A stretch of DNA of 52,868 nt from Clostridia bacterium. GTDB taxonomy: Bacteria; Bacillota; Clostridia; TANB77; CAG-465. The notes under the pieces are model-generated. The model saw only the letters and a program-made list of their open reading frames with translations. It did not search any database and had not been told where the DNA came from. The stretch lies in contig JAQUGQ010000012.1 of assembly GCA_028684095.1 (NCBI GenBank), positions 1-52,868 of the forward strand, written 5' to 3'. Shown here in pieces: positions 1-52,868 of the stretch; the first letter of the stretch is position 1, and each line of letters begins with the position of its first letter. The position numbers and the translations under genes were made by a program.

Positions 1-50
1 CTTAGACCTAACGGTTTCGGGAAAATATGGAGTCGCCAAATTTTTTATAT
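1..50. other. unassigned left edge
   Basis: The first 50 bases are less AT-rich than ordinary spacer here. They could be the 3' tail of an RNA or operon outside the window. I could not fold them into a tRNA 3' half (no standard T-arm) or match them to an rRNA end. Confidence 0.2.
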
Positions 51-126
51 TCCTCAATAGCTCAGTTGGTAGAGCATGCGGCTGTTAACCGCAGGGTCAT
101 AGGTTCGAGTCCTATTTGAGGAGCCA
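51..126 (+). tRNA. tRNA-Asn (GTT)
   Basis: A cloverleaf is readable. The acceptor TCCTCAA (51-57) pairs with TTGAGGA (116-122), followed by discriminator G and an encoded CCA (124-126). The anticodon loop reads CTGTTAA, giving anticodon GTT (Asn). The D-arm contains AGCTCAGTTGGTAGAGC and the T-arm GGTTCGAGTCC. It is followed directly by a terminator. Confidence 0.95.
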
Positions 127-130
127 AAAT

Positions 131-170
131 AACACTGTATAAGCGTATATACGTTTTAAACAGTGTTTTT
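131..170 (+). terminator. terminator after tRNA-Asn
   Basis: The arms AACACTGT (131-138) and ACAGTGTT (160-167) enclose a loop and are followed by a T run. It lies four bases after the tRNA. Confidence 0.75.
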
Positions 171-457
171 ATTGCTTCTATCTAATAACACAATAAAGAG
201 TATTAAAATAATATATTATTCTTTAAATAATTTTTCGAGTTACACTAAAATAGTAACCAATAAAATGATAAGAAGAGGTTATAATCTAAATGAATAAAAA
301 ATTAATTATGTTTATAAGTTTTGAGGTGAACCTAATATACCAAGATACATAGTGGACAAATACCACTATTTTTATTAGGAAAATTTTATATATTTTAATA
401 TAATTAATAGATATTAGTAGAATATTTCAAAAAATGTATTAAAAATTATGTTTTTAA
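171..457. other. non-coding spacer with a nested hairpin
   Basis: This stretch has no convincing gene. It contains a two-part hairpin: outer arms CCTAATA (331-337) and TATTAGG (373-379), inner arms ATAGTGG (349-355) and CCACTAT (363-369) followed by a T run. The hairpin resembles a terminator. A 20-codon frame at 290-352 has a fair ribosome site but no other support. Confidence 0.4.
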
Positions 458-486
458 TTGAATAAAAAATTTAATTATATTATAAT
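458..486 (+). promoter_or_regulatory. promoter of transglutaminase-like gene
   Basis: TTGAAT (458-463) and TATAAT (481-486) are separated by 17 bp. This is a sigma-A type promoter 30 bp before the start codon. Confidence 0.6.
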
Positions 487-515
487 ATTTATAATAATAG
501 AATAAGAGGTAAATT

Positions 516-1721
516 ATGAAAAAATTTCTAATAGTTTTTTTAATATGTTTTTTAGCAATTTTTGCAACATTTATAATTACTAATTATAATGTGAATTCAG
601 TGATTATAGCAGAAAATGTAAATATATTGTTAAATAAAATAATTGGTAAATCTGATCTGGAATATTCAGATGAATTGAAAGTAAATAAATTACAAATTAA
701 AAATGCAACTTATAGTTATAATAAATTAAACAATTATCAAAAGAAAATGTATACTGCTGTGGCATATGGTGTAAAAGATTTAAAATCAACAGTAAATGTA
801 GATAATTATTCTTCTGGTGATGTAGATATTATTTCTAAAGATGCAAAAGTAGCTATGACTGCATTTTTTGCTGATCATCCAGAGGTTTTTTATCTTAATT
901 TGGCTTACAAGTTATCTGTTTCTACAGGTTTAATGTATGATAAAATTGAAATAGAATTATCATATTCAGTTAAAAATAAACAAGACTTGAATAAAAAATT
1001 ACAGGAAATTGAGAATGCTATAATTAGTTATACTTATAATTTATATACCAAAAGTGACTTTGAAAAAGAATTAATCATTCATGATAATATTGTAAAGGAT
1101 GTAAAATATTATAATGAAACAACAGAAATTTCTAATGTTCCAGAAGTTTATCATACAATTTATGGGGTTTTAATAGAAAAACAAGCTGTATGTGATGGGT
1201 TTGCAAAAACTATGCAAATTTTACTAGATAGGTGTAATATTGAAAATATTTTTATAACAGGAAATATAAATGAAACTCCACATGCTTGGAATATGGTTAG
1301 ATTAGACTCTGAATGGTATCATCTGGATTTAACATCAGACAAATATGTAAAAGAAGCAGATGGAACTAATAAAACAGTTGCGCATACATATTTTAATGTA
1401 ACGGATGAATTTATATTAAAATCACATGGTATTGATGATCAAGAATCAAATCCTATTGCCCAATCAACTAACTATAATTATTACATTAAAACTAATACTT
1501 ATATATATTCTACTCAAAATTTTGGAAATAGAATAAAGGAAATTATACAATTTCAAAGTAATAGTAATTCATTAGAATTTTCTACTGACATTAACGATGT
1601 TCCAACAAAATTACTTAGTGTATTGTATGACATTAATTTTAATGGGTATAAAAATAATGATGGTACTATTAAAATGAAATATTATAATGAAAATAATACA
1701 TATATAGTTCAGAAAAGATAA
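516..1721 (+). CDS. membrane-anchored transglutaminase-like protein
   Basis: The 401-residue protein opens with a hydrophobic segment (residues 3-22) that looks like an uncleaved anchor or signal sequence, so the rest should be outside the membrane. The second half carries a transglutaminase/papain-like core: Cys226 in AVCDGF, His256 in HAWNMV and Asp271 in HLDLTSD form a plausible Cys-His-Asp triad. In this superfamily such domains act as cysteine peptidases or amide-crosslinking enzymes at the cell surface. The substrate cannot be told from sequence. The ATG has an AAGAGG ribosome site, a promoter precedes it, and a bidirectional terminator follows. The gene appears monocistronic. Confidence 0.75.
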   Translation: MKKFLIVFLICFLAIFATFIITNYNVNSVIIAENVNILLNKIIGKSDLEYSDELKVNKLQIKNATYSYNKLNNYQKKMYTAVAYGVKDLKSTVNVDNYSSGDVDIISKDAKVAMTAFFADHPEVFYLNLAYKLSVSTGLMYDKIEIELSYSVKNKQDLNKKLQEIENAIISYTYNLYTKSDFEKELIIHDNIVKDVKYYNETTEISNVPEVYHTIYGVLIEKQAVCDGFAKTMQILLDRCNIENIFITGNINETPHAWNMVRLDSEWYHLDLTSDKYVKEADGTNKTVAHTYFNVTDEFILKSHGIDDQESNPIAQSTNYNYYIKTNTYIYSTQNFGNRIKEIIQFQSNSNSLEFSTDINDVPTKLLSVLYDINFNGYKNNDGTIKMKYYNENNTYIVQKR

Positions 1722-1736
1722 AAATAAGAAATAAAA

Positions 1737-1764
1737 AATAGCTTGATTTATTAATCAAGCTATT
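1737..1764. terminator. bidirectional terminator
   Basis: AATAGCTTGATT (1737-1748) pairs perfectly with AATCAAGCTATT (1753-1764), with T-rich flanks in both directions. It serves the converging genes at 516-1721 (+) and 1755-2177 (-). The minus gene's stop codon lies inside the right arm. Confidence 0.8.
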
Positions 1765-2177
1765 TGTCCGTTGTTACGGAGATGGTTTTTTCTTTTGTTA
1801 GATAATCTCCTACGAATACGTCTGATTTTCATACTAATATATGTATACCATATATAGCAGGAAAAAACAGATAATACAATGAGAGATAAACCTACTACAA
1901 GTTGAACTAAATCTCCAGAAGTAGAAATCCATTTTGTGTAACCATCAGTTGAATTGTATATGGAATTTCTAAACTCGGAATTTTTGTCATAAACAGCATT
2001 TGCAGCTGCTATGCCAGATTCATTTATTCTCCAAGTTTGGGAATTGGCATTTTGTTCACTTATCAAAGCGAGATTTATGCCAATACCAATAGTCTTTAAA
2101 GTAAGTAATACAATGAATATGGATATTATTAAAGTTATCACCCGGGCAAATGCCTTGCTTGATTTTTTGACTGTCAT
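1755..2177 (-). CDS. small two-helix membrane protein, unknown
   Basis: I do not recognise a family for this 140-residue protein. Two membrane helices are visible, at about residues 12-38 and 90-114. Between them is a loop of about 50 residues rich in Asn and Ser, with Trp49 and Trp83. The C-terminal tail is strongly basic (IRRIRRRLSNKRKNH), which suggests a cytoplasmic tail and an extracellular loop. The start is secure, because AGGAGG lies 8 bases before the ATG on the minus strand. It has its own promoter and shares a terminator with the converging upstream gene. It diverges from the rpsL operon. Confidence 0.6.
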   Translation of the reverse strand: MTVKKSSKAFARVITLIISIFIVLLTLKTIGIGINLALISEQNANSQTWRINESGIAAANAVYDKNSEFRNSIYNSTDGYTKWISTSGDLVQLVVGLSLIVLSVFSCYIWYTYISMKIRRIRRRLSNKRKNHLRNNGQIA

Positions 2178-2213
2178 ATTAATGACCTCCTAATAAATTA
2201 TTTTATACTATAT

Positions 2214-2242
2214 ATTATATCATACATTTTGTTAAATGTCAA
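2214..2242 (-). promoter_or_regulatory. promoter of the 140-residue membrane protein
   Basis: Read on the minus strand, TTGACA (2242-2237) and TATAAT (2219-2214) are 17 bp apart. Confidence 0.75.
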
Positions 2243-2340
2243 GTTATGTAAACTAAAAGTAAATTAATAAAAAATATAGAGTTAGTTAATAATAATATAG
2301 ATAAAATGACATATATATTATGTAAATTCAACGTTTTTTG

Positions 2341-2369
2341 TTGACTTTTAATGATAAATTTAGTATAAT
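2341..2369 (+). promoter_or_regulatory. promoter of the rpsL operon
   Basis: TTGACT (2341-2346), a 17-bp spacer and TATAAT (2364-2369) form a near-consensus promoter. It lies 64 bp before the rpsL start, so this operon does not depend on an upstream rpoBC transcript. Confidence 0.85.
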
Positions 2370-2432
2370 ATATATGTTATTTCACTATATTTAAGTTGAA
2401 TATAACATATAAAATAAGGAGGTGAACTTAAA

Positions 2433-2849
2433 GTGCCTACAATTAGCCAATTAGTTAGAAAAGGTAGAAAAGATAAAACAGCTAAATCTAAGTCTCCAGC
2501 TTTACAAAGAGGATATAACTCTAGAAAAAAAATTGGAACTGAAATATCTTCTCCACAAAAAAGAGGTGTTTGTACTGTTGTAAAAACTCAAACTCCTAAA
2601 AAACCTAACTCTGCTCTTAGAAAAGTAGCAAGAGTTAGACTAACAAATACAATGGAAGTAACAGCATACATTCCAGGAATAGGACACAACCTACAAGAAC
2701 ATAGTGTTGTGCTTATTAGAGGAGGTAGAGTAAAAGATCTACCAGGTGTTAGATATCACATTGTTAGAGGCGTATTAGATACAGCTGGTGTTGCTAATAG
2801 AACACAGTCTAAATCTAAATACGGAGCTAAAATAGCGAAGAAAAAATAA
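2433..2849 (+). CDS. rpsL: 30S ribosomal protein S12
   Basis: S12 is the decoding-centre protein of the small subunit. The 138-residue sequence keeps the family signatures, including [19 protein letters not shown] and the [13 protein letters not shown] segment that is methylthiolated in many bacteria. Both lysines whose mutation classically gives streptomycin resistance are present, so it looks wild type. Translation starts at GTG (2433) with AAGGAGGTGA just upstream. A tail of about 12 residues rich in Lys and Ser follows the core. It heads the str-type cluster rpsL-rpsG-fusA-tuf and has its own strong promoter. Confidence 0.97.
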
Positions 2850-2929
2850 TCTTTGATTTAGGTGCTTAAGTTTAAATATATAAGCGCTTACAAAAATTGA
2901 TATTTTTGAGTACCTTAGAAACTGTATAG

Positions 2930-3430
<501 letters not shown>

Positions 3431-3459
3431 AATCAAATTAGATAGGAGGAAAATTAAGT

Positions 3460-5541
3460 ATGCCTAGAGAATATCCTCTTGAGAGGACTAGAAATATTGG
3501 TATCATGGCACATATTGATGCTGGTAAAACTACTACAACAGAGAGAATCCTATTTTATACTGGTATAACACATAAAATAGGAGAAGTACATGATGGTGGA
3601 GCAACTATGGACTGGATGGCACAAGAGCAAGAAAGAGGTATAACAATTACTTCTGCGGCAACAACTTGTTTTTGGAAAAATAATCGAATAAATATTATTG
3701 ATACTCCTGGACACGTTGACTTTACTATTGAAGTTGAAAGATCTCTTAGGGTTTTGGATGGTTCGGTTACTGTACTTTGTGCTAAAGGTGGAGTACAACC
3801 TCAATCTGAAACTGTTTGGAGACAAGCAAATAAATATAATGTACCAAGAATGGTATTTGTTAATAAAATGGACACAACAGGAGCGGATTTCTTTTTTTGT
3901 GTAAAACAATTAAGAGAGAGACTTCACGCTAATGCCGTTCCAATAGCATTACCGATAGGAAAAGAAGAAAATTTTAAAGGAATAATAGATCTACTTGAAA
4001 TGAAAGCAAGAATACATTACAACGAAATGGGAACAGATATAAGAGTAGAAGAAATTCCAGAAGATTTAAAAGAAATGTCTATAAATTATAGATCAGAATT
4101 AATAGAAGCTATAGCTGACCAAGATGAAAACATAATGATGAAATACTTGGATGGAGAAGAGTTAAATATAGAAGAACTTAGAAAAGCAATAAGAATGGCA
4201 ACTGTAAGTGGAAAAATGGTTCCAGTTACATGTGGAAGTGCATATAAAAACAAAGGTGTTCAAGAATTACTTGATAACATAGTAGATTATATGCCAGCTC
4301 CAACAGATGTACCTCATATTAAGGGTGTTTTAGATGATGGAACAGAGCAAGATAGAGAATCATCTGATAATCAACCATTTGCTGCATTAGCATTTAAAAT
4401 AATGACTGATCCATATGTAGGAAAATTAACATTCTTTAGAGTATACTCTGGAACATTGGAAAGTGGTTCATATGTTTTAAATTCTAGCAAAGGTAAAAAA
4501 GAAAGAATAGGAAGACTTATTCAGATGCATGCAAATGAGAGAAAAGATATAGCCAAAGTTTATGCTGGAGATATAGCTTGTGCAGTTGGACTAAAAGATG
4601 TTACTACTGGAAATACTCTTTGTAATGAAAATAATCCTATAATTCTTGAATCCATAGAATTTCCAGAACCTGTTATTTCTGTTGCAATTGAACCAAAATC
4701 AAAAGCTGATCAAGAAAAAATGGGAATTGCTTTATATAAACTTGGAGAAGAAGATCCTTCATTTAGAACTTTTACTAATCAAGAAACAGGTCAAACAATT
4801 ATAGCTGGTATGGGTGAATTACATCTAGATATTATAGTTGATAGAATGAAAAGAGAATTTAAAGTAGAAGCAAATGTTGGCAAACCACAAGTTGCATATA
4901 AAGAAACAATCAAAAGAGCAGTTAGAGTTGAAGGCAAGTTTATACGTCAATCAGGTGGTCGTGGACAATATGGTCATGTATGGTTAGAAGTTGAACCTAA
5001 TGAATCTGGAAAAGGATATGTATTTGAATCTAAAGTTGTTGGTGGATCTATTCCTAAAGAATATATTAAACCAACAGATGAAGGAATTCAAGAAGCTATG
5101 AAATCTGGAATACTTGCAGGATACCCAGTTGTAGATGTTAAAGTAGCTTTAGTAGATGGTTCATATCATGATGTAGATTCATCAGAGATGGCATTTAAAA
5201 TAGCTGGCTCTATGGCATTTAAAGAAGCTTGCCGTCAAGGTGGAGCATCATTATTAGAGCCAATAATGAAAGTTGAAGTAACTGTTCAAGAAGAATATAT
5301 GGGAGATGTTATTGGAGATTTAAATTCAAGAAGAGGAAGAATGGAAGGAATGACTTCACAGTCAGGAACTCAAATAATAGATTCATTTGTACCACTTTCT
5401 GAAATGTCTGGTTATGCTACAGATTTAAGATCTAAAACACAGGGTAGAGGAGTTTACTCTATGGAACCAAGTCATTATGAAGAAGTTCCTAGATCAGTTT
5501 TAGAATCAATAGTTACTAGCAGATCAAGAAAAGAAGAATAA
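3460..5541 (+). CDS. fusA: elongation factor G
   Basis: EF-G is the GTPase that drives tRNA-mRNA translocation on the ribosome. The 693 residues are the usual length. G-domain motifs are present in order: AHIDAGKT (17-24), DTPGH (81-85) and NKMD (135-138). The C-terminal EF-G domain IV region carries the expected [10 protein letters not shown] segment. It lies 29 bases after rpsG with an AGGAGG ribosome site, as expected in a str operon. Nothing in the sequence suggests an antibiotic-resistance variant, although single substitutions were not checked. Confidence 0.97.
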
Positions 5542-5575
5542 TTTTATCATATTTGCACTATTTATATAAAAAGTA

Positions 5576-5604
5576 TTGCAAATAATATAAAAATATAGTA
5601 AAAT
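5576..5604 (+). promoter_or_regulatory. probable promoter of tuf
   Basis: TTGCAA (5576-5581) and TAAAAT (5599-5604) are 17 bp apart. This would give tuf extra transcription beyond read-through from fusA. Confidence 0.5.
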
Positions 5605-5636
5605 AATACAAATAAAAATTTAAGGAGGAATTTAAA

Positions 5637-6839
5637 ATGGCAAAAGCTAAATTTGAAAGAAATAAGCCACACGCTAACGTTGGTACTATTGGTCACGTAG
5701 ATCACGGTAAAACAACACTTACAGCTGCAATAACTAAATTTTGTAGTTTAACTGGTGGAGCAATATTTAAAGCATACGACCAAATCGATGCAGCTCCAGA
5801 AGAAAGAGCTAGAGGTATTACTATCTCTACTGCCCATGTAGAATATGAAACAGCAAATAGACATTATGCACATGTTGACTGTCCAGGACATGCAGATTAT
5901 GTTAAAAACATGATAACTGGTGCAGCACAAATGGATGGAGCAATATTAGTTGTATCTGCAGCTGATGGTCCTATGCCTCAAACAAGAGAGCATATACTAC
6001 TTTCAAGACAAGTAGGTGTTCCACATATAGTTGTATTTATGAATAAATGTGATATGGTTGATGATCCAGAACTATTAGAATTAGTTGAAATGGATATAAG
6101 AGATCTATTAAACAAATATGATTTCCCTGGGGATACTACTCCAATAATACAAGGATCAGCTTTAAAAGTATTGGAATCTACTTCAAAAGATCCAGCAGCT
6201 CCAGAATATAAATGTATGGCTGATTTATTAGAAGCAGTTGATTCGTTTATACCAACACCTATTAGAGATACAGATAAACCATTTTTAATGCCAGTTGAAG
6301 ACGTTTTTACTATCACAGGTAGAGGAACAGTTGCAACAGGAAGAATTGAAAAAGGAACTTTAAAAGTAGGCGAAGAAGTTGAAATAGTTGGTCTTAATTC
6401 TACACCTAAGAAAACTGTAGTAACAGGTATTGAAATGTTTAGAAAAGAACTTTCATCTGCCGATGCAGGAGATAATGCAGGTATACTTTTAAGAGGAGTT
6501 CAAAGAAGTGATATAGAAAGAGGTCAAGTTATTGCTAAGCCTGGTTCTATTAAACCTCATACTGAATTTGAAGCGGAAGTTTATATATTAACAAAAGAAG
6601 AGGGTGGTAGACATACTCCATTCTTCCAAGGATATAGACCACAATTCTATTTCAGAACAACTGATGTTACAGGTGTTATTGAATTACCAAAAGAAAAAGA
6701 AATGGTTATGCCAGGAGATAACGTAACTATGAAAATAAAACTTATTACTCCAATCGCTATAGAAAAAGGTCTAAAATTTGCTATACGTGAAGGTGGAAGA
6801 ACAGTTGGTTCAGGTTCAGTTTCAAGTGTAATATTATAA
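5637..6839 (+). CDS. tuf: elongation factor Tu
   Basis: EF-Tu delivers aminoacyl-tRNA to the ribosomal A site as a GTP complex. The 400 residues contain GHVDHGKT (19-26), DCPGH (81-85) and NKCD (136-139), then the two beta-barrel domains ending in [17 protein letters not shown]. An AAGGAGGAA ribosome site precedes the ATG. It is the last gene of the rpsL-rpsG-fusA-tuf block and is followed by a strong hairpin terminator. This is the only tuf copy in the window. Confidence 0.97.
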
Positions 6840-6932
6840 ACATATAATTTTTATATGGATAAAGTAGCTGTAATTTATTGGCTAAGTGTCAATAGTTAGG
6901 GTATAAAATTTTAAAAATTGATCAAATTAACC

Positions 6933-6968
6933 ACAAAATCATGTAGTTTAAAACTACATGATTTTGTT
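6933..6968 (+). terminator. terminator after tuf
   Basis: ACAAAATCATGTAGTTT (6933-6949) pairs with AAACTACATGATTTTGT (6950-6966), with almost no loop. It closes the str operon. Confidence 0.7.
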
Positions 6969-6981
6969 TGCCCTATATAAA

Positions 6982-7067
6982 AAAATATGTAAAAATTGTA
7001 TAACAAAAGTATATTTGGTTGAAAAATTAATAAAATATTTTTTTGTTATACAATTTTTACATATTTT
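6982..7067. repeat. 27-bp perfect inverted repeat
   Basis: Bases 6982-7008 and 7041-7067 are exact reverse complements over 27 bp and enclose a 32-base loop. The left arm begins AAAATATGTAAAAATTG and the right arm ends CAATTTTTACATATTTT. No ORF lies inside, no clear target-site duplication flanks it, and no second copy was noticed in the window. It could be a structured RNA, a MITE-like remnant or a strong transcription barrier. Confidence 0.7.
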
Positions 7068-7219
7068 CAGTGTTTTTTATATTAAGGACAAAAATGTATT
7101 TTTAGTTTCAATATATATTATATAACCAATTTATCACTGCTACTTATTGTACTATAAATTTTAAAAAAATATACAATAATTTTTTTTTGTATTAATTCTA
7201 TTAAATTTAAGTCATACTA
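7068..7219. other. AT-rich spacer before acpP
   Basis: Together with the inverted repeat this forms a gene-free stretch of about 380 bases between the tuf terminator and the acpP promoter. I see no ORF or RNA gene in it. Confidence 0.4.
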
Positions 7220-7248
7220 TTGACAAATTGTAATAAATATAGGATAAT
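7220..7248 (+). promoter_or_regulatory. promoter of acpP
   Basis: TTGACA (7220-7225), a 17-bp spacer and GATAAT (7243-7248). Confidence 0.75.
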
Positions 7249-7277
7249 ACTATTATATTAAGATGGAGGTGCAAATT

Positions 7278-7514
7278 ATGGAAGCAATCATAGAGAGAGT
7301 AAAAGAAGTTATATCTGAACAATTAGGTATTGAAGACGTTGATAGTATAACGTTGGAAACAACTTTTATAGATGATTTAGGAGCAGATTCCTTAGATATA
7401 GTAGAACTTATAATGGCTTTAGAAGAAGAATTCGACATGGAAATACCTGAGGTAGAAGCTGAAAAAATTATATCAGTTGGTGATGTTGTAGAATACATTC
7501 ATAAAGCTAAATAA
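7278..7514 (+). CDS. acpP: acyl carrier protein
   Basis: ACP carries growing acyl chains as thioesters on a phosphopantetheine arm in fatty-acid synthesis. The 78-residue acidic protein has the [10 protein letters not shown] attachment motif, with Ser38 as the modified residue, and the expected helical pattern. I chose the ATG at 7278 because TGGAGGTG lies 7 bases upstream. An in-frame ATG at 7263 would place the ribosome site inside the gene. It is monocistronic, with its own promoter and terminator, and no fab or pls genes are adjacent. Confidence 0.95.
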
Positions 7515-7524
7515 TATAGAGTAG

Positions 7525-7557
7525 AAAGTTTATACACATACTGTATAAACTTTTTTA
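7525..7557 (+). terminator. terminator after acpP
   Basis: AAGTTTATAC (7526-7535) pairs with GTATAAACTT (7543-7552), followed by a T run. Confidence 0.8.
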
Positions 7558-7609
7558 TGTTTAAAAACTAAAATTATTATAATTTAAACGTTAGAGGATT
7601 TATAATTAA

Positions 7610-7714
7610 CTGTATAAAAAAGTTACAATCAAAACAGAAACTAGTGTATTATTTGCTATTGATGAAAAAATTTTTAAAATCAACGACATTAAAGAAATAG
7701 TAATTAAGATATGA
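7610..7714 (+). pseudogene. possible short coding relic
   Basis: One frame reads about 34 codons without a stop and looks protein-like, containing VLFAIDEKIFKINDIK and ending at TGA 7712-7714. It lacks a start codon and a ribosome site, and a stop lies directly upstream. It sits in a 415-base spacer between acpP and rnc, ahead of a strong terminator with no intact gene to serve. I read it as the tail of a decayed gene. The family is unknown. Confidence 0.25.
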
Positions 7715-7794
7715 CAACATACTATTTATAAATCAAATTTTAAAAGATATATTCAATTCAAAGATTTAAAATAAGTTTTTAAATTGTAATAATA

Positions 7795-7838
7795 GTCAAA
7801 AGAAGGCAAGGTATATTCATACATTGCCTTCTTTTGAC
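7795..7838. terminator. orphan bidirectional terminator
   Basis: GTCAAAAGAAGGCAA (7795-7809) pairs perfectly over 15 bp with TTGCCTTCTTTTGAC (7824-7838). No intact gene ends immediately upstream on either strand, which suggests a lost gene. Confidence 0.6.
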
Positions 7839-7887
7839 GTGATAAATAATATATAACAGTTAAATATCAAAAGAATATGTAAAACTA

Positions 7888-7916
7888 TTGACTTAAAATA
7901 GCACTATTGGTATAAT
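7888..7916 (+). promoter_or_regulatory. promoter of rnc operon
   Basis: TTGACT (7888-7893), a 17-bp spacer and TATAAT (7911-7916). Transcription should begin near 7923, which argues against the ATG at 7930 and for the ATG at 7942. Confidence 0.8.
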
Positions 7917-7941
7917 ATATATAGAAAAGATGGTGAAATTA

Positions 7942-8643
7942 ATGACAATAAATGAAAAGTTAGATATACTTCAAAAAGATATCGGATATCAATTTAAAAA
8001 TAGTAAATTATTACGAGTATCTCTTACACATAAATCTTATGCATATGAAATGAAAAATACAGATAAAAATTCATATAACGAGAGATTAGAATATTTGGGA
8101 GATGCTATTTTAGAGCACATTACATCTGATTTTTTATTTAATATAAAACCAGCAATTGATGAAGGCAATATGACAAAAAAGAGAGCAGAAATAGTTTGTG
8201 AAAAATCTTTAAGTGATGCATTTAGAAATATAAATGGCGAGAATTATATATTTCTAGGGAAATGTGAAATAGCTACAAATGGTAGTACTAAGGACGCAAT
8301 ACTTGCAGATGCTTTTGAGGCATTAATTGGAGCAATATACATAGATAGTGATTTTGTTACAGTTAAAAAAATCACACTTAAACTATTAGAAGAACAAATA
8401 TCTGCTTCTTTAAAAGGTGAAACAAAAGTTACTGATTACAAAACATTATTACAAGAAATACTACAAAAGAAAGGGACAATTAATATACAATATAATGTTG
8501 TAGAAGAAACTGGTCCTGACCATGATAAGAGTTTTTTTGTTGAAGTTTTGTTAGAAAATGTTAGAGTTGGAACAGGTGTGGGAAAAAGCAGAAAGCAAGC
8601 AGAACAAAAAGCAGCTGAGGTTGCGTATGCAAGATATAATTAA
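7942..8643 (+). CDS. rnc: ribonuclease III
   Basis: RNase III cleaves double-stranded RNA in rRNA processing and mRNA decay. In the 233-residue protein the catalytic signature ERLEYLGDA lies at residues 47-55. The C-terminal third (about 157-231) is a double-stranded RNA-binding domain with KSRKQAEQKAAEVA. I start at 7942 because GATGGTG is correctly spaced before it and the promoter leaves almost no leader for the ATG at 7930. It overlaps the next gene by 17 bases. The common neighbours smc and ftsY are absent. Confidence 0.93.
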   Translation: MTINEKLDILQKDIGYQFKNSKLLRVSLTHKSYAYEMKNTDKNSYNERLEYLGDAILEHITSDFLFNIKPAIDEGNMTKKRAEIVCEKSLSDAFRNINGENYIFLGKCEIATNGSTKDAILADAFEALIGAIYIDSDFVTVKKITLKLLEEQISASLKGETKVTDYKTLLQEILQKKGTINIQYNVVEETGPDHDKSFFVEVLLENVRVGTGVGKSRKQAEQKAAEVAYARYN

Positions 8644-9679
8644 AATTAATATAGATTTAAGTTACGAACTTAAGAATATATTAAACAAAGATGATCAGTA
8701 TACAATTCCAATATTTATACCTCATTTGGGTTGTAACAACGAATGTGTATTTTGTAACCAAAGAAAAATAAGTGGTAATTTAAAAATTCATAATCTTGAA
8801 GAAATTAGAGATGATATAGATGAACATCTCAAATATTTCAAAAACAAAAAGAAAATTCAAATTGCATTTTTTGGTGGAAGTTTTACAGGAATACCAATAA
8901 AGAATCAAATAAAATATTTGGAACTTGCTAATGAATATATTTCAAAAGGAAAAGTAGATAGTATACGTATTTCTACAAGACCTGATTATATAAATATACG
9001 AATATTAAAAATGTTAAAGAAATATAATGTTACGACTGTTGAACTAGGAGTTCAATCTATGGATAATTTTGTTTTAGAGTCGTCTAAAAGAGGGCATACA
9101 TCTATAGATGTTATTAGAGCGGCTATAATCATCAACTTATTAAATATTGAGCTTGGATTTCAAATTATGATAGGTTTGCCAAATAGTAATTTAAAATTAG
9201 AGATTATGAGTATGTCAAAATTGTTAAAATATAATCCAAAACAACTTAGAATATATCCTGTTTATGTTTTAGAAAAAAGTGAATTATATGATATGTATTT
9301 AAAAAATAAATATATTCCTTTGACTTTAGATGATGCAGTAATTAGGACTGCAGAAGTAATAAAAATATGTAGAAGTAGTGATGTACAAATTATTCGCATA
9401 GGACTTCAATCAACAAAAGAAATAGCTGTAAATAATTCGAAATTATTTGGACCTGTTTCTGATAATTTTGCTGAATATGCATTGTCTAAAATTGTACTTG
9501 AAAGATTAGAGAAAGAAATAATAAACAAAATAGATGTTAACAATGTGGAAAACTTAAAACAAAAAATTGAAATTTTTGTTGATAAAAAATTTATATCTAT
9601 TGCTGTAGGTCCTAATAGAATAAATAAGAATTATTTACAAAACAAATATAATATTTGTTTGTCAGTTAAAGGAGAATAA
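8627..9679 (+). CDS. radical SAM protein, ELP3-like
   Basis: The 350-residue protein begins with a radical SAM core. Cys36, Cys40 and Cys43 (CNNECVFC) would bind a 4Fe-4S cluster, and a glycine-rich FFGGSF motif follows for SAM contact. The pattern resembles the Elp3/COG1243-type radical SAM proteins that sit next to rnc in many clostridia. I see no obvious acetyltransferase domain, and the reaction is unknown. I chose the ATG at 8627, inside the end of rnc, because it has GAGG 6-7 bases upstream. An upstream ATG at 8558 lies deep within rnc and lacks a ribosome site. Confidence 0.75.
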   Translation: MQDIIKINIDLSYELKNILNKDDQYTIPIFIPHLGCNNECVFCNQRKISGNLKIHNLEEIRDDIDEHLKYFKNKKKIQIAFFGGSFTGIPIKNQIKYLELANEYISKGKVDSIRISTRPDYINIRILKMLKKYNVTTVELGVQSMDNFVLESSKRGHTSIDVIRAAIIINLLNIELGFQIMIGLPNSNLKLEIMSMSKLLKYNPKQLRIYPVYVLEKSELYDMYLKNKYIPLTLDDAVIRTAEVIKICRSSDVQIIRIGLQSTKEIAVNNSKLFGPVSDNFAEYALSKIVLERLEKEIINKIDVNNVENLKQKIEIFVDKKFISIAVGPNRINKNYLQNKYNICLSVKGE

Positions 9680-9682
9680 TAT

Positions 9683-10147
9683 ATGAAAAAAGTCATGTTT
9701 GTATCTAGTAGTGGTGGGCATTTAACTGAATTACTAAAGTTGCAAAGTTTGTTTACAACTTATGAATATATGTTAGTTACAGAAAAAACAATAACGACAG
9801 AAAAATTAATTGAAAAATATAACGTTAGATACATGAAATATGGTTCTAGACAATACATTTTTTCATATTTCTTTGTTTTCATTTTTAATATATTAAAGAG
9901 TATTGTATTAATTCTTACATTTAAGCCTAATTTAGTTATAACAACAGGAGCACATACAGGTGGAATTGTTTGTTTTATTGCAAAATTATTTGGTAAAAAA
10001 GTGATATATATAGAATCTATGGCAAAAGTTAATACATTATCTATGACAGGTAGATTTGTGTATTTATTTGCGGATAAATTTTATGTTCAATGGGAAGAAC
10101 TTGAACATAAATATAAAAAATCTAAATATTTAGGGAGATTGAGATAA
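9683..10147 (+). CDS. Alg14/PssD-like glycosyltransferase subunit
   Basis: The 154-residue protein begins with a Rossmann-type strand and SSSGGHLTELLKL (residues 8-20), the hallmark of Alg14, PssD and Cps14F proteins. A hydrophobic stretch at about 60-77 fits membrane attachment. In the family this subunit anchors and activates a small catalytic partner of the Alg13 type, which here is the next gene, starting with no gap. The pair would add a sugar to a lipid-linked precursor on the inner membrane face. Sugar specificity is not visible, and no other glycan genes are nearby. Confidence 0.8.
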   Translation: MKKVMFVSSSGGHLTELLKLQSLFTTYEYMLVTEKTITTEKLIEKYNVRYMKYGSRQYIFSYFFVFIFNILKSIVLILTFKPNLVITTGAHTGGIVCFIAKLFGKKVIYIESMAKVNTLSMTGRFVYLFADKFYVQWEELEHKYKKSKYLGRLR

Positions 10148-10651
10148 ATGATTTTTATAACATTGGGAACTCAGAAACAAAGTTTTAAAAGATTACTAGA
10201 TGAAATTGAAAGCTGTAAAATTTTAGATAATGAAGAAATAATAGCACAAATCGGATATACAAAGTTTGTTAGTAAAAAAATTAAAACAATTGAATTTTTA
10301 GAAACAGATGAATTTAATAAATATATTCAAAATTCAGAATTTGTTATAACACATGGCGGAGTAGGATCAATATTTGATGCTTTACTAAAAAACAAAAAAA
10401 TTATTGCTGTGCCGAGGCTTAAAAAATATAATGAACATGTGGATGATCATCAGATTGAAATATGTGAAAAATTAGCAAGTTTAGGGTATATAGTTAATTA
10501 TAATCCTGATAAATACGAAAATCAAGAAAATATGTCGGATTTAGAACAAGAAGTGAATTTTTTAAGAAGTAATATTTTTGAAAAATACGTTGAAGATACT
10601 TCATATTTACCTGAATTGAACAGATGTATAGAAGAATTGCTTTTAAATTGA
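10148..10651 (+). CDS. Alg13/PssE-like glycosyltransferase subunit
   Basis: The 167-residue protein matches the C-terminal half of GT-B (GT28-like) enzymes. It starts MIFITLGTQ and carries the HGGVGS nucleotide-sugar loop (residues 69-74), then PRLKKYNEHVDDHQ, the conserved UDP-sugar and partner-facing segment. Family members such as Alg13, PssE and Cps14G are catalytic subunits that need an Alg14-like partner, encoded immediately upstream. The two genes abut and so are probably translationally coupled. The product glycan is unknown. Confidence 0.8.
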   Translation: MIFITLGTQKQSFKRLLDEIESCKILDNEEIIAQIGYTKFVSKKIKTIEFLETDEFNKYIQNSEFVITHGGVGSIFDALLKNKKIIAVPRLKKYNEHVDDHQIEICEKLASLGYIVNYNPDKYENQENMSDLEQEVNFLRSNIFEKYVEDTSYLPELNRCIEELLLN

Positions 10652-10696
10652 TATTTTAATCAACATTACAAATAATAATTTAAGAGGTGTTATCAA

Positions 10697-11554
10697 ATGC
10701 ATAGCAAAATATCTAGGACTATAATTGATACATTATTAATTATTATAGGAACATTTATAATGAGTTTAAGCATTAATTTTTTCTTATTACCAAATAGAAT
10801 AACAACAGGTGGTGCAAGTGGTATTGCTACTATATTGTATTATAAGTTTGATTTTAATATGGGATTGTCAATTCTAATTATAAATATTCCACTTTTTATA
10901 ATGTCAATTAAGAAACTAGGATTTAAATTTAGTTTTAAAAGTATATTTACTACTCTGTTACTTACTACTTTCATTGATTTATTTACATATAATAGCTACA
11001 TACTTCATAATAGAACAGATATGGTTATATCATCCATTTATGGTGGATTATTATTAGGTATTGGAATTTCATTGGTATTCAAAGCTGGAGCAAGTTCTGG
11101 TGGTACAGATTTATTAGCCCATATATTACAAAAAAAAGCTGGTACTCTTAATTTAAGTAAAATTATCTTAATTTCTGATATGGTTATAATTATAGCTTTA
11201 ATGATTGTATTCAATGATATAAACTTAGGATTATATTCAGCAATAGCAATATACATTTCTAGTAAAATGATTGATATCGTATTTGAAGGTATAAATTATA
11301 CAAAAGTAATTAATATAATAACAAAAAATGACTCTGAAATTACGAATAAGATTATTGATGTTATGAAAAGAGGAGCAACAATAACAAAGTGTATGGGGGC
11401 ATATTCCAAAGAGGATTATATAAATATAACTTGTATTGCAACACTTCCGGAGATATCAAAAATTAAAAAAATAGTTTATGATATAGATTCCAATGCATTT
11501 ATATACATATCTAATACAAATGAAGTATGGGGAAATGGATTTAAAATTTTTTAG
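10697..11554 (+). CDS. YitT-family membrane protein
   Basis: The 285-residue protein has five to six hydrophobic helices in its first 200 residues. It has the family-typical LPNRITTGGASGIATI and KAGASSGGTDLLAH segments, and a soluble C-terminal DUF2179-type domain (about 205-285). YitT proteins are widespread in Firmicutes and their transport role, if any, is not established. It follows the Alg13-like gene by 45 bases with an AAGAGGTG ribosome site, and the transketolase genes follow closely, so it may be in the same transcript. Confidence 0.85.
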   Translation: MHSKISRTIIDTLLIIIGTFIMSLSINFFLLPNRITTGGASGIATILYYKFDFNMGLSILIINIPLFIMSIKKLGFKFSFKSIFTTLLLTTFIDLFTYNSYILHNRTDMVISSIYGGLLLGIGISLVFKAGASSGGTDLLAHILQKKAGTLNLSKIILISDMVIIIALMIVFNDINLGLYSAIAIYISSKMIDIVFEGINYTKVINIITKNDSEITNKIIDVMKRGATITKCMGAYSKEDYINITCIATLPEISKIKKIVYDIDSNAFIYISNTNEVWGNGFKIF

Positions 11555-11565
11555 GAGGTAATATA

Positions 11566-12369
11566 ATGAACAATCTACAAAAAATTGCCAATAATAGCAG
11601 AATTGATATTATTGATATGATATATAATGCAAAATCAGGACACCCGGGTGGTAGTTTATCTATAATTGATATATTAATAGTGTTATACCATAAGGAAATG
11701 AATTTAAATTTAGATGATAAAGGACAAAGGATAGATAAATGTGTATTATCTAAAGGTCATGCATCTCCTGCATTGTATGCAACTCTTGCTTCTGTAGGAT
11801 TATTAGATAAAGACTTGCTTAAAACATTTAGAAAATATGATGGTCTATTAGAGGGACATCCAAGTATAAAAATACCAGGAGTTGATGTTTCTAGTGGATC
11901 TTTAGGACAAGGATTATCTATTGCTAATGGTATGGCGATAGCAAAAAAAATAGATAATAAATTGGGATATGTTTATGTTATATTAGGAGATGGTGAATTA
12001 GAAGAAGGACAAAATTGGGAAGCTTTTATGACAATTAATAAATATAATCTTAATAATGTTATAATATTTATAGATAATAATGGATTACAAATAGATGGAA
12101 GTATACAAGATGTTAAAAAACTTAATAATCTTAATGAAAAAATAGCTTCATTCGGGTTAAATGTACTTACATGTGATGGCAATAATATAGATGAAATTGA
12201 AAAAGCAATATCAATTGCTAAAAAATCGTGTAAACCTAGCTGTATTATAGCAAAAACTATAAAAGGTAAAGGGGTTAGTTTTATGGAAAATGAAGCAAAT
12301 TGGCATGGTAAGTCTCTTACTGATGATGAATATATACAAGCTAAAAGAGAGTTGGAATCTAAAATTTAA
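11566..12369 (+). CDS. transketolase, N-terminal (ThDP-binding) subunit
   Basis: Transketolase moves two-carbon units between sugar phosphates in the pentose phosphate pathway. Here the enzyme is split into two genes, common in clostridia and archaea. This 267-residue subunit carries the thiamine-diphosphate motif, GDG (141-143) through NN (171-172), and SGHPGGS near the N terminus. AGGAGG precedes the ATG, 11 bases after the YitT gene. The C-terminal subunit follows 20 bases downstream. The protein keeps all elements expected of a functional half. Confidence 0.93.
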   Translation: MNNLQKIANNSRIDIIDMIYNAKSGHPGGSLSIIDILIVLYHKEMNLNLDDKGQRIDKCVLSKGHASPALYATLASVGLLDKDLLKTFRKYDGLLEGHPSIKIPGVDVSSGSLGQGLSIANGMAIAKKIDNKLGYVYVILGDGELEEGQNWEAFMTINKYNLNNVIIFIDNNGLQIDGSIQDVKKLNNLNEKIASFGLNVLTCDGNNIDEIEKAISIAKKSCKPSCIIAKTIKGKGVSFMENEANWHGKSLTDDEYIQAKRELESKI

Positions 12370-12389
12370 ATTTGAAAAGAGGTTAATAT

Positions 12390-13301
12390 ATGAAATCAAC
12401 AAGAAAAGCATATGGTGAATTTTTAGTTGAACTAGGTAGAATAGACTCTAATGTAATTGTTTTTGATGCAGATTTAGCAAAAGCAACTTGTACAGATATG
12501 TTTAAAAAGGAATTTCCAAATAGACATTTTGATATTGGAATATCTGAACAAGATATGGTTGGAACAGCATGTGGAGCTGCACTTAGTGGTAAAACTGTAT
12601 TTGCTTCAACATTTGCAATGTTTTTAGCAGGAAGGGCATATGAACAGGTTAGAAATACAGCTGCTTATTCTCATGTAAACATTAACTTATGTGCGACTCA
12701 TAGTGGCCTTGCTGTAGGAGAAGATGGACCTACACATCAATGTATAGAAGATATTTCACTTATGAGAGTTATACCTGAAATGACTGTTTTATCTCCTGCT
12801 GATGATATATCAACTAAGAAAATATTAAACGAATGTCTAAAATTAAACGGTCCTAAATACGTCAGATTAGGAAGAAGTGATACATTGGATATATATTCTG
12901 AAAATGATATATTTGAAATTGGTAAAAGTAAAACTTTTGGAAATGGCATAAATGGCACAATATTTGCAACAGGAAATACTTTAAGTATAGCACTAGAAGC
13001 AAAACAAGAATTAGAAAAAAACAATATATTTGTGAGAGTAGTTGATTTATATAGTATAAAACCAGTAGATAAAGATAATATAATAAAGTGTGCTAATGAA
13101 TCTGAGATATTAGTATCAATAGAAGATCATAGTATAATTGGTGGGATTGGAAGTTTAGTGGCAGATGTTTTATCAGAGTATTATCCTAAAAAACTAATAA
13201 AAATTGGGGTAAATGATACATTTGGTAAATCAGGTAATGCTAAAAAAATATATGAAATGTTTGGTATTACAAAAGAAAATATCATTAGTAAATTTGTTTG
13301 A
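12390..13301 (+). CDS. transketolase, C-terminal subunit
   Basis: The 303-residue protein supplies the pyrimidine-binding and C-terminal domains of a split transketolase. Glu53 in GISEQDM corresponds to the catalytic glutamate that activates the thiamine cofactor. The segment THSGLAVGEDGPTHQ is the family's substrate and cofactor loop, and the transketolase C-terminal domain starts near residue 180. It pairs with the preceding gene to form the active enzyme. The stop codon is 10 bases before the rarA start. Confidence 0.93.
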   Translation: MKSTRKAYGEFLVELGRIDSNVIVFDADLAKATCTDMFKKEFPNRHFDIGISEQDMVGTACGAALSGKTVFASTFAMFLAGRAYEQVRNTAAYSHVNINLCATHSGLAVGEDGPTHQCIEDISLMRVIPEMTVLSPADDISTKKILNECLKLNGPKYVRLGRSDTLDIYSENDIFEIGKSKTFGNGINGTIFATGNTLSIALEAKQELEKNNIFVRVVDLYSIKPVDKDNIIKCANESEILVSIEDHSIIGGIGSLVADVLSEYYPKKLIKIGVNDTFGKSGNAKKIYEMFGITKENIISKFV

Positions 13302-13311
13302 GGAGGTAGGT

Positions 13312-14553
13312 ATGGAGCCTTTAGCACATAGAATGAAACCAAGAGTCTTAGAAGAGTTTTTTGGACAAGAACAAATTGTAGGCAATGATAAATTATTATA
13401 TAGATTAATAAAATCGGACAAGCTAACTTCAGCTATTTTTTACGGTCCACCAGGTACTGGTAAAACGTCTTTAGCAAGAATAGTTGCTAATACTACCAAA
13501 TACAATTTTGTGGAGTTAAATGCCACAAGTGCGGGTGTTGGGGATATTAAAAGGATAGCTGAAGATTCAAAAAATATATTTATTAATCCCAAAGGAAAAA
13601 CAATTCTTTTTATAGATGAAATACATAGATTTAATAAACTTCAGCAAGATGCACTTCTTCCATATGTGGAAAAAGGTACGATAATTTTAATAGGTGCAAC
13701 TACTGAAAATCCATATTTTGAAGTAAATAAAGCTTTAGTATCTAGATCAACTATTTTCAAATTTAGGGAATTGAAACCTAAAGATATAAAGGAAATATTA
13801 ATCTGTGCTATTAAAGATAAAGAAAGAGGAGTGGGTTCATATAAATTAGATATTAAGGAAGATGTAATAGATTTTTTATCTGAAATATCTAATGGTGATG
13901 TAAGAACTGTTCTAAATGCTTTAGAAGTAGCAGTATTAACAACAGATATGAACAGAGATGGTATTATAGTTATAGATAAAGATGTAATTATAAATTGTAC
14001 TCAAAGTAAAAAGAGTATGTATGACAAATCTGATCAATCACATTATGATACAATAAGTGCTTTTATAAAATCTATGAGAGGAAGTGATCCTCATGCAACT
14101 GTGCATTATTTAGCTAGAATGATAGAGGCAGGGGAAGATCCAATGTTTATAGCACGTAGAATTGTAGTTGCAGCTTCTGAAGATGTGGGTCTTGCAAATA
14201 ATGAAGCATTATTAGTAGCTACTGCAGCTATGCAAGCAGTACATCAAATAGGAATGCCAGAAGCTCAGCTTATACTTTCACATGCTGCTTTATGTTTAGC
14301 TAATAGTAAAAAATCAAATAGTGCAAAGTTAGCTATAAATAGTGCAATAGATGATGTAGAAAATATAGATACGGGTATAGTACCTATGCATATAAGAAAT
14401 GCACCAATTGTTGATATGGAAAAAGATGGTTATGGTGTAGGATATAAGTATCCACATGATTATGAAGATTCGTTTATAGATCAACAATATTTACCAGATA
14501 AAATAAAAGATAAAAAATATTATACACCTAAAAAATGGGAGAAAAAGTTATGA
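13312..14553 (+). CDS. rarA: replication-associated recombination protein A (AAA+ ATPase)
   Basis: RarA/MgsA-family ATPases act at stalled replication forks. The 413-residue protein has Walker A GPPGTGKT (45-52), Walker B ILFIDE (98-103), a sensor-like GATTEN and the RarA C-terminal tetramerisation region with HYLARMIEAGEDP. The start at 13312 is preceded by GAGGAGGTAG. A longer frame begins inside the transketolase gene and lacks a ribosome site. The stop overlaps the next start as ATGA. Confidence 0.93.
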   Translation: MEPLAHRMKPRVLEEFFGQEQIVGNDKLLYRLIKSDKLTSAIFYGPPGTGKTSLARIVANTTKYNFVELNATSAGVGDIKRIAEDSKNIFINPKGKTILFIDEIHRFNKLQQDALLPYVEKGTIILIGATTENPYFEVNKALVSRSTIFKFRELKPKDIKEILICAIKDKERGVGSYKLDIKEDVIDFLSEISNGDVRTVLNALEVAVLTTDMNRDGIIVIDKDVIINCTQSKKSMYDKSDQSHYDTISAFIKSMRGSDPHATVHYLARMIEAGEDPMFIARRIVVAASEDVGLANNEALLVATAAMQAVHQIGMPEAQLILSHAALCLANSKKSNSAKLAINSAIDDVENIDTGIVPMHIRNAPIVDMEKDGYGVGYKYPHDYEDSFIDQQYLPDKIKDKKYYTPKKWEKKL

Positions 14554-15818
14554 GAAAAAAAATAAATATATCGGTTAATAAACGTATAATTGAAAATATT
14601 AAAAAAGGTGCAGAAAATAATATGAATAAAGGTATACATATATTAAATGATTATAAAGAAAAGAAAAATGAAGAAAGAAACAAAAGGATATATCCTGATA
14701 AAGAAGAAAATTCACAAGGCCATACTATAAAACTTAAACCAATCATAATTTCTTTTATAGTAATCATAATATTTTTTATAACATATATATTGTTAGAATA
14801 TGCTCCAATACTTGGAATTAATATATTTAATAATAAATCTCAAGAAAATATAATAATAGAAAATCTCTCACAAGAAAAAAATATATATAAAGAATATAAT
14901 AATGAATTATTAGTATATTCAAATCAATTTCTTATAACGTATAATACAAATGGTAAAAAAACATGGGAATATAAAATTGATAAAAATATTAGTTCTGATA
15001 TTTATATAAATGGATCATATATGGTAATTGCAAATAAATCTAATGGAAATATTTATATCTTCTCAGGCAAAAACGAATTAACTAACAAAAAAATAGATGG
15101 GGATATTGATAATGTGTATTTAGATGAAAAAGGAAATGTAGCTATTGAATATTCAAGTAGTGGATATAAAAAAATAATTACAGTATTTAATAAATATGGA
15201 GAAAATAAATATAGTGCATATATAAGTTCATCATCTATTTTAGATATTAAACTCATAGATGATGCTAAAAAACTTTTACTAGTACAAACAGATTCATCAT
15301 CACTTACAATTGGAACTAAAATAAGTATTATAGATATGGATAAAACTGAAAGTATAAAAGAAATTTTAAAATTAGAAAACAAATTAATATATGATTTGAA
15401 AATTATAAATGATGATGTTATTTTAGTTACAAATGATAATATTGAAAAATATAATTTAAATACAGGTGTTAATACTGAAATACATAGTTTAGATGCAAAT
15501 CAAACAAACTATATAACTTTATCTGACAATTATTTTACTGCTATTGAAACTACTAAGACTAAATTTAGCTTTATTACAAATAAATTTGATAATACAAGTA
15601 TATCTAATATAGAATTGGATGTGTTACCTAAATATATTAAAAATAGTGGGTTGCTTACTTATATTGTATCAGAAAATAGTATTTTGGTGGTAAATAAATG
15701 GGGAATAATAGTTAGAAATATTGATATTAAACTACCTCCAAAAGATATTGTAATATTTAACAAAGAAAAGAGTTTGGCATTAATATATTCTAATAGAATA
15801 GAAATTATAAAATTGTAA
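14550..15818 (+). CDS. DUF5711-like membrane-anchored beta-propeller protein
   Basis: The 422-residue protein has a basic cytoplasmic N terminus of about 65 residues and one membrane helix (about 68-92). A large extracellular region of short beta repeats follows, reminiscent of PQQ-like propellers (for example TYNTNGKKTWEYKI). This layout fits the DUF5711 family of clostridia, whose role is unknown. The ATG at 14550 overlaps the rarA stop as ATGA with GGGAG upstream, so it is probably coupled to rarA. The residue composition is very rich in Asn, Ile and Lys, like its neighbours. Confidence 0.65.
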   Translation: MRKKINISVNKRIIENIKKGAENNMNKGIHILNDYKEKKNEERNKRIYPDKEENSQGHTIKLKPIIISFIVIIIFFITYILLEYAPILGINIFNNKSQENIIIENLSQEKNIYKEYNNELLVYSNQFLITYNTNGKKTWEYKIDKNISSDIYINGSYMVIANKSNGNIYIFSGKNELTNKKIDGDIDNVYLDEKGNVAIEYSSSGYKKIITVFNKYGENKYSAYISSSSILDIKLIDDAKKLLLVQTDSSSLTIGTKISIIDMDKTESIKEILKLENKLIYDLKIINDDVILVTNDNIEKYNLNTGVNTEIHSLDANQTNYITLSDNYFTAIETTKTKFSFITNKFDNTSISNIELDVLPKYIKNSGLLTYIVSENSILVVNKWGIIVRNIDIKLPPKDIVIFNKEKSLALIYSNRIEIIKL

Positions 15819-15826
15819 TAAAATTA

Positions 15827-15855
15827 TTGCAGAAATTTATGAGAAGTGATATAAT
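15827..15855 (+). promoter_or_regulatory. promoter of CvpA-like gene
   Basis: TTGCAG (15827-15832), a 17-bp spacer and TATAAT (15850-15855). Confidence 0.6.
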
Positions 15856-15874
15856 ATAAAAAAGGTGGTATAAA

Positions 15875-16510
15875 ATGATTTTAGATGGTATAATTATAAT
15901 ATTTTTAATATTCAGTGCATTTTCAGGTTATAAAAAGGGCCTTACAACAATAATTATAAGTCTATCAGGATTTATTATTGCGGTTATACTTGCATTTATT
16001 TTTAAGTCTAGTTTAGTTAATTTTGTTATAGAAACAACAAATGTTGACATTACGATGAAACAATTTATTGGTAAAGGCATAGATAAAGCAATACAATCTA
16101 AATTTGATGTAACAAACACACAAAACAATTCTTTTTATACAAGTATAGTTGAAAATATGGGTGTAAACGAAACTGTAGATAATCTATCAAGTAATGTTGT
16201 TAAATTTATTTTAGAAACTGCAGCATTTATACTAATATTTCTGGCTGTAATTACATGTGCATTTATAATACAGATGATGCTTAATGTTGCATTTGATTTG
16301 CCGATATTAACGAGTATCAATAGTATTGGTGGAGTGGGTATAGGTGTTCTAATGGGATTATTCAAGATATGGATAGTTCTTGCAATAGTATCAATGATTA
16401 TTCCAATGTTTGGGCAATTAAAAACATTAATAGATTCTTCAATAATAACTAAAATGTTATATGACACAAACATTTTAGTGAAATTATTATCATCAGGATT
16501 AAAATTTTAA
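15875..16510 (+). CDS. CvpA-family membrane protein
   Basis: The 211-residue protein has four hydrophobic helices (about 3-22, 26-46, 105-130 and 150-175). It has the family-typical opening, an early GYKKGL segment and a later glycine-rich helix (GGVGIGVLMGLFKIW). CvpA-like proteins are needed for colicin V production in E. coli and are linked to envelope processes elsewhere, but their biochemical role is not settled. AAAGGTGG precedes the ATG, and the gene has its own promoter. Confidence 0.75.
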   Translation: MILDGIIIIFLIFSAFSGYKKGLTTIIISLSGFIIAVILAFIFKSSLVNFVIETTNVDITMKQFIGKGIDKAIQSKFDVTNTQNNSFYTSIVENMGVNETVDNLSSNVVKFILETAAFILIFLAVITCAFIIQMMLNVAFDLPILTSINSIGGVGIGVLMGLFKIWIVLAIVSMIIPMFGQLKTLIDSSIITKMLYDTNILVKLLSSGLKF

Positions 16511-16729
16511 TATAAATATTATATAGGAAATTATGATTTTATTTGATATTTTTTGGAGAAGTAAATGAAATTTAAATTAATCAACAATAAATGTTTCAAA
16601 AAGAGATGAAAACTACTACATTTTACAATTACATCTGTAATTATTCGAAGTGTTGTTTCAGTTAAAGTGTTAATATTTAAAAACAAATCTTTAAATATAA
16701 AATCATAAGAATAAATTTGTAAGTATAAC

Positions 16730-16758
16730 TTGACAAATTATTAAAAAAATAGTAAAAT
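16730..16758 (+). promoter_or_regulatory. promoter of first LCP gene
   Basis: TTGACA (16730-16735), a 17-bp spacer and TAAAAT (16753-16758). Confidence 0.7.
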
Positions 16759-16798
16759 GTACATACTACTAATAAATATATATTTCAGAGGAGAAGCA

Positions 16799-17773
16799 AT
16801 GAATAAAAAAAATAAGAAGAATAAAGTAAAAGGTAATTTATTTACTTTGTTTTCAAAAATATTTATAGTTCTAATAATAATAGGAATACTAATTTGGGGT
16901 GGAGTTTATGCAGTAAACTATATGATAGGTGAAGATGTATCTACACTTAATGAAAACGAAGAAATATCTACAACTAAAAAAGATGTTATAAGTGCACTTA
17001 TTTGCGGTGAAAGTGAGAATCTTACAGATACTATGATATATGTAAGATATGAAGTTTATTCGGGTAAACTTGCATTTATGTCAATACCTAGAGATACTTA
17101 TGTAACAAATCCATATTGTATAGGTCATAAACTAAATGCAATATATAGAGGTACAAATATTGAACCATTAGTTAAACTAATGGAAGATTTATTAGATGTT
17201 AAAATTGATAATTATTTAGTAGTTGATAATAAGATTGTAAGAGAAGTTGTAGATGTACTTGGTGGAGTTGAAATTGATGTGCCATTTAGAATGAAATACG
17301 ATGATCCAGAGCAAGATCTACATATAAACCTACAACCTGGTCTTCAAGTTTTAGATGGAGCAAAGGCAGAACAGTTTATAAGATTTAGGCATAATAATGA
17401 TATGACAGTAGGTTATGCATCTGGAGATATAGGAAGAACTAAAGCACAACAAGATTTTATAAGAGCATTCATAAAAGAAATACTATCTCCATCTAATATT
17501 GTTAAATTACCAGAATTAATAAAAGCTGTACTTAATAATACAGATACAAATGTGACCGTTAGAGAAGCTTTAAGATATGTAACAGATGTTCCAAATTTAA
17601 AATTAGATGATATATATTCATGTACTGCTGTTGGAACTACTCCAACCATAGATGGATTATCTTATTTTAAAATGGATGAGGAAGAAACACAACGTATAAT
17701 AAAAGAAGATTTTATAAAAACAACTGATAGTACAACAGACACAACAGATGTCACAAGTACACCAATTAATTAA
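16799..17773 (+). CDS. LytR-CpsA-Psr family protein
   Basis: LCP proteins transfer lipid-linked glycopolymers onto peptidoglycan outside the membrane. The 324-residue protein has a basic N terminus, one membrane helix (about 17-41) and the LCP core with MSIPRDTYV, VVDVLGGVEIDVP and FIRFRHNND. The tail is rich in Thr and Asp. I chose the ATG at 16799 because AGAGGAGA lies directly upstream. An earlier in-frame ATG at 16757 overlaps the promoter -10 box and is unlikely. A second LCP gene lies at 42434. Confidence 0.88.
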   Translation: MNKKNKKNKVKGNLFTLFSKIFIVLIIIGILIWGGVYAVNYMIGEDVSTLNENEEISTTKKDVISALICGESENLTDTMIYVRYEVYSGKLAFMSIPRDTYVTNPYCIGHKLNAIYRGTNIEPLVKLMEDLLDVKIDNYLVVDNKIVREVVDVLGGVEIDVPFRMKYDDPEQDLHINLQPGLQVLDGAKAEQFIRFRHNNDMTVGYASGDIGRTKAQQDFIRAFIKEILSPSNIVKLPELIKAVLNNTDTNVTVREALRYVTDVPNLKLDDIYSCTAVGTTPTIDGLSYFKMDEEETQRIIKEDFIKTTDSTTDTTDVTSTPIN

Positions 17774-17793
17774 TTATTAAATGTAAACGAATA

Positions 17794-17830
17794 ATACAAC
17801 ATATAACACATTTGGTGTTATATGTTGTAT
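17794..17830. terminator. bidirectional terminator
   Basis: ATACAACATATAACAC (17794-17809) pairs perfectly with GTGTTATATGTTGTAT (17815-17830) around a 5-base loop. It serves the converging LCP and carboxypeptidase genes. Confidence 0.85.
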
Positions 17831-17832
17831 AT

Positions 17833-19068
17833 TTAACCTAAATTATTTTTTCTTCTCATTAATTTACTATTTTTATTGAGTGTAATCTTTATAATCAATA
17901 ATATAATAACCAATACAATCAGTATAAATAATATGTATAATAAATAAATATTTGAATTATTATGATTATCTGTGTACACTTTTATTTCAATTAGTTTTAT
18001 TTCATAAATATTATTAGCCTGCCAATTATCATTTTTAGCACAGATATATATTTTTCCATTTACAACTTTATCATTTATTAATATATCAGATAAAGTATAA
18101 TTTATAATATATGCATTTTTATCAGTTAAACAATATATATCTTTGTCTATTCCAAGAATATAATTTTTATTACTTTTTTTATCAATATATGAAATCTTGA
18201 AAGTATCTTTATCTATAATTTTTGTCTTATCAAAATTTTTAAATGAATTATCAAGTAACATTTTAGTATCTATGAATCTGGTTTTTTTACTCATGATGTT
18301 TTTTAAACCATCAAAAACGCAACACACTATGTTATTTCCGTTTAAGCTTGAGTAACATACAAAAACATTACCTGCTTCAGCGGTATATCCAGTTTTACCG
18401 CCTATAACATAATTTAGTTTATAGGAAAGTAATAAATCTGTGTTTTCTAATTTTCTTGGTACAAGTGTTTTGTTTGTTTCTTCTATTACATATTCTTTGG
18501 TTTCACATATTGTTCTAAATGTATCGTTTTGTGATGCATATCTCATTATCATTGCCATATCATATGCGGTTGAATAATGATTATCATTATGGAATCCATG
18601 TGGATTAACAAAATGTGAATTTATACATCCAAGTAGTTCTAATTTTTTATTCATAAGTATTTCAAAATTTTCAATACTACCACTTATAGCTTCGGCTAAA
18701 ACATTTGCCGCATCACTTCCTGAAGAAAGTAATAATCCATATAGTAATTGCCTTACAGTAAGTATTTCACCTTGTTTTAAGTATATTATGGAACTACCAT
18801 AAGGTACATTCGCAAGAGCTTCATTACTGACAGTAACATTAGAATCTAAATTTAAATTTTCTATAGCAAGAATAGCTGTTAATATTTTAGTAGTACTTGC
18901 TGGAAATATCTTTTTATTCATATTTTTATTATATAATATTGATAACCCATCACTATCTAAAACAATTGCAGAATTTTCTGTAATACCATCAAATTTTCCA
19001 TATATAAAGTTATAATTTATTATATATAAAGTTATAAATAAAAATATAAATAGTATGCGTTTATACAA
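17833..19068 (-). CDS. D-alanyl-D-alanine carboxypeptidase, peptidase S11
   Basis: DacA/DacF-type enzymes remove the terminal D-Ala of peptidoglycan stem peptides outside the membrane. Counting from the TTG start, a signal or anchor segment spans about residues 3-22. Active-site motifs follow in order: STTK (58-61), SGSDAAN and GGKTGYT. Many relatives have SGN rather than SGS in the second motif. A C-terminal helix and basic tail anchor the protein. I start at the TTG (19068), which is well spaced from AGGTGA. The in-frame GTG at 19077 lies inside that ribosome site. Confidence 0.85.
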   Translation of the reverse strand: MYKRILFIFLFITLYIINYNFIYGKFDGITENSAIVLDSDGLSILYNKNMNKKIFPASTTKILTAILAIENLNLDSNVTVSNEALANVPYGSSIIYLKQGEILTVRQLLYGLLLSSGSDAANVLAEAISGSIENFEILMNKKLELLGCINSHFVNPHGFHNDNHYSTAYDMAMIMRYASQNDTFRTICETKEYVIEETNKTLVPRKLENTDLLLSYKLNYVIGGKTGYTAEAGNVFVCYSSLNGNNIVCCVFDGLKNIMSKKTRFIDTKMLLDNSFKNFDKTKIIDKDTFKISYIDKKSNKNYILGIDKDIYCLTDKNAYIINYTLSDILINDKVVNGKIYICAKNDNWQANNIYEIKLIEIKVYTDNHNNSNIYLLYILFILIVLVIILLIIKITLNKNSKLMRRKNNLG

Positions 19069-19123
19069 AAAAATCACCTACATATATTATACACTAAAAT
19101 ATTAATAAAAGAAAGGGTAAAAT

Positions 19124-19711
19124 ATGAAAGAAATAAAAAATATAACAAAAATACTAAATGGTAATAATATAATTAAATTAATAGGTATAACAGCTATTAT
19201 AACTATTTTTTGTTGTATATCAATATATATACAACAAAAAGAAACAATCAATATAAAAATAAATGATAAAGAATTCAAAAGTGAATATGGGAAAATTGCA
19301 GTTTATTTAAGTGGAGCAGTAAATAGTCCAGGTATATATAATTTTAATAAGGGAGTTAGATTAGAAGAAGCTCTAAATATTATAGGAGGAATAAAACAAG
19401 AAGCAGATCTTTCAAAATTAAATTTATCAAAAGTATTATATGATTGCGAAAAAATTGTTATTCCATATATACAAGAAGAAAAAATAGAAATTGATACTAA
19501 AGAGAGTCAATCTGATTCAGAGAAAGTGAATATAAATGAAGCAACTGAAATTGAATTAATGACGTTATCTGGTATAGGTGAAATCACTGCTAAAAAAATA
19601 ATTGAATATAGAAAAAATGGAAATTTCGAAATAATTGAGGATATAAAGAAAGTACCTGGTATTGGAGATAGTAAATTTGATAAAATTAAGGATAAAATAG
19701 TGGTAGAATAA
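19124..19711 (+). CDS. ComEA-like DNA-binding protein
   Basis: The 195-residue protein has a membrane anchor (about 19-34), an SLBB-type domain (VYLSGAVNSPGIYNF onward, about 60-115) and a C-terminal helix-hairpin-helix pair (NINEATEIELMTLSGIGE and VPGIGDSKFDKI). That is the architecture of ComEA, the surface DNA receptor of natural transformation. Its usual partner comEC is not in this window, so a role in DNA uptake is plausible but unproven. A GAAAGGG ribosome site precedes the ATG. The unknown Cys-cluster gene follows 42 bases later. Confidence 0.85.
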   Translation: MKEIKNITKILNGNNIIKLIGITAIITIFCCISIYIQQKETINIKINDKEFKSEYGKIAVYLSGAVNSPGIYNFNKGVRLEEALNIIGGIKQEADLSKLNLSKVLYDCEKIVIPYIQEEKIEIDTKESQSDSEKVNINEATEIELMTLSGIGEITAKKIIEYRKNGNFEIIEDIKKVPGIGDSKFDKIKDKIVVE

Positions 19712-19753
19712 TATAATTAAATATAAAACATAAAATATATAGAGGTAAATAAT

Positions 19754-20392
19754 ATGAGATACTATTTATATTTAGACAAAGAATTTTTGAAGTCATTATT
19801 TGCTTCAGTTTCTGAAGTTGATTTTGATATTGAAATAATGGAATTTTCAGTACAAAAAGGTGAGACATTAACCAAAGATATTAATATAGCACCTAATGCG
19901 AATCAAATTTCAGGAAGAGCAAGTTGGCAGAAAAAAGATAAAGATTTAGATGATAAAAACGAATCTAGAAAACAGGTAACAAGTGGAGTTACTTTATTTG
20001 TAGGTGAAAAAAATACATATAATACAATTGTAGAAAGAAGATATATAAATATTGAAGATGTATCAGGAATAAAAAATCTTGCTTTTTATGATAAATTAGT
20101 AAAAAGACTAGAGGAAATGTGTAATAAAGAAGATTGTTTGTGTATTGAAAACGGAAAAATATGTCCTTGTAAATTAAAAAACTTATATACAGATATTGAT
20201 GATACACGATATCCAAAGAATAATCAATTTTTTTATATAAATAATAAATATATATGGATAGATAGCAATAATTTAGCAACAGACTTATTTTTTTTAAGCA
20301 CAATAACTTCAGAAGTAAAAGTTATTGGATTTACAATAAACAAAATAGATAATATAGATATTATTAAAGCTATAGCAATATTTATAGAATAA
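19754..20392 (+). CDS. unknown protein with central Cys cluster
   Basis: I do not recognise this 212-residue protein with confidence. Its opening (YLYLDKEFLKSLFASV) recalls DUF6414-like proteins, which is only an impression. The middle holds five cysteines in 17 residues (Cys123, 128, 130, 137, 139), suggesting a metal site. There is no signal peptide or membrane helix, so it is probably cytoplasmic. AGAGGT precedes the ATG. It is the last gene before a bidirectional terminator and may share a transcript with the ComEA-like gene. Confidence 0.5.
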   Translation: MRYYLYLDKEFLKSLFASVSEVDFDIEIMEFSVQKGETLTKDINIAPNANQISGRASWQKKDKDLDDKNESRKQVTSGVTLFVGEKNTYNTIVERRYINIEDVSGIKNLAFYDKLVKRLEEMCNKEDCLCIENGKICPCKLKNLYTDIDDTRYPKNNQFFYINNKYIWIDSNNLATDLFFLSTITSEVKVIGFTINKIDNIDIIKAIAIFIE

Positions 20393-20394
20393 AC

Positions 20395-20442
20395 AAATGA
20401 TATATGAACTATACTCCAAAAAGTAGAGTTCATATATCATTT
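20395..20442. terminator. bidirectional terminator
   Basis: AAATGATATATGAACT (20395-20410) pairs perfectly with AGTTCATATATCATTT (20427-20442). It separates two converging genes. The minus gene's stop codon overlaps the right arm. Confidence 0.8.
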
Positions 20443-21451
20443 ATTTATCTGTTATAATAAACGAATCCAAATTTTCTTTTACCATATTTATGAATTTTTC
20501 GGTTAAATCTTTATCTAACTGTGTATCTTTAACTTTGTTCAATTCATCTAAAGCAAATTGTATTGTTTTTACTTCTTTATATGATCTTTTTGTAGTAATT
20601 GCATCAAAAGAATCACAAATTGAAAGTATTTTGCATAAATAAGGTATATCATTTCCGGATATACCATTAGGATACCCTTTGCTATCAATTCTTTCATGAT
20701 GGCAATTCACTATTTCGCATACATCTTCAAAAATATCAGCAACTGATAAAATATTGGCACCAATAGTAGGGTGATATTTTATTGTTTCGTACTCATCATC
20801 TGTAAGAGTATCATTTTTAGTTAAAATATTATCAGATATCCCTATTTTACCAATATCATGAAATAATCCAGCAAGTTTTAATGTTTCTTTTTGTTTATTA
20901 TCTAAATTCAATACATCAGAAAATCTTAGTGCATATTCACAAACTCTTTTGGAATGTGCAGCAGTATAGTTGTCTTTAGCATCAACTGTTTTAAGTAGTA
21001 CATTTGCAAAATCTACCACATATTTTTCAAGTTGTATATTCATGTTTTTAATATTTCTAAGTTGATTTGTATATTTAATACCACTTTGTATAGTAAGTAT
21101 CAACTGATCAAATCTTGAGCTTTTTTCAAAATATGACTGTATATCTAAGTTTGTCATAGCATCTATTGAAGGTGCCAAGTCTTTATGAACAGACATCATT
21201 ATAATATATATTTCTTTGTCAAATTCTCTAACAAGTTCAACTACTCTATCTCCATTTACAGGTGACATTAAATAATTTACAATTAATATATCAAATGATC
21301 CGGATTTAAGGGCTTCTATAGCTGAAACTGGCTCTGTAAATGGGACTACAATATGATTATACTTAGATAGTATTATAGATAGCATATCCATCATAGATAT
21401 ATCATCATCAATAACCATTATTCTTGCTTTTTCAATAGGTTTATTCTCCAT
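20441..21451 (-). CDS. HD-GYP domain protein with degenerate receiver
   Basis: The 336-residue protein joins an N-terminal receiver-like domain (about 9-125) to a C-terminal HD-GYP domain (about 145-335), normally a cyclic-di-GMP phosphodiesterase. The HD-GYP part looks intact: His198-Asp199 in LFHDIGKIG, His251-His252 and Gly259-Tyr260-Pro261. The receiver keeps acidic Asp15-17, Ser87 and Lys110. The expected phospho-acceptor Asp is Asn59 (ILIVNYLMSP), so ordinary phosphorylation is unlikely. A GAGGTGC ribosome site and a promoter lie upstream. It diverges from the Tad-like operon, so a regulatory link is possible. Confidence 0.85.
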   Translation of the reverse strand: MENKPIEKARIMVIDDDISMMDMLSIILSKYNHIVVPFTEPVSAIEALKSGSFDILIVNYLMSPVNGDRVVELVREFDKEIYIIMMSVHKDLAPSIDAMTNLDIQSYFEKSSRFDQLILTIQSGIKYTNQLRNIKNMNIQLEKYVVDFANVLLKTVDAKDNYTAAHSKRVCEYALRFSDVLNLDNKQKETLKLAGLFHDIGKIGISDNILTKNDTLTDDEYETIKYHPTIGANILSVADIFEDVCEIVNCHHERIDSKGYPNGISGNDIPYLCKILSICDSFDAITTKRSYKEVKTIQFALDELNKVKDTQLDKDLTEKFINMVKENLDSFIITDK

Positions 21452-21471
21452 AATTGCACCTCTATATTTAG

Positions 21472-21500
21472 ATTATATCAAATAAAAGAATAAAAGACAA
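21472..21500 (-). promoter_or_regulatory. promoter of HD-GYP gene
   Basis: On the minus strand, TTGTCT (21500-21495), a 17-bp spacer and TATAAT (21477-21472). Confidence 0.65.
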
Positions 21501-21742
21501 TACTTTATTGTAATAAAAATATAAATATAATGATTATAAATAAACCTTAGGTTTATTTGGAAGGATATTGATTTAAATTTATATAGAAAGAGAAAGTAAT
21601 AAAAAAGCATGTCAAAATTTGTTATAATTAATTCGATTAATCATTATATATAAAATAGTTTTTAAATATAATAAAAATTACATAAATAGATATTACAACT
21701 TTTGTTGACATTATTTGTCGTACGATTTATGCAATAAAAGTA
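21501..21742. other. divergent spacer, non-coding
   Basis: This spacer between the HD-GYP gene and the Tad-like operon shows no coding signal. It holds a short hairpin (AAATAAACCT pairing with AGGTTTATTT near 21540-21558). Confidence 0.4.
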
Positions 21743-21771
21743 TTGACATTTAAAATCCTGTATGTTATATT
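21743..21771 (+). promoter_or_regulatory. promoter of the Tad-like operon
   Basis: TTGACA (21743-21748), a 17-bp spacer and TATATT (21766-21771). The strong ribosome site AAGGAGGTGA follows at 21787-21796. Confidence 0.75.
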
Positions 21772-21799
21772 ATTATCAATCCACTAAGGAGGTGATTAC

Positions 21800-22615
21800 A
21801 TTTATGCTCTAGTTCTTTTTATATTTTCTATATTTTTATCTTATTATATAATTTCATCCTATTATATTTCTACTAAGTCCAAATTTATTATTAGTAACAA
21901 ATATTTCAGTTCTATTAAATTTAATATTAGTTTTCTTGAATCAAATTTTACAAAACACAAAAATATTTTGAATAATTTGGGAAATCCGTATGGAATTAGT
22001 TTATTAAAATTTAATTTAATTAAATACATTATTTCACCATTAGTTTTTATTCTAGTTGCCTTTAGATCACATAATATAGTTTTATCATTAATTTATTCTT
22101 TATGCTTTTTTTATATTCCAAATTTTTTAATTTATATTTACACTAAAAATGAATCTGTAAAAATAATAAACGATATATCTGAAGTCTCAAATAATTTAAA
22201 GTTAGCACTTTCATGCAATATTCCTTTACATGAGTCATTAAAATATGTTAAAGATAATATTGAATATGCGAGATTTAAAGAAGGATTTAATATCTTTATA
22301 AATGATTATTTGTTGTATAACTTCAATATGATAAAAGCTATAGATAATTTCAAACTAAAATTTAATTCATATGAATTTAATATGTTCTTAAATATAATTC
22401 TTCAGGGAGACAGAGAAGGAAAAATAATAGAATCTTTAATAGTATTTTCAGAAACATTAGAGTTATCATATTTTAAATATTTAAAATACAAAGAAGTAAA
22501 AAGAATATTATTTGTTACATTGGCATCTATAATTTCTTTAATAAATATAATTATATTAGCAATATATCCTATAGCAACACAAATATCAGAGAATTTACAA
22601 AATATATTTAATTAG
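21800..22615 (+). CDS. GspF/TadC-like pilus platform protein with apparent ATT start
   Basis: GspF-type proteins are the inner-membrane platform of type II secretion, type IV pilus and Tad systems. The frame is open from 21788, but its first ATG, GTG or TTG is the TTG at 21968, which lacks a ribosome site. AAGGAGGTGA (21787-21796) is ideally spaced for ATT at 21800, giving a 271-residue protein with an N-terminal helix (about 2-22). A soluble GspF core and a C-terminal helix near 240-262 follow. The out-of-frame ATG at 21804 stops after two codons. Start use of AUU, as in infC, or a one-base error are the two readings. It is first in its operon. Confidence 0.6.
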   Translation: MYALVLFIFSIFLSYYIISSYYISTKSKFIISNKYFSSIKFNISFLESNFTKHKNILNNLGNPYGISLLKFNLIKYIISPLVFILVAFRSHNIVLSLIYSLCFFYIPNFLIYIYTKNESVKIINDISEVSNNLKLALSCNIPLHESLKYVKDNIEYARFKEGFNIFINDYLLYNFNMIKAIDNFKLKFNSYEFNMFLNIILQGDREGKIIESLIVFSETLELSYFKYLKYKEVKRILFVTLASIISLINIIILAIYPIATQISENLQNIFN

Positions 22616-22629
22616 AAAGGAAGTGTATA

Positions 22630-22866
22630 TTGAAAATGAATAAATTACAAAGGATTATACTTAAACTAAAAACAAAAGAACAAAATAGATTAAAAAATAA
22701 AAGAGGTGCTGAATTAGTAGAGAGTATATTAATGGTTGGAGTAGCTATAGCATTAATTGTAGTAGTGTTTTATCCTCAAATAATGCTTTTAATGAACGTT
22801 GGATTTAGTAATATGGAATCATGGTTTGTAGATGCATTAATAGAAATAGGACAACCAGTGATATAA
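22630..22866 (+). CDS. Flp-like prepilin
   Basis: This 78-residue protein has a basic leader of 26 residues and a prepilin-peptidase motif: cleavage expected after Gly26, before AELVE, with Glu31 at position +5. A continuous hydrophobic helix (about 32-50) follows and then a short tail. That is the layout of Flp-type pilins and type IV prepilins. The TTG at 22630 is 6 bases from AGGAAG and suits better than the ATG two codons later. The stop overlaps the next start as TAATG. It is probably the major fibre subunit of the system encoded here. Confidence 0.7.
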   Translation: MKMNKLQRIILKLKTKEQNRLKNKRGAELVESILMVGVAIALIVVVFYPQIMLLMNVGFSNMESWFVDALIEIGQPVI

Positions 22867-23525
22867 TGAAATTTAAAAGAAATATATATATTCTAATCAT
22901 AGCGATAGTTATATACTTTACTTTAATAGTGTTTTATAAAAAAGTTATTTTGAAAGATGAGTTTAATTATGTTTATGCTCTTAGTACAAATGTTTCTAGA
23001 GGTGACAAAGTTTTAGAATCAGGTTTAGTTAAAATTAAAATTTCTAGTAATATTTTAGACAAATATATGACTGTATATACAGGACAAGGATATTATAGAG
23101 ATGATTACTTAGAAGGATCTATAGTGCTTGAAGATATGATTTTATCAAATGATGAATATATTAATGCGGGAATAAATACTGAGATAATATCAATAAAATT
23201 AGATTCTGCTGAAGCTGCTGCATCTTATCAGATTGAAAAGGGAAGTGTAATAAATATCTTTTATTCAGCAAAATCATCTGAAATAGAAAGTGTATTTAAT
23301 AGTATAAATAAAGAAAGTGTTATTAGTAATAATTTAGAAAGTGGATATGTAACAATGAAGATTTTAGAAAATACTAAAATAATAAGTTGTTATGATAAAT
23401 ATGGAAATATAACAAAAACAGGAAATGTTGTTGAGACCATATTGGTAGAAGTATCTAAAGATGAAAGTATAAAAATAAATAATTTAAAAAATTATGGAAA
23501 ATTTAGTATTAGTATAATAAAGTAA
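22866..23525 (+). CDS. CpaB/RcpC-like SAF-domain protein
   Basis: The 219-residue protein has one N-terminal helix (about 7-24) and then a SAF-like region. Segments include RGDKVLESGLVKIKI, a LEGSIVLEDMILS motif and INAGINTEIISIKLD. This order matches CpaB/RcpC proteins of Tad (Flp) pilus loci, thought to act at the cell surface during pilus assembly. The ATG at 22866 overlaps the stop of the prepilin gene, so translation is coupled. A longer frame starting at 22821 lies inside the prepilin gene and is not credible. Confidence 0.7.
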   Translation: MKFKRNIYILIIAIVIYFTLIVFYKKVILKDEFNYVYALSTNVSRGDKVLESGLVKIKISSNILDKYMTVYTGQGYYRDDYLEGSIVLEDMILSNDEYINAGINTEIISIKLDSAEAAASYQIEKGSVINIFYSAKSSEIESVFNSINKESVISNNLESGYVTMKILENTKIISCYDKYGNITKTGNVVETILVEVSKDESIKINNLKNYGKFSISIIK

Positions 23526-23534
23526 GGAGGAATT

Positions 23535-23903
23535 ATGAATATTCTTTTTATATATAATCTAGAAAAAATAGAATTTAAAAATATATCTTTAAAAATCGAA
23601 GAAAGTATAAAAAATATAATGAAAGACACAATCATTAATATAGTTAGAAAAGATAAGGTAAGTTATAGATTAAAACCAGATATATATGTAATATTATCAG
23701 ATGATCACGATAAAGTAGCTGGATATTTTGAAAAGATAAAAGATAAAAACAAGTCTATAGTTTTAACTAATAATATATCAAGTTCAAATATTTTAAATAT
23801 AATTGAAAATACGAAGAACGTTTGTTATATGAAAAATGATATAGAAATATTGGTTAGAAAAATATATAATGTTTACATCGAAAGTAAAGAAAAATATGTA
23901 TAA
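23535..23903 (+). CDS. unknown small protein of the Tad-like operon
   Basis: The 122-residue soluble protein alternates beta strands and helices (MNILFIYN at the start, then KPDIYVILSDD and SIVLTNN). This resembles a receiver-like fold without the phosphorylation signature. Tad loci often encode TadZ/CpaE, whose N-terminal part is an atypical receiver, so a stand-alone relative is possible, but there is no motif to prove it and no P-loop ATPase part. AAGGAGG precedes the ATG. Its end overlaps the next gene by about 8 to 35 bases. Confidence 0.45.
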   Translation: MNILFIYNLEKIEFKNISLKIEESIKNIMKDTIINIVRKDKVSYRLKPDIYVILSDDHDKVAGYFEKIKDKNKSIVLTNNISSSNILNIIENTKNVCYMKNDIEILVRKIYNVYIESKEKYV

Positions 23904-24471
23904 GAGAATATGTATAATTTCTATTTTAGTAATTATTAGTACTTTTATTATTATTATATACCAAAATAATAATAAGAGTGATTTTGAATATACTCCGAAA
24001 AATATTAAAGAAAATATTAAAGAAAATATTAATTACTTTAATAATAACGTTTTAACTAACATAGATCAATTTGATAATTATTTTAGCGATAGATATGTGA
24101 TTATAAATAGCGGTGGATTAAGAATAGGTAAAAGCAAGAATGAGTTAGATAATGGTTATTACGATGTAGATCTGAGAGTAAAAGAAAAATATATTGAGTT
24201 ATATATAAATAAATTATTTAAAGAATTTGATATAAATGTAATATGCAATGAAGCTTATGTTAAAGAAATAACAGAGTATATTATAAAATTATTTAATTTT
24301 AAAATAGATGAAAAAGCTTTTTCTCAAGTGATTATAACAAATTATGAACTAATTAGAGATATAGACAGAAACAATGTGCAAAATGTGGATAAAACTATAT
24401 TAATAAATGACATAAATATAGTTATTACAGTATATGAAAATATGCTTGTACTGAAAATGGGTGATATATAG
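23869..24471 (+). CDS. unknown membrane-anchored protein of the Tad-like operon
   Basis: This 200-residue protein has one N-terminal helix (about 13-31) and an otherwise soluble, probably extracellular domain containing VIINSGGLRIGKS. No family is recognised. The start could be the ATG at 23869 or the one at 23896, because both have weak purine-rich sites upstream. Either start overlaps the previous gene. Its stop directly abuts the next start, so it belongs to the operon. Single-helix proteins of this kind in pilus loci are often minor subunits or assembly factors; that is inference. Confidence 0.45.
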   Translation: MFTSKVKKNMYKRICIISILVIISTFIIIIYQNNNKSDFEYTPKNIKENIKENINYFNNNVLTNIDQFDNYFSDRYVIINSGGLRIGKSKNELDNGYYDVDLRVKEKYIELYINKLFKEFDINVICNEAYVKEITEYIIKLFNFKIDEKAFSQVIITNYELIRDIDRNNVQNVDKTILINDINIVITVYENMLVLKMGDI

Positions 24472-26070
24472 ATGAATATTAAGTTTATTAGTAAAACACT
24501 AATTACAATTGTTTTTTTAATTACTGTAAGTCCTAATATATATGGAATATCAGATAATTTTAAGTTTGTAATAGATACAATTGGTATACCTAGATATAAT
24601 GTTTATTTAGAAGAAATAAACGAAGATATATATAATGCATATAATGTATTTGTATATTCTAATCCACAAGGTTTGCTATGGCATAATGAGCAAAGGTTTA
24701 AAAGTGTAGAAAATCTTGGTAAGTGGACAAGATATAACGGTTTATATAGAGGTATTGGAGAAAGAGGAGAGTATTATCTACTTGGCAGTAGCTATAGCGG
24801 ATCAGTTATAAGTAATGTATATTTTCCAGCAGATTTTCTTCCTGAAACTACTCCGGATAAATGGATATATTTAGTTACAAACAATGCATATGAATCATGG
24901 TTTAATAAAGGAATATATAAATACGAGGAACAATTAGAATATATGAAAAATGCAGATTTATTATTTGATCAGATTGATTATAATGCTGGAACTATTAATT
25001 CATATAACCTAGTTTCATATAATATATCTGTAAATAAAATTGGAATGAATAAAATGACTTTAAATACAGCATCCACATGGAAAACTAACGGAATTATAAC
25101 AGCAAGAAGATTAACAAATCTTTCACAAATACGTAATGCGATATTTGCTACTGCACCTATGTCGGCAAATGCCGATATATTATCAAGCATTATAGTAGAT
25201 GATAAATTTGTTATAAAATCAAATGAAGATAAAATTATAATACCTATAACAATATCAGGTGAAGCAATTAACTTAAGTAATTATGCAAAAGAAAAACATA
25301 TAAAGGAAATAACATCAATTCTTTATATAAATAATAAAGAAATAACAAGAGTAAGTGGCAGTAAAACTGTAAAAGTGGACAAAAATATATTGTTTACAGT
25401 TTCTAGAGAAAATTATCAAATTCCAAATACTTATCCCATAGATATAAAGGTGAAAAGTTACCTTTATACAGAGTTTAGCATTGATGGTTTAATGCAACAT
25501 GAAATTAAAAAACGTATAAATGTGCAGGTGATAGAAAAAGAAGTGATTCCAATAAATAATATTAAACTATCAGTGTTGGAAAAAAGTGATAATAATTTAG
25601 TTGTAAGACCACTTGTTAAAACATTAAATACAACAAATTCGGATTCTGAAGGCATAATTGAAGCGGGTAAATATTTAGCTATTAGATTAGATAAAAACAT
25701 TGATATCTTAAATGTCAAATGTTATATCAATAATATTGAAACTGATTATCAGCAAATATATACAGGTGATAAATATATTGTTTTAAAAATATGTATTGAT
25801 GAAAAATTAAGTAATACAATTAAAAGTTGGAACTATTTAAGAGAGAAAACTAAAAACTATTTTGATATAAAGTTTTCTGAAATTGGTGAAAGAATTTCTA
25901 ATCCTAACATCCTAAAAATAATATATAATTCTAATTACACTAAGTTATTAAAGTTTGATAGTATAGATAAATATAGTAATAATATAAATTTTTCTTTTGA
26001 AAATAATGTTTTGAACAGTGAAGAAATTAAAAATAGTATATCAATAGAAGATTGGATTATAGATGAATAA
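24472..26070 (+). CDS. large secreted protein of the Tad-like operon, unknown
   Basis: The 532-residue protein has a clear signal peptide (about 1-25, ending NIYG) and no later membrane helix, so it should be exported. The mature part is rich in Tyr, Asn, Ile and Trp at the start (for example WHNEQRF and KWTRYNGLYRGIGERG). It continues with beta-rich segments that could be Ig-like. I find no enzymatic motif and no LPXTG anchor. It starts immediately after the previous stop and overlaps the next gene by 8 bases. Position suggests a pilus-associated adhesin or surface factor, which is inference. Confidence 0.5.
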   Translation: MNIKFISKTLITIVFLITVSPNIYGISDNFKFVIDTIGIPRYNVYLEEINEDIYNAYNVFVYSNPQGLLWHNEQRFKSVENLGKWTRYNGLYRGIGERGEYYLLGSSYSGSVISNVYFPADFLPETTPDKWIYLVTNNAYESWFNKGIYKYEEQLEYMKNADLLFDQIDYNAGTINSYNLVSYNISVNKIGMNKMTLNTASTWKTNGIITARRLTNLSQIRNAIFATAPMSANADILSSIIVDDKFVIKSNEDKIIIPITISGEAINLSNYAKEKHIKEITSILYINNKEITRVSGSKTVKVDKNILFTVSRENYQIPNTYPIDIKVKSYLYTEFSIDGLMQHEIKKRINVQVIEKEVIPINNIKLSVLEKSDNNLVVRPLVKTLNTTNSDSEGIIEAGKYLAIRLDKNIDILNVKCYINNIETDYQQIYTGDKYIVLKICIDEKLSNTIKSWNYLREKTKNYFDIKFSEIGERISNPNILKIIYNSNYTKLLKFDSIDKYSNNINFSFENNVLNSEEIKNSISIEDWIIDE

Positions 26071-26485
26071 TAAAAAAGGTAGCATTGAAATATTTATATT
26101 AACTATAACTTTAATGATGATGTTTATAATATTAACAATTATATTTTTACTTTATGTTCAAATAAATTCTTGTGTATTTAATGTTAAAAGTGATTTATTT
26201 TATATAGCACAAAATGCATACTTAGCAGTTGATTATAAAGAATTAGCTTATTCAGATTATGAAATAAATGAACCGATGCTTAAAGAAAAAATAATTCTGT
26301 TATTACACCTTAATTATCCTAATTATAATTTTCATATAAATGAGATAAAATACGAACATGTAAGTAAAAGTGTATTAATAGACATAAATTTGTTGATACA
26401 GCCTATAGTTTTAAATAATTTAATTAAAATTTTTAGTTTAAATATCAAAGAAAATGTAAAATTAAAATTAATGGAGGTAAAATGA
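26063..26485 (+). CDS. TadE-like pseudopilin
   Basis: The 140-residue protein has a very short leader (MNNKKG) and a long hydrophobic helix (about 10-33), followed by a soluble domain. This is the layout of TadE-type pseudopilins. A prepilin-peptidase cut after Gly6 is possible, but the glutamate is at +3 (SIE) rather than the usual +5. It overlaps both neighbours by a few bases (ATGA type), showing translational coupling. A structurally similar gene follows at once, as in tadE-tadF pairs. Confidence 0.55.
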   Translation: MNNKKGSIEIFILTITLMMMFIILTIIFLLYVQINSCVFNVKSDLFYIAQNAYLAVDYKELAYSDYEINEPMLKEKIILLLHLNYPNYNFHINEIKYEHVSKSVLIDINLLIQPIVLNNLIKIFSLNIKENVKLKLMEVK

Positions 26486-26901
26486 ATAATATAAGATATA
26501 AAAATGGTAATAGTGTAATTACAATACCAATCGTATTAGTCATATCAATCTTTATGATAATAATTATAGGAACATATATAATAAACTCTATAATACCTTT
26601 TATATACCATCAAAAACTAATTACTTTAGCAAATAAATATATGTTTGTAATTGAAAAATTTGGATATCTTACAGAGGAAGAAAAAAAGTTACTGGAGTAT
26701 GATTTAAATGATTCTGGATTTAATATATCTAAAATAACATTAAAGTATCCAAATGAATTGAAAAAATATGGAGAATTAATTGAGTTTGAAATTGATTATA
26801 TATTGGTTTTGAAGACTCCTACAATATCTAACGGAACATATAATTTGATAGAAAAAGAAACTATTTTAAAAGTAAGAAAAAATAGTTTCTCAAAAATATG
26901 A
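26482..26901 (+). CDS. TadE/DUF4320-like pseudopilin
   Basis: The 139-residue protein repeats the plan of the gene before it: a short polar leader (MNNIRYKNG), a long hydrophobic helix (about 11-38) and a soluble C-terminal domain. This matches TadE/TadF-like or DUF4320-like minor pseudopilins. It starts inside the end of the previous gene (ATGA overlap) with TGGAGG upstream. It is the last gene of the operon. Its stop lies two bases from the stop of the converging mecA-like gene, with no terminator hairpin between them. Confidence 0.5.
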   Translation: MNNIRYKNGNSVITIPIVLVISIFMIIIIGTYIINSIIPFIYHQKLITLANKYMFVIEKFGYLTEEEKKLLEYDLNDSGFNISKITLKYPNELKKYGELIEFEIDYILVLKTPTISNGTYNLIEKETILKVRKNSFSKI

Positions 26902-26903
26902 CT

Positions 26904-27530
26904 TTAAATTTTTGTTAGTAATTGAAGTGCTTTATCAGAGATAATAAGTTTAGATTTCTCTTTTAAAGATATCTCATATAATTCTGATGTATAGTTGTAT
27001 GAACAAAATTCAGTTATTATAGAATATGTTTTTAAAAATTTTTGATTTTTAATTGAATATTTACTAAATATCAAAAAATATCTACTATCAATCATATATA
27101 AACTACTTTTACCTAGAAATGATTTGTTTTTCTTTAATACATCACACATGTCTAAAAGATTATCTAGACATTCAAATGAAAATATATTAAAGTTTATAGT
27201 ATAAATCAAATTACCCAAAGGTTTCCTAATGTTTTTTTTATTAAATCTTTCATCGAGTAAATTATATTTTGTAAGATCTGGGAAATCATCTATTTTGGTT
27301 ATTGTAACTGTAAAATAATCATTATTATCAGTTGCAGCTTCAACAAACAATTGAGCATGCTCAAAAATAAATGATGATTCTAAATTAGATTCTTCAATAA
27401 GTTCTAAAAAAAGTTGTTTAGCTCTAACAGTATCTTTTTCAAGATCTTTCAAAGATATATGTCTTTGAGCTAACTCATCTATACTTAAAGTTATTTTAAC
27501 TTTATTTTCATTGATTTTCTCTACTTTCAA
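26904..27530 (-). CDS. MecA-like adaptor protein
   Basis: MecA adaptors bring substrates to the ClpC-ClpP protease. The 208-residue protein opens with MKVEKINENKVKITLSIDEL, the family's characteristic start, and a second domain of about 80 residues begins near residue 110 (NLIYTINFNIFSFECLDNLLDMC). The middle is acidic but shorter than in Bacillus MecA. The start is TTG at 27530 with AAAGGAGGTAAC upstream and a consensus promoter. Targets cannot be inferred. The ComEA-like gene is nearby, but no competence regulator is in view. Confidence 0.78.
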   Translation of the reverse strand: MKVEKINENKVKITLSIDELAQRHISLKDLEKDTVRAKQLFLELIEESNLESSFIFEHAQLFVEAATDNNDYFTVTITKIDDFPDLTKYNLLDERFNKKNIRKPLGNLIYTINFNIFSFECLDNLLDMCDVLKKNKSFLGKSSLYMIDSRYFLIFSKYSIKNQKFLKTYSIITEFCSYNYTSELYEISLKEKSKLIISDKALQLLTKI

Positions 27531-27589
27531 TAGGTTACCTCCTTTTCAATTAAATAAATTATAAGTATCTTAATACTGTAAGTATATGT

Positions 27590-27618
27590 ATTATATATCT
27601 AAATCGTTACTCTGTCAA
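27590..27618 (-). promoter_or_regulatory. promoter of mecA-like gene
   Basis: On the minus strand, TTGACA (27618-27613), a 17-bp spacer and TATAAT (27595-27590). Confidence 0.8.
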
Positions 27619-27762
27619 TACTTTAACTTAATTTGTTTATCTAAAAGGCACAAAATAGAAAAAATTAAAGATAACTGATTTACTATAGTATTTGTGATAA
27701 AAACAAAAAAATACTAAAAAAAAATTAAAATAAACCAATTTTTCGAAGAATTTATGAAAAAG

Positions 27763-27791
27763 TTGATTTTGATATAAAAGTGTGATATAAT
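27763..27791 (+). promoter_or_regulatory. promoter of rpsF-ssb-rpsR
   Basis: TTGATT (27763-27768), a 17-bp spacer and TATAAT (27786-27791). The spacer between this and the divergent mecA promoter is AT-rich with no ORF. Confidence 0.8.
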
Positions 27792-27809
27792 AAGTGTGTT
27801 AATTTCCTT

Positions 27810-27832
27810 ACTCTATACATTGTGTATAGAGT
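27810..27832 (+). promoter_or_regulatory. leader hairpin of the rpsF operon
   Basis: ACTCTATACA (27810-27819) pairs perfectly with TGTATAGAGT (27823-27832) around the loop TTG. It lies in the 5' leader, 27 bases before rpsF. In other bacteria the S6-S18 complex binds an rpsF leader RNA. The conserved features of that motif were not recognised here, so autoregulation is only a possibility. Confidence 0.5.
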
Positions 27833-27859
27833 CAGATGTCCAGAAGGGAGGAGTAAGTA

Positions 27860-28138
27860 ATGAACAATTATGAAGCAGTAATAATACTTTCACAAACAAT
27901 AGCTGATGAAGCAAAGGTTGCTTTTGCAGAAAAAATGAAAGAATTAATTATATTGAATGGTGAACTTACAAACGTAGATGAATGGGGTAAAAAAACTTTG
28001 GCTTATGAAATAAAGAAGCAAAAAGAAGGTTTTTATATTCTATTAACATTTACAGCTAAACCAGATTCTATTCTAGAAATGGATAGAATATTAAGATTAG
28101 ATGAATCAGTTTTAAAACACATGATAATTAAAAAATAA
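27860..28138 (+). CDS. rpsF: 30S ribosomal protein S6
   Basis: S6 binds S18 on the platform of the small subunit. The 92-residue protein has the expected opening (MNNYEAVIILS) and the central WGKKTLAYEIKKQKEGFY and FTAKPDSILEMDRILRLD segments. GGGAGGAG precedes the ATG. It leads the classical rpsF-ssb-rpsR operon, conserved across Firmicutes, with promoter and leader hairpin upstream. Confidence 0.97.
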   Translation: MNNYEAVIILSQTIADEAKVAFAEKMKELIILNGELTNVDEWGKKTLAYEIKKQKEGFYILLTFTAKPDSILEMDRILRLDESVLKHMIIKK

Positions 28139-28175
28139 TAAAATATATTAAATAAAAAATCAAGGAGGATATATT

Positions 28176-28586
28176 ATGAATAAATTTCAATTTATGGGGA
28201 GATTAACAAAGGACCCAGAAGTAAGAAATACAACGACAGGAACACAAGTTACAACATTTTCTTTAGCTGTAAATAGAAAATTTGCTGGACAAAATGGAGA
28301 AAGACAAACAGATTTCTTCAATTTAACGGCATTTGCTAAAACAGCAGAATTTTGTAGCAAATATTTTAGAAAAGGTGCTCAAGTTTTAGTTGAAGGAAGA
28401 ATCCAAAATAGAACATGGGAAGATACAACTGGAGCAAAGAGATATGCAACTGACTACATTGTAGAAGATACATATTTTGCTGATTCAAAAAGAGAAGGTT
28501 CTGGAACAAATGGAGCAATAAATTCTGATATACCAAGTGATGGTGAATACATAACAATTGATGATACGGCGGACTTACCATTTTAA
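28176..28586 (+). CDS. ssb: single-stranded DNA-binding protein
   Basis: SSB coats single-stranded DNA during replication and repair. The 136-residue protein carries an OB fold (about 1-105: MNKFQFMGRLTKDPEVR, FFNLTAFAKTAE, VEGRIQNRTWED). A short linker follows and then the acidic tip DDTADLPF, which recruits partner proteins. Length and tip are standard for Firmicutes. AAGGAGG precedes the ATG. It is the middle gene of rpsF-ssb-rpsR. Confidence 0.96.
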   Translation: MNKFQFMGRLTKDPEVRNTTTGTQVTTFSLAVNRKFAGQNGERQTDFFNLTAFAKTAEFCSKYFRKGAQVLVEGRIQNRTWEDTTGAKRYATDYIVEDTYFADSKREGSGTNGAINSDIPSDGEYITIDDTADLPF

Positions 28587-28613
28587 TTTAAATACAAAAG
28601 GAGGTAAAAATAA

Positions 28614-28874
28614 ATGCTAGATAAAAGAAACAAAAAAGGTCCTAAAAGTGATAAACCTTTTAGAAAACCTAGAAAAAAAGTATGTGCTTTATGTGTAGAG
28701 AAACAAGATGAGTTAGACTATAAGGATGTAGAAAAAGTAAAGAAATTTATAAGTGATAAAGGTAAAATATTACCAAGAAGAGTAACAGGAACTTGTGCAA
28801 AACATCAAAGAAAAGTTGTTGAAGCAATTCAAAGAACTAGACATATTGCTTTAATACCATATAGTGTACAATAA
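28614..28874 (+). CDS. rpsR: 30S ribosomal protein S18
   Basis: S18 pairs with S6 on the 30S platform. The 86-residue protein has a basic N-terminal tail, then [40 protein letters not shown] and the C-terminal RHIALIPY. Three cysteines (two in CALC and one in TCAKH) are retained, typical of a zinc-type paralogue. AGGAGG precedes the ATG. The stop codon opens a run of ATA/TAA triplets, and a terminator closes the operon. Confidence 0.96.
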
Positions 28875-28893
28875 TAATAATAATAATAATAAT
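28869..28893. repeat. AAT triplet microsatellite
   Basis: About seven tandem AAT units begin at the rpsR stop codon and run to the terminator. Every frame contains stop codons or Asn/Ile/Leu only, so unit changes would not extend the gene. Confidence 0.8.
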
Positions 28894-28897
28894 TTAA

Positions 28898-28930
28898 AAC
28901 AGATACAGTTTAATATTGTATCTGTTTTTT
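28898..28930 (+). terminator. terminator of rpsF-ssb-rpsR
   Basis: AACAGATACA (28898-28907) pairs with TGTATCTGTT (28917-28926), then a T run. Confidence 0.85.
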
Positions 28931-28968
28931 TATAAATTTATAAAACAAATACAATATTAAAAAAGTGC

Positions 28969-28998
28969 TTGCAATTTTCATATAGTTTGTAGTATAAT
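28969..28998 (+). promoter_or_regulatory. promoter of CapA-like gene
   Basis: TTGCAA (28969-28974), an 18-bp spacer and TATAAT (28993-28998). Confidence 0.6.
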
Positions 28999-29048
28999 AA
29001 AGGTAAGTAGAATTTAAAAATAAATAATATATATAAAAGGAGATAAAC

Positions 29049-30332
29049 ATGAGAAAAGGCTACATTGAAGAAGAAGCAAAAAAGATAGATATTAAAGCTG
29101 TTAAAAAAAGTAATAAGAAAGATATAATTAAGTTTTTTATATGGATGACAATATTCATATTTGTATATTATCAGATATATGTATTAGTAGCATATACTCT
29201 AGGTAAAAAAGAAAAAGAAAATATGTGGCTATATAATAGTATAAATAAAATTATGACGGTGTTAGTCCCTAAGCCTACAGAAACTATTGAAGAAAATACT
29301 TTGAAACTAGCAGCACTTGGAGATATATATACTTCTGCTAATATAATTAAAGGTGCTAAGAGTGATAGTGTATATAATTTTTCTGATTCACTTGGTCAAA
29401 CAAAAGATTTGCTATCTAAATATGACGTAGTACTTGCAAGTTTAAATACACCAGTTGCTGGATCTAGCTCTGGCTATAGCACAAAAACTGTATACAATGC
29501 CCCAAATGATTTATTAGAAACAATAAAATCAATTGGTATAAGTGTGTTAGCTACAGCGGGTAATCATTTAATGGATAAAGGAGAAAATGGAATTAAATCA
29601 ACTATTAATTTAATTAAAACTTCTGAAATAAATCAGGTGGGATTAAATTTATCGGATGACAGAACAAAACCTTATATAATTGATAAGAATAATATAAAAG
29701 TGGCAGTACTATCATATATGACAACATCTAAAATTAAAGTAACCAAGGGTAAAGAATATCTAATAAATACACTTGTTGAAGAAAACATTAAAGAAGATAT
29801 GATATATGTTAAAAGTCAGAATGTTGATTATACCATTTGCTATTTAAATATTCCAAATGAAGACTCGAGTAGAGTAAATTCTAATCAAAAAAATAGTGTT
29901 GATATGTTATTTCAAAATGGAGTTAGTGTTGTACTTGGCACAGGCTCTAAGATAGTACAAGAAAAGTCAGAAGATTTATTTGAACTTTCAGATGGAACTA
30001 AAAATCATGTATATGCTTTATATTCTCTAGGTGATTTTTTAGGTGATATGGATACAGATGATAGAAAAGTATCAATAGCAGCTGATATTACATTTACTAA
30101 AAATATAACTAAGGATAAAGATGGTAATGAGATAGTAGATAAAACAAAAAAGAATATGTTAATAAATAATCAGTTATCATTCTATACAAAAGTAAGTACT
30201 AAATATAAAACAATAAATTATCCTATAGATATAACTTTAGATGCATATAACCAAGATAATTTAGAATTAGATGCTAAAGACTATAAAGCTATAAAATTAG
30301 CTCAAGATAATTTAAAAGAAACTTTAAAATAA
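29049..30332 (+). CDS. CapA/PgsA-family protein with degenerate metal site
   Basis: The 427-residue protein has a membrane helix (about 28-51) and an extracellular domain of the CapA (poly-gamma-glutamate) calcineurin-like family. Family landmarks can be aligned: Gly91-Asp92 (ALGDIYTS) and Gly171-Asn172-His173 with Asp176 (AGNHLMDKG). The usual NLE motif is SLN (131-133). The usual GHHPH-type motif near residue 300 reads GTGSKI, so several metal ligands are missing and the domain may be non-catalytic. GGAG lies 6 bases before the ATG. It is monocistronic. Confidence 0.7.
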   Translation: MRKGYIEEEAKKIDIKAVKKSNKKDIIKFFIWMTIFIFVYYQIYVLVAYTLGKKEKENMWLYNSINKIMTVLVPKPTETIEENTLKLAALGDIYTSANIIKGAKSDSVYNFSDSLGQTKDLLSKYDVVLASLNTPVAGSSSGYSTKTVYNAPNDLLETIKSIGISVLATAGNHLMDKGENGIKSTINLIKTSEINQVGLNLSDDRTKPYIIDKNNIKVAVLSYMTTSKIKVTKGKEYLINTLVEENIKEDMIYVKSQNVDYTICYLNIPNEDSSRVNSNQKNSVDMLFQNGVSVVLGTGSKIVQEKSEDLFELSDGTKNHVYALYSLGDFLGDMDTDDRKVSIAADITFTKNITKDKDGNEIVDKTKKNMLINNQLSFYTKVSTKYKTINYPIDITLDAYNQDNLELDAKDYKAIKLAQDNLKETLK

Positions 30333-30346
30333 AGTAAATAAAAAAA

Positions 30347-30388
30347 ATAAGAAATGATGTAATATACTTGGCATTTCTTATTTTTTAT
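30347..30388 (+). terminator. terminator after CapA-like gene
   Basis: AATAAGAAATG (30347-30357) pairs with CATTTCTTATT (30372-30382), then a T run. The right arm overlaps the -35 box of the next promoter. Confidence 0.75.
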
Positions 30389-30396
30389 TGTATAAT
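30368..30396 (+). promoter_or_regulatory. promoter of ylbF-like gene, inside the terminator
   Basis: TTGGCA (30368-30373), a 17-bp spacer and TATAAT (30391-30396). The -35 box and spacer lie in the right arm and T tract of the preceding terminator. Confidence 0.6.
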
Positions 30397-30427
30397 ATCT
30401 TATCAGAAGGGGAAAATGGTGATTAAT

Positions 30428-30766
30428 ATGAATTTTTATGATAAAATACATGAATTAGTTAAAAGTTTTAAAGAAACAAATGAGTACAAGGAATTTATTG
30501 AAATAAAACAAAATTTAGTTAAAGATGAAACAAAATATACTATGTTAAAGGATTTTAAAAAAAAGCAAAAAACACATCAAATTGAATATATAAATACAGG
30601 TAAAATTAATGAAGATTCTCAAAAAGAGCTTCAAAATTTATACTCAATTCTAATCCAGAATGAAGAAATAAGAAAGTTATTAGAATGTGAAATGAGATTA
30701 GATATATTACTTGCAGATATGCAAAAAATTGTTGCTGAAGGAATAAACGAAATAGTTGAATTTTAA
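30428..30766 (+). CDS. YlbF/YmcA-family protein
   Basis: The 112-residue, all-helical protein opens MNFYDKIHELVKSFKET and has the YLBF/YMCA pattern of two long helices (DFKKKQ and QNLYSILIQNEEIRKLLECEMRLDIL regions). In Bacillus, YlbF, YmcA and YaaT form an RNase Y-associated complex that affects competence, sporulation and biofilm. Only one of the three is seen here. I start at ATG 30428, where the family start aligns. An ATG four codons upstream (30416) also has AAGGGG nearby. The metallopeptidase gene follows 9 bases later. Confidence 0.8.
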   Translation: MNFYDKIHELVKSFKETNEYKEFIEIKQNLVKDETKYTMLKDFKKKQKTHQIEYINTGKINEDSQKELQNLYSILIQNEEIRKLLECEMRLDILLADMQKIVAEGINEIVEF

Positions 30767-30775
30767 GGTACAAAT

Positions 30776-31399
30776 ATGATTAATTATTTTGAAAAATGGA
30801 ATAAAAAAAAGATACAATTGTCATATATATCTAATAAATTTTGTAGTAATGATATAGTATGTAAACAAATGTTAGAGCTTATTAGTAATAAATCAACAAA
30901 TATAAAACTAGATACAGATATAAAAAATAATTACTATGTATTTTTAACTGATACAATATACTTGTCAAACAAAGAAATAACTAGAAATAGTTATCAAAGA
31001 ATATGTGTTATAGCACATGAATGTATACATTCTATTCAAAATAAAATAATTCAAGTTGTTAATTTTGCATTATCAAATGTTGAATTGATAGCTTTTGTAA
31101 TATCTTTAATATGTATTACATGTGGATTTAATACATATATAGTTTTCTATAGTTATTTAATATTAAATATATTTTCTGCTATTCCTAGATTAATACTTGA
31201 AATAGATGCAACTATAAGATCAATTAATTTATCTAGTAAATATATGAAATACAAAATAGATGAAAACGAATTAAGTATTATATTAAAAACATACAAACTT
31301 CAAATATTGCTACTTTTACCATTTTTCATAATATCATTGTTAATAGGTAGAGGATTTAGACTTTCAGTTGTATATATATTCATGTTAAATAACATGTAA
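30776..31399 (+). CDS. integral membrane zinc metallopeptidase-like protein
   Basis: The 207-residue protein carries an HExxH zinc motif (His81, Glu82, His85 in AHECIHSIQ), with a likely third ligand in LEID (Glu142). Hydrophobic helices span about 95-138, and two more lie in the last 45 residues. The pattern fits small M48/YugP-like membrane peptidases. The soluble N-terminal part is short. Its substrate is unknown. It follows the YlbF-like gene with only 9 bases between, has a weak ribosome site (AAGGTA), and is probably co-transcribed. Confidence 0.65.
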   Translation: MINYFEKWNKKKIQLSYISNKFCSNDIVCKQMLELISNKSTNIKLDTDIKNNYYVFLTDTIYLSNKEITRNSYQRICVIAHECIHSIQNKIIQVVNFALSNVELIAFVISLICITCGFNTYIVFYSYLILNIFSAIPRLILEIDATIRSINLSSKYMKYKIDENELSIILKTYKLQILLLLPFFIISLLIGRGFRLSVVYIFMLNNM

Positions 31400-31469
31400 T
31401 AATTAATATTTTAAAAATATTGTTATATAAATTATATAGAATAATATATATAGAATAGGTGATTATTCT

Positions 31470-32201
31470 ATGTTAGAGATATACAGTAAAAGAATTATAT
31501 ATGTCATAATGACATTATGTGTCTGTCTTATATACGTTGCTGCTAATAATTTAGGAGATTTAAAAAAAGATAAGTTAATTGATGTTAATAGTACACCAAT
31601 AACAAACAAAACTATTATATTAGATGCAGGGCATGGTCTTCCTGATGAAGGTGCTGTAGGATTTTATGCAACAAGTGAGCAAGCTATAAACTTGAGTATA
31701 ACACTCAAACTACAAAAATTAATTGAACAAAGTGGTGCCAAAGTTCTACTTACTAGAAGTGATGAAAATGGAATATATTCTGTAGATAGTAAAAATATAA
31801 GGAATAAAAAAGTAAGTGATATAAAAAATAGAGTTAAACTTGGAAATGAATCTAGCAGCGATATATTTGTATCTTTACATTTAAATAAATTTCCACCGTC
31901 TGGAATATATAGAGGATGGCAAACTTTTTATCAAAATAATAGTGCACAAAGTAAAATGCTATCAGAATGCATTCAAAATAATATAAATTTAAATATTGAT
32001 TATAACAATAATAGGGTTCCACATTCAATATCTGGAGTATATATAATGGATAAAGTTGAAATACCTACTGTAATAGTTGAATGTGGATTTCTGTCTAATC
32101 AAGAAGAAACAGCACTTTTAAAAACAGATGCATATCAAAATAGATTAGCGTGGGGTATATTTATTGGAATACAGAACTATTTTGAAAAGAATGTGAATTA
32201 A
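31470..32201 (+). CDS. cwlD: N-acetylmuramoyl-L-alanine amidase CwlD-like
   Basis: CwlD removes peptide side chains from spore-cortex peptidoglycan so that muramic lactam can form. The 243-residue protein has an N-terminal signal-anchor (about 9-27) and an Amidase_3 domain. His55 (LDAGHG), Glu70 and His137 (SLHLN) fit the zinc ligands, and VIVECGFLSN supplies the catalytic Glu region. Size and anchor match CwlD rather than large autolysins. A weak AGGTGA site precedes the start. Its presence supports an endospore-forming host. Confidence 0.83.
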   Translation: MLEIYSKRIIYVIMTLCVCLIYVAANNLGDLKKDKLIDVNSTPITNKTIILDAGHGLPDEGAVGFYATSEQAINLSITLKLQKLIEQSGAKVLLTRSDENGIYSVDSKNIRNKKVSDIKNRVKLGNESSSDIFVSLHLNKFPPSGIYRGWQTFYQNNSAQSKMLSECIQNNINLNIDYNNNRVPHSISGVYIMDKVEIPTVIVECGFLSNQEETALLKTDAYQNRLAWGIFIGIQNYFEKNVN

Positions 32202-32401
32202 TTGAATGAATGATAGACAAATGATTACCTAAAACTATAAAATATAATTATATAGTAAATATATAAATAAAAAATATTTACCATATAATTATTATAATAT
32301 TTGTATGGACAAGCTTATTTTAAGTTAAATCAGAAGTATGGGATAATAGTTATATATCAAACAACAAAATAAACTATTTTAAACAGGAAGGAAAATTGTT
32401 G

Positions 32402-32848
32402 ATGAATAAATTTATGACAATAGCTTTGAATGAAGCTAAAAAGGCATATATAAAGAGAGAAGTTCCTGTTGGAGCAGTTATTGTTAAGGATGATGTTATT
32501 ATTTCTAAAGCACATAATTTGAGAGAACATAAAAATACTAGTTTAGCACATGCTGAAATATTAGCAATTGAAAAGGCATGTAAAAAATTAAATAGTTGGA
32601 GATTAGATGATTGTACTATGTATGTAACTCTTGAACCATGTATGATGTGTGCTGGTGCTATAACACAATCTAGAATACAAAAGGTTGTAATAGGAGCTAT
32701 GGATGAAAAAAATGGTGTAGTAGAATCTATAGCTAAAGTATTTGATATAAAAACAACCACTAAAGTAGAATATGAAATACAAAAAGAAGAGGAATGCTCA
32801 AATATATTAAGTAATTTCTTTAAAGAATTGAGAAATAACAAAAAATAA
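32402..32848 (+). CDS. tadA: tRNA adenosine deaminase
   Basis: TadA converts A34 of tRNA-Arg(ACG) to inosine so that it can read CGU, CGC and CGA codons. The 148-residue protein has the zinc deaminase motifs: His50 with catalytic Glu52 (HAE) and Pro79-Cys80 to Cys83 (PCMMC). AGGAAGG is followed by TTG TTG ATG in frame. I chose the ATG, though either TTG is possible. Its substrate tRNA is encoded about 850 bases downstream. A cytosine deaminase relative is less likely given motif context. Confidence 0.9.
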   Translation: MNKFMTIALNEAKKAYIKREVPVGAVIVKDDVIISKAHNLREHKNTSLAHAEILAIEKACKKLNSWRLDDCTMYVTLEPCMMCAGAITQSRIQKVVIGAMDEKNGVVESIAKVFDIKTTTKVEYEIQKEEECSNILSNFFKELRNNKK

Positions 32849-32869
32849 AGTTTTAAGGAGGTACTATGT

Positions 32870-33619
32870 ATGCCACAAGATAATAATAAAAAAATATATA
32901 CATATTCATTAATATTTGCTTTGATTTTCATAATAATAGCTTTCTTAATAGAAATCGTATATAAATTTAAATTATTGCATAAAGATATTTATACCTTTAT
33001 GCAAAATGGTGGAGTTGTATTTTCATTTGTGTTTGGGCTTCTAGGAATAATTTTATTAGGTACGGGTATTTACTATTATTATCTATATAAGAGAACAAAA
33101 CAATTCTATGATGAATTAGAAAAAGATGTAAATAAAATAAATGAAAATACAATAACATGGCAATATTCAGATATTGATATTTCAGAAAAAATAAAGAATA
33201 TTGAAAAAAACTACAAAAACAAATACTTATTATTATGTATCTTGTTTTTTGTGTGTTTAATAGTATATCCTGAAAGTAATATATTTAAATATGAATCATT
33301 TAAAATATTGGTAATATTGTATATAATATTTTATTTCCTTTATTTAATTATAAAAAGAAATAGAGTAAGAATAGTGCTTAAGTCTCCTAAAGAAATAGTA
33401 TTTTCAAAAGAAATAATTATATTTGAAGACCAAACTATGCTAGTAAATAGCTTAGTTTCGCGATTAATTAAAGTTAAATATGATAGTGTTAATAATAATT
33501 TAATGTTTTTGTTTTCTTATCCTAGTAGAGGAGGAAACAGAATATCAAAAGTATTAATATATGTACCATCGGATAAAAAAGAAGAGGTTAATATAATATT
33601 AAACATGTATAATAGATAA
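32870..33619 (+). CDS. unknown four-helix membrane protein
   Basis: The 249-residue protein has two pairs of membrane helices (about 11-31 and 48-70, then 121-138 and 143-160). A helical connector of about 50 residues lies between the pairs, and a soluble C-terminal domain of about 85 residues contains VFSKEIIIFEDQTM. No family is recognised. The C-terminal part resembles pleckstrin-like membrane-protein domains only loosely. AAGGAGG precedes the ATG, 21 bases after tadA, so the two are probably co-transcribed. A strong terminator follows. Confidence 0.55.
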   Translation: MPQDNNKKIYTYSLIFALIFIIIAFLIEIVYKFKLLHKDIYTFMQNGGVVFSFVFGLLGIILLGTGIYYYYLYKRTKQFYDELEKDVNKINENTITWQYSDIDISEKIKNIEKNYKNKYLLLCILFFVCLIVYPESNIFKYESFKILVILYIIFYFLYLIIKRNRVRIVLKSPKEIVFSKEIIIFEDQTMLVNSLVSRLIKVKYDSVNNNLMFLFSYPSRGGNRISKVLIYVPSDKKEEVNIILNMYNR

Positions 33620-33649
33620 ACAATGTGTTTATTTAATAACAGATAATAT

Positions 33650-33690
33650 AAAAAGAACTAGAATATAACAAATATATTCTAGTTCTTTTT
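33650..33690. terminator. bidirectional terminator
   Basis: AAAAAGAACTAGAATA (33650-33665) pairs perfectly with TATTCTAGTTCTTTTT (33675-33690). It ends the tadA transcript and, on the minus strand, the tRNA-Arg(ACG) transcript. Confidence 0.85.
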
Positions 33691-33694
33691 ATAA

Positions 33695-33771
33695 TGGTGC
33701 ACCTAGAGGGATTTGAACCCACGATCTTTTGGTTCGTAGCCAAATGCTTTATCCAGCTAAGCTATAGGTAC
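33695..33771 (-). tRNA. tRNA-Arg (ACG)
   Basis: On the minus strand the acceptor GTACCTA pairs with TAGGTGC (one G-T), followed by discriminator A and encoded CCA (33697-33695). The anticodon loop reads CTACGAA, giving ACG (plus-strand 33735-33737). The T-arm has GGGTTCAAATCCC. This is the tRNA whose A34 TadA converts to inosine. Confidence 0.95.
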
Positions 33772-33816
33772 AATATAAATATTATACACTACTTTAATTT
33801 AAATTTCAATAAAACA

Positions 33817-33844
33817 TTGAAAAGATTTTTAAATATGGTATAAT
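33817..33844 (+). promoter_or_regulatory. promoter of tRNA-Arg(CCT)
   Basis: TTGAAA (33817-33822), a 16-bp spacer and TATAAT (33839-33844), ending 9 bases before the tRNA. Confidence 0.6.
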
Positions 33845-33853
33845 TATATATAT

Positions 33854-33929
33854 GCTTCTGTAGCTCAGTGGATAGAGCATCAACCTCCTAAGTTGTTGGT
33901 CGGACGTTCGATTCGTCTCAGGAGCACCA
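33854..33929 (+). tRNA. tRNA-Arg (CCT)
   Basis: The acceptor GCTTCTG (33854-33860) pairs with CAGGAGC (33919-33925, one G-T). Discriminator A and encoded CCA follow. The anticodon loop reads CTCCTAA, giving CCT. It diverges from tRNA-Arg(ACG). Confidence 0.93.
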
Positions 33930-33939
33930 TTATAAAAAG

Positions 33940-33972
33940 AAGAAACCGTTTGATTTTAGATGGTTTCTTTGT
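33940..33972 (+). terminator. terminator after tRNA-Arg(CCT)
   Basis: AAGAAACC (33940-33947) pairs with GGTTTCTT (33962-33969), then T-rich sequence. Confidence 0.65.
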
Positions 33973-34098
33973 TTATACATCGCAGTTTGTATTTTTTTGT
34001 GTGGGTAAGATGATATTTTGTTACAAGTTGTGGTAATGTTACAGATTAAGTAATAGAAGAATATATAAAAACCCAAGATTTAGATAGGAGAATTTAAA

Positions 34099-34200
34099 AT
34101 GATAAATTTAAAATAGAGGGACTTTAGGCAACTTTTAGTCGCAAGAAGAACCTATCAGCTGAAGTTGGTATTAGCAGAAATTATTTGCTTATATATTGTT
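34099..34200 (+). pseudogene. relic of an XRE-type regulator
   Basis: A start with a ribosome site (TAGGAG, then ATG at 34099) is followed by a stop after five codons. Reading on, one frame gives FRQLLVARR and a second frame gives SRKKNLSAEVGISRNYL. Together they resemble the DNA-binding helix-turn-helix of XRE regulators, so at least one nonsense change and one frameshift are implied. The fragment lies between tRNA-Arg(CCT) and an unusual small gene, as expected of debris from a mobile element. The match is by eye only. Confidence 0.4.
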
Positions 34201-34256
34201 ATAAAAAGAATTTTAACAAAAAACGACAAAGTAATTTAAAAAACATGCAAAACAAA

Positions 34257-34291
34257 AAAGAGATGTGAAAATTTAGAATTCACATCTCTTT
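34257..34291. terminator. bidirectional terminator
   Basis: AAAGAGATGTGAA (34257-34269) pairs perfectly with TTCACATCTCTTT (34279-34291). It ends the minus-strand 81-residue gene and faces the XRE relic. Confidence 0.8.
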
Positions 34292-34307
34292 CTATTGTTT
34301 TGTATTA

Positions 34308-34553
34308 TTATTTAAAACTAACAGGTTGCATTAAATAATCTACTGCTGAATCAACTTCTTTTGAGAACATTTCCCATTCGTTTTTCCAAAAGCTAGTTGT
34401 TTCACATTTTTCAGTTATTTCTGCTACTGATGGTTTTAACATCAAATTATCATCTTCTCTACTTGAAAATTTTACTGGTTGCATAAGAAAACTTAAAGTT
34501 GAATCTACCTCTTTTGTAAACATTTCCCATTCATTTTTCCAAAAACTATTCAT
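34308..34553 (-). CDS. 81-residue protein with tandem 27-residue motif, unknown
   Basis: The protein is a duplication. Residues 3-29 and 54-80 are two copies of a 27-residue motif, identical at 21 positions, each starting SFWKNEWEMF, continuing KEVDS and ending LMQPV plus a residue and F. A 24-residue linker lies between them. There is no signal peptide, membrane helix or known domain. The motif looks like an amphipathic helix rich in aromatic and acidic residues. Start and expression signals are good: GAGGAGGG lies before the ATG and a terminator follows. The function is unknown, and the setting beside tRNA genes and a regulator relic suggests an accessory gene. Confidence 0.7.
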   Translation of the reverse strand: MNSFWKNEWEMFTKEVDSTLSFLMQPVKFSSREDDNLMLKPSVAEITEKCETTSFWKNEWEMFSKEVDSAVDYLMQPVSFK

Positions 34554-34813
34554 ATTATATCCCTCCTCATTAGTATATATAATTATTTTATTATTACAAA
34601 TATATTTTACTAGATTTTTAATAAAATGTCAACTACATAAATATATCATTTATGTTACAATTATATTACAAAAGCTTTATAAACCCATGTAATATAATAA
34701 AATATGGACTTTTTACTATAGAAACCTAAAAAAAAATTATCTAAAAAATAAATTATTTTTTGATTATACTATAAAATATATAACTGGTAATTAAATTTAT
34801 TAGCAGTTACTAC
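34554..34813. other. non-coding spacer
   Basis: The spacer between the 81-residue gene (minus) and the B12 operon promoter (plus) is AT-rich with no ORF or RNA gene that I can support. Confidence 0.4.
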
Positions 34814-34842
34814 TTGATTTTTAAGATAAAATAGTATATAAT
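34814..34842 (+). promoter_or_regulatory. promoter of the B12 import operon
   Basis: TTGATT (34814-34819), a 17-bp spacer and TATAAT (34837-34842), about 20 bases before the riboswitch. Confidence 0.75.
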
Positions 34843-34863
34843 TGTTTCATGATAATATAAAGT

Positions 34864-35016
34864 GTATATAAGTGCGAAAGCTTAATAGGGAATTAAGATA
34901 AATTCTTAAACTGTCCCAGCAACCGTGATAATGACGAAATGGCGAAAAATCACTGCTATATTTAGTGGGAAGATGTCAAAGTAGGATGAAATTCAGTCGG
35001 TAGACCTGCTTATATA
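34864..35016 (+). ncRNA. cobalamin riboswitch
   Basis: The stretch shows the landmarks of the adenosylcobalamin aptamer in order. A closing stem forms from ATATAAGT (34866-34873) with GCTTATAT (35007-35014). Then come AATAGGGAA, the box CTGTCCCAGCAACCGT, a TCACTGC segment, GTGGGAAGATG and the 3' TCAGTCGGTAGACCTGC. It precedes an importer of the BtuFCD type. The expected action is to reduce downstream expression when cobalamin is abundant. Confidence 0.92.
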
Positions 35017-35102
35017 TTTAATTCTTCTGGGGTTTAAGATATACTAAAATATATAAATGGAAAATCTGCTATAGCTCATTTTCTAAATTAAATGGTATTT
35101 TT

Positions 35103-35143
35103 AAACTACTTTTCTGAAGAAGAAGAGCAGTTTGTTTTTTTTT
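35103..35143 (+). terminator. riboswitch expression-platform terminator
   Basis: AAACTACTTTTCT (35104-35116) pairs imperfectly with AGAAGAGCAGTTT (35121-35133), followed by a long T tract. Lying between the aptamer and btuF, it probably attenuates transcription when ligand is bound. Confidence 0.65.
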
Positions 35144-35196
35144 AAAAGAAGAATTCTTATCTATTATCAAATTTATATTTTAGAAGGAGAATATTT

Positions 35197-36120
35197 ATGA
35201 AAAAGAAAGTTTATTTATTTATGTCAATATCAGTTATTATTACATCAGTTATTTTATCTTTACTATATTTTTTAAATCAAAATACAGTAAGTGATAAAAA
35301 ACCATTAATAATAACTGATACATCAAACAAAGAGGTTACATTTACAAAGTTGCCAGAGAAGGTTATATCACTTATTCCAGCTGCAACAGAAACTATTTAT
35401 GATTTGAATTCACAGGAGAAATTAATTGCTATAGATAGTTATTCAAATTATCCTGATGATACAAAAAACAAAACTAAGTTAGATACTAATACAAGTCTTA
35501 ATATTGAAAGCATTGTTAATTTAAATCCAGATGTTGTATTCATGAGCAAAATGGGACAAACTATGGAGCAATATAATAACTTGATTAATTCTGGGATAAA
35601 AGTTGTTATGGTAGATGCTAGTTCTATACAAGAAACTTATTCAATGATAAATTTAATAGGTAAAGTATTAGGCAAAGAAAAAGAGTCAATTAAAATTGTT
35701 AGTCAAATGAAAATAGATTTAGATAATTTAAAAGAAAGTGTAAAAAACAAAGAAACTAAAACAATATATTATGAAATATCACCATTAGAGTTTGGATTAT
35801 GGACAAGTGGAAACAACACATTTGAAAATGAGATTATGCAAATATTAAATATAAACAATATATTTGATGATATTAATGGATGGTCACAAGTGTCTGAGGA
35901 GCAGGTTTTAATTAAAAATCCACAGTACATTATAACTACAACTAAAGATTATGGTGAGATTAAAGCGGTAGATGAGATAATAGGAAGAAAAAATTGGAAT
36001 AATATAGAAGCTGTTAAAATAGGACAGGTATATAATATAGATCCAGACATAATGAGTAGACCGACTAAAAGATTGGTAGAGGGTGCAAAGCAGCTTAAAG
36101 AACTAATTTATGGGGAGTAA
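35197..36120 (+). CDS. btuF: cobalamin ABC transporter substrate-binding protein, BtuF-like
   Basis: The 307-residue protein has an N-terminal membrane segment (about 5-25) without a lipobox cysteine, so it is probably helix-anchored. A type III periplasmic-binding fold follows (KVISLIPAATETIYDL, then IESIVNLNPDVVFMS). This family binds cobalamin, haem or siderophores. Cobalamin is favoured here by the riboswitch upstream and nrdJ downstream. GAAGGAGA precedes the ATG. The permease gene starts 2 bases after the stop. Confidence 0.85.
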   Translation: MKKKVYLFMSISVIITSVILSLLYFLNQNTVSDKKPLIITDTSNKEVTFTKLPEKVISLIPAATETIYDLNSQEKLIAIDSYSNYPDDTKNKTKLDTNTSLNIESIVNLNPDVVFMSKMGQTMEQYNNLINSGIKVVMVDASSIQETYSMINLIGKVLGKEKESIKIVSQMKIDLDNLKESVKNKETKTIYYEISPLEFGLWTSGNNTFENEIMQILNINNIFDDINGWSQVSEEQVLIKNPQYIITTTKDYGEIKAVDEIIGRKNWNNIEAVKIGQVYNIDPDIMSRPTKRLVEGAKQLKELIYGE

Positions 36121-36122
36121 CT

Positions 36123-37166
36123 ATGTTAAAAAAAACAAATATTAATAATTATATATTTTTCATTAGCATATTAATATATTTAATTATATGCATTGTATCA
36201 ATTTCTGTTGGTAGTGTAAAAATAAATTTTTCTTATACTATTAGAGCTATATTAAATATATTATTCAATATAGGTGATATATCAGATATATCTGAAACAA
36301 TAATGACAATATTAATAAATATAAGATTACCTAGAGTTATAATGGCATCAATAGTTGGTGCTTCGCTTAGCTTAGCTGGAGCGGTTATGCAGGGATTACT
36401 TAAAAATCCACTTGCAGATGGCTCTAGTTTAGGTGTTGCAAGTGGTGCAAGTATTGGAGCAACAATTGCTATAGCTTTAGGAATAACATTGCCTATACTT
36501 AGTGAATTTTCAATTATTATAATAAGTATAATATTTGCATTTTTATCGTTATTTTTTGTGCTTTATGTAGTGAAAAAAATTGATTCCAAAATGTCTACAA
36601 ATACAGTTATACTTGCGGGGGTTATATTCTCTATGTTTGCAAGCAGTGTTTCAAGTTTAATACTTGCAATATTTTCTAATGACATTAAAAAAATAGTTTT
36701 TTGGACATTAGGATCTTTGTCATCAAGTAGTATATCCAAGGTATTAATAATATTACCAATTTTTTTAATATGTGTTGTATACATTTTGTCTAAAATATCA
36801 GAACTCAACGTATTTCAAATTGGAGAAGATGGTGCAAAATATTTAGGTGTAAACACAAAAAGTACGAAAATATCATTATTTATATTTTCTTCTGTTTTGG
36901 TAGGAATGTCTGTAGCTATGACTGGAAATATAGGATTTGTTGGACTTGTAATACCTTCTATAGTTAGAATGGTAGTCAAAACAGATTATAAATTTATATT
37001 ACCATTCTCTATGATATTAGGGGCTAGCTTTTTGTGTTTGACTGACTTAATAAGTAGAACAATAATAGCTCCATCGGAATTACCAATAGGAACAGTTACT
37101 TCACTTTTTGGAGCAGTTATTTTTGTATACATACTATATAATTTTAAAAAGAGAAAAGGTGTATAA
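36123..37166 (+). CDS. btuC: cobalamin ABC transporter permease, BtuC-like
   Basis: The 347-residue, highly hydrophobic FecCD-type permease has about ten helices. It shows the family's GASLSLAGAVMQGLLKNPLA loop near residue 80 and a GNIGFVGLVIPSIVRM segment near 270, which contacts the ATPase. It should form the membrane channel of the B12 importer. It is packed between the binding protein (2-base gap) and the ATPase (4-base gap) and controlled by the riboswitch. Confidence 0.88.
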   Translation: MLKKTNINNYIFFISILIYLIICIVSISVGSVKINFSYTIRAILNILFNIGDISDISETIMTILINIRLPRVIMASIVGASLSLAGAVMQGLLKNPLADGSSLGVASGASIGATIAIALGITLPILSEFSIIIISIIFAFLSLFFVLYVVKKIDSKMSTNTVILAGVIFSMFASSVSSLILAIFSNDIKKIVFWTLGSLSSSSISKVLIILPIFLICVVYILSKISELNVFQIGEDGAKYLGVNTKSTKISLFIFSSVLVGMSVAMTGNIGFVGLVIPSIVRMVVKTDYKFILPFSMILGASFLCLTDLISRTIIAPSELPIGTVTSLFGAVIFVYILYNFKKRKGV

Positions 37167-37170
37167 TAAT

Positions 37171-37926
37171 ATGTTAAAAGTAAATAATTTATCAGTTAAA
37201 TTAGATAATAAAGTTATACTAAATGATATTTCATTTAATATAAGCAATAATGATATGTTTATGATAATAGGACCTAATGGAAGTGGAAAAACAACTATTG
37301 TTAAAGCAATTATGGGGGATATAAAATATACAGGAAATATTAACTTGAATAACAAAAATATAAAGAAGATGTATGTATCAGATATATCAAAACATATCGG
37401 TGTACTAATGCAAAATCATAATTTAGAGTTTGATAATACAGTTTATGATATAGTAAGTTTGGGAAGATATACCTATATAAAAGATATGTTTGGAAATTTA
37501 TCTGATATAGATAAAACCATGATAGAAGAAGCTATGGAACTTACTGATATAAAAAAACTAAGAAATAGTAGCATAAATAGTATATCTGGAGGTGAACTTC
37601 AAAGGGTGTTTTTAGCATTAGTACTTGCTCAAAATCCCGATATACTTATTCTAGATGAACCAACAAATCATTTGGATTTAAAACATCAGATAGATATATT
37701 TGATATACTGAAAAAGTGGAGTTTAAAAGAAAATAAGGCAATAGTTGCAATTATACATGATTTAAATTTAGTATACAAATATGCTACAAAATCATTACTA
37801 CTTAAAGAAGGAGAAATAATAGCATGTGGAGATGTAAGAGATAGTTTAACAAAAGAAACTATTAAAGAAACATATGATATGGATATTTTTGATTGGATGA
37901 AAACGTTACTTGAAAACTGGAAATAA
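37171..37926 (+). CDS. btuD: cobalamin ABC transporter ATPase, BtuD-like
   Basis: The 251-residue ATPase drives the importer. It has Walker A GPNGSGKT (34-41), the Q-loop region (VLMQNH), signature SGGELQRVFLALVLAQ, Walker B ILILDEPTNHLD and the switch His in IIHDLN. The start at ATG 37171 gives the standard MLKVNNLSVKL opening. A longer frame from 37108 lies within the permease gene. Its stop is 279 bases before nrdJ, which has its own promoter. Confidence 0.9.
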   Translation: MLKVNNLSVKLDNKVILNDISFNISNNDMFMIIGPNGSGKTTIVKAIMGDIKYTGNINLNNKNIKKMYVSDISKHIGVLMQNHNLEFDNTVYDIVSLGRYTYIKDMFGNLSDIDKTMIEEAMELTDIKKLRNSSINSISGGELQRVFLALVLAQNPDILILDEPTNHLDLKHQIDIFDILKKWSLKENKAIVAIIHDLNLVYKYATKSLLLKEGEIIACGDVRDSLTKETIKETYDMDIFDWMKTLLENWK

Positions 37927-38064
37927 ACTTATGTAAAATTAAACATCAGTAGTTATTATTAAAAAACATAAATAATACTCATAAACACTTATACGAATAC
38001 ATTATATGCATTATTTCATGTATGTTTCAATTCCCCTTTTTTAAAACAAATTATGATAAAATAC

Positions 38065-38093
38065 TTGATGGGGGAGTTAAACTGTGATATAAT
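38065..38093 (+). promoter_or_regulatory. promoter of nrdJ
   Basis: TTGATG (38065-38070), a 17-bp spacer and TATAAT (38088-38093). The leader that follows contains the short hairpins AGAGG/CCTCT and TTAGCT/AGCTAA, but no aptamer was recognised. Confidence 0.6.
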
Positions 38094-38205
38094 AGAAACT
38101 ATAAATCAAGAGGAAAAAACTTACCTCTAAATACAAAAGATTATGTTGCATATAAGTAGCAAAAAATGTTATATTAGCTAAAAGCTAAAGAGGGAGAGGA
38201 TTCGT

Positions 38206-40659
38206 ATGTCATTTACAAATGTTATAAGTGAGCAAATTTGGAAAGATAGATATTCAAAAAATAATGAAACTTATGAACAGCAATTAGAAAGAATTGCAAG
38301 AGGCTGTGCCATTGATGGAGATAGAGAGTACAGAGAATTTTATAGAGTTATGGATAAGGGGTTGTTTTTTCCAGCAGGTAGAATAATGTCGAACTTGGGA
38401 CTTGGAAAAGACAAATTAACTTTAAACAACTGTTTTACACTTAATTCAATTCCTGATGATATGGAAGGAATATTTGAAACAGTTAAATGTGGAGCTCTAG
38501 TACATAAAGGTGGCGGCGGATCTGGATATGATGCTAGTGTAATAAGACCAAATGGAACACCTACAAATAACGATGCTATAGCTTCAGGGCCAATAAGTTT
38601 TCTAAAAGTATTTGATACACAAACTTCAACTGTAAATCAAGGTAGTCGTAGAGGGGCTAATATGGGTGTACTAAATGTATATCATCCTGACATATTAGAA
38701 TTCATAAATGCCAAGTCTAAAGATCCAAATGTACTTAAATATTTCAATCTATCTGTTATGGTAGATGATGATTTTATGAAAGCTAAAAATAACAATGAAG
38801 ACATATATTTGCATTATCCAGTTTACGATGAATCAGGTAAAATAATAAAAGATGAATCTAAATGGAAAATCAAAAAAAAGATCAATGCATTGGAATTGTG
38901 GAATAGAATAATGGAACTATCATATAACAATGGTGAACCAGGAGTATTGTTTTATGATAATTTAAATAAATTAAGTCCTACAAGTTACATGGAGAATATA
39001 ATTTGTACAAATCCTTGTGGTGAATATGTATCAGGAGTTCTTTTTGGTGATAAAATTGAAGACTCATCAGAATATTGGGGGGCATGCAATCTAGGAAGTT
39101 TAGTTGTATATAATTTTGTTGAAAATGCTTACACTGATCAGGCTAAAGTTAACTGGGAATTACTAGAAGATGCTACATATTGGGGCACAAGATTTTTAGA
39201 TAATATAATAGATATAAACTATTATCCTGTATACAAATTCAAAAAATATCAAGAGAATATGAGAGTAATTGGACTAGGCGTTATGGGACTTGCAACAATG
39301 TATACGATGTTAGGTTTAACTTATGGTTCGAATGATTGTGTTAGATTTACAGAAAAAATGATGAACTTTATTAGTAAAGCTATATATAAAGCATCAATAA
39401 GACTTGCTAAAGAAAAGGGATCAGCTCCATTCTTAGATAAAGAAAAATATGTAAATACAGAATTTATGAATAAAATGATCGAGTATGATAGAGAATGGGA
39501 AGATATAAAAAACAATATATTAGAATATGGTATACGTAACTTAAGACATATGTCAATTGCTCCTAATGGAACAATAAGTTTAGTTTACGGAAATAACTGT
39601 TCTTCAGGATTGGAACCAATATTTTCTTTAGAATATGATAGAAAAGTAAAAATTGGTGGACAAGATGATGAAAATATTCAAATTGTAACCATGAGAGATT
39701 ATGGTTATCAAAAATGGCTTAATACTGAAAATAAAACCGTTAAAGACGATGTATTTGTAACAGCTTTAGAATTACCTGTTGAATCACATTTAAAAGTACT
39801 TAAAGCAGTAACTACATTTGTAAATATGAGTGCAAGTAAAACAATAAATATACCAGAAGAATTTACATTTGAAGATACAAAAAGTGTATATGACTATTGT
39901 CATGTAAATGGTATAAAAGGATGTACAATATTTAGACCTAATGAAGTAAGACAAGGTATATTAATGACAAAAAAAGATGATAAAAAATTAGTAAATGAAA
40001 TAAATATAGAGGATGAAAAAGATGATATTACTAAAGAAGTAAAATCATCTATAGCAAGTCCTGCATATATGTTTGACTACATTGAGCCAGTTGAAAGAGA
40101 ATTTTTTGGAACAACACTTGGAACAACTAACAAATATAAAACAGCTTGTGGATCTTTATGGATAACTGTGAATCGTAATCAAGAAGGAGATATAATAGAG
40201 TTATTCGTTAATACTTCTAAAGCAGGAATATGTAAATCAAATATAGATGCAATAGGTAGACTTATATCAGCAGGTTTAAGAGCTGGTATTAAAGTTGAAA
40301 TACTAGCAGAACAAATGCAAGGAATTCAATGTCAAGCATGTAGAGGAGAAATCGCAAAAGGTAATAGATTAGATGGACTATCATGCCCAGATATAGTTAG
40401 TAAAGCATTAACTCAAGAATATGCAAGAGAAGAATTAGTTATACGTAAAAGTAAAAGAGTTTTTAAATTAGAAAATGATGAAAATCCGATTAAAGTTAAA
40501 ATATCTCCAGAAAAACAATTTAAAAAATTAGAACAAATAGACAAACAACTACAATATGGTGTAAATGCTAGAAAATGTCCTGAATGTGGTAAGGAATTAG
40601 TATCTCAAGGTGGATGTTCTACATGTATTACAGGATGTGGATGGAGTAAATGTAATTAA
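38206..40659 (+). CDS. nrdJ: B12-dependent ribonucleotide reductase, class II
   Basis: NrdJ makes deoxyribonucleotides using adenosylcobalamin to generate the radical, and needs no oxygen. The 817-residue protein has the active-site barrel with NCFTLNSIPDDMEGIFET, HKGGGGSGYDAS, NPCGEY and MSIAPNGTISLVYG. A TSCPD-type domain (about 645-730, ending QCQACRGEIAKGN) and a C-terminal Cys-rich tail (CPECGKEL and CSTCITGCGWSKC) follow. It lies directly after the B12 importer, which supplies its cofactor. GGGAGAGG precedes the ATG. The short Cys-rich protein follows 16 bases later. Confidence 0.95.
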   Translation: MSFTNVISEQIWKDRYSKNNETYEQQLERIARGCAIDGDREYREFYRVMDKGLFFPAGRIMSNLGLGKDKLTLNNCFTLNSIPDDMEGIFETVKCGALVHKGGGGSGYDASVIRPNGTPTNNDAIASGPISFLKVFDTQTSTVNQGSRRGANMGVLNVYHPDILEFINAKSKDPNVLKYFNLSVMVDDDFMKAKNNNEDIYLHYPVYDESGKIIKDESKWKIKKKINALELWNRIMELSYNNGEPGVLFYDNLNKLSPTSYMENIICTNPCGEYVSGVLFGDKIEDSSEYWGACNLGSLVVYNFVENAYTDQAKVNWELLEDATYWGTRFLDNIIDINYYPVYKFKKYQENMRVIGLGVMGLATMYTMLGLTYGSNDCVRFTEKMMNFISKAIYKASIRLAKEKGSAPFLDKEKYVNTEFMNKMIEYDREWEDIKNNILEYGIRNLRHMSIAPNGTISLVYGNNCSSGLEPIFSLEYDRKVKIGGQDDENIQIVTMRDYGYQKWLNTENKTVKDDVFVTALELPVESHLKVLKAVTTFVNMSASKTINIPEEFTFEDTKSVYDYCHVNGIKGCTIFRPNEVRQGILMTKKDDKKLVNEINIEDEKDDITKEVKSSIASPAYMFDYIEPVEREFFGTTLGTTNKYKTACGSLWITVNRNQEGDIIELFVNTSKAGICKSNIDAIGRLISAGLRAGIKVEILAEQMQGIQCQACRGEIAKGNRLDGLSCPDIVSKALTQEYAREELVIRKSKRVFKLENDENPIKVKISPEKQFKKLEQIDKQLQYGVNARKCPECGKELVSQGGCSTCITGCGWSKCN

Positions 40660-40675
40660 AATGAGGTGATTTAAA

Positions 40676-40957
40676 GTGAGTGAATGTAAATACTATAAAT
40701 GTCATGATATACAAGATGAAGAATATGATTGCTCACTTTGTTATTGTCCATTCTATAAAATATGTAAAGATACTAATAAATATAAACTATTTGGTGGATA
40801 TATATTAAATAATAAACTTTTAGCATGTGAAAAATGTATATACTTTCATATAAAAAGCAACGTATATGTGTATAATAAATTAAGAAAAGAAAATAAAACT
40901 GATAGTGAAATATTTGAATATTTCGTTAAGCTAGAAGAAAATAGAAAACAGGTATAA
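40676..40957 (+). CDS. Cys-rich small domain protein (zf-like)
   Basis: The 93-residue protein has nine metal-ligand candidates: Cys4, Cys9, His10, Cys19, Cys22, Cys24, Cys30, then Cys51 and Cys54. The pattern CKYYKCH, CSLCYCPFYKIC and CEKC matches what I recall of the Pfam Cysteine-rich small domain (PF04071), a probable metal-binding family reported near cobalamin genes. Its reaction is unknown. The start is GTG at 40676 with GAGGTGA upstream. It follows nrdJ closely and is probably co-transcribed. A terminator follows. Confidence 0.7.
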   Translation: MSECKYYKCHDIQDEEYDCSLCYCPFYKICKDTNKYKLFGGYILNNKLLACEKCIYFHIKSNVYVYNKLRKENKTDSEIFEYFVKLEENRKQV

Positions 40958-40962
40958 TTAGT

Positions 40963-40996
40963 AAACCACGTAAATAATATATTTACGTGGTTTTAT
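40963..40996 (+). terminator. terminator after nrdJ operon
   Basis: AAACCACGTAAAT (40963-40975) pairs perfectly with ATTTACGTGGTTT (40981-40993), then T-rich sequence. Confidence 0.85.
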
Positions 40997-41099
40997 CACA
41001 ACAATAATTTCAAAATTTTATTATGTTGTAATTTGTCTAATTATGTCGAAAATATAAAAAAAAGATAAATATATGTTATAATCATCGAAGGTGATAAAA

Positions 41100-41537
41100 A
41101 TGCTTAAGTATAAGTTAATAGGATATAGAGATGATTGTCTTGATCAGCATAAAAAATTAGAAAAAATATACATAGACAATATATATATAGATGATAATAT
41201 ATTGTGGAATAAGTTTGTAAAAGAAAACAATATTAGTAAAAATTGTCCAAAGAAAATAATACCATTGCTAGATAAATATAAATATACAGATTTTTTAGAA
41301 GATATTAATAAAGAGCGTACTATTGTATTTACAAAAAATAATAATAAAAAAAAATATTTCTATACAATAACACAGTACAAAAATTTTGTGAATTTGATTA
41401 TAATGGGAACAGATGCATATTATAAAGAAAAAGAATACTTAAGTATTAACGATTTTCTTTCTGATAAAATAATAGATGGTGAGACAATAATAAATTCATG
41501 GGATAGTCTAAAATTAAATATAGGAATAATAAGTTAA
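41100..41537 (+). CDS. unknown 145-residue protein
   Basis: This soluble protein is rich in Lys, Asn, Ile and Asp and shows no signal peptide, helix bundle or metal motif. It opens MLKYKLIGYRDDCLDQHKKL. A beta-like segment (KKKYFYTITQYKNFVNLIIMGTDA) occupies the middle, and a short NDFLSDKI helix follows. I do not recognise a family. The ATG at 41100 is correctly spaced from GAAGGTGA, whereas the GTG at 41091 lies within that ribosome site. It is flanked by terminators on both sides, so it is a single-gene transcript. Confidence 0.5.
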   Translation: MLKYKLIGYRDDCLDQHKKLEKIYIDNIYIDDNILWNKFVKENNISKNCPKKIIPLLDKYKYTDFLEDINKERTIVFTKNNNKKKYFYTITQYKNFVNLIIMGTDAYYKEKEYLSINDFLSDKIIDGETIINSWDSLKLNIGIIS

Positions 41538-41575
41538 TATAATATTAATAAAAATCAACTTATATATTAAAAAAT

Positions 41576-41603
41576 AAAATAGACGGTATAAACCGTCTAT
41601 TTT
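41576..41603. terminator. bidirectional terminator
   Basis: AAAATAGACGGT (41576-41587) pairs perfectly with ACCGTCTATTTT (41592-41603). It ends the 145-residue gene (+) and tRNA-Glu (-). Confidence 0.85.
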
Positions 41604-41677
41604 GGTGACCCATACGGGAATCGAACCCATCATTCAGCCTTGAGAGGGCTGCGTCTTAACCGATTGACCAATGGGCC
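41603..41677 (-). tRNA. tRNA-Glu (CTC)
   Basis: On the minus strand the acceptor GGCCCAT pairs with ATGGGTC (one G-T), then discriminator A and encoded CCA. The anticodon stem CAGCC/GGCTG encloses the loop CTCTCAA, giving anticodon CTC (Glu). The T-arm contains GGGTTCGATTCCC. Confidence 0.93.
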
Positions 41678-41808
41678 ATGTAACTACTATACATTGTAAC
41701 ATACTTTTACAGATAATTCAAGTGTTTTAATGTAATTTTTAAAAAACCAGACCTTATTATATAAACGACTGAAACAAATGTAAATTAAATTAAAAACATG
41801 AGTAAAGA

Positions 41809-41837
41809 TTGAAATATAAGTAATTTTAATGTATAAT
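41809..41837 (+). promoter_or_regulatory. promoter of acyltransferase gene
   Basis: TTGAAA (41809-41814), a 17-bp spacer and TATAAT (41832-41837). Confidence 0.65.
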
Positions 41838-41880
41838 TTATATATATAAAATTGTATATAAATACAAGAAAAGAGGATAT

Positions 41881-42429
41881 ATGAATAATTTTATAAGATG
41901 GATTATAGAAAAAAACACTAAATTTCTTGATATAAATAAATTAATAAAAAACGGATTAACAGTTGGAAAAGAATTTAACTATAGGGCTGATTGTATTATT
42001 GACTCATCACATTGTTGGTTAATAACTATAGGTGATAATGTAACACTTGCACCAAAAGTACATATATTAGCACATGATGCAAGTACCAAAAATGGTATTG
42101 GATATACAAAAATTGGTTTAGTTAATATAGGAAATAATGTGTTTATAGGTGCTAATACAACAATACTTCCTAATGTTACAATAGGAGATAATTGTATAAT
42201 AGGGGCAGGATGTGTTATAACAAAGAAAATAGTAGGAAATAGTGTAGTTGTAGGAAATCCAGCACAAATTATATGTACATATGATGAATATATAACAAAA
42301 AATAAATTGCTTATGAAAAATAGTCCAATATATGACTTAAGATGGACAATCAATAGTAAAGAACTAACTAAAGAAATGAAAGAAAAAATGAAAGTAGATT
42401 TAATTGCTGGAATTGGATTTATTAAATAA
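41881..42429 (+). CDS. hexapeptide-repeat O-acyltransferase
   Basis: The 182-residue protein is a left-handed beta-helix acyltransferase. Hexapeptide repeats run through about residues 48-136 (ITIGDNVTLAPKVHILAHD, VNIGNNVFIGANTTILPNVTIGDNCIIGAGCVI) and end with VVGNPAQI. Such enzymes transfer acetyl groups from acetyl-CoA to sugars or lipopolysaccharide-like acceptors. His64 in ILAHD is a candidate catalytic residue. GAGG precedes the ATG. The next gene, an LCP glycopolymer ligase, starts within a few bases, which suggests a role in wall glycopolymer decoration; that is inference. Confidence 0.8.
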   Translation: MNNFIRWIIEKNTKFLDINKLIKNGLTVGKEFNYRADCIIDSSHCWLITIGDNVTLAPKVHILAHDASTKNGIGYTKIGLVNIGNNVFIGANTTILPNVTIGDNCIIGAGCVITKKIVGNSVVVGNPAQIICTYDEYITKNKLLMKNSPIYDLRWTINSKELTKEMKEKMKVDLIAGIGFIK

Positions 42430-42433
42430 AGGA

Positions 42434-43459
42434 GTGGTAATAATAAAAAAGAGTAAAAAAAAGAAAAACAAAAAGAAATCAGGTATTATCAAAAAGATAA
42501 TGTTTTTACTTATTATTGTAATATTAGTCATGATAGGAATTGCAGCAAGTAATATATATTCTAAGATTGCAAAAGTGAATTTTCAAGAGATAAATAAAGA
42601 GGATCTTGCGGTTAATAGTAATATATATGATAAAGTATTCGACACTTTATCTCAATCTGAATTTAGTGATGTTAAAAGTGTAGTATTTTTTGGTGTAGAT
42701 TCAAGAGATGTCAAAGATGAATTTTCTGGAAGAAGTGATACAATTATGATTGCATCACTTAATCCGAAAATTAAAGGAATAAGTTTAATAAGTATACCAA
42801 GAGATACATATGTGAATATTCCAGGTTATGGTAAAGATAAAATAAATCATGCTTATGCTTTCGGAAAAGAACAGCTTTCTATAAAGACAATAAATCAAAA
42901 CTTTGGTTTAAGTATAAGTGAATATGTTACAATAGATTTTTCTGGATTAATCAGTATTATAAATGATGTTGGAGGAATAAATTTAGAAATAACACAAGAG
43001 GAAATGAAATATATAAACGAGCGAGCAAATGAATCTTATTTAATAAGTGGAAATTCCATTGAAAAATTAACTAAGTATGGCATTGTAGAACTTAGTGGAG
43101 AACAAGCACTTACACATTCTAGGAATAGGACAGTTGGGGATGATTTTACACGTGCTGGAAGACAGAGAAAAGTATTAGAATCTTTAATAAATAAACTTTC
43201 GTCTTTAGATTTATCTGGTTTAATTAAAGCATCAGATAGTATTTTAAAAGAAGTTAAAACTAATGTAAACATTACTGACTATATAGGAAGTTTGTTAAGT
43301 ACTATATCAAATAAAGATACATACATAGCTAATATGGTATCAGCTCAAGTACCAGCGGCAGATTATAGCAATGGTAAAATTATAAATGGAACATATTACT
43401 TTACAACTAATTATGATAAAGCTAAGGCGGACTTTATAAAATATATATACGGTAAATAA
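42434..43459 (+). CDS. LytR-CpsA-Psr family protein, unusual start
   Basis: This second LCP protein has about 341 residues: a very basic N terminus (KKSKKKKNKKKSG), one helix (about 22-44) and the LCP core with FFGVDSRD, DTIMIASLNP, ISIPRDTYVNIPGYG and a conserved AGRQRKVL. It probably ligates glycopolymer to peptidoglycan. The start is uncertain. GTG at 42434 touches the ribosome site AAGGAG (42429-42434), while the correctly spaced codons at 42440 and 42443 are both ATA. It follows the acyltransferase gene by 4 bases and ends before a long hairpin. Confidence 0.82.
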   Translation: MVIIKKSKKKKNKKKSGIIKKIMFLLIIVILVMIGIAASNIYSKIAKVNFQEINKEDLAVNSNIYDKVFDTLSQSEFSDVKSVVFFGVDSRDVKDEFSGRSDTIMIASLNPKIKGISLISIPRDTYVNIPGYGKDKINHAYAFGKEQLSIKTINQNFGLSISEYVTIDFSGLISIINDVGGINLEITQEEMKYINERANESYLISGNSIEKLTKYGIVELSGEQALTHSRNRTVGDDFTRAGRQRKVLESLINKLSSLDLSGLIKASDSILKEVKTNVNITDYIGSLLSTISNKDTYIANMVSAQVPAADYSNGKIINGTYYFTTNYDKAKADFIKYIYGK

Positions 43460-43478
43460 AATAAAGAGAACTATACAA

Positions 43479-43548
43479 TTATAAAATAAAACCTAAAAAC
43501 AGGACACATTCTTTTTCAGTGTGTTAGTTCTTAGGTTTTATTTTATAA
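43479..43548. terminator. long bidirectional terminator hairpin
   Basis: Bases 43479-43496 and 43531-43548 are perfect 18-bp arms (TTATAAAATAAAACCTAA and its complement). A smaller inner stem joins ACACA near 43504 with TGTGT near 43520. It separates converging genes. Confidence 0.7.
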
Positions 43549-43617
43549 GTAAATATGTATATTCTAATTTTTAGTTATATATGTTACATTTGATATAAAA
43601 AGTATTTTTCATAAACC

Positions 43618-44178
43618 TTATAATAATATGTCTGCTATTTCTTCCCAAGTATGTATCCTTTTAATATTTTTTTTATTTAATTCTTTATCAGTTAAATTTT
43701 TATTATGATAGGCAGTAAATAACAACTTTATTTTAGCATTTCCTGTTAAATTGGAAAGTTTGTCATCTATTTTAATATCACAATCTATAATATCCTTATT
43801 ATCTGTAAAAACGTAATTACATGGATTTATAAATGGAAGTTCTTTTTGTAACCAATTAAATTTATCTTCAAGTACTCCACCTGATATTTGAATTCCATCT
43901 TTAATTAGGTATGCAGTTACAATAAATATTTCATATTGTTCATTTAATTTTTTTATAGTTTCAAAGGCACTTCCTATAAAACATGCACGTTCATACATAT
44001 TGTTATTTGCAAAGAAATTTATCCATTCTTCTTTTTTAGTTTCAGGTATTATATCTTGTAAGAAATATTTTTCAAAATCATTGAGTGTATAATTTTTGTT
44101 TGTAAATTTATTCACAAGATGTAGAAATCCGCCATTACAAATAACATCATCCATATCAATCATTAATTTTTTTTTCAT
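43618..44178 (-). CDS. 5'(3')-deoxyribonucleotidase-like HAD phosphatase
   Basis: The 186-residue protein starts with the HAD nucleophile motif DMDDVIC (Asp8 and Asp10). It continues with a threonine motif (IFIVTAYL) and an acidic motif (DIKIDDKLSNL), the order seen in NT5C-type nucleotidases that remove phosphate from deoxynucleoside monophosphates. It lies 2 bases after the dUTPase gene on the same strand, so the pair probably works together in dUMP or dNTP pool control. The substrate is inferred from family and context. Confidence 0.75.
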   Translation of the reverse strand: MKKKLMIDMDDVICNGGFLHLVNKFTNKNYTLNDFEKYFLQDIIPETKKEEWINFFANNNMYERACFIGSAFETIKKLNEQYEIFIVTAYLIKDGIQISGGVLEDKFNWLQKELPFINPCNYVFTDNKDIIDCDIKIDDKLSNLTGNAKIKLLFTAYHNKNLTDKELNKKNIKRIHTWEEIADILL

Positions 44179-44180
44179 TT

Positions 44181-44690
44181 TTACTTACCTGTACTTCCAA
44201 TTCCACCTTGGCGAATTCCTTCGGCATTGTCATCATCTGCAATTAAAAAGTTTTGGAAATATGCTTGTCCTATTCTATCTCCTTTTTTTATCATTAAATC
44301 AGTTGGGAAAAAGTTATAGTACTGAAATATTATATTTCCATCATTAGAAGGGTTATTGTAATAATCACATTCGAATATACCAAGTGAGTTAGACATTACA
44401 AGTCCAAATTTAGATGGACCTGAACTTCTATTTGCTATTATCATAACTTCATCTTCTTTAAAATATGCTTTTATACCTGTATATATTTTAGTTGGCATTA
44501 TATCTACATATTCAGTATTACCACTGAGAATTTTTTTTGTATTCTCAAATACTGCTTTCCATATTGATGGAATAATAACATCTTCAGATGCTTGTAAATC
44601 ATATGCAACTGAATGTTTTGTACTTCTAATTGGTACAGTAATATTTTTATTTTCATAACCTTTACATACTTCAAAACCTCTAGTTCTCAT
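44181..44690 (-). CDS. dut: dUTP diphosphatase (trimeric type)
   Basis: dUTPase hydrolyses dUTP to dUMP, keeping uracil out of DNA. The 169-residue protein has the trimeric-family motifs: SVAYDLQA (27-34), RSSGPSKFGL (88-97), GIFECDYYNNP (104-114) and GIRQGGIGSTG at the C terminus. In the third motif relatives usually read GIID, with the Asp acting as catalytic base. Here Glu107 takes that place. A GGGAG ribosome site precedes the ATG, and a promoter lies within the end of htpX. Confidence 0.85.
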   Translation of the reverse strand: MRTRGFEVCKGYENKNITVPIRSTKHSVAYDLQASEDVIIPSIWKAVFENTKKILSGNTEYVDIMPTKIYTGIKAYFKEDEVMIIANRSSGPSKFGLVMSNSLGIFECDYYNNPSNDGNIIFQYYNFFPTDLMIKKGDRIGQAYFQNFLIADDDNAEGIRQGGIGSTGK

Positions 44691-44712
44691 TTAACATCTC
44701 CCTTTCAAAAAA

Positions 44713-44743
44713 AATAACGTATGTTATTTTAACATACGTTATT
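44713..44743 (-). terminator. terminator after htpX (minus strand)
   Basis: AATAACGTATGTT (44713-44725) pairs perfectly with AACATACGTTATT (44731-44743). On the minus strand it is followed by an eight-base T tract that runs up to the dut ribosome site. Confidence 0.8.
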
Positions 44744-44769
44744 ATATCATATTACTGTATATTTTGCAA
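44741..44769 (-). promoter_or_regulatory. promoter of dut, overlapping htpX 3' end and terminator
   Basis: On the minus strand, TTGCAA (44769-44764) in the last codons of htpX, a 17-bp spacer, and TATAAT (44746-44741) overlapping the terminator arm by 3 bases. Initiation near 44734 would begin the transcript inside the stem and spoil the hairpin. Confidence 0.6.
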
Positions 44770-45630
44770 GCGTTCAATTCTTTTTTCTAAAGGTGGATGT
44801 GTTGCAAATAAACTTGAAACACTTTTACCTTTGAATGGGTTTACTATATACATATGAGCTGTTGATTTATTGGCTGCTTCTAATGGTTCTGTATCTAAAG
44901 TAAGTTTAGTCAAAGCAGATTTTAAACCTTCAGGATTTCTAGTGAGTTCGACTGCCGAACTATCAGCCAAATATTCTCTTTTTCTAGATATTGCAAGTTT
45001 CATAAGAACACCAAATATAGGAGATAATATTAAAAATATTATAGCAACAATTGCAACTACCCCTCCACTTTTACTTTCACTGTCTCTAGAACGTCCCAAA
45101 AAAGCAAATCTTACAAGAGTATCTGATAATATAACTACAAAACCAACAAACACTGTAACAATAGTTGAAAGTAATATATCATAGTTTTTTATATGAGCTA
45201 ATTCGTGTGCCATAACACCTTCGAGTTCATATTTATCCATCTTTTCAATTAATCCAGTAGTAAAGCAAATAACCGCATGCTCGGGATTTCTTCCAGTAGC
45301 AAAAGCATTAGGAGCAGAATCTTCGATAACATAAAGTTTAGGTCTTGGAAGACCAGCTGCAATACATAAATTATCCAAAATAGTACTAATTAATTTATCT
45401 TGTTCTTCTGTTGCAGGTCTTGCACCATTTAAAGTAAGTATAATTTTATCACTGTTATAATAGGATATAAATGCTGTAATTGAAGCTAAAACAAATGCAA
45501 TAATTGCAGAAAATGGTCCAAAGTTAAAGTATAAACAAGTATAATATACACCTATCATTATCACAATAATAAAAATTGATACTATAAAAAAAGATTCAAT
45601 TTTATTTTTTCTAACATCTCTAAGTATCAT
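44752..45630 (-). CDS. htpX: HtpX-like M48 metalloprotease
   Basis: HtpX-type membrane proteases take part in membrane-protein quality control. The 292-residue protein has two N-terminal helices (about 12-33 and 38-58), the zinc motif HELAH (142-146), two more helices (about 153-172 and 188-212) and the third-ligand region SRKREYLADSSAVEL. SAPNAFATGRNP is also typical. It lies 12 bases after lemA, a frequent arrangement. A GGTAAT site precedes the ATG. Confidence 0.93.
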   Translation of the reverse strand: MILRDVRKNKIESFFIVSIFIIVIMIGVYYTCLYFNFGPFSAIIAFVLASITAFISYYNSDKIILTLNGARPATEEQDKLISTILDNLCIAAGLPRPKLYVIEDSAPNAFATGRNPEHAVICFTTGLIEKMDKYELEGVMAHELAHIKNYDILLSTIVTVFVGFVVILSDTLVRFAFLGRSRDSESKSGGVVAIVAIIFLILSPIFGVLMKLAISRKREYLADSSAVELTRNPEGLKSALTKLTLDTEPLEAANKSTAHMYIVNPFKGKSVSSLFATHPPLEKRIERLQNIQ

Positions 45631-45642
45631 AAATATTACCTA

Positions 45643-46194
45643 TTAGAACTGTACTTTAACAGCTTCTCTTTCTTTTACATCTGCTATTTCAAAGAAAACT
45701 TCTTCTTTAAAATTAAACATTCCAGCAAGAATATTACTTGGAAAAGTCATTATTGCTGTGTTATACATTTGAACTGTGTCATTATAAAATTGTCTTGAAT
45801 ATGCTACTTTATCTTCTGTTGAAGCAAGTTCAACTTGAAGAGCAGCGAAATTTTGATTTGCTTTTAAATCAGGATAACTTTCAGCTAATGCAAATATAGA
45901 TTTTAAAGTATCACTTAACATGTTATTTGCTTCTGATTTGCCAGCTACTGTTGTAGCATTTGTGTAACTATTTCTAGCTTCAACAATTTTTTCAAATGTT
46001 CCTTGTTCATGAGCTGCATATCCTTTAACTGTTTCTACTAAATTTGGTATTAAGTCAAATCTCCTTTTAAGTTGTGTATCAATTTGTGCCCAAGCATTTT
46101 GTACACGTAATTTTAGACTTACAAGATTGTTGTAAATAAATATAACAATTAGAATTACTAAAACAACAATTCCTAGAATAATAAAACCTGTCAT
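45643..46194 (-). CDS. lemA: LemA family protein
   Basis: The 183-residue protein has one N-terminal helix (about 3-22) and the LemA core [33 protein letters not shown] in outline, followed by long helices and the ending [20 protein letters not shown]. LemA proteins are membrane-anchored helical bundles of unsettled function, often next to htpX, as here. AAGGAGG precedes the ATG. It is first in the lemA-htpX transcript. Confidence 0.93.
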
Positions 46195-46375
46195 ATAAAA
46201 ACCTCCTTATATTTTAGATTTATGCAGTAATTATATCATAAATAATTTAATTAATCAATGAATTTTTAAAAATAATAAATTATTATAAAAAACAGTAGTT
46301 AAATGATAGTTTTTAGTTGTGAAAATACAAAATATATTATTAACATCAATAATATGTCAAAATAGAATATATGAA

Positions 46376-46403
46376 TTGAAAATAAATTAATATTATATAT
46401 AAT
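46376..46403 (+). promoter_or_regulatory. promoter of agrB-like gene
   Basis: TTGAAA (46376-46381), a 16-bp spacer and TATAAT (46398-46403). Three AGTT steps lie at 46298-46319, but their spacing does not match a LytTR direct repeat. Confidence 0.5.
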
Positions 46404-46421
46404 TTATTTAGGGGTATAAAC

Positions 46422-47045
46422 ATGATAGAAAAAATAAGTCAATATATTGTAAATAATATACTACTTAAGGATGAAAACACAAATGATAATGAAAAGGATA
46501 TTATGTTTTTTGGGGTAACAAGAATACTTGAAGATATTCCAAAATTTGTAGGTATATTCTATATATGTTACTTATTAAATATATTAAACGAATTAGGTGT
46601 AGTATTTGTTGTTACAATCTGTTACAAGATTTTTATTGGAGGTGCACATGCAAGAACTAATATGCAATGCTTTATAGTTTCATTGATATACTTTGTATTA
46701 CCAATAATGGCTGCTAAATATATTAATTATAGTCTTAATTTGTTTTATATAATATATATACTTACTATACTTTTTTCTATTTATATTATAATAAAAATTG
46801 CTCCGGCAGATACAGAAGAAATACCAATAATTAATAAAAAGAAAAGAAAAAATTTAAAGCATATCGGCAGTATATCTTTAGTATTAATTAATATTTTAAC
46901 TGTATTATTTATTAAAGATGTAACATACATGAAAATAATAGTATATACAATATTGTTGATAAATATATTTGCTACACCACTAATGTATAAATTATTAGGA
47001 TGCAAACTTGGGATTGAGTCAGAAGAATACGGTAAGTTCTACTAA
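46422..47045 (+). CDS. agrB: AgrB-like peptide-processing membrane protein
   Basis: AgrB proteins are membrane cysteine peptidases that cut AgrD and help form its cyclic thiolactone signal. The 207-residue protein has five to six hydrophobic helices and the catalytic pair His76 and Cys83 in GGAHARTNMQC, with the seven-residue spacing of the S. aureus enzyme. TAGGGG precedes the ATG. Its substrate gene agrD lies 198 bases downstream rather than overlapping, and the sensor-regulator pair converges from the other strand. Confidence 0.9.
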   Translation: MIEKISQYIVNNILLKDENTNDNEKDIMFFGVTRILEDIPKFVGIFYICYLLNILNELGVVFVVTICYKIFIGGAHARTNMQCFIVSLIYFVLPIMAAKYINYSLNLFYIIYILTILFSIYIIIKIAPADTEEIPIINKKKRKNLKHIGSISLVLINILTVLFIKDVTYMKIIVYTILLINIFATPLMYKLLGCKLGIESEEYGKFY

Positions 47046-47243
47046 ATAGGTATTAAGAATATTTTGTTATAGTGAATAATTTATAATAAATATTCTAAAT
47101 ATATAGAAATTTTAATATTTAATCGATTTGATTAAATTTATGAAATAGTTTGAAATATAATTTAAAAAATCTTATTGAATAGTACAATTCAGAAATCAAT
47201 TTAAATATTAAAATTTCATAAAGAAGCGAAGGGAGGTATATGT

Positions 47244-47357
47244 ATGAAAAAAATATTAAAAAAGTTTGTTGAAATATATGCAAAATCTTCTACTAATAGT
47301 TGTTTGTTATTAATATTTCATCAACCAAAAGCACCTAAATGTTTGATACAAAAATAA
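47244..47357 (+). CDS. agrD: AgrD-like cyclic peptide precursor
   Basis: This 37-residue ORF is shorter than most gene callers accept. It has the three-part AgrD plan. First is a basic amphipathic leader (MKKILKKFVEIYAKS). Next is a core with Cys20 (STNSCLLLIF). Last is the conserved recognition tail HQPKAPK. By comparison with clostridial AgrD proteins, the mature signal is expected to close a thiolactone from Cys20 to Phe25 and to be cut before His26, a six-residue ring with a short exocyclic tail of unknown length. GGGAGG lies 8 bases before the ATG. Confidence 0.85.
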   Translation: MKKILKKFVEIYAKSSTNSCLLLIFHQPKAPKCLIQK

Positions 47358-47440
47358 AACTTTATTGTATAGGTTAAATATCAAATGTATACAATATGAA
47401 TAATTAGAGTGTAAATTTTCAAAATTGTTATAGCTATAAG

Positions 47441-47478
47441 AGAATGAAGTAAGAATAAATTTACTTCATTCTTTATTT
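47441..47478 (+). terminator. terminator after agrD
   Basis: AGAATGAAGTAA (47441-47452) pairs perfectly with TTACTTCATTCT (47461-47472), then T-rich sequence. Confidence 0.8.
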
Positions 47479-47496
47479 GTATAACTATATATAATA

Positions 47497-47541
47497 TTAA
47501 AAAAGGATAAGAAATATAAACTAATCTTTTATCCTTTTATC
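47497..47541 (-). terminator. terminator of agrAC-like transcript
   Basis: AAAGGATAA near 47502 pairs with TTATCCTTT near 47529. On the minus strand a T run follows. It lies about 110 bases beyond the kinase stop. Confidence 0.6.
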
Positions 47542-47650
47542 ACGATTTATTAAATCAAAAATTCCTGCATAGTAGCTAATTTAGAGAAATATTTGAAGAA
47601 ATTTTATAATATACACTTTTTGTTTGTTGTGAGTATAATTCAATAGAAAT

Positions 47651-48973
47651 TTATGTATTTTCTATGATTATATTCTGAACAAATTTATCATTTTCAATTG
47701 TAGTGTACATTTGAGAATGCTTATATCTTGATATTATTTTACTAGCTTGCCAAAGACCTAAACCAGATTTTATTTTTTTACTTGAGTACCCTTTGTGGTA
47801 TAGACTGTTTAAATCTATTTTCAATGATTTATCAAATGTATTAAGTATTCTGATTATTGTTGCATTTTTTCTACTTACATATTTAATTTCTAGTCTGATA
47901 TATTTGTTTTCACATTTGCTTGTTGCTTCTATTGCATTGTCAAGTAATATTCCAAATATTCTAGAAAGTTCTGCCATTGGAAAATTTATATCTTTAAAAC
48001 TTACTGTTACATCTAAATCCATTGTAATATTACTTTCAGTAGCAATAAAGTACTTAGATCCAATTACGCCATAGTTAGCTGGATCGTCAAATACATTTTT
48101 GTTTATTATTGATAATGTATTTACAATATTACATTCTTTCATTACTTTTAAAATGTATTGTTCTAATTCATCATATTGCTTAGAACATATATATCCATTT
48201 ATTGCTTGAAATATATTATTAAAATCGTGTTTAATGGTTCTTACTCCATCAACCATTCCTCCAAGTGTTTTATTATCCATTTCTAAAGTTTTTACCTGTT
48301 CTTGTATCTTTTCCTTTTCTAAAAAATTAGAAATATACCAAAACAGAAATATAGATATAGCAAATAATGAGATAAAATTAAATGTTAGAAATATTGGATC
48401 ATAATTATACTTGTTTAATAGTATTAAAACAGCTTGTGGAATAATAGTAAATAAAAAAATATATATAACTATTTTCAAATATCTTTTATTGAATAAATAA
48501 AAAAAATCTCTTAATTTTTGTTTGTTAACTACTGATTTATTAAAAATTAGTGTAGTTAACAGTAATAATATAGAACAACTAATACTAATAGCAAAGCATA
48601 TCAATGGAATTTTAGACATTTCAAGAGAAGTTTTATTAAAAATAACACTAAATATCAATACTATAAATATTTCAAAAATTATCATAGATATCGAAAGTAA
48701 TATTGTTATTATAGCAGCTTTTGATTTTTTTAATTTTAATATAAAAAACAAAAACGAAAACAATATAAATAAAATTATTATTGTATTTATTGGAAATCTA
48801 CCTTTTAATAATATTCCTGATATTGTCATTAATAATGCACATAAAAACATTAAAATTTTATTTTTTGTAATATACTTTGTATTTTGTACAATTTGTGACA
48901 TTGCTAATATGTAGTAGTAGAATAGTAAACATTGTATTGTATATGATACAATGTCTAAAGTTAAATTTATCAT
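47651..48973 (-). CDS. AgrC-like sensor histidine kinase
   Basis: The 440-residue protein has six hydrophobic helices in residues 1-216, the AgrC-type peptide sensor region. A short linker and a GHKL kinase domain follow: phospho-acceptor His249 in TIKHDFNN, N box LLDNAIEA, then GYSSKKIKSGLGLWQ as the nucleotide G box. It should bind the peptide made by AgrB and AgrD and phosphorylate the regulator encoded 3 bases upstream on this strand. It converges with agrBD rather than following it. Confidence 0.85.
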   Translation of the reverse strand: MINLTLDIVSYTIQCLLFYYYILAMSQIVQNTKYITKNKILMFLCALLMTISGILLKGRFPINTIIILFILFSFLFFILKLKKSKAAIITILLSISMIIFEIFIVLIFSVIFNKTSLEMSKIPLICFAISISCSILLLLTTLIFNKSVVNKQKLRDFFYLFNKRYLKIVIYIFLFTIIPQAVLILLNKYNYDPIFLTFNFISLFAISIFLFWYISNFLEKEKIQEQVKTLEMDNKTLGGMVDGVRTIKHDFNNIFQAINGYICSKQYDELEQYILKVMKECNIVNTLSIINKNVFDDPANYGVIGSKYFIATESNITMDLDVTVSFKDINFPMAELSRIFGILLDNAIEATSKCENKYIRLEIKYVSRKNATIIRILNTFDKSLKIDLNSLYHKGYSSKKIKSGLGLWQASKIISRYKHSQMYTTIENDKFVQNIIIENT

Positions 48974-48976
48974 AAG

Positions 48977-49657
48977 TTATTCCTCCAGTCTAAAATGTGA
49001 GTTTATGGGACATTTTAATCCATTTTCAAAAATAATAAGATTATTTTTATGGTCAATAGTTGATATAAATTCTTTGTTTATTATATAGGATCTGTGACAC
49101 TTTATAAAATTATTTGGAAGCTCATCAAGTAATGCATCTAAAGTTATTGTAGATGAATACGTACCTGACAAAGTGTATATATAACTCTTGCTTTTGATTT
49201 TTTCTATGTATACAATGCTGTTGATTTTAACAACTAAACTTTTGTTCAAATGCAAAAATTTACTGTTTTTTATAGAAAATTCATCTATTAATCTGTCCAC
49301 AAAATGATCAATTAAATTTCTATTAACAGGTTTTATTAAAAAATCAAAGGTCTTACTTTCAAAAGAAAGAGGCATATATCTAAAATGAGCTGATAAGAAA
49401 ACAAGATAAAAGTCTTTATTTATTTTTCTTAAATCATTTGCAAAATCCACACCATTTTTACCATTATTTTTAAAAATAATGTCTAAAATTAATATATCAA
49501 TTTCATTTTGTTCTATAGCTTTGTAAATTATATCTTGTCTATCTGTAATAACAGTTATTTCAGCATCAAAAGATTTTTTAATAAATTGACTTTCTAAAAT
49601 CTTAGCAATACCTTTAGCACAATCAATTTCATCATCACAAACAGCGATTCTATACAT
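48977..49657 (-). CDS. AgrA-like LytTR response regulator
   Basis: The 226-residue protein has a receiver (acidic Asp8-Asp9, phospho-acceptor Asp59 in LILDIIF, Lys in FLIKPV) and a C-terminal LytTR DNA-binding domain (about 130-226, with IEKIKSKSYIYT and FIKCHRSYIINKEFI). It is the partner of the kinase encoded immediately downstream. The receiver is intact. A GGGGGT ribosome site precedes the ATG and a consensus promoter lies upstream. Targets probably include agrBD, but no clear LytTR repeat was found there. Confidence 0.85.
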   Translation of the reverse strand: MYRIAVCDDEIDCAKGIAKILESQFIKKSFDAEITVITDRQDIIYKAIEQNEIDILILDIIFKNNGKNGVDFANDLRKINKDFYLVFLSAHFRYMPLSFESKTFDFLIKPVNRNLIDHFVDRLIDEFSIKNSKFLHLNKSLVVKINSIVYIEKIKSKSYIYTLSGTYSSTITLDALLDELPNNFIKCHRSYIINKEFISTIDHKNNLIIFENGLKCPINSHFRLEE

Positions 49658-49702
49658 AGATAGATTACCCCCCTATATATATACATAATAAACATATATT
49701 GA

Positions 49703-49731
49703 ATTATATACCAAATAATAATAAATGTCAA
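49703..49731 (-). promoter_or_regulatory. promoter of agrA-agrC-like operon
   Basis: On the minus strand, TTGACA (49731-49726), a 17-bp spacer and TATAAT (49708-49703). Confidence 0.8.
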
Positions 49732-49834
49732 CATAATAAATCAAAATATTAAATTTAATGTAAAAAAATGTAAATGAAATATTATAGAATAAAAACAGTT
49801 CAATATAATATAATTAAAAGAGAGGTGTTATAGC

Positions 49835-50173
49835 TTGAAAATGAATAAGAAAGAAAAAAAAAAATGGTATAAAGAAATTATAAAAAAAAATAGGGTGAAA
49901 GAAATATCTTCGAAATTTAGAGATGTGTTTTCTGAAATGGTTGATATACCTAATTATATTATTTCAAATTCAAGTAAAATAACCATGATAGATAACAATA
50001 GTATTTTAATAGAAGGTTATAAAAATGTTGTAGATTATTATTTGCATTATATTAAAATAAGAGGAAATAATTTAGAAATTGTAATTGATGGCAAAAATTT
50101 AGATATAAAAGAAATAACAGATGAAGATCTTGTTATAACTGGGACTATATATAGTGTTAATTTTAAAGAATGA
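49835..50173 (+). CDS. yqfC: sporulation protein YqfC
   Basis: The 112-residue protein has a basic helical N terminus and a YabP/YqfC domain. DIPNYIISNSSKITMIDNNS is followed by beta strands such as ISNSSKITMI and LIEGYKNVVDY. YqfC is made in the mother cell during sporulation and works with YqfD, encoded next. GAGAGGTG is well spaced from the TTG start at 49835. An ATG two codons later is less well spaced. A sporulation sigma promoter was not confidently identified. Confidence 0.85.
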   Translation: MKMNKKEKKKWYKEIIKKNRVKEISSKFRDVFSEMVDIPNYIISNSSKITMIDNNSILIEGYKNVVDYYLHYIKIRGNNLEIVIDGKNLDIKEITDEDLVITGTIYSVNFKE

Positions 50174-50185
50174 GGTGGTGCTTAG

Positions 50186-51367
50186 ATGAAATTAAGTGAT
50201 AAAGCTAAAAATATAACAGGAGTATTAACATTAGAAATACAAGGTTTTTTTACAGAAAGATTTATTAACTTATGCAAAATAAATAATATAAAAATATGGG
50301 ATATAAGAAATGTTGTAAGTGGAGTTGTTAGATTCAATATACATATATCGGATTTTAAAAAATTAAGAAGTATCGTTAAAAAAACCAAATGTAAAGTTAC
50401 TATAAAAGCAAAAAAAGGGATATATTTCAAATTGTTTAGATATAGAAAAAGAAAAGTACTAGGATATCTAATTATTGCACTAATATTAATATTTATGCTA
50501 TCAACGTGCTTTATATGGAATATAAATATTAGTGGTAACAGCAGAATTTCAACTGATATAATTCAAGAGAAATTAAAAGAGTCTGGTATATACGTGGGTA
50601 GATTTAAACTTGGAATGAATAAAATTGAAGTTTTAAAAGACATAAGATCAACACTTCCTGATATTACATGGGTTGGTATAGAAATAAGAGGAACTGATAT
50701 TGAAGTTAAAGTTGTTGAGAAAGTTGTACTTGAAGATAAAGATAAACAAGATAATAGAATTGGAGATGTAATATCTACACGTGATGGTATAATTACTAAA
50801 ATAATAGCTGAAAATGGTACAGCACTTTTAAAAGAAGGTAGTTATGTTCAAAATGGTAATATTTTAATTGAAGGTAAGATATATAGCACAATATTAGGTG
50901 AAAGTTTAATTCATGCTAAAGGAATTGTAAGGATGAATACCGAGTACATATTTGAGAAAGTATATAAATTTACAAATATAGTAAAAAAATACCAAGAAAA
51001 AAATAAACATTCTATAGGTTTTTCTTTAAATTCTAAAGAAATTTTTGTTAATTATTTGAATAAAGAGAAAAAATATGATAAACTTAAAGCAAGTAAAAGT
51101 TTTAATATATTTGGAAATAATTTAACTTTTGATTGGTATACTTTTAGTGAATATACAGAAAATGAAGTTACTGTTACAAAGGAAGATATATTAAATGAGG
51201 CAAATATTAATTCTCAGTCATATATAAATGATATAATTAACGGATTAGATAATGGAAACTTAATAGAAGAAAAAGAAGAAATAGTAGAAAATTTAGAATC
51301 AATAATATACAAAAAAACATTTACCGTAAATGAAAGAATAGGTAAGTTTGTGGAAAGGGTACAATAA
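50186..51367 (+). CDS. yqfD: sporulation protein YqfD
   Basis: The 393-residue protein has an N-terminal soluble domain (GVLTLEIQGFFTERFINLC), one membrane helix (about 92-112) and a large POTRA-like outer part beginning WNINISGNSRIS. It continues with DITWVGIEIRGTDIEVKVVEK and a SAF/barrel-like region (VISTRDGIITKIIAENG). YqfD is needed for efficient endospore formation and pairs with YqfC. GAGGTGGTG precedes the ATG. ybeY follows 2 bases after the stop; phoH, usually between them, is absent. Confidence 0.88.
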   Translation: MKLSDKAKNITGVLTLEIQGFFTERFINLCKINNIKIWDIRNVVSGVVRFNIHISDFKKLRSIVKKTKCKVTIKAKKGIYFKLFRYRKRKVLGYLIIALILIFMLSTCFIWNINISGNSRISTDIIQEKLKESGIYVGRFKLGMNKIEVLKDIRSTLPDITWVGIEIRGTDIEVKVVEKVVLEDKDKQDNRIGDVISTRDGIITKIIAENGTALLKEGSYVQNGNILIEGKIYSTILGESLIHAKGIVRMNTEYIFEKVYKFTNIVKKYQEKNKHSIGFSLNSKEIFVNYLNKEKKYDKLKASKSFNIFGNNLTFDWYTFSEYTENEVTVTKEDILNEANINSQSYINDIINGLDNGNLIEEKEEIVENLESIIYKKTFTVNERIGKFVERVQ

Positions 51368-51369
51368 TA

Positions 51370-51834
51370 ATGTTACATTTAAATCTTGATGATACAGTAT
51401 TAAAGGCAGTCAAAGGCATAGAAAAAGATGCTATAAATAAAATTATAGAGATAGCATTAGAGCAAGATAATATTACAAACAAGAATATATATGTTTCAAT
51501 TGAGTGCATAAGTAAAAATGAAATTAGACAGCTTAATAAGGAATATAGAAATGTAGATAAAGAGACAGATGTATTGTCATTTCCTATATTTACAAAAGAA
51601 GAATTAAAGGATATTAAGTTTGATCAAATAGAATTAGGTGATATAGTAATATGTATTGATGTTGTTAAAGAACAATCGATTGAATATGATACTGGTATGA
51701 AAAGAGAGTTATTATATATGATAACGCATGGTATATGCCATCTACTTGGATATGATCATGAAATAGTAGAAGATAAAATAATAATGAGAGCAAAAGAAGA
51801 AAAAATATTGAACATGATTGGAGCGAGCAAATGA
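51370..51834 (+). CDS. ybeY: endoribonuclease YbeY
   Basis: YbeY is a zinc-dependent RNase used in 16S rRNA 3'-end maturation and ribosome quality control. The 154-residue protein has the ligand set His120, His124 and His130 in THGICHLLGYDHE, and the upstream signature YRNVDKETDVLSFP. Its stop overlaps the next start by 4 bases (ATGA), so it is coupled to the kinase gene, a common gene order (ybeY-dgkA). Confidence 0.93.
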   Translation: MLHLNLDDTVLKAVKGIEKDAINKIIEIALEQDNITNKNIYVSIECISKNEIRQLNKEYRNVDKETDVLSFPIFTKEELKDIKFDQIELGDIVICIDVVKEQSIEYDTGMKRELLYMITHGICHLLGYDHEIVEDKIIMRAKEEKILNMIGASK

Positions 51835-52619
51835 AAAAAACAAGTGAAGAAAAAGAAGCTGAAAAAGAGCAACATCTAGAAAAACTTAAAAACAAAAAAA
51901 ACAAAAATTTCTATACAGCAATTGGACATGCAATTGATGGTGTTGTCTGTGCTTTTAAAACAGAGCGAAATCTAAGGATAGACTATATTATTGGACTATT
52001 TGTTTTAATAGCAAGTTTATTCTTTGATTTTTCCAAAACAGAGTTTGCATGCTTATGTTTAACAATAGGTTTTGTTATATTTGCTGAAATGATAAATTCA
52101 ACGGTGGAGTATGTGGTTGATTTAATAACAGATAAATACGATGATAGAGCAAAAGCAGCAAAAGATATAGCGGCTGGCGGTGTATTTGTATCATCACTTG
52201 TAGCAATTGTAGTATCATACTTTTTGTTTGTTGATAAAATATATATGGCTACAAACAATGTACTTAGTACCATACTTAGTTCAAAATTATATGTTTTATT
52301 TACTATAATGTTTGCTACAATAATTTTAGCTGTTATACTAAAAGGAATGTTTAGTAAAAAAAAGGATTATGTAGTTCCGTATCCTAGTGCTAGAGTTACA
52401 CTTGCCTTTGCAATGACAACATATGTATATTTAGTTACTAAAAGTATGTTTGTTGGAGGGGTATCATTTATTTTAAGTATAATTATAGCTCAAATTAAAA
52501 TTGAGAACGAAAAAACTAGATCTATATACATGATTTTTAGTGCATTACTTGGAATATTACTAGTTCTTATAATATATCAAATAGTATTACTTAAACCATT
52601 TCTGATAGATCTTCTTTAA
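51831..52619 (+). CDS. undecaprenol/diacylglycerol kinase fused to a PAP2-like domain
   Basis: The 262-residue protein joins a DgkA-type lipid kinase (about 25-138) to a second membrane domain. The kinase part is intact (FKTERNLRIDY, then Glu86 and Glu93 in AEMINSTVEYVVDL) and would phosphorylate undecaprenol, as in other Gram-positives. The C-terminal part resembles a PAP2 phosphatase, but the usual PSGHT motif reads PSARVT (185-190), losing the catalytic-type His. It overlaps ybeY by 4 bases. Confidence 0.82.
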   Translation: MKKTSEEKEAEKEQHLEKLKNKKNKNFYTAIGHAIDGVVCAFKTERNLRIDYIIGLFVLIASLFFDFSKTEFACLCLTIGFVIFAEMINSTVEYVVDLITDKYDDRAKAAKDIAAGGVFVSSLVAIVVSYFLFVDKIYMATNNVLSTILSSKLYVLFTIMFATIILAVILKGMFSKKKDYVVPYPSARVTLAFAMTTYVYLVTKSMFVGGVSFILSIIIAQIKIENEKTRSIYMIFSALLGILLVLIIYQIVLLKPFLIDLL

Positions 52620-52631
52620 AATAATATTTAT

Positions 52632-52678
52632 TAATAAAATCACTAGTACATGAATAAAATGTATTGGTGATTTTATTA
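52632..52678 (+). terminator. hairpin after dgkA-type gene
   Basis: TAATAAAATCAC (52632-52643) pairs perfectly with GTGATTTTATTA (52667-52678), with a partial inner stem. The U tract is weak, so termination may be leaky. Confidence 0.5.
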
Positions 52679-52818
52679 TGATTAATGAATTAAAAAAAAT
52701 AAAGAAAGTTAAAATTATAATTTTAATTTTAATTTTAATTGTTGTGTTAATGAATACCACACGTTATACGTGTGGTTCCAAAAAGCTTCTAGCGATGAAC
52801 AGAGTAACAGAAAAATAA
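52678..52818 (+). CDS. possible 46-residue membrane peptide
   Basis: An ATG at 52678, 7 bases after GGTGA, opens a 46-codon frame. It has a basic start (KKIKKVK), a hydrophobic helix (IIILILILIVVLM) and a short tail with one Cys. The helix comes from a repeated TTTTAA-type sequence, and the tail contains a hairpin (ACCACACG at 52756-52763 with CGTGTGGT at 52769-52776). The frame could therefore be fortuitous. It is not related to anything I recognise. Confidence 0.3.
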   Translation: MINELKKIKKVKIIILILILIVVLMNTTRYTCGSKKLLAMNRVTEK

Positions 52819-52832
52819 CACTCCCTTTATGC

Positions 52833-52856
52833 TATAATATAAGAGGTCGGACAACC
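52833..52856 (+). promoter_or_regulatory. -10 box with possible FadR-type operator
   Basis: TATAAT (52833-52838) is followed by GGTCGGACAACC (52845-52856). The core GTCGGAC fits the GT-N3-AC centre recognised by FadR-subfamily GntR regulators. The gene it would control lies beyond the window. Confidence 0.4.
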
Positions 52857-52868
52857 AAATATATTATA

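Follow-up and report, generated by a model that had tools for sequence, protein, structure and literature searches.

Tad is the textbook example of a machine whose genes travel together in a single locus. Denise et al. (PMC6668835), in their survey, describe it as almost exclusively single-locus, scattered cases being very rare, and tadV may lie apart. In Clostridia, tad operons with Flp-like pilins have been described (Imam et al. 2011, PMC3244431). The system analysed here shares with these Gram-positive Tad/Flp loci TadZ, TadA, TadB, TadC, RcpC/CpaB, TadE-like proteins and a Flp-like pilin devoid of the Tyr at +6. However, theirs are single operons, most of them with tadV, whereas here we find two distant operons and a lone peptidase. 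Compared with the systems surveyed by Denise et al., the components are the same, and ours is an inherited, family-wide two-locus case of that rare arrangement. What is known is the Tad pilus; the variant is its inherited split and the nesting of its motor genes in a VirB4 operon. In the literature searched we found nothing specific on split Tad loci, or on Tad combined with VirB4.

The window, that is, the whole stretch of DNA analysed, is one entire contig (G000:C3, 52,868 bp) of a 38-contig assembly; all the genomes compared with it are drafts. Since the pilus operon lies in the middle of this whole contig, nothing in it is truncated. According to the ORF listing of the window it comprises eight ORFs on the + strand (21800-26901), encoding TadC, a Flp-like prepilin, a CpaB/RcpC-type protein, two small proteins, an exoprotein with an Athe_2463 domain and two TadE/TadF-like proteins:

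21716..21722, + strand: Spo0A-box-like TGTCGTA upstream of the promoter, one mismatch to TGTCGAA, at a conserved position
21743..21771, + strand: putative sigma-A-type promoter, TTGACA-17-TATATT with TG, 11/12 match, the best in the region
21786..21792, + strand: Shine-Dalgarno sequence AAGGAGG of tadC
21800..22615, + strand: w1, TadC-like platform protein, 271 aa with a presumed ATT start, assigned through T2SSF in relatives and a profile match to c5
22630..22866, + strand: w2, Flp-like type IVb prepilin, 78 aa (76 aa from the ATG at 22636), PF16982
22866..23525, + strand: w3, CpaB/RcpC-type SAF protein, 219 aa, assigned through relatives' profiles
23535..23903, + strand: w4, small protein, 122 aa, poorly conserved
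23896..24471, + strand: w5, about 191 aa, N-terminal membrane anchor
24472..26070, + strand: w6, exported protein, 532 aa, Athe_2463 domain (49-219) and Ig-like C-terminal sandwiches
26063..26485, + strand: w7, TadE-like, minor-pilin-like protein, 140 aa, no Glu at +5, assigned by position and shape only
26482..26901, + strand: w8, TadF/DUF4320-like protein, 139 aa, no Glu at +5, assigned through relatives' profiles

An earlier note on this DNA had described eight tightly packed genes under a single promoter, and this was borne out: the intergenic gaps from w1 to w8 are 14, -1, 9, -11, 0, -8 and -4 nt, and one sigma-A-type promoter precedes them. Pfam alone names just the Flp-like pilin in the window; the other identities were added by family alignments and NCBIfam. 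Indeed, T2SSF is weak in w1 itself (E 0.26) and is matched by 8 of 15 relatives (best 7.5e-6), and comparison of the w1 profile with that of TadB (c5, below) gave a probability of 82.5%. The prepilin w2 matches Flp1_like (PF16982, 2.8e-5, short of the curated cut-off); its cleavage motif reads K-R-G↓A-E-L-V-E, with no Tyr at +6, and the Flp-type G↓xxxxE with its hydrophobic stretch is retained by most relatives. The window's w3 has no match of its own, and 6-7 of 12 relatives match SAF/RcpC (best 5.1e-7, RcpC). Among the w8 proteins of 14 relatives, seven match DUF4320 and one matches TadF. The GspF-like, prepilin and SAF/CpaB-like types proposed in the earlier note thus hold, through the window proteins or the relatives' profiles; as for its two putative TadE-like proteins, w8 is likened to TadF/DUF4320 through relatives' profiles and w7 to TadE by position and shape only.

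Of the three proteins that the same note had left without a type (w4, w5 and w6), w6 is now assigned. That w4 might be a detached receiver domain of TadZ was considered and rejected, as there was no match. The w5 gene is present in 10 of the compared loci and unrecognised in four others. The exported w6 matches the NCBIfam Athe_2463 domain model NF047340 (58.7 bits, the cut-off being 36), as do 13/13 relatives. In the predicted fold its C-terminal half consists of Ig-like sandwiches (best Z 8.9, unspecific), the N-terminal Athe_2463 part being of low confidence. The C-terminal part also matches a large exoprotein at the Tad locus of a genome of the sister family f2 (G040). Athe_2463 itself is an abundant, C5-sugar-specific extracellular protein of Caldicellulosiruptor bescii, of unknown function there (PMC5865380). 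We consider w6 to be probably surface- or pilus-associated.

Fourteen further genomes of the 36-genome family have the operon too, next to mecA-like and rpsF genes, which rules out a chance run of ORFs. In one of these 14 loci (L088) a contig end cuts it after cpaB; a fifteenth other genome with pilus-operon sequence, G024, holds a decayed remnant. As the earlier note had remarked, the motor ATPase and the prepilin peptidase are missing from the locus: the profile search of the genome's contigs gave no T2SSE and no Peptidase_A24 match within the window, and no ATPase, TadB or peptidase is found there.

They are encoded elsewhere in the genome, where the note had proposed to search for cpaF, tadV/cpaA and tadZ. 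The genome has a second Tad operon in the middle of contig C22 (C22:33,900-40,400), in the order c1 (184 aa), c2 (VirB4-like, 582 aa), c3 (TadZ-like), c4 (TadA), c5 (TadB) and c6 (236 aa), followed by yabG and spo0A. The c4 product is a TadA/CpaF (T2SSE, 2e-27), whose closest solved structure is CpaF (2e-34), with VirB11 behind it. TadB is recognised in c5 by T2SSF (30.7 bits against a cut-off of 25.2). The c3 product matches CbiA above the cut-off and the solved structures of MinD/ParA, carries the Walker A motif GTSGSGKS and is encoded directly 5' of tadA, as in family f2. In c2 we recognise a VirB4 relative (4ag5, 1.9e-38; NF045971, 190 bits, under the cut-off of 325). The tadA-tadB pair thus sits inside a VirB4-like operon, c1-VirB4-tadZ-[tadA-tadB]-c6. 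The last gene, 3' of tadB (L012:11938-12645), encodes a conserved all-helical protein with a confident model (pLDDT 88.6), which had no match in the PDB at E<=0.001. Adjoining this operon, the full spo0A is accompanied by another copy that has just the receiver (155 aa; L012:9388-10927).

The sole Peptidase_A24 catalytic domain of the genome belongs to a 246-aa protein encoded on contig C4, unlinked to either operon, with the motifs IDYRFQLIPD and GFGD. Elsewhere on C22, one ORF combines an A24_N domain (108 bits) with a pilin-like sequence (L014:6369-7217), separate from the catalytic A24 domain on C4. The same contig encodes a separate type IV pilus (C22:1-12000), which has a PilB, a PilT and a PilC to itself. 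Contig C14 has ParA/ParB-like genes, then a gene for an exported protein of 602 aa and a TadA-TadB-TadC-TadE-like set (L013:3353-10853), an arrangement that resembles a Tad-like system of a plasmid or integrative element. As a partner of the pilus operon this set was rejected: it has TadB/TadC-like proteins of its own, and profile comparisons with w1 and w6 were empty; its small TadE-like protein showed a weak likeness to w8 (probability 32%).

The two operons occur together. Among the 36 genomes of the family, TadA of the c4 type is found in 15, TadC of the w1 type in 16 and both in 14, always on different contigs; in the 385 genomes of the order the counts are 34, 34 and 31. Fisher tests of this joint occurrence gave 4e-7 (family) and 7e-39 (order), p-values that ignore kinship. 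The gene order of both operons is conserved among family members, and in most lineages without the pilus tadA-tadB and the pilus operon are co-absent. When kinship was counted on the c2 tree, TadA had some four losses and the pilus operon five; two pairs of losses are independent and stand on well-supported branches, so that joint loss is consistent yet statistically thin. Since the type IV pilus owns its PilB, PilT and PilC, and tadA-tadB and the pilus operon are mostly co-absent, the Tad motor is dedicated to the pilus operon. The earlier suggestion of a motor encoded elsewhere and shared is therefore right as to place (C22 and C4) and wrong as to sharing, the peptidase alone being probably common to the Tad and type IV pili. 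Likewise, a single GspF-like gene instead of the TadB-TadC pair is true of the window; in the genome the pair exists, but apart (w1 and c5).

How does this layout relate to ordinary Tad loci? The two-operon layout is found in three families (f1, f4 and f5). All Tad core genes usually share one locus; here they lie on separate contigs, or, in relatives with long contigs that hold both operons (G043, G051, G046, G070 and G039), 15-150 kb apart. In contrast, two genomes of the sister family f2 (G036 and G040) carry tadZ-tadA-tadB-tadC-flp-cpaB in a single run. In G036 (L095) tadE/F follow in the same stretch, where cpaB and tadE are separated by genes for an SLH protein and a large exoprotein; in G040 the run lies in L098 and TadE/F-like genes just downstream on the same contig (L127); in a third f2 genome, G044, a contig end breaks the locus after TadB. 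The f2 loci resemble ours in gene order and homologous proteins, with tadE/F downstream; they differ in being unsplit and in having the VirB4-like pair elsewhere (G036 and G044). From these single-run loci we conclude that the window holds half of a rearranged ordinary Tad locus. The linkage of cpaF-tadB to the remainder in relatives, which the earlier note had named as the result that would speak against its own proposal, is thus found in f2, in the same order. Judged from genes and their arrangement, the locus is a rearranged, vertically inherited Tad pilus and not a motorless device.

We therefore read the window as carrying the pilus half of one Tad system encoded as two operons, the motor half being on C22, and give this a probability of about 0.88. 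It draws directly on presence, gene order, conservation in the family, joint occurrence and largely joint loss, and is further favoured by TadZ, which is constrained in genomes with Tad and diverges in those that lack it (identities below). Two genomes do not fit: G002 has an intact pilus operon and a replaced motor operon, and G005, conversely, carries the motor operon but no pilus operon; the few losses on the tree and the draft state of all the genomes also weigh against it. G002 in particular, which retains the operon without TadA, could suggest that another motor drives the pilus, either PilB/PilT or the C14 TadA-like ATPase, all of them present in the analysed genome. This we hold to be very unlikely, as C14 owns its TadB/TadC-like pair and c4-type TadA tracks the pilus operon over 385 genomes. 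Even less credible is the simplified export or pseudopilus device of the earlier note, working without any motor. The window does lack a motor gene, and neither G002 nor the decayed G024 has TadA; but 31 of the 34 genomes with TadC have TadA, the G024 operon is decaying, and the C22 operon exists, so that this proposal is not supported. Finally, drafts throughout, and a window taken from a 38-contig assembly, might mean that one locus was mis-assembled into two, or that the halves come from different organisms. We give this next to no weight, since the same two-piece order recurs with different flanks in three families, and the five genomes above hold both operons on one contig.

A further possibility bears on the nature of the machine. 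The VirB4-like pair c1-c2 and c6, which probably share a transcript with tadZ-tadA-tadB, could be working parts of the pilus, making it a Tad/type IV secretion hybrid with three ATPases, VirB4, TadA and TadZ. In its favor, c2 is a genuine VirB4 relative, and the order c1-c2-tadZ-tadA-tadB(-c6), with overlapping genes, is conserved in three families. On the other hand, c1-c2-c3 persist in each of the family's 20 Tad-less genomes, where exactly tadA-tadB are missing, c6 coming next in 19 of them (in the twentieth, G003, the contig of L141 ends inside c3, the c6 region lying outside the data). Moreover, two f2 genomes (G036 and G044) have c1-c2 alone, away from Tad, on another contig than the Tad run. 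VirB4 is thus separable from Tad. By eye, we recognised no VirB6/VirB8-like channel, VirD4 or relaxase among the L012 ORFs beside c2. The c2 product is like the conjugation ATPases of the CD1110 family (NF045971); unlike them, it is chromosomal, present in 35 of the 36 family genomes, and has no recognised conjugation genes beside it. We regard the hybrid as doubtful, and view with the same reserve the variant in which c1-c2, the TadZ-like ATPase and c6 would form a chromosomal module of their own, entered by the Tad motor genes, with TadZ serving both and VirB4 aiding pilus biogenesis. Every c3 has a Walker A motif. The mean identity of c3 is 45% among Tad-bearing and 33% among Tad-less genomes, and the opposite is seen for c2 (39% and 45%). 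We infer that c3 may act as TadZ where Tad exists and have a second role with c2 and c6.

The exceptions to the two-operon pattern form a series of their own. G005 has kept the motor operon and lost the pilus operon. In G024, just pieces of tadC, cpaB and w4 are left, flp, w6 and tadE/F being gone. G002, of the same genus, has an intact and constrained pilus operon (dN/dS roughly 0.13-0.4) and no TadA; between the same neighbours its motor operon has given way to a gene for a TrlF-like ATPase (708 aa) and an ORF of 115 aa (L128:10849-13454), with a 50-codon remnant of c6. An assembly gap was rejected as the cause, because the locus lies well inside its contig, between unchanged flanks, and holds the replacement cassette. 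A vertically inherited two-locus Tad, together with relatives that retain the motor alone, retain the pilus with a replaced motor or have lost both, offers a natural series on the splitting and decay of a machine. Annotation by locus would label each half incomplete, as it did here. The VirB4/TadZ-like operon around tadA-tadB, which is maintained even where the pair is absent, suggests that these gut Clostridia possess a chromosomal module not yet characterised.

From established knowledge of Tad systems, the products of the two operons would assemble and make pili with an adhesive role, using the shared peptidase. The A24 peptidase of C4 would cleave the Flp-like prepilin, and perhaps the minor pilins too. 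TadZ would position the machine and TadA power the TadB-TadC platform (c5 and w1), which would push pilin into a filament across the monoderm envelope, where a secretin would be unneeded. CpaB and w6 would act outside the membrane, w6 being perhaps adhesive or wall-associated.

Upstream of the relatives' operons, a TTGAC/TATAAT-like pair occupies the same place as the promoter of the window. The Spo0A-box-like motif, considered alone in the window, is not above chance and is notable just for its conserved upstream position: seven of the 15 family loci have an exact TGTCGAA 73-84 nt 5' of tadC, and the motif is found with <=1 mismatch in 14 of 15. In several f5 genomes it is repeated every 10 bp, and four Tad-less genomes have it 5' of c1 as well. 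Spo0A is a candidate regulator of the pilus operon. The start of tadC is unusual, with no ATG, GTG or TTG near its Shine-Dalgarno sequence (21786-21812) and ATT as the codon at 21800. The codon at this position is ATT or ATA in 12 of the 15 loci compared, the window included. An overlapping out-of-frame ATG is present in 15/15 loci, followed one codon later by a stop in 12/15, two of them counted after a one-codon shift of register was corrected. This would fit either initiation at a non-AUG codon or control by a start-stop element.
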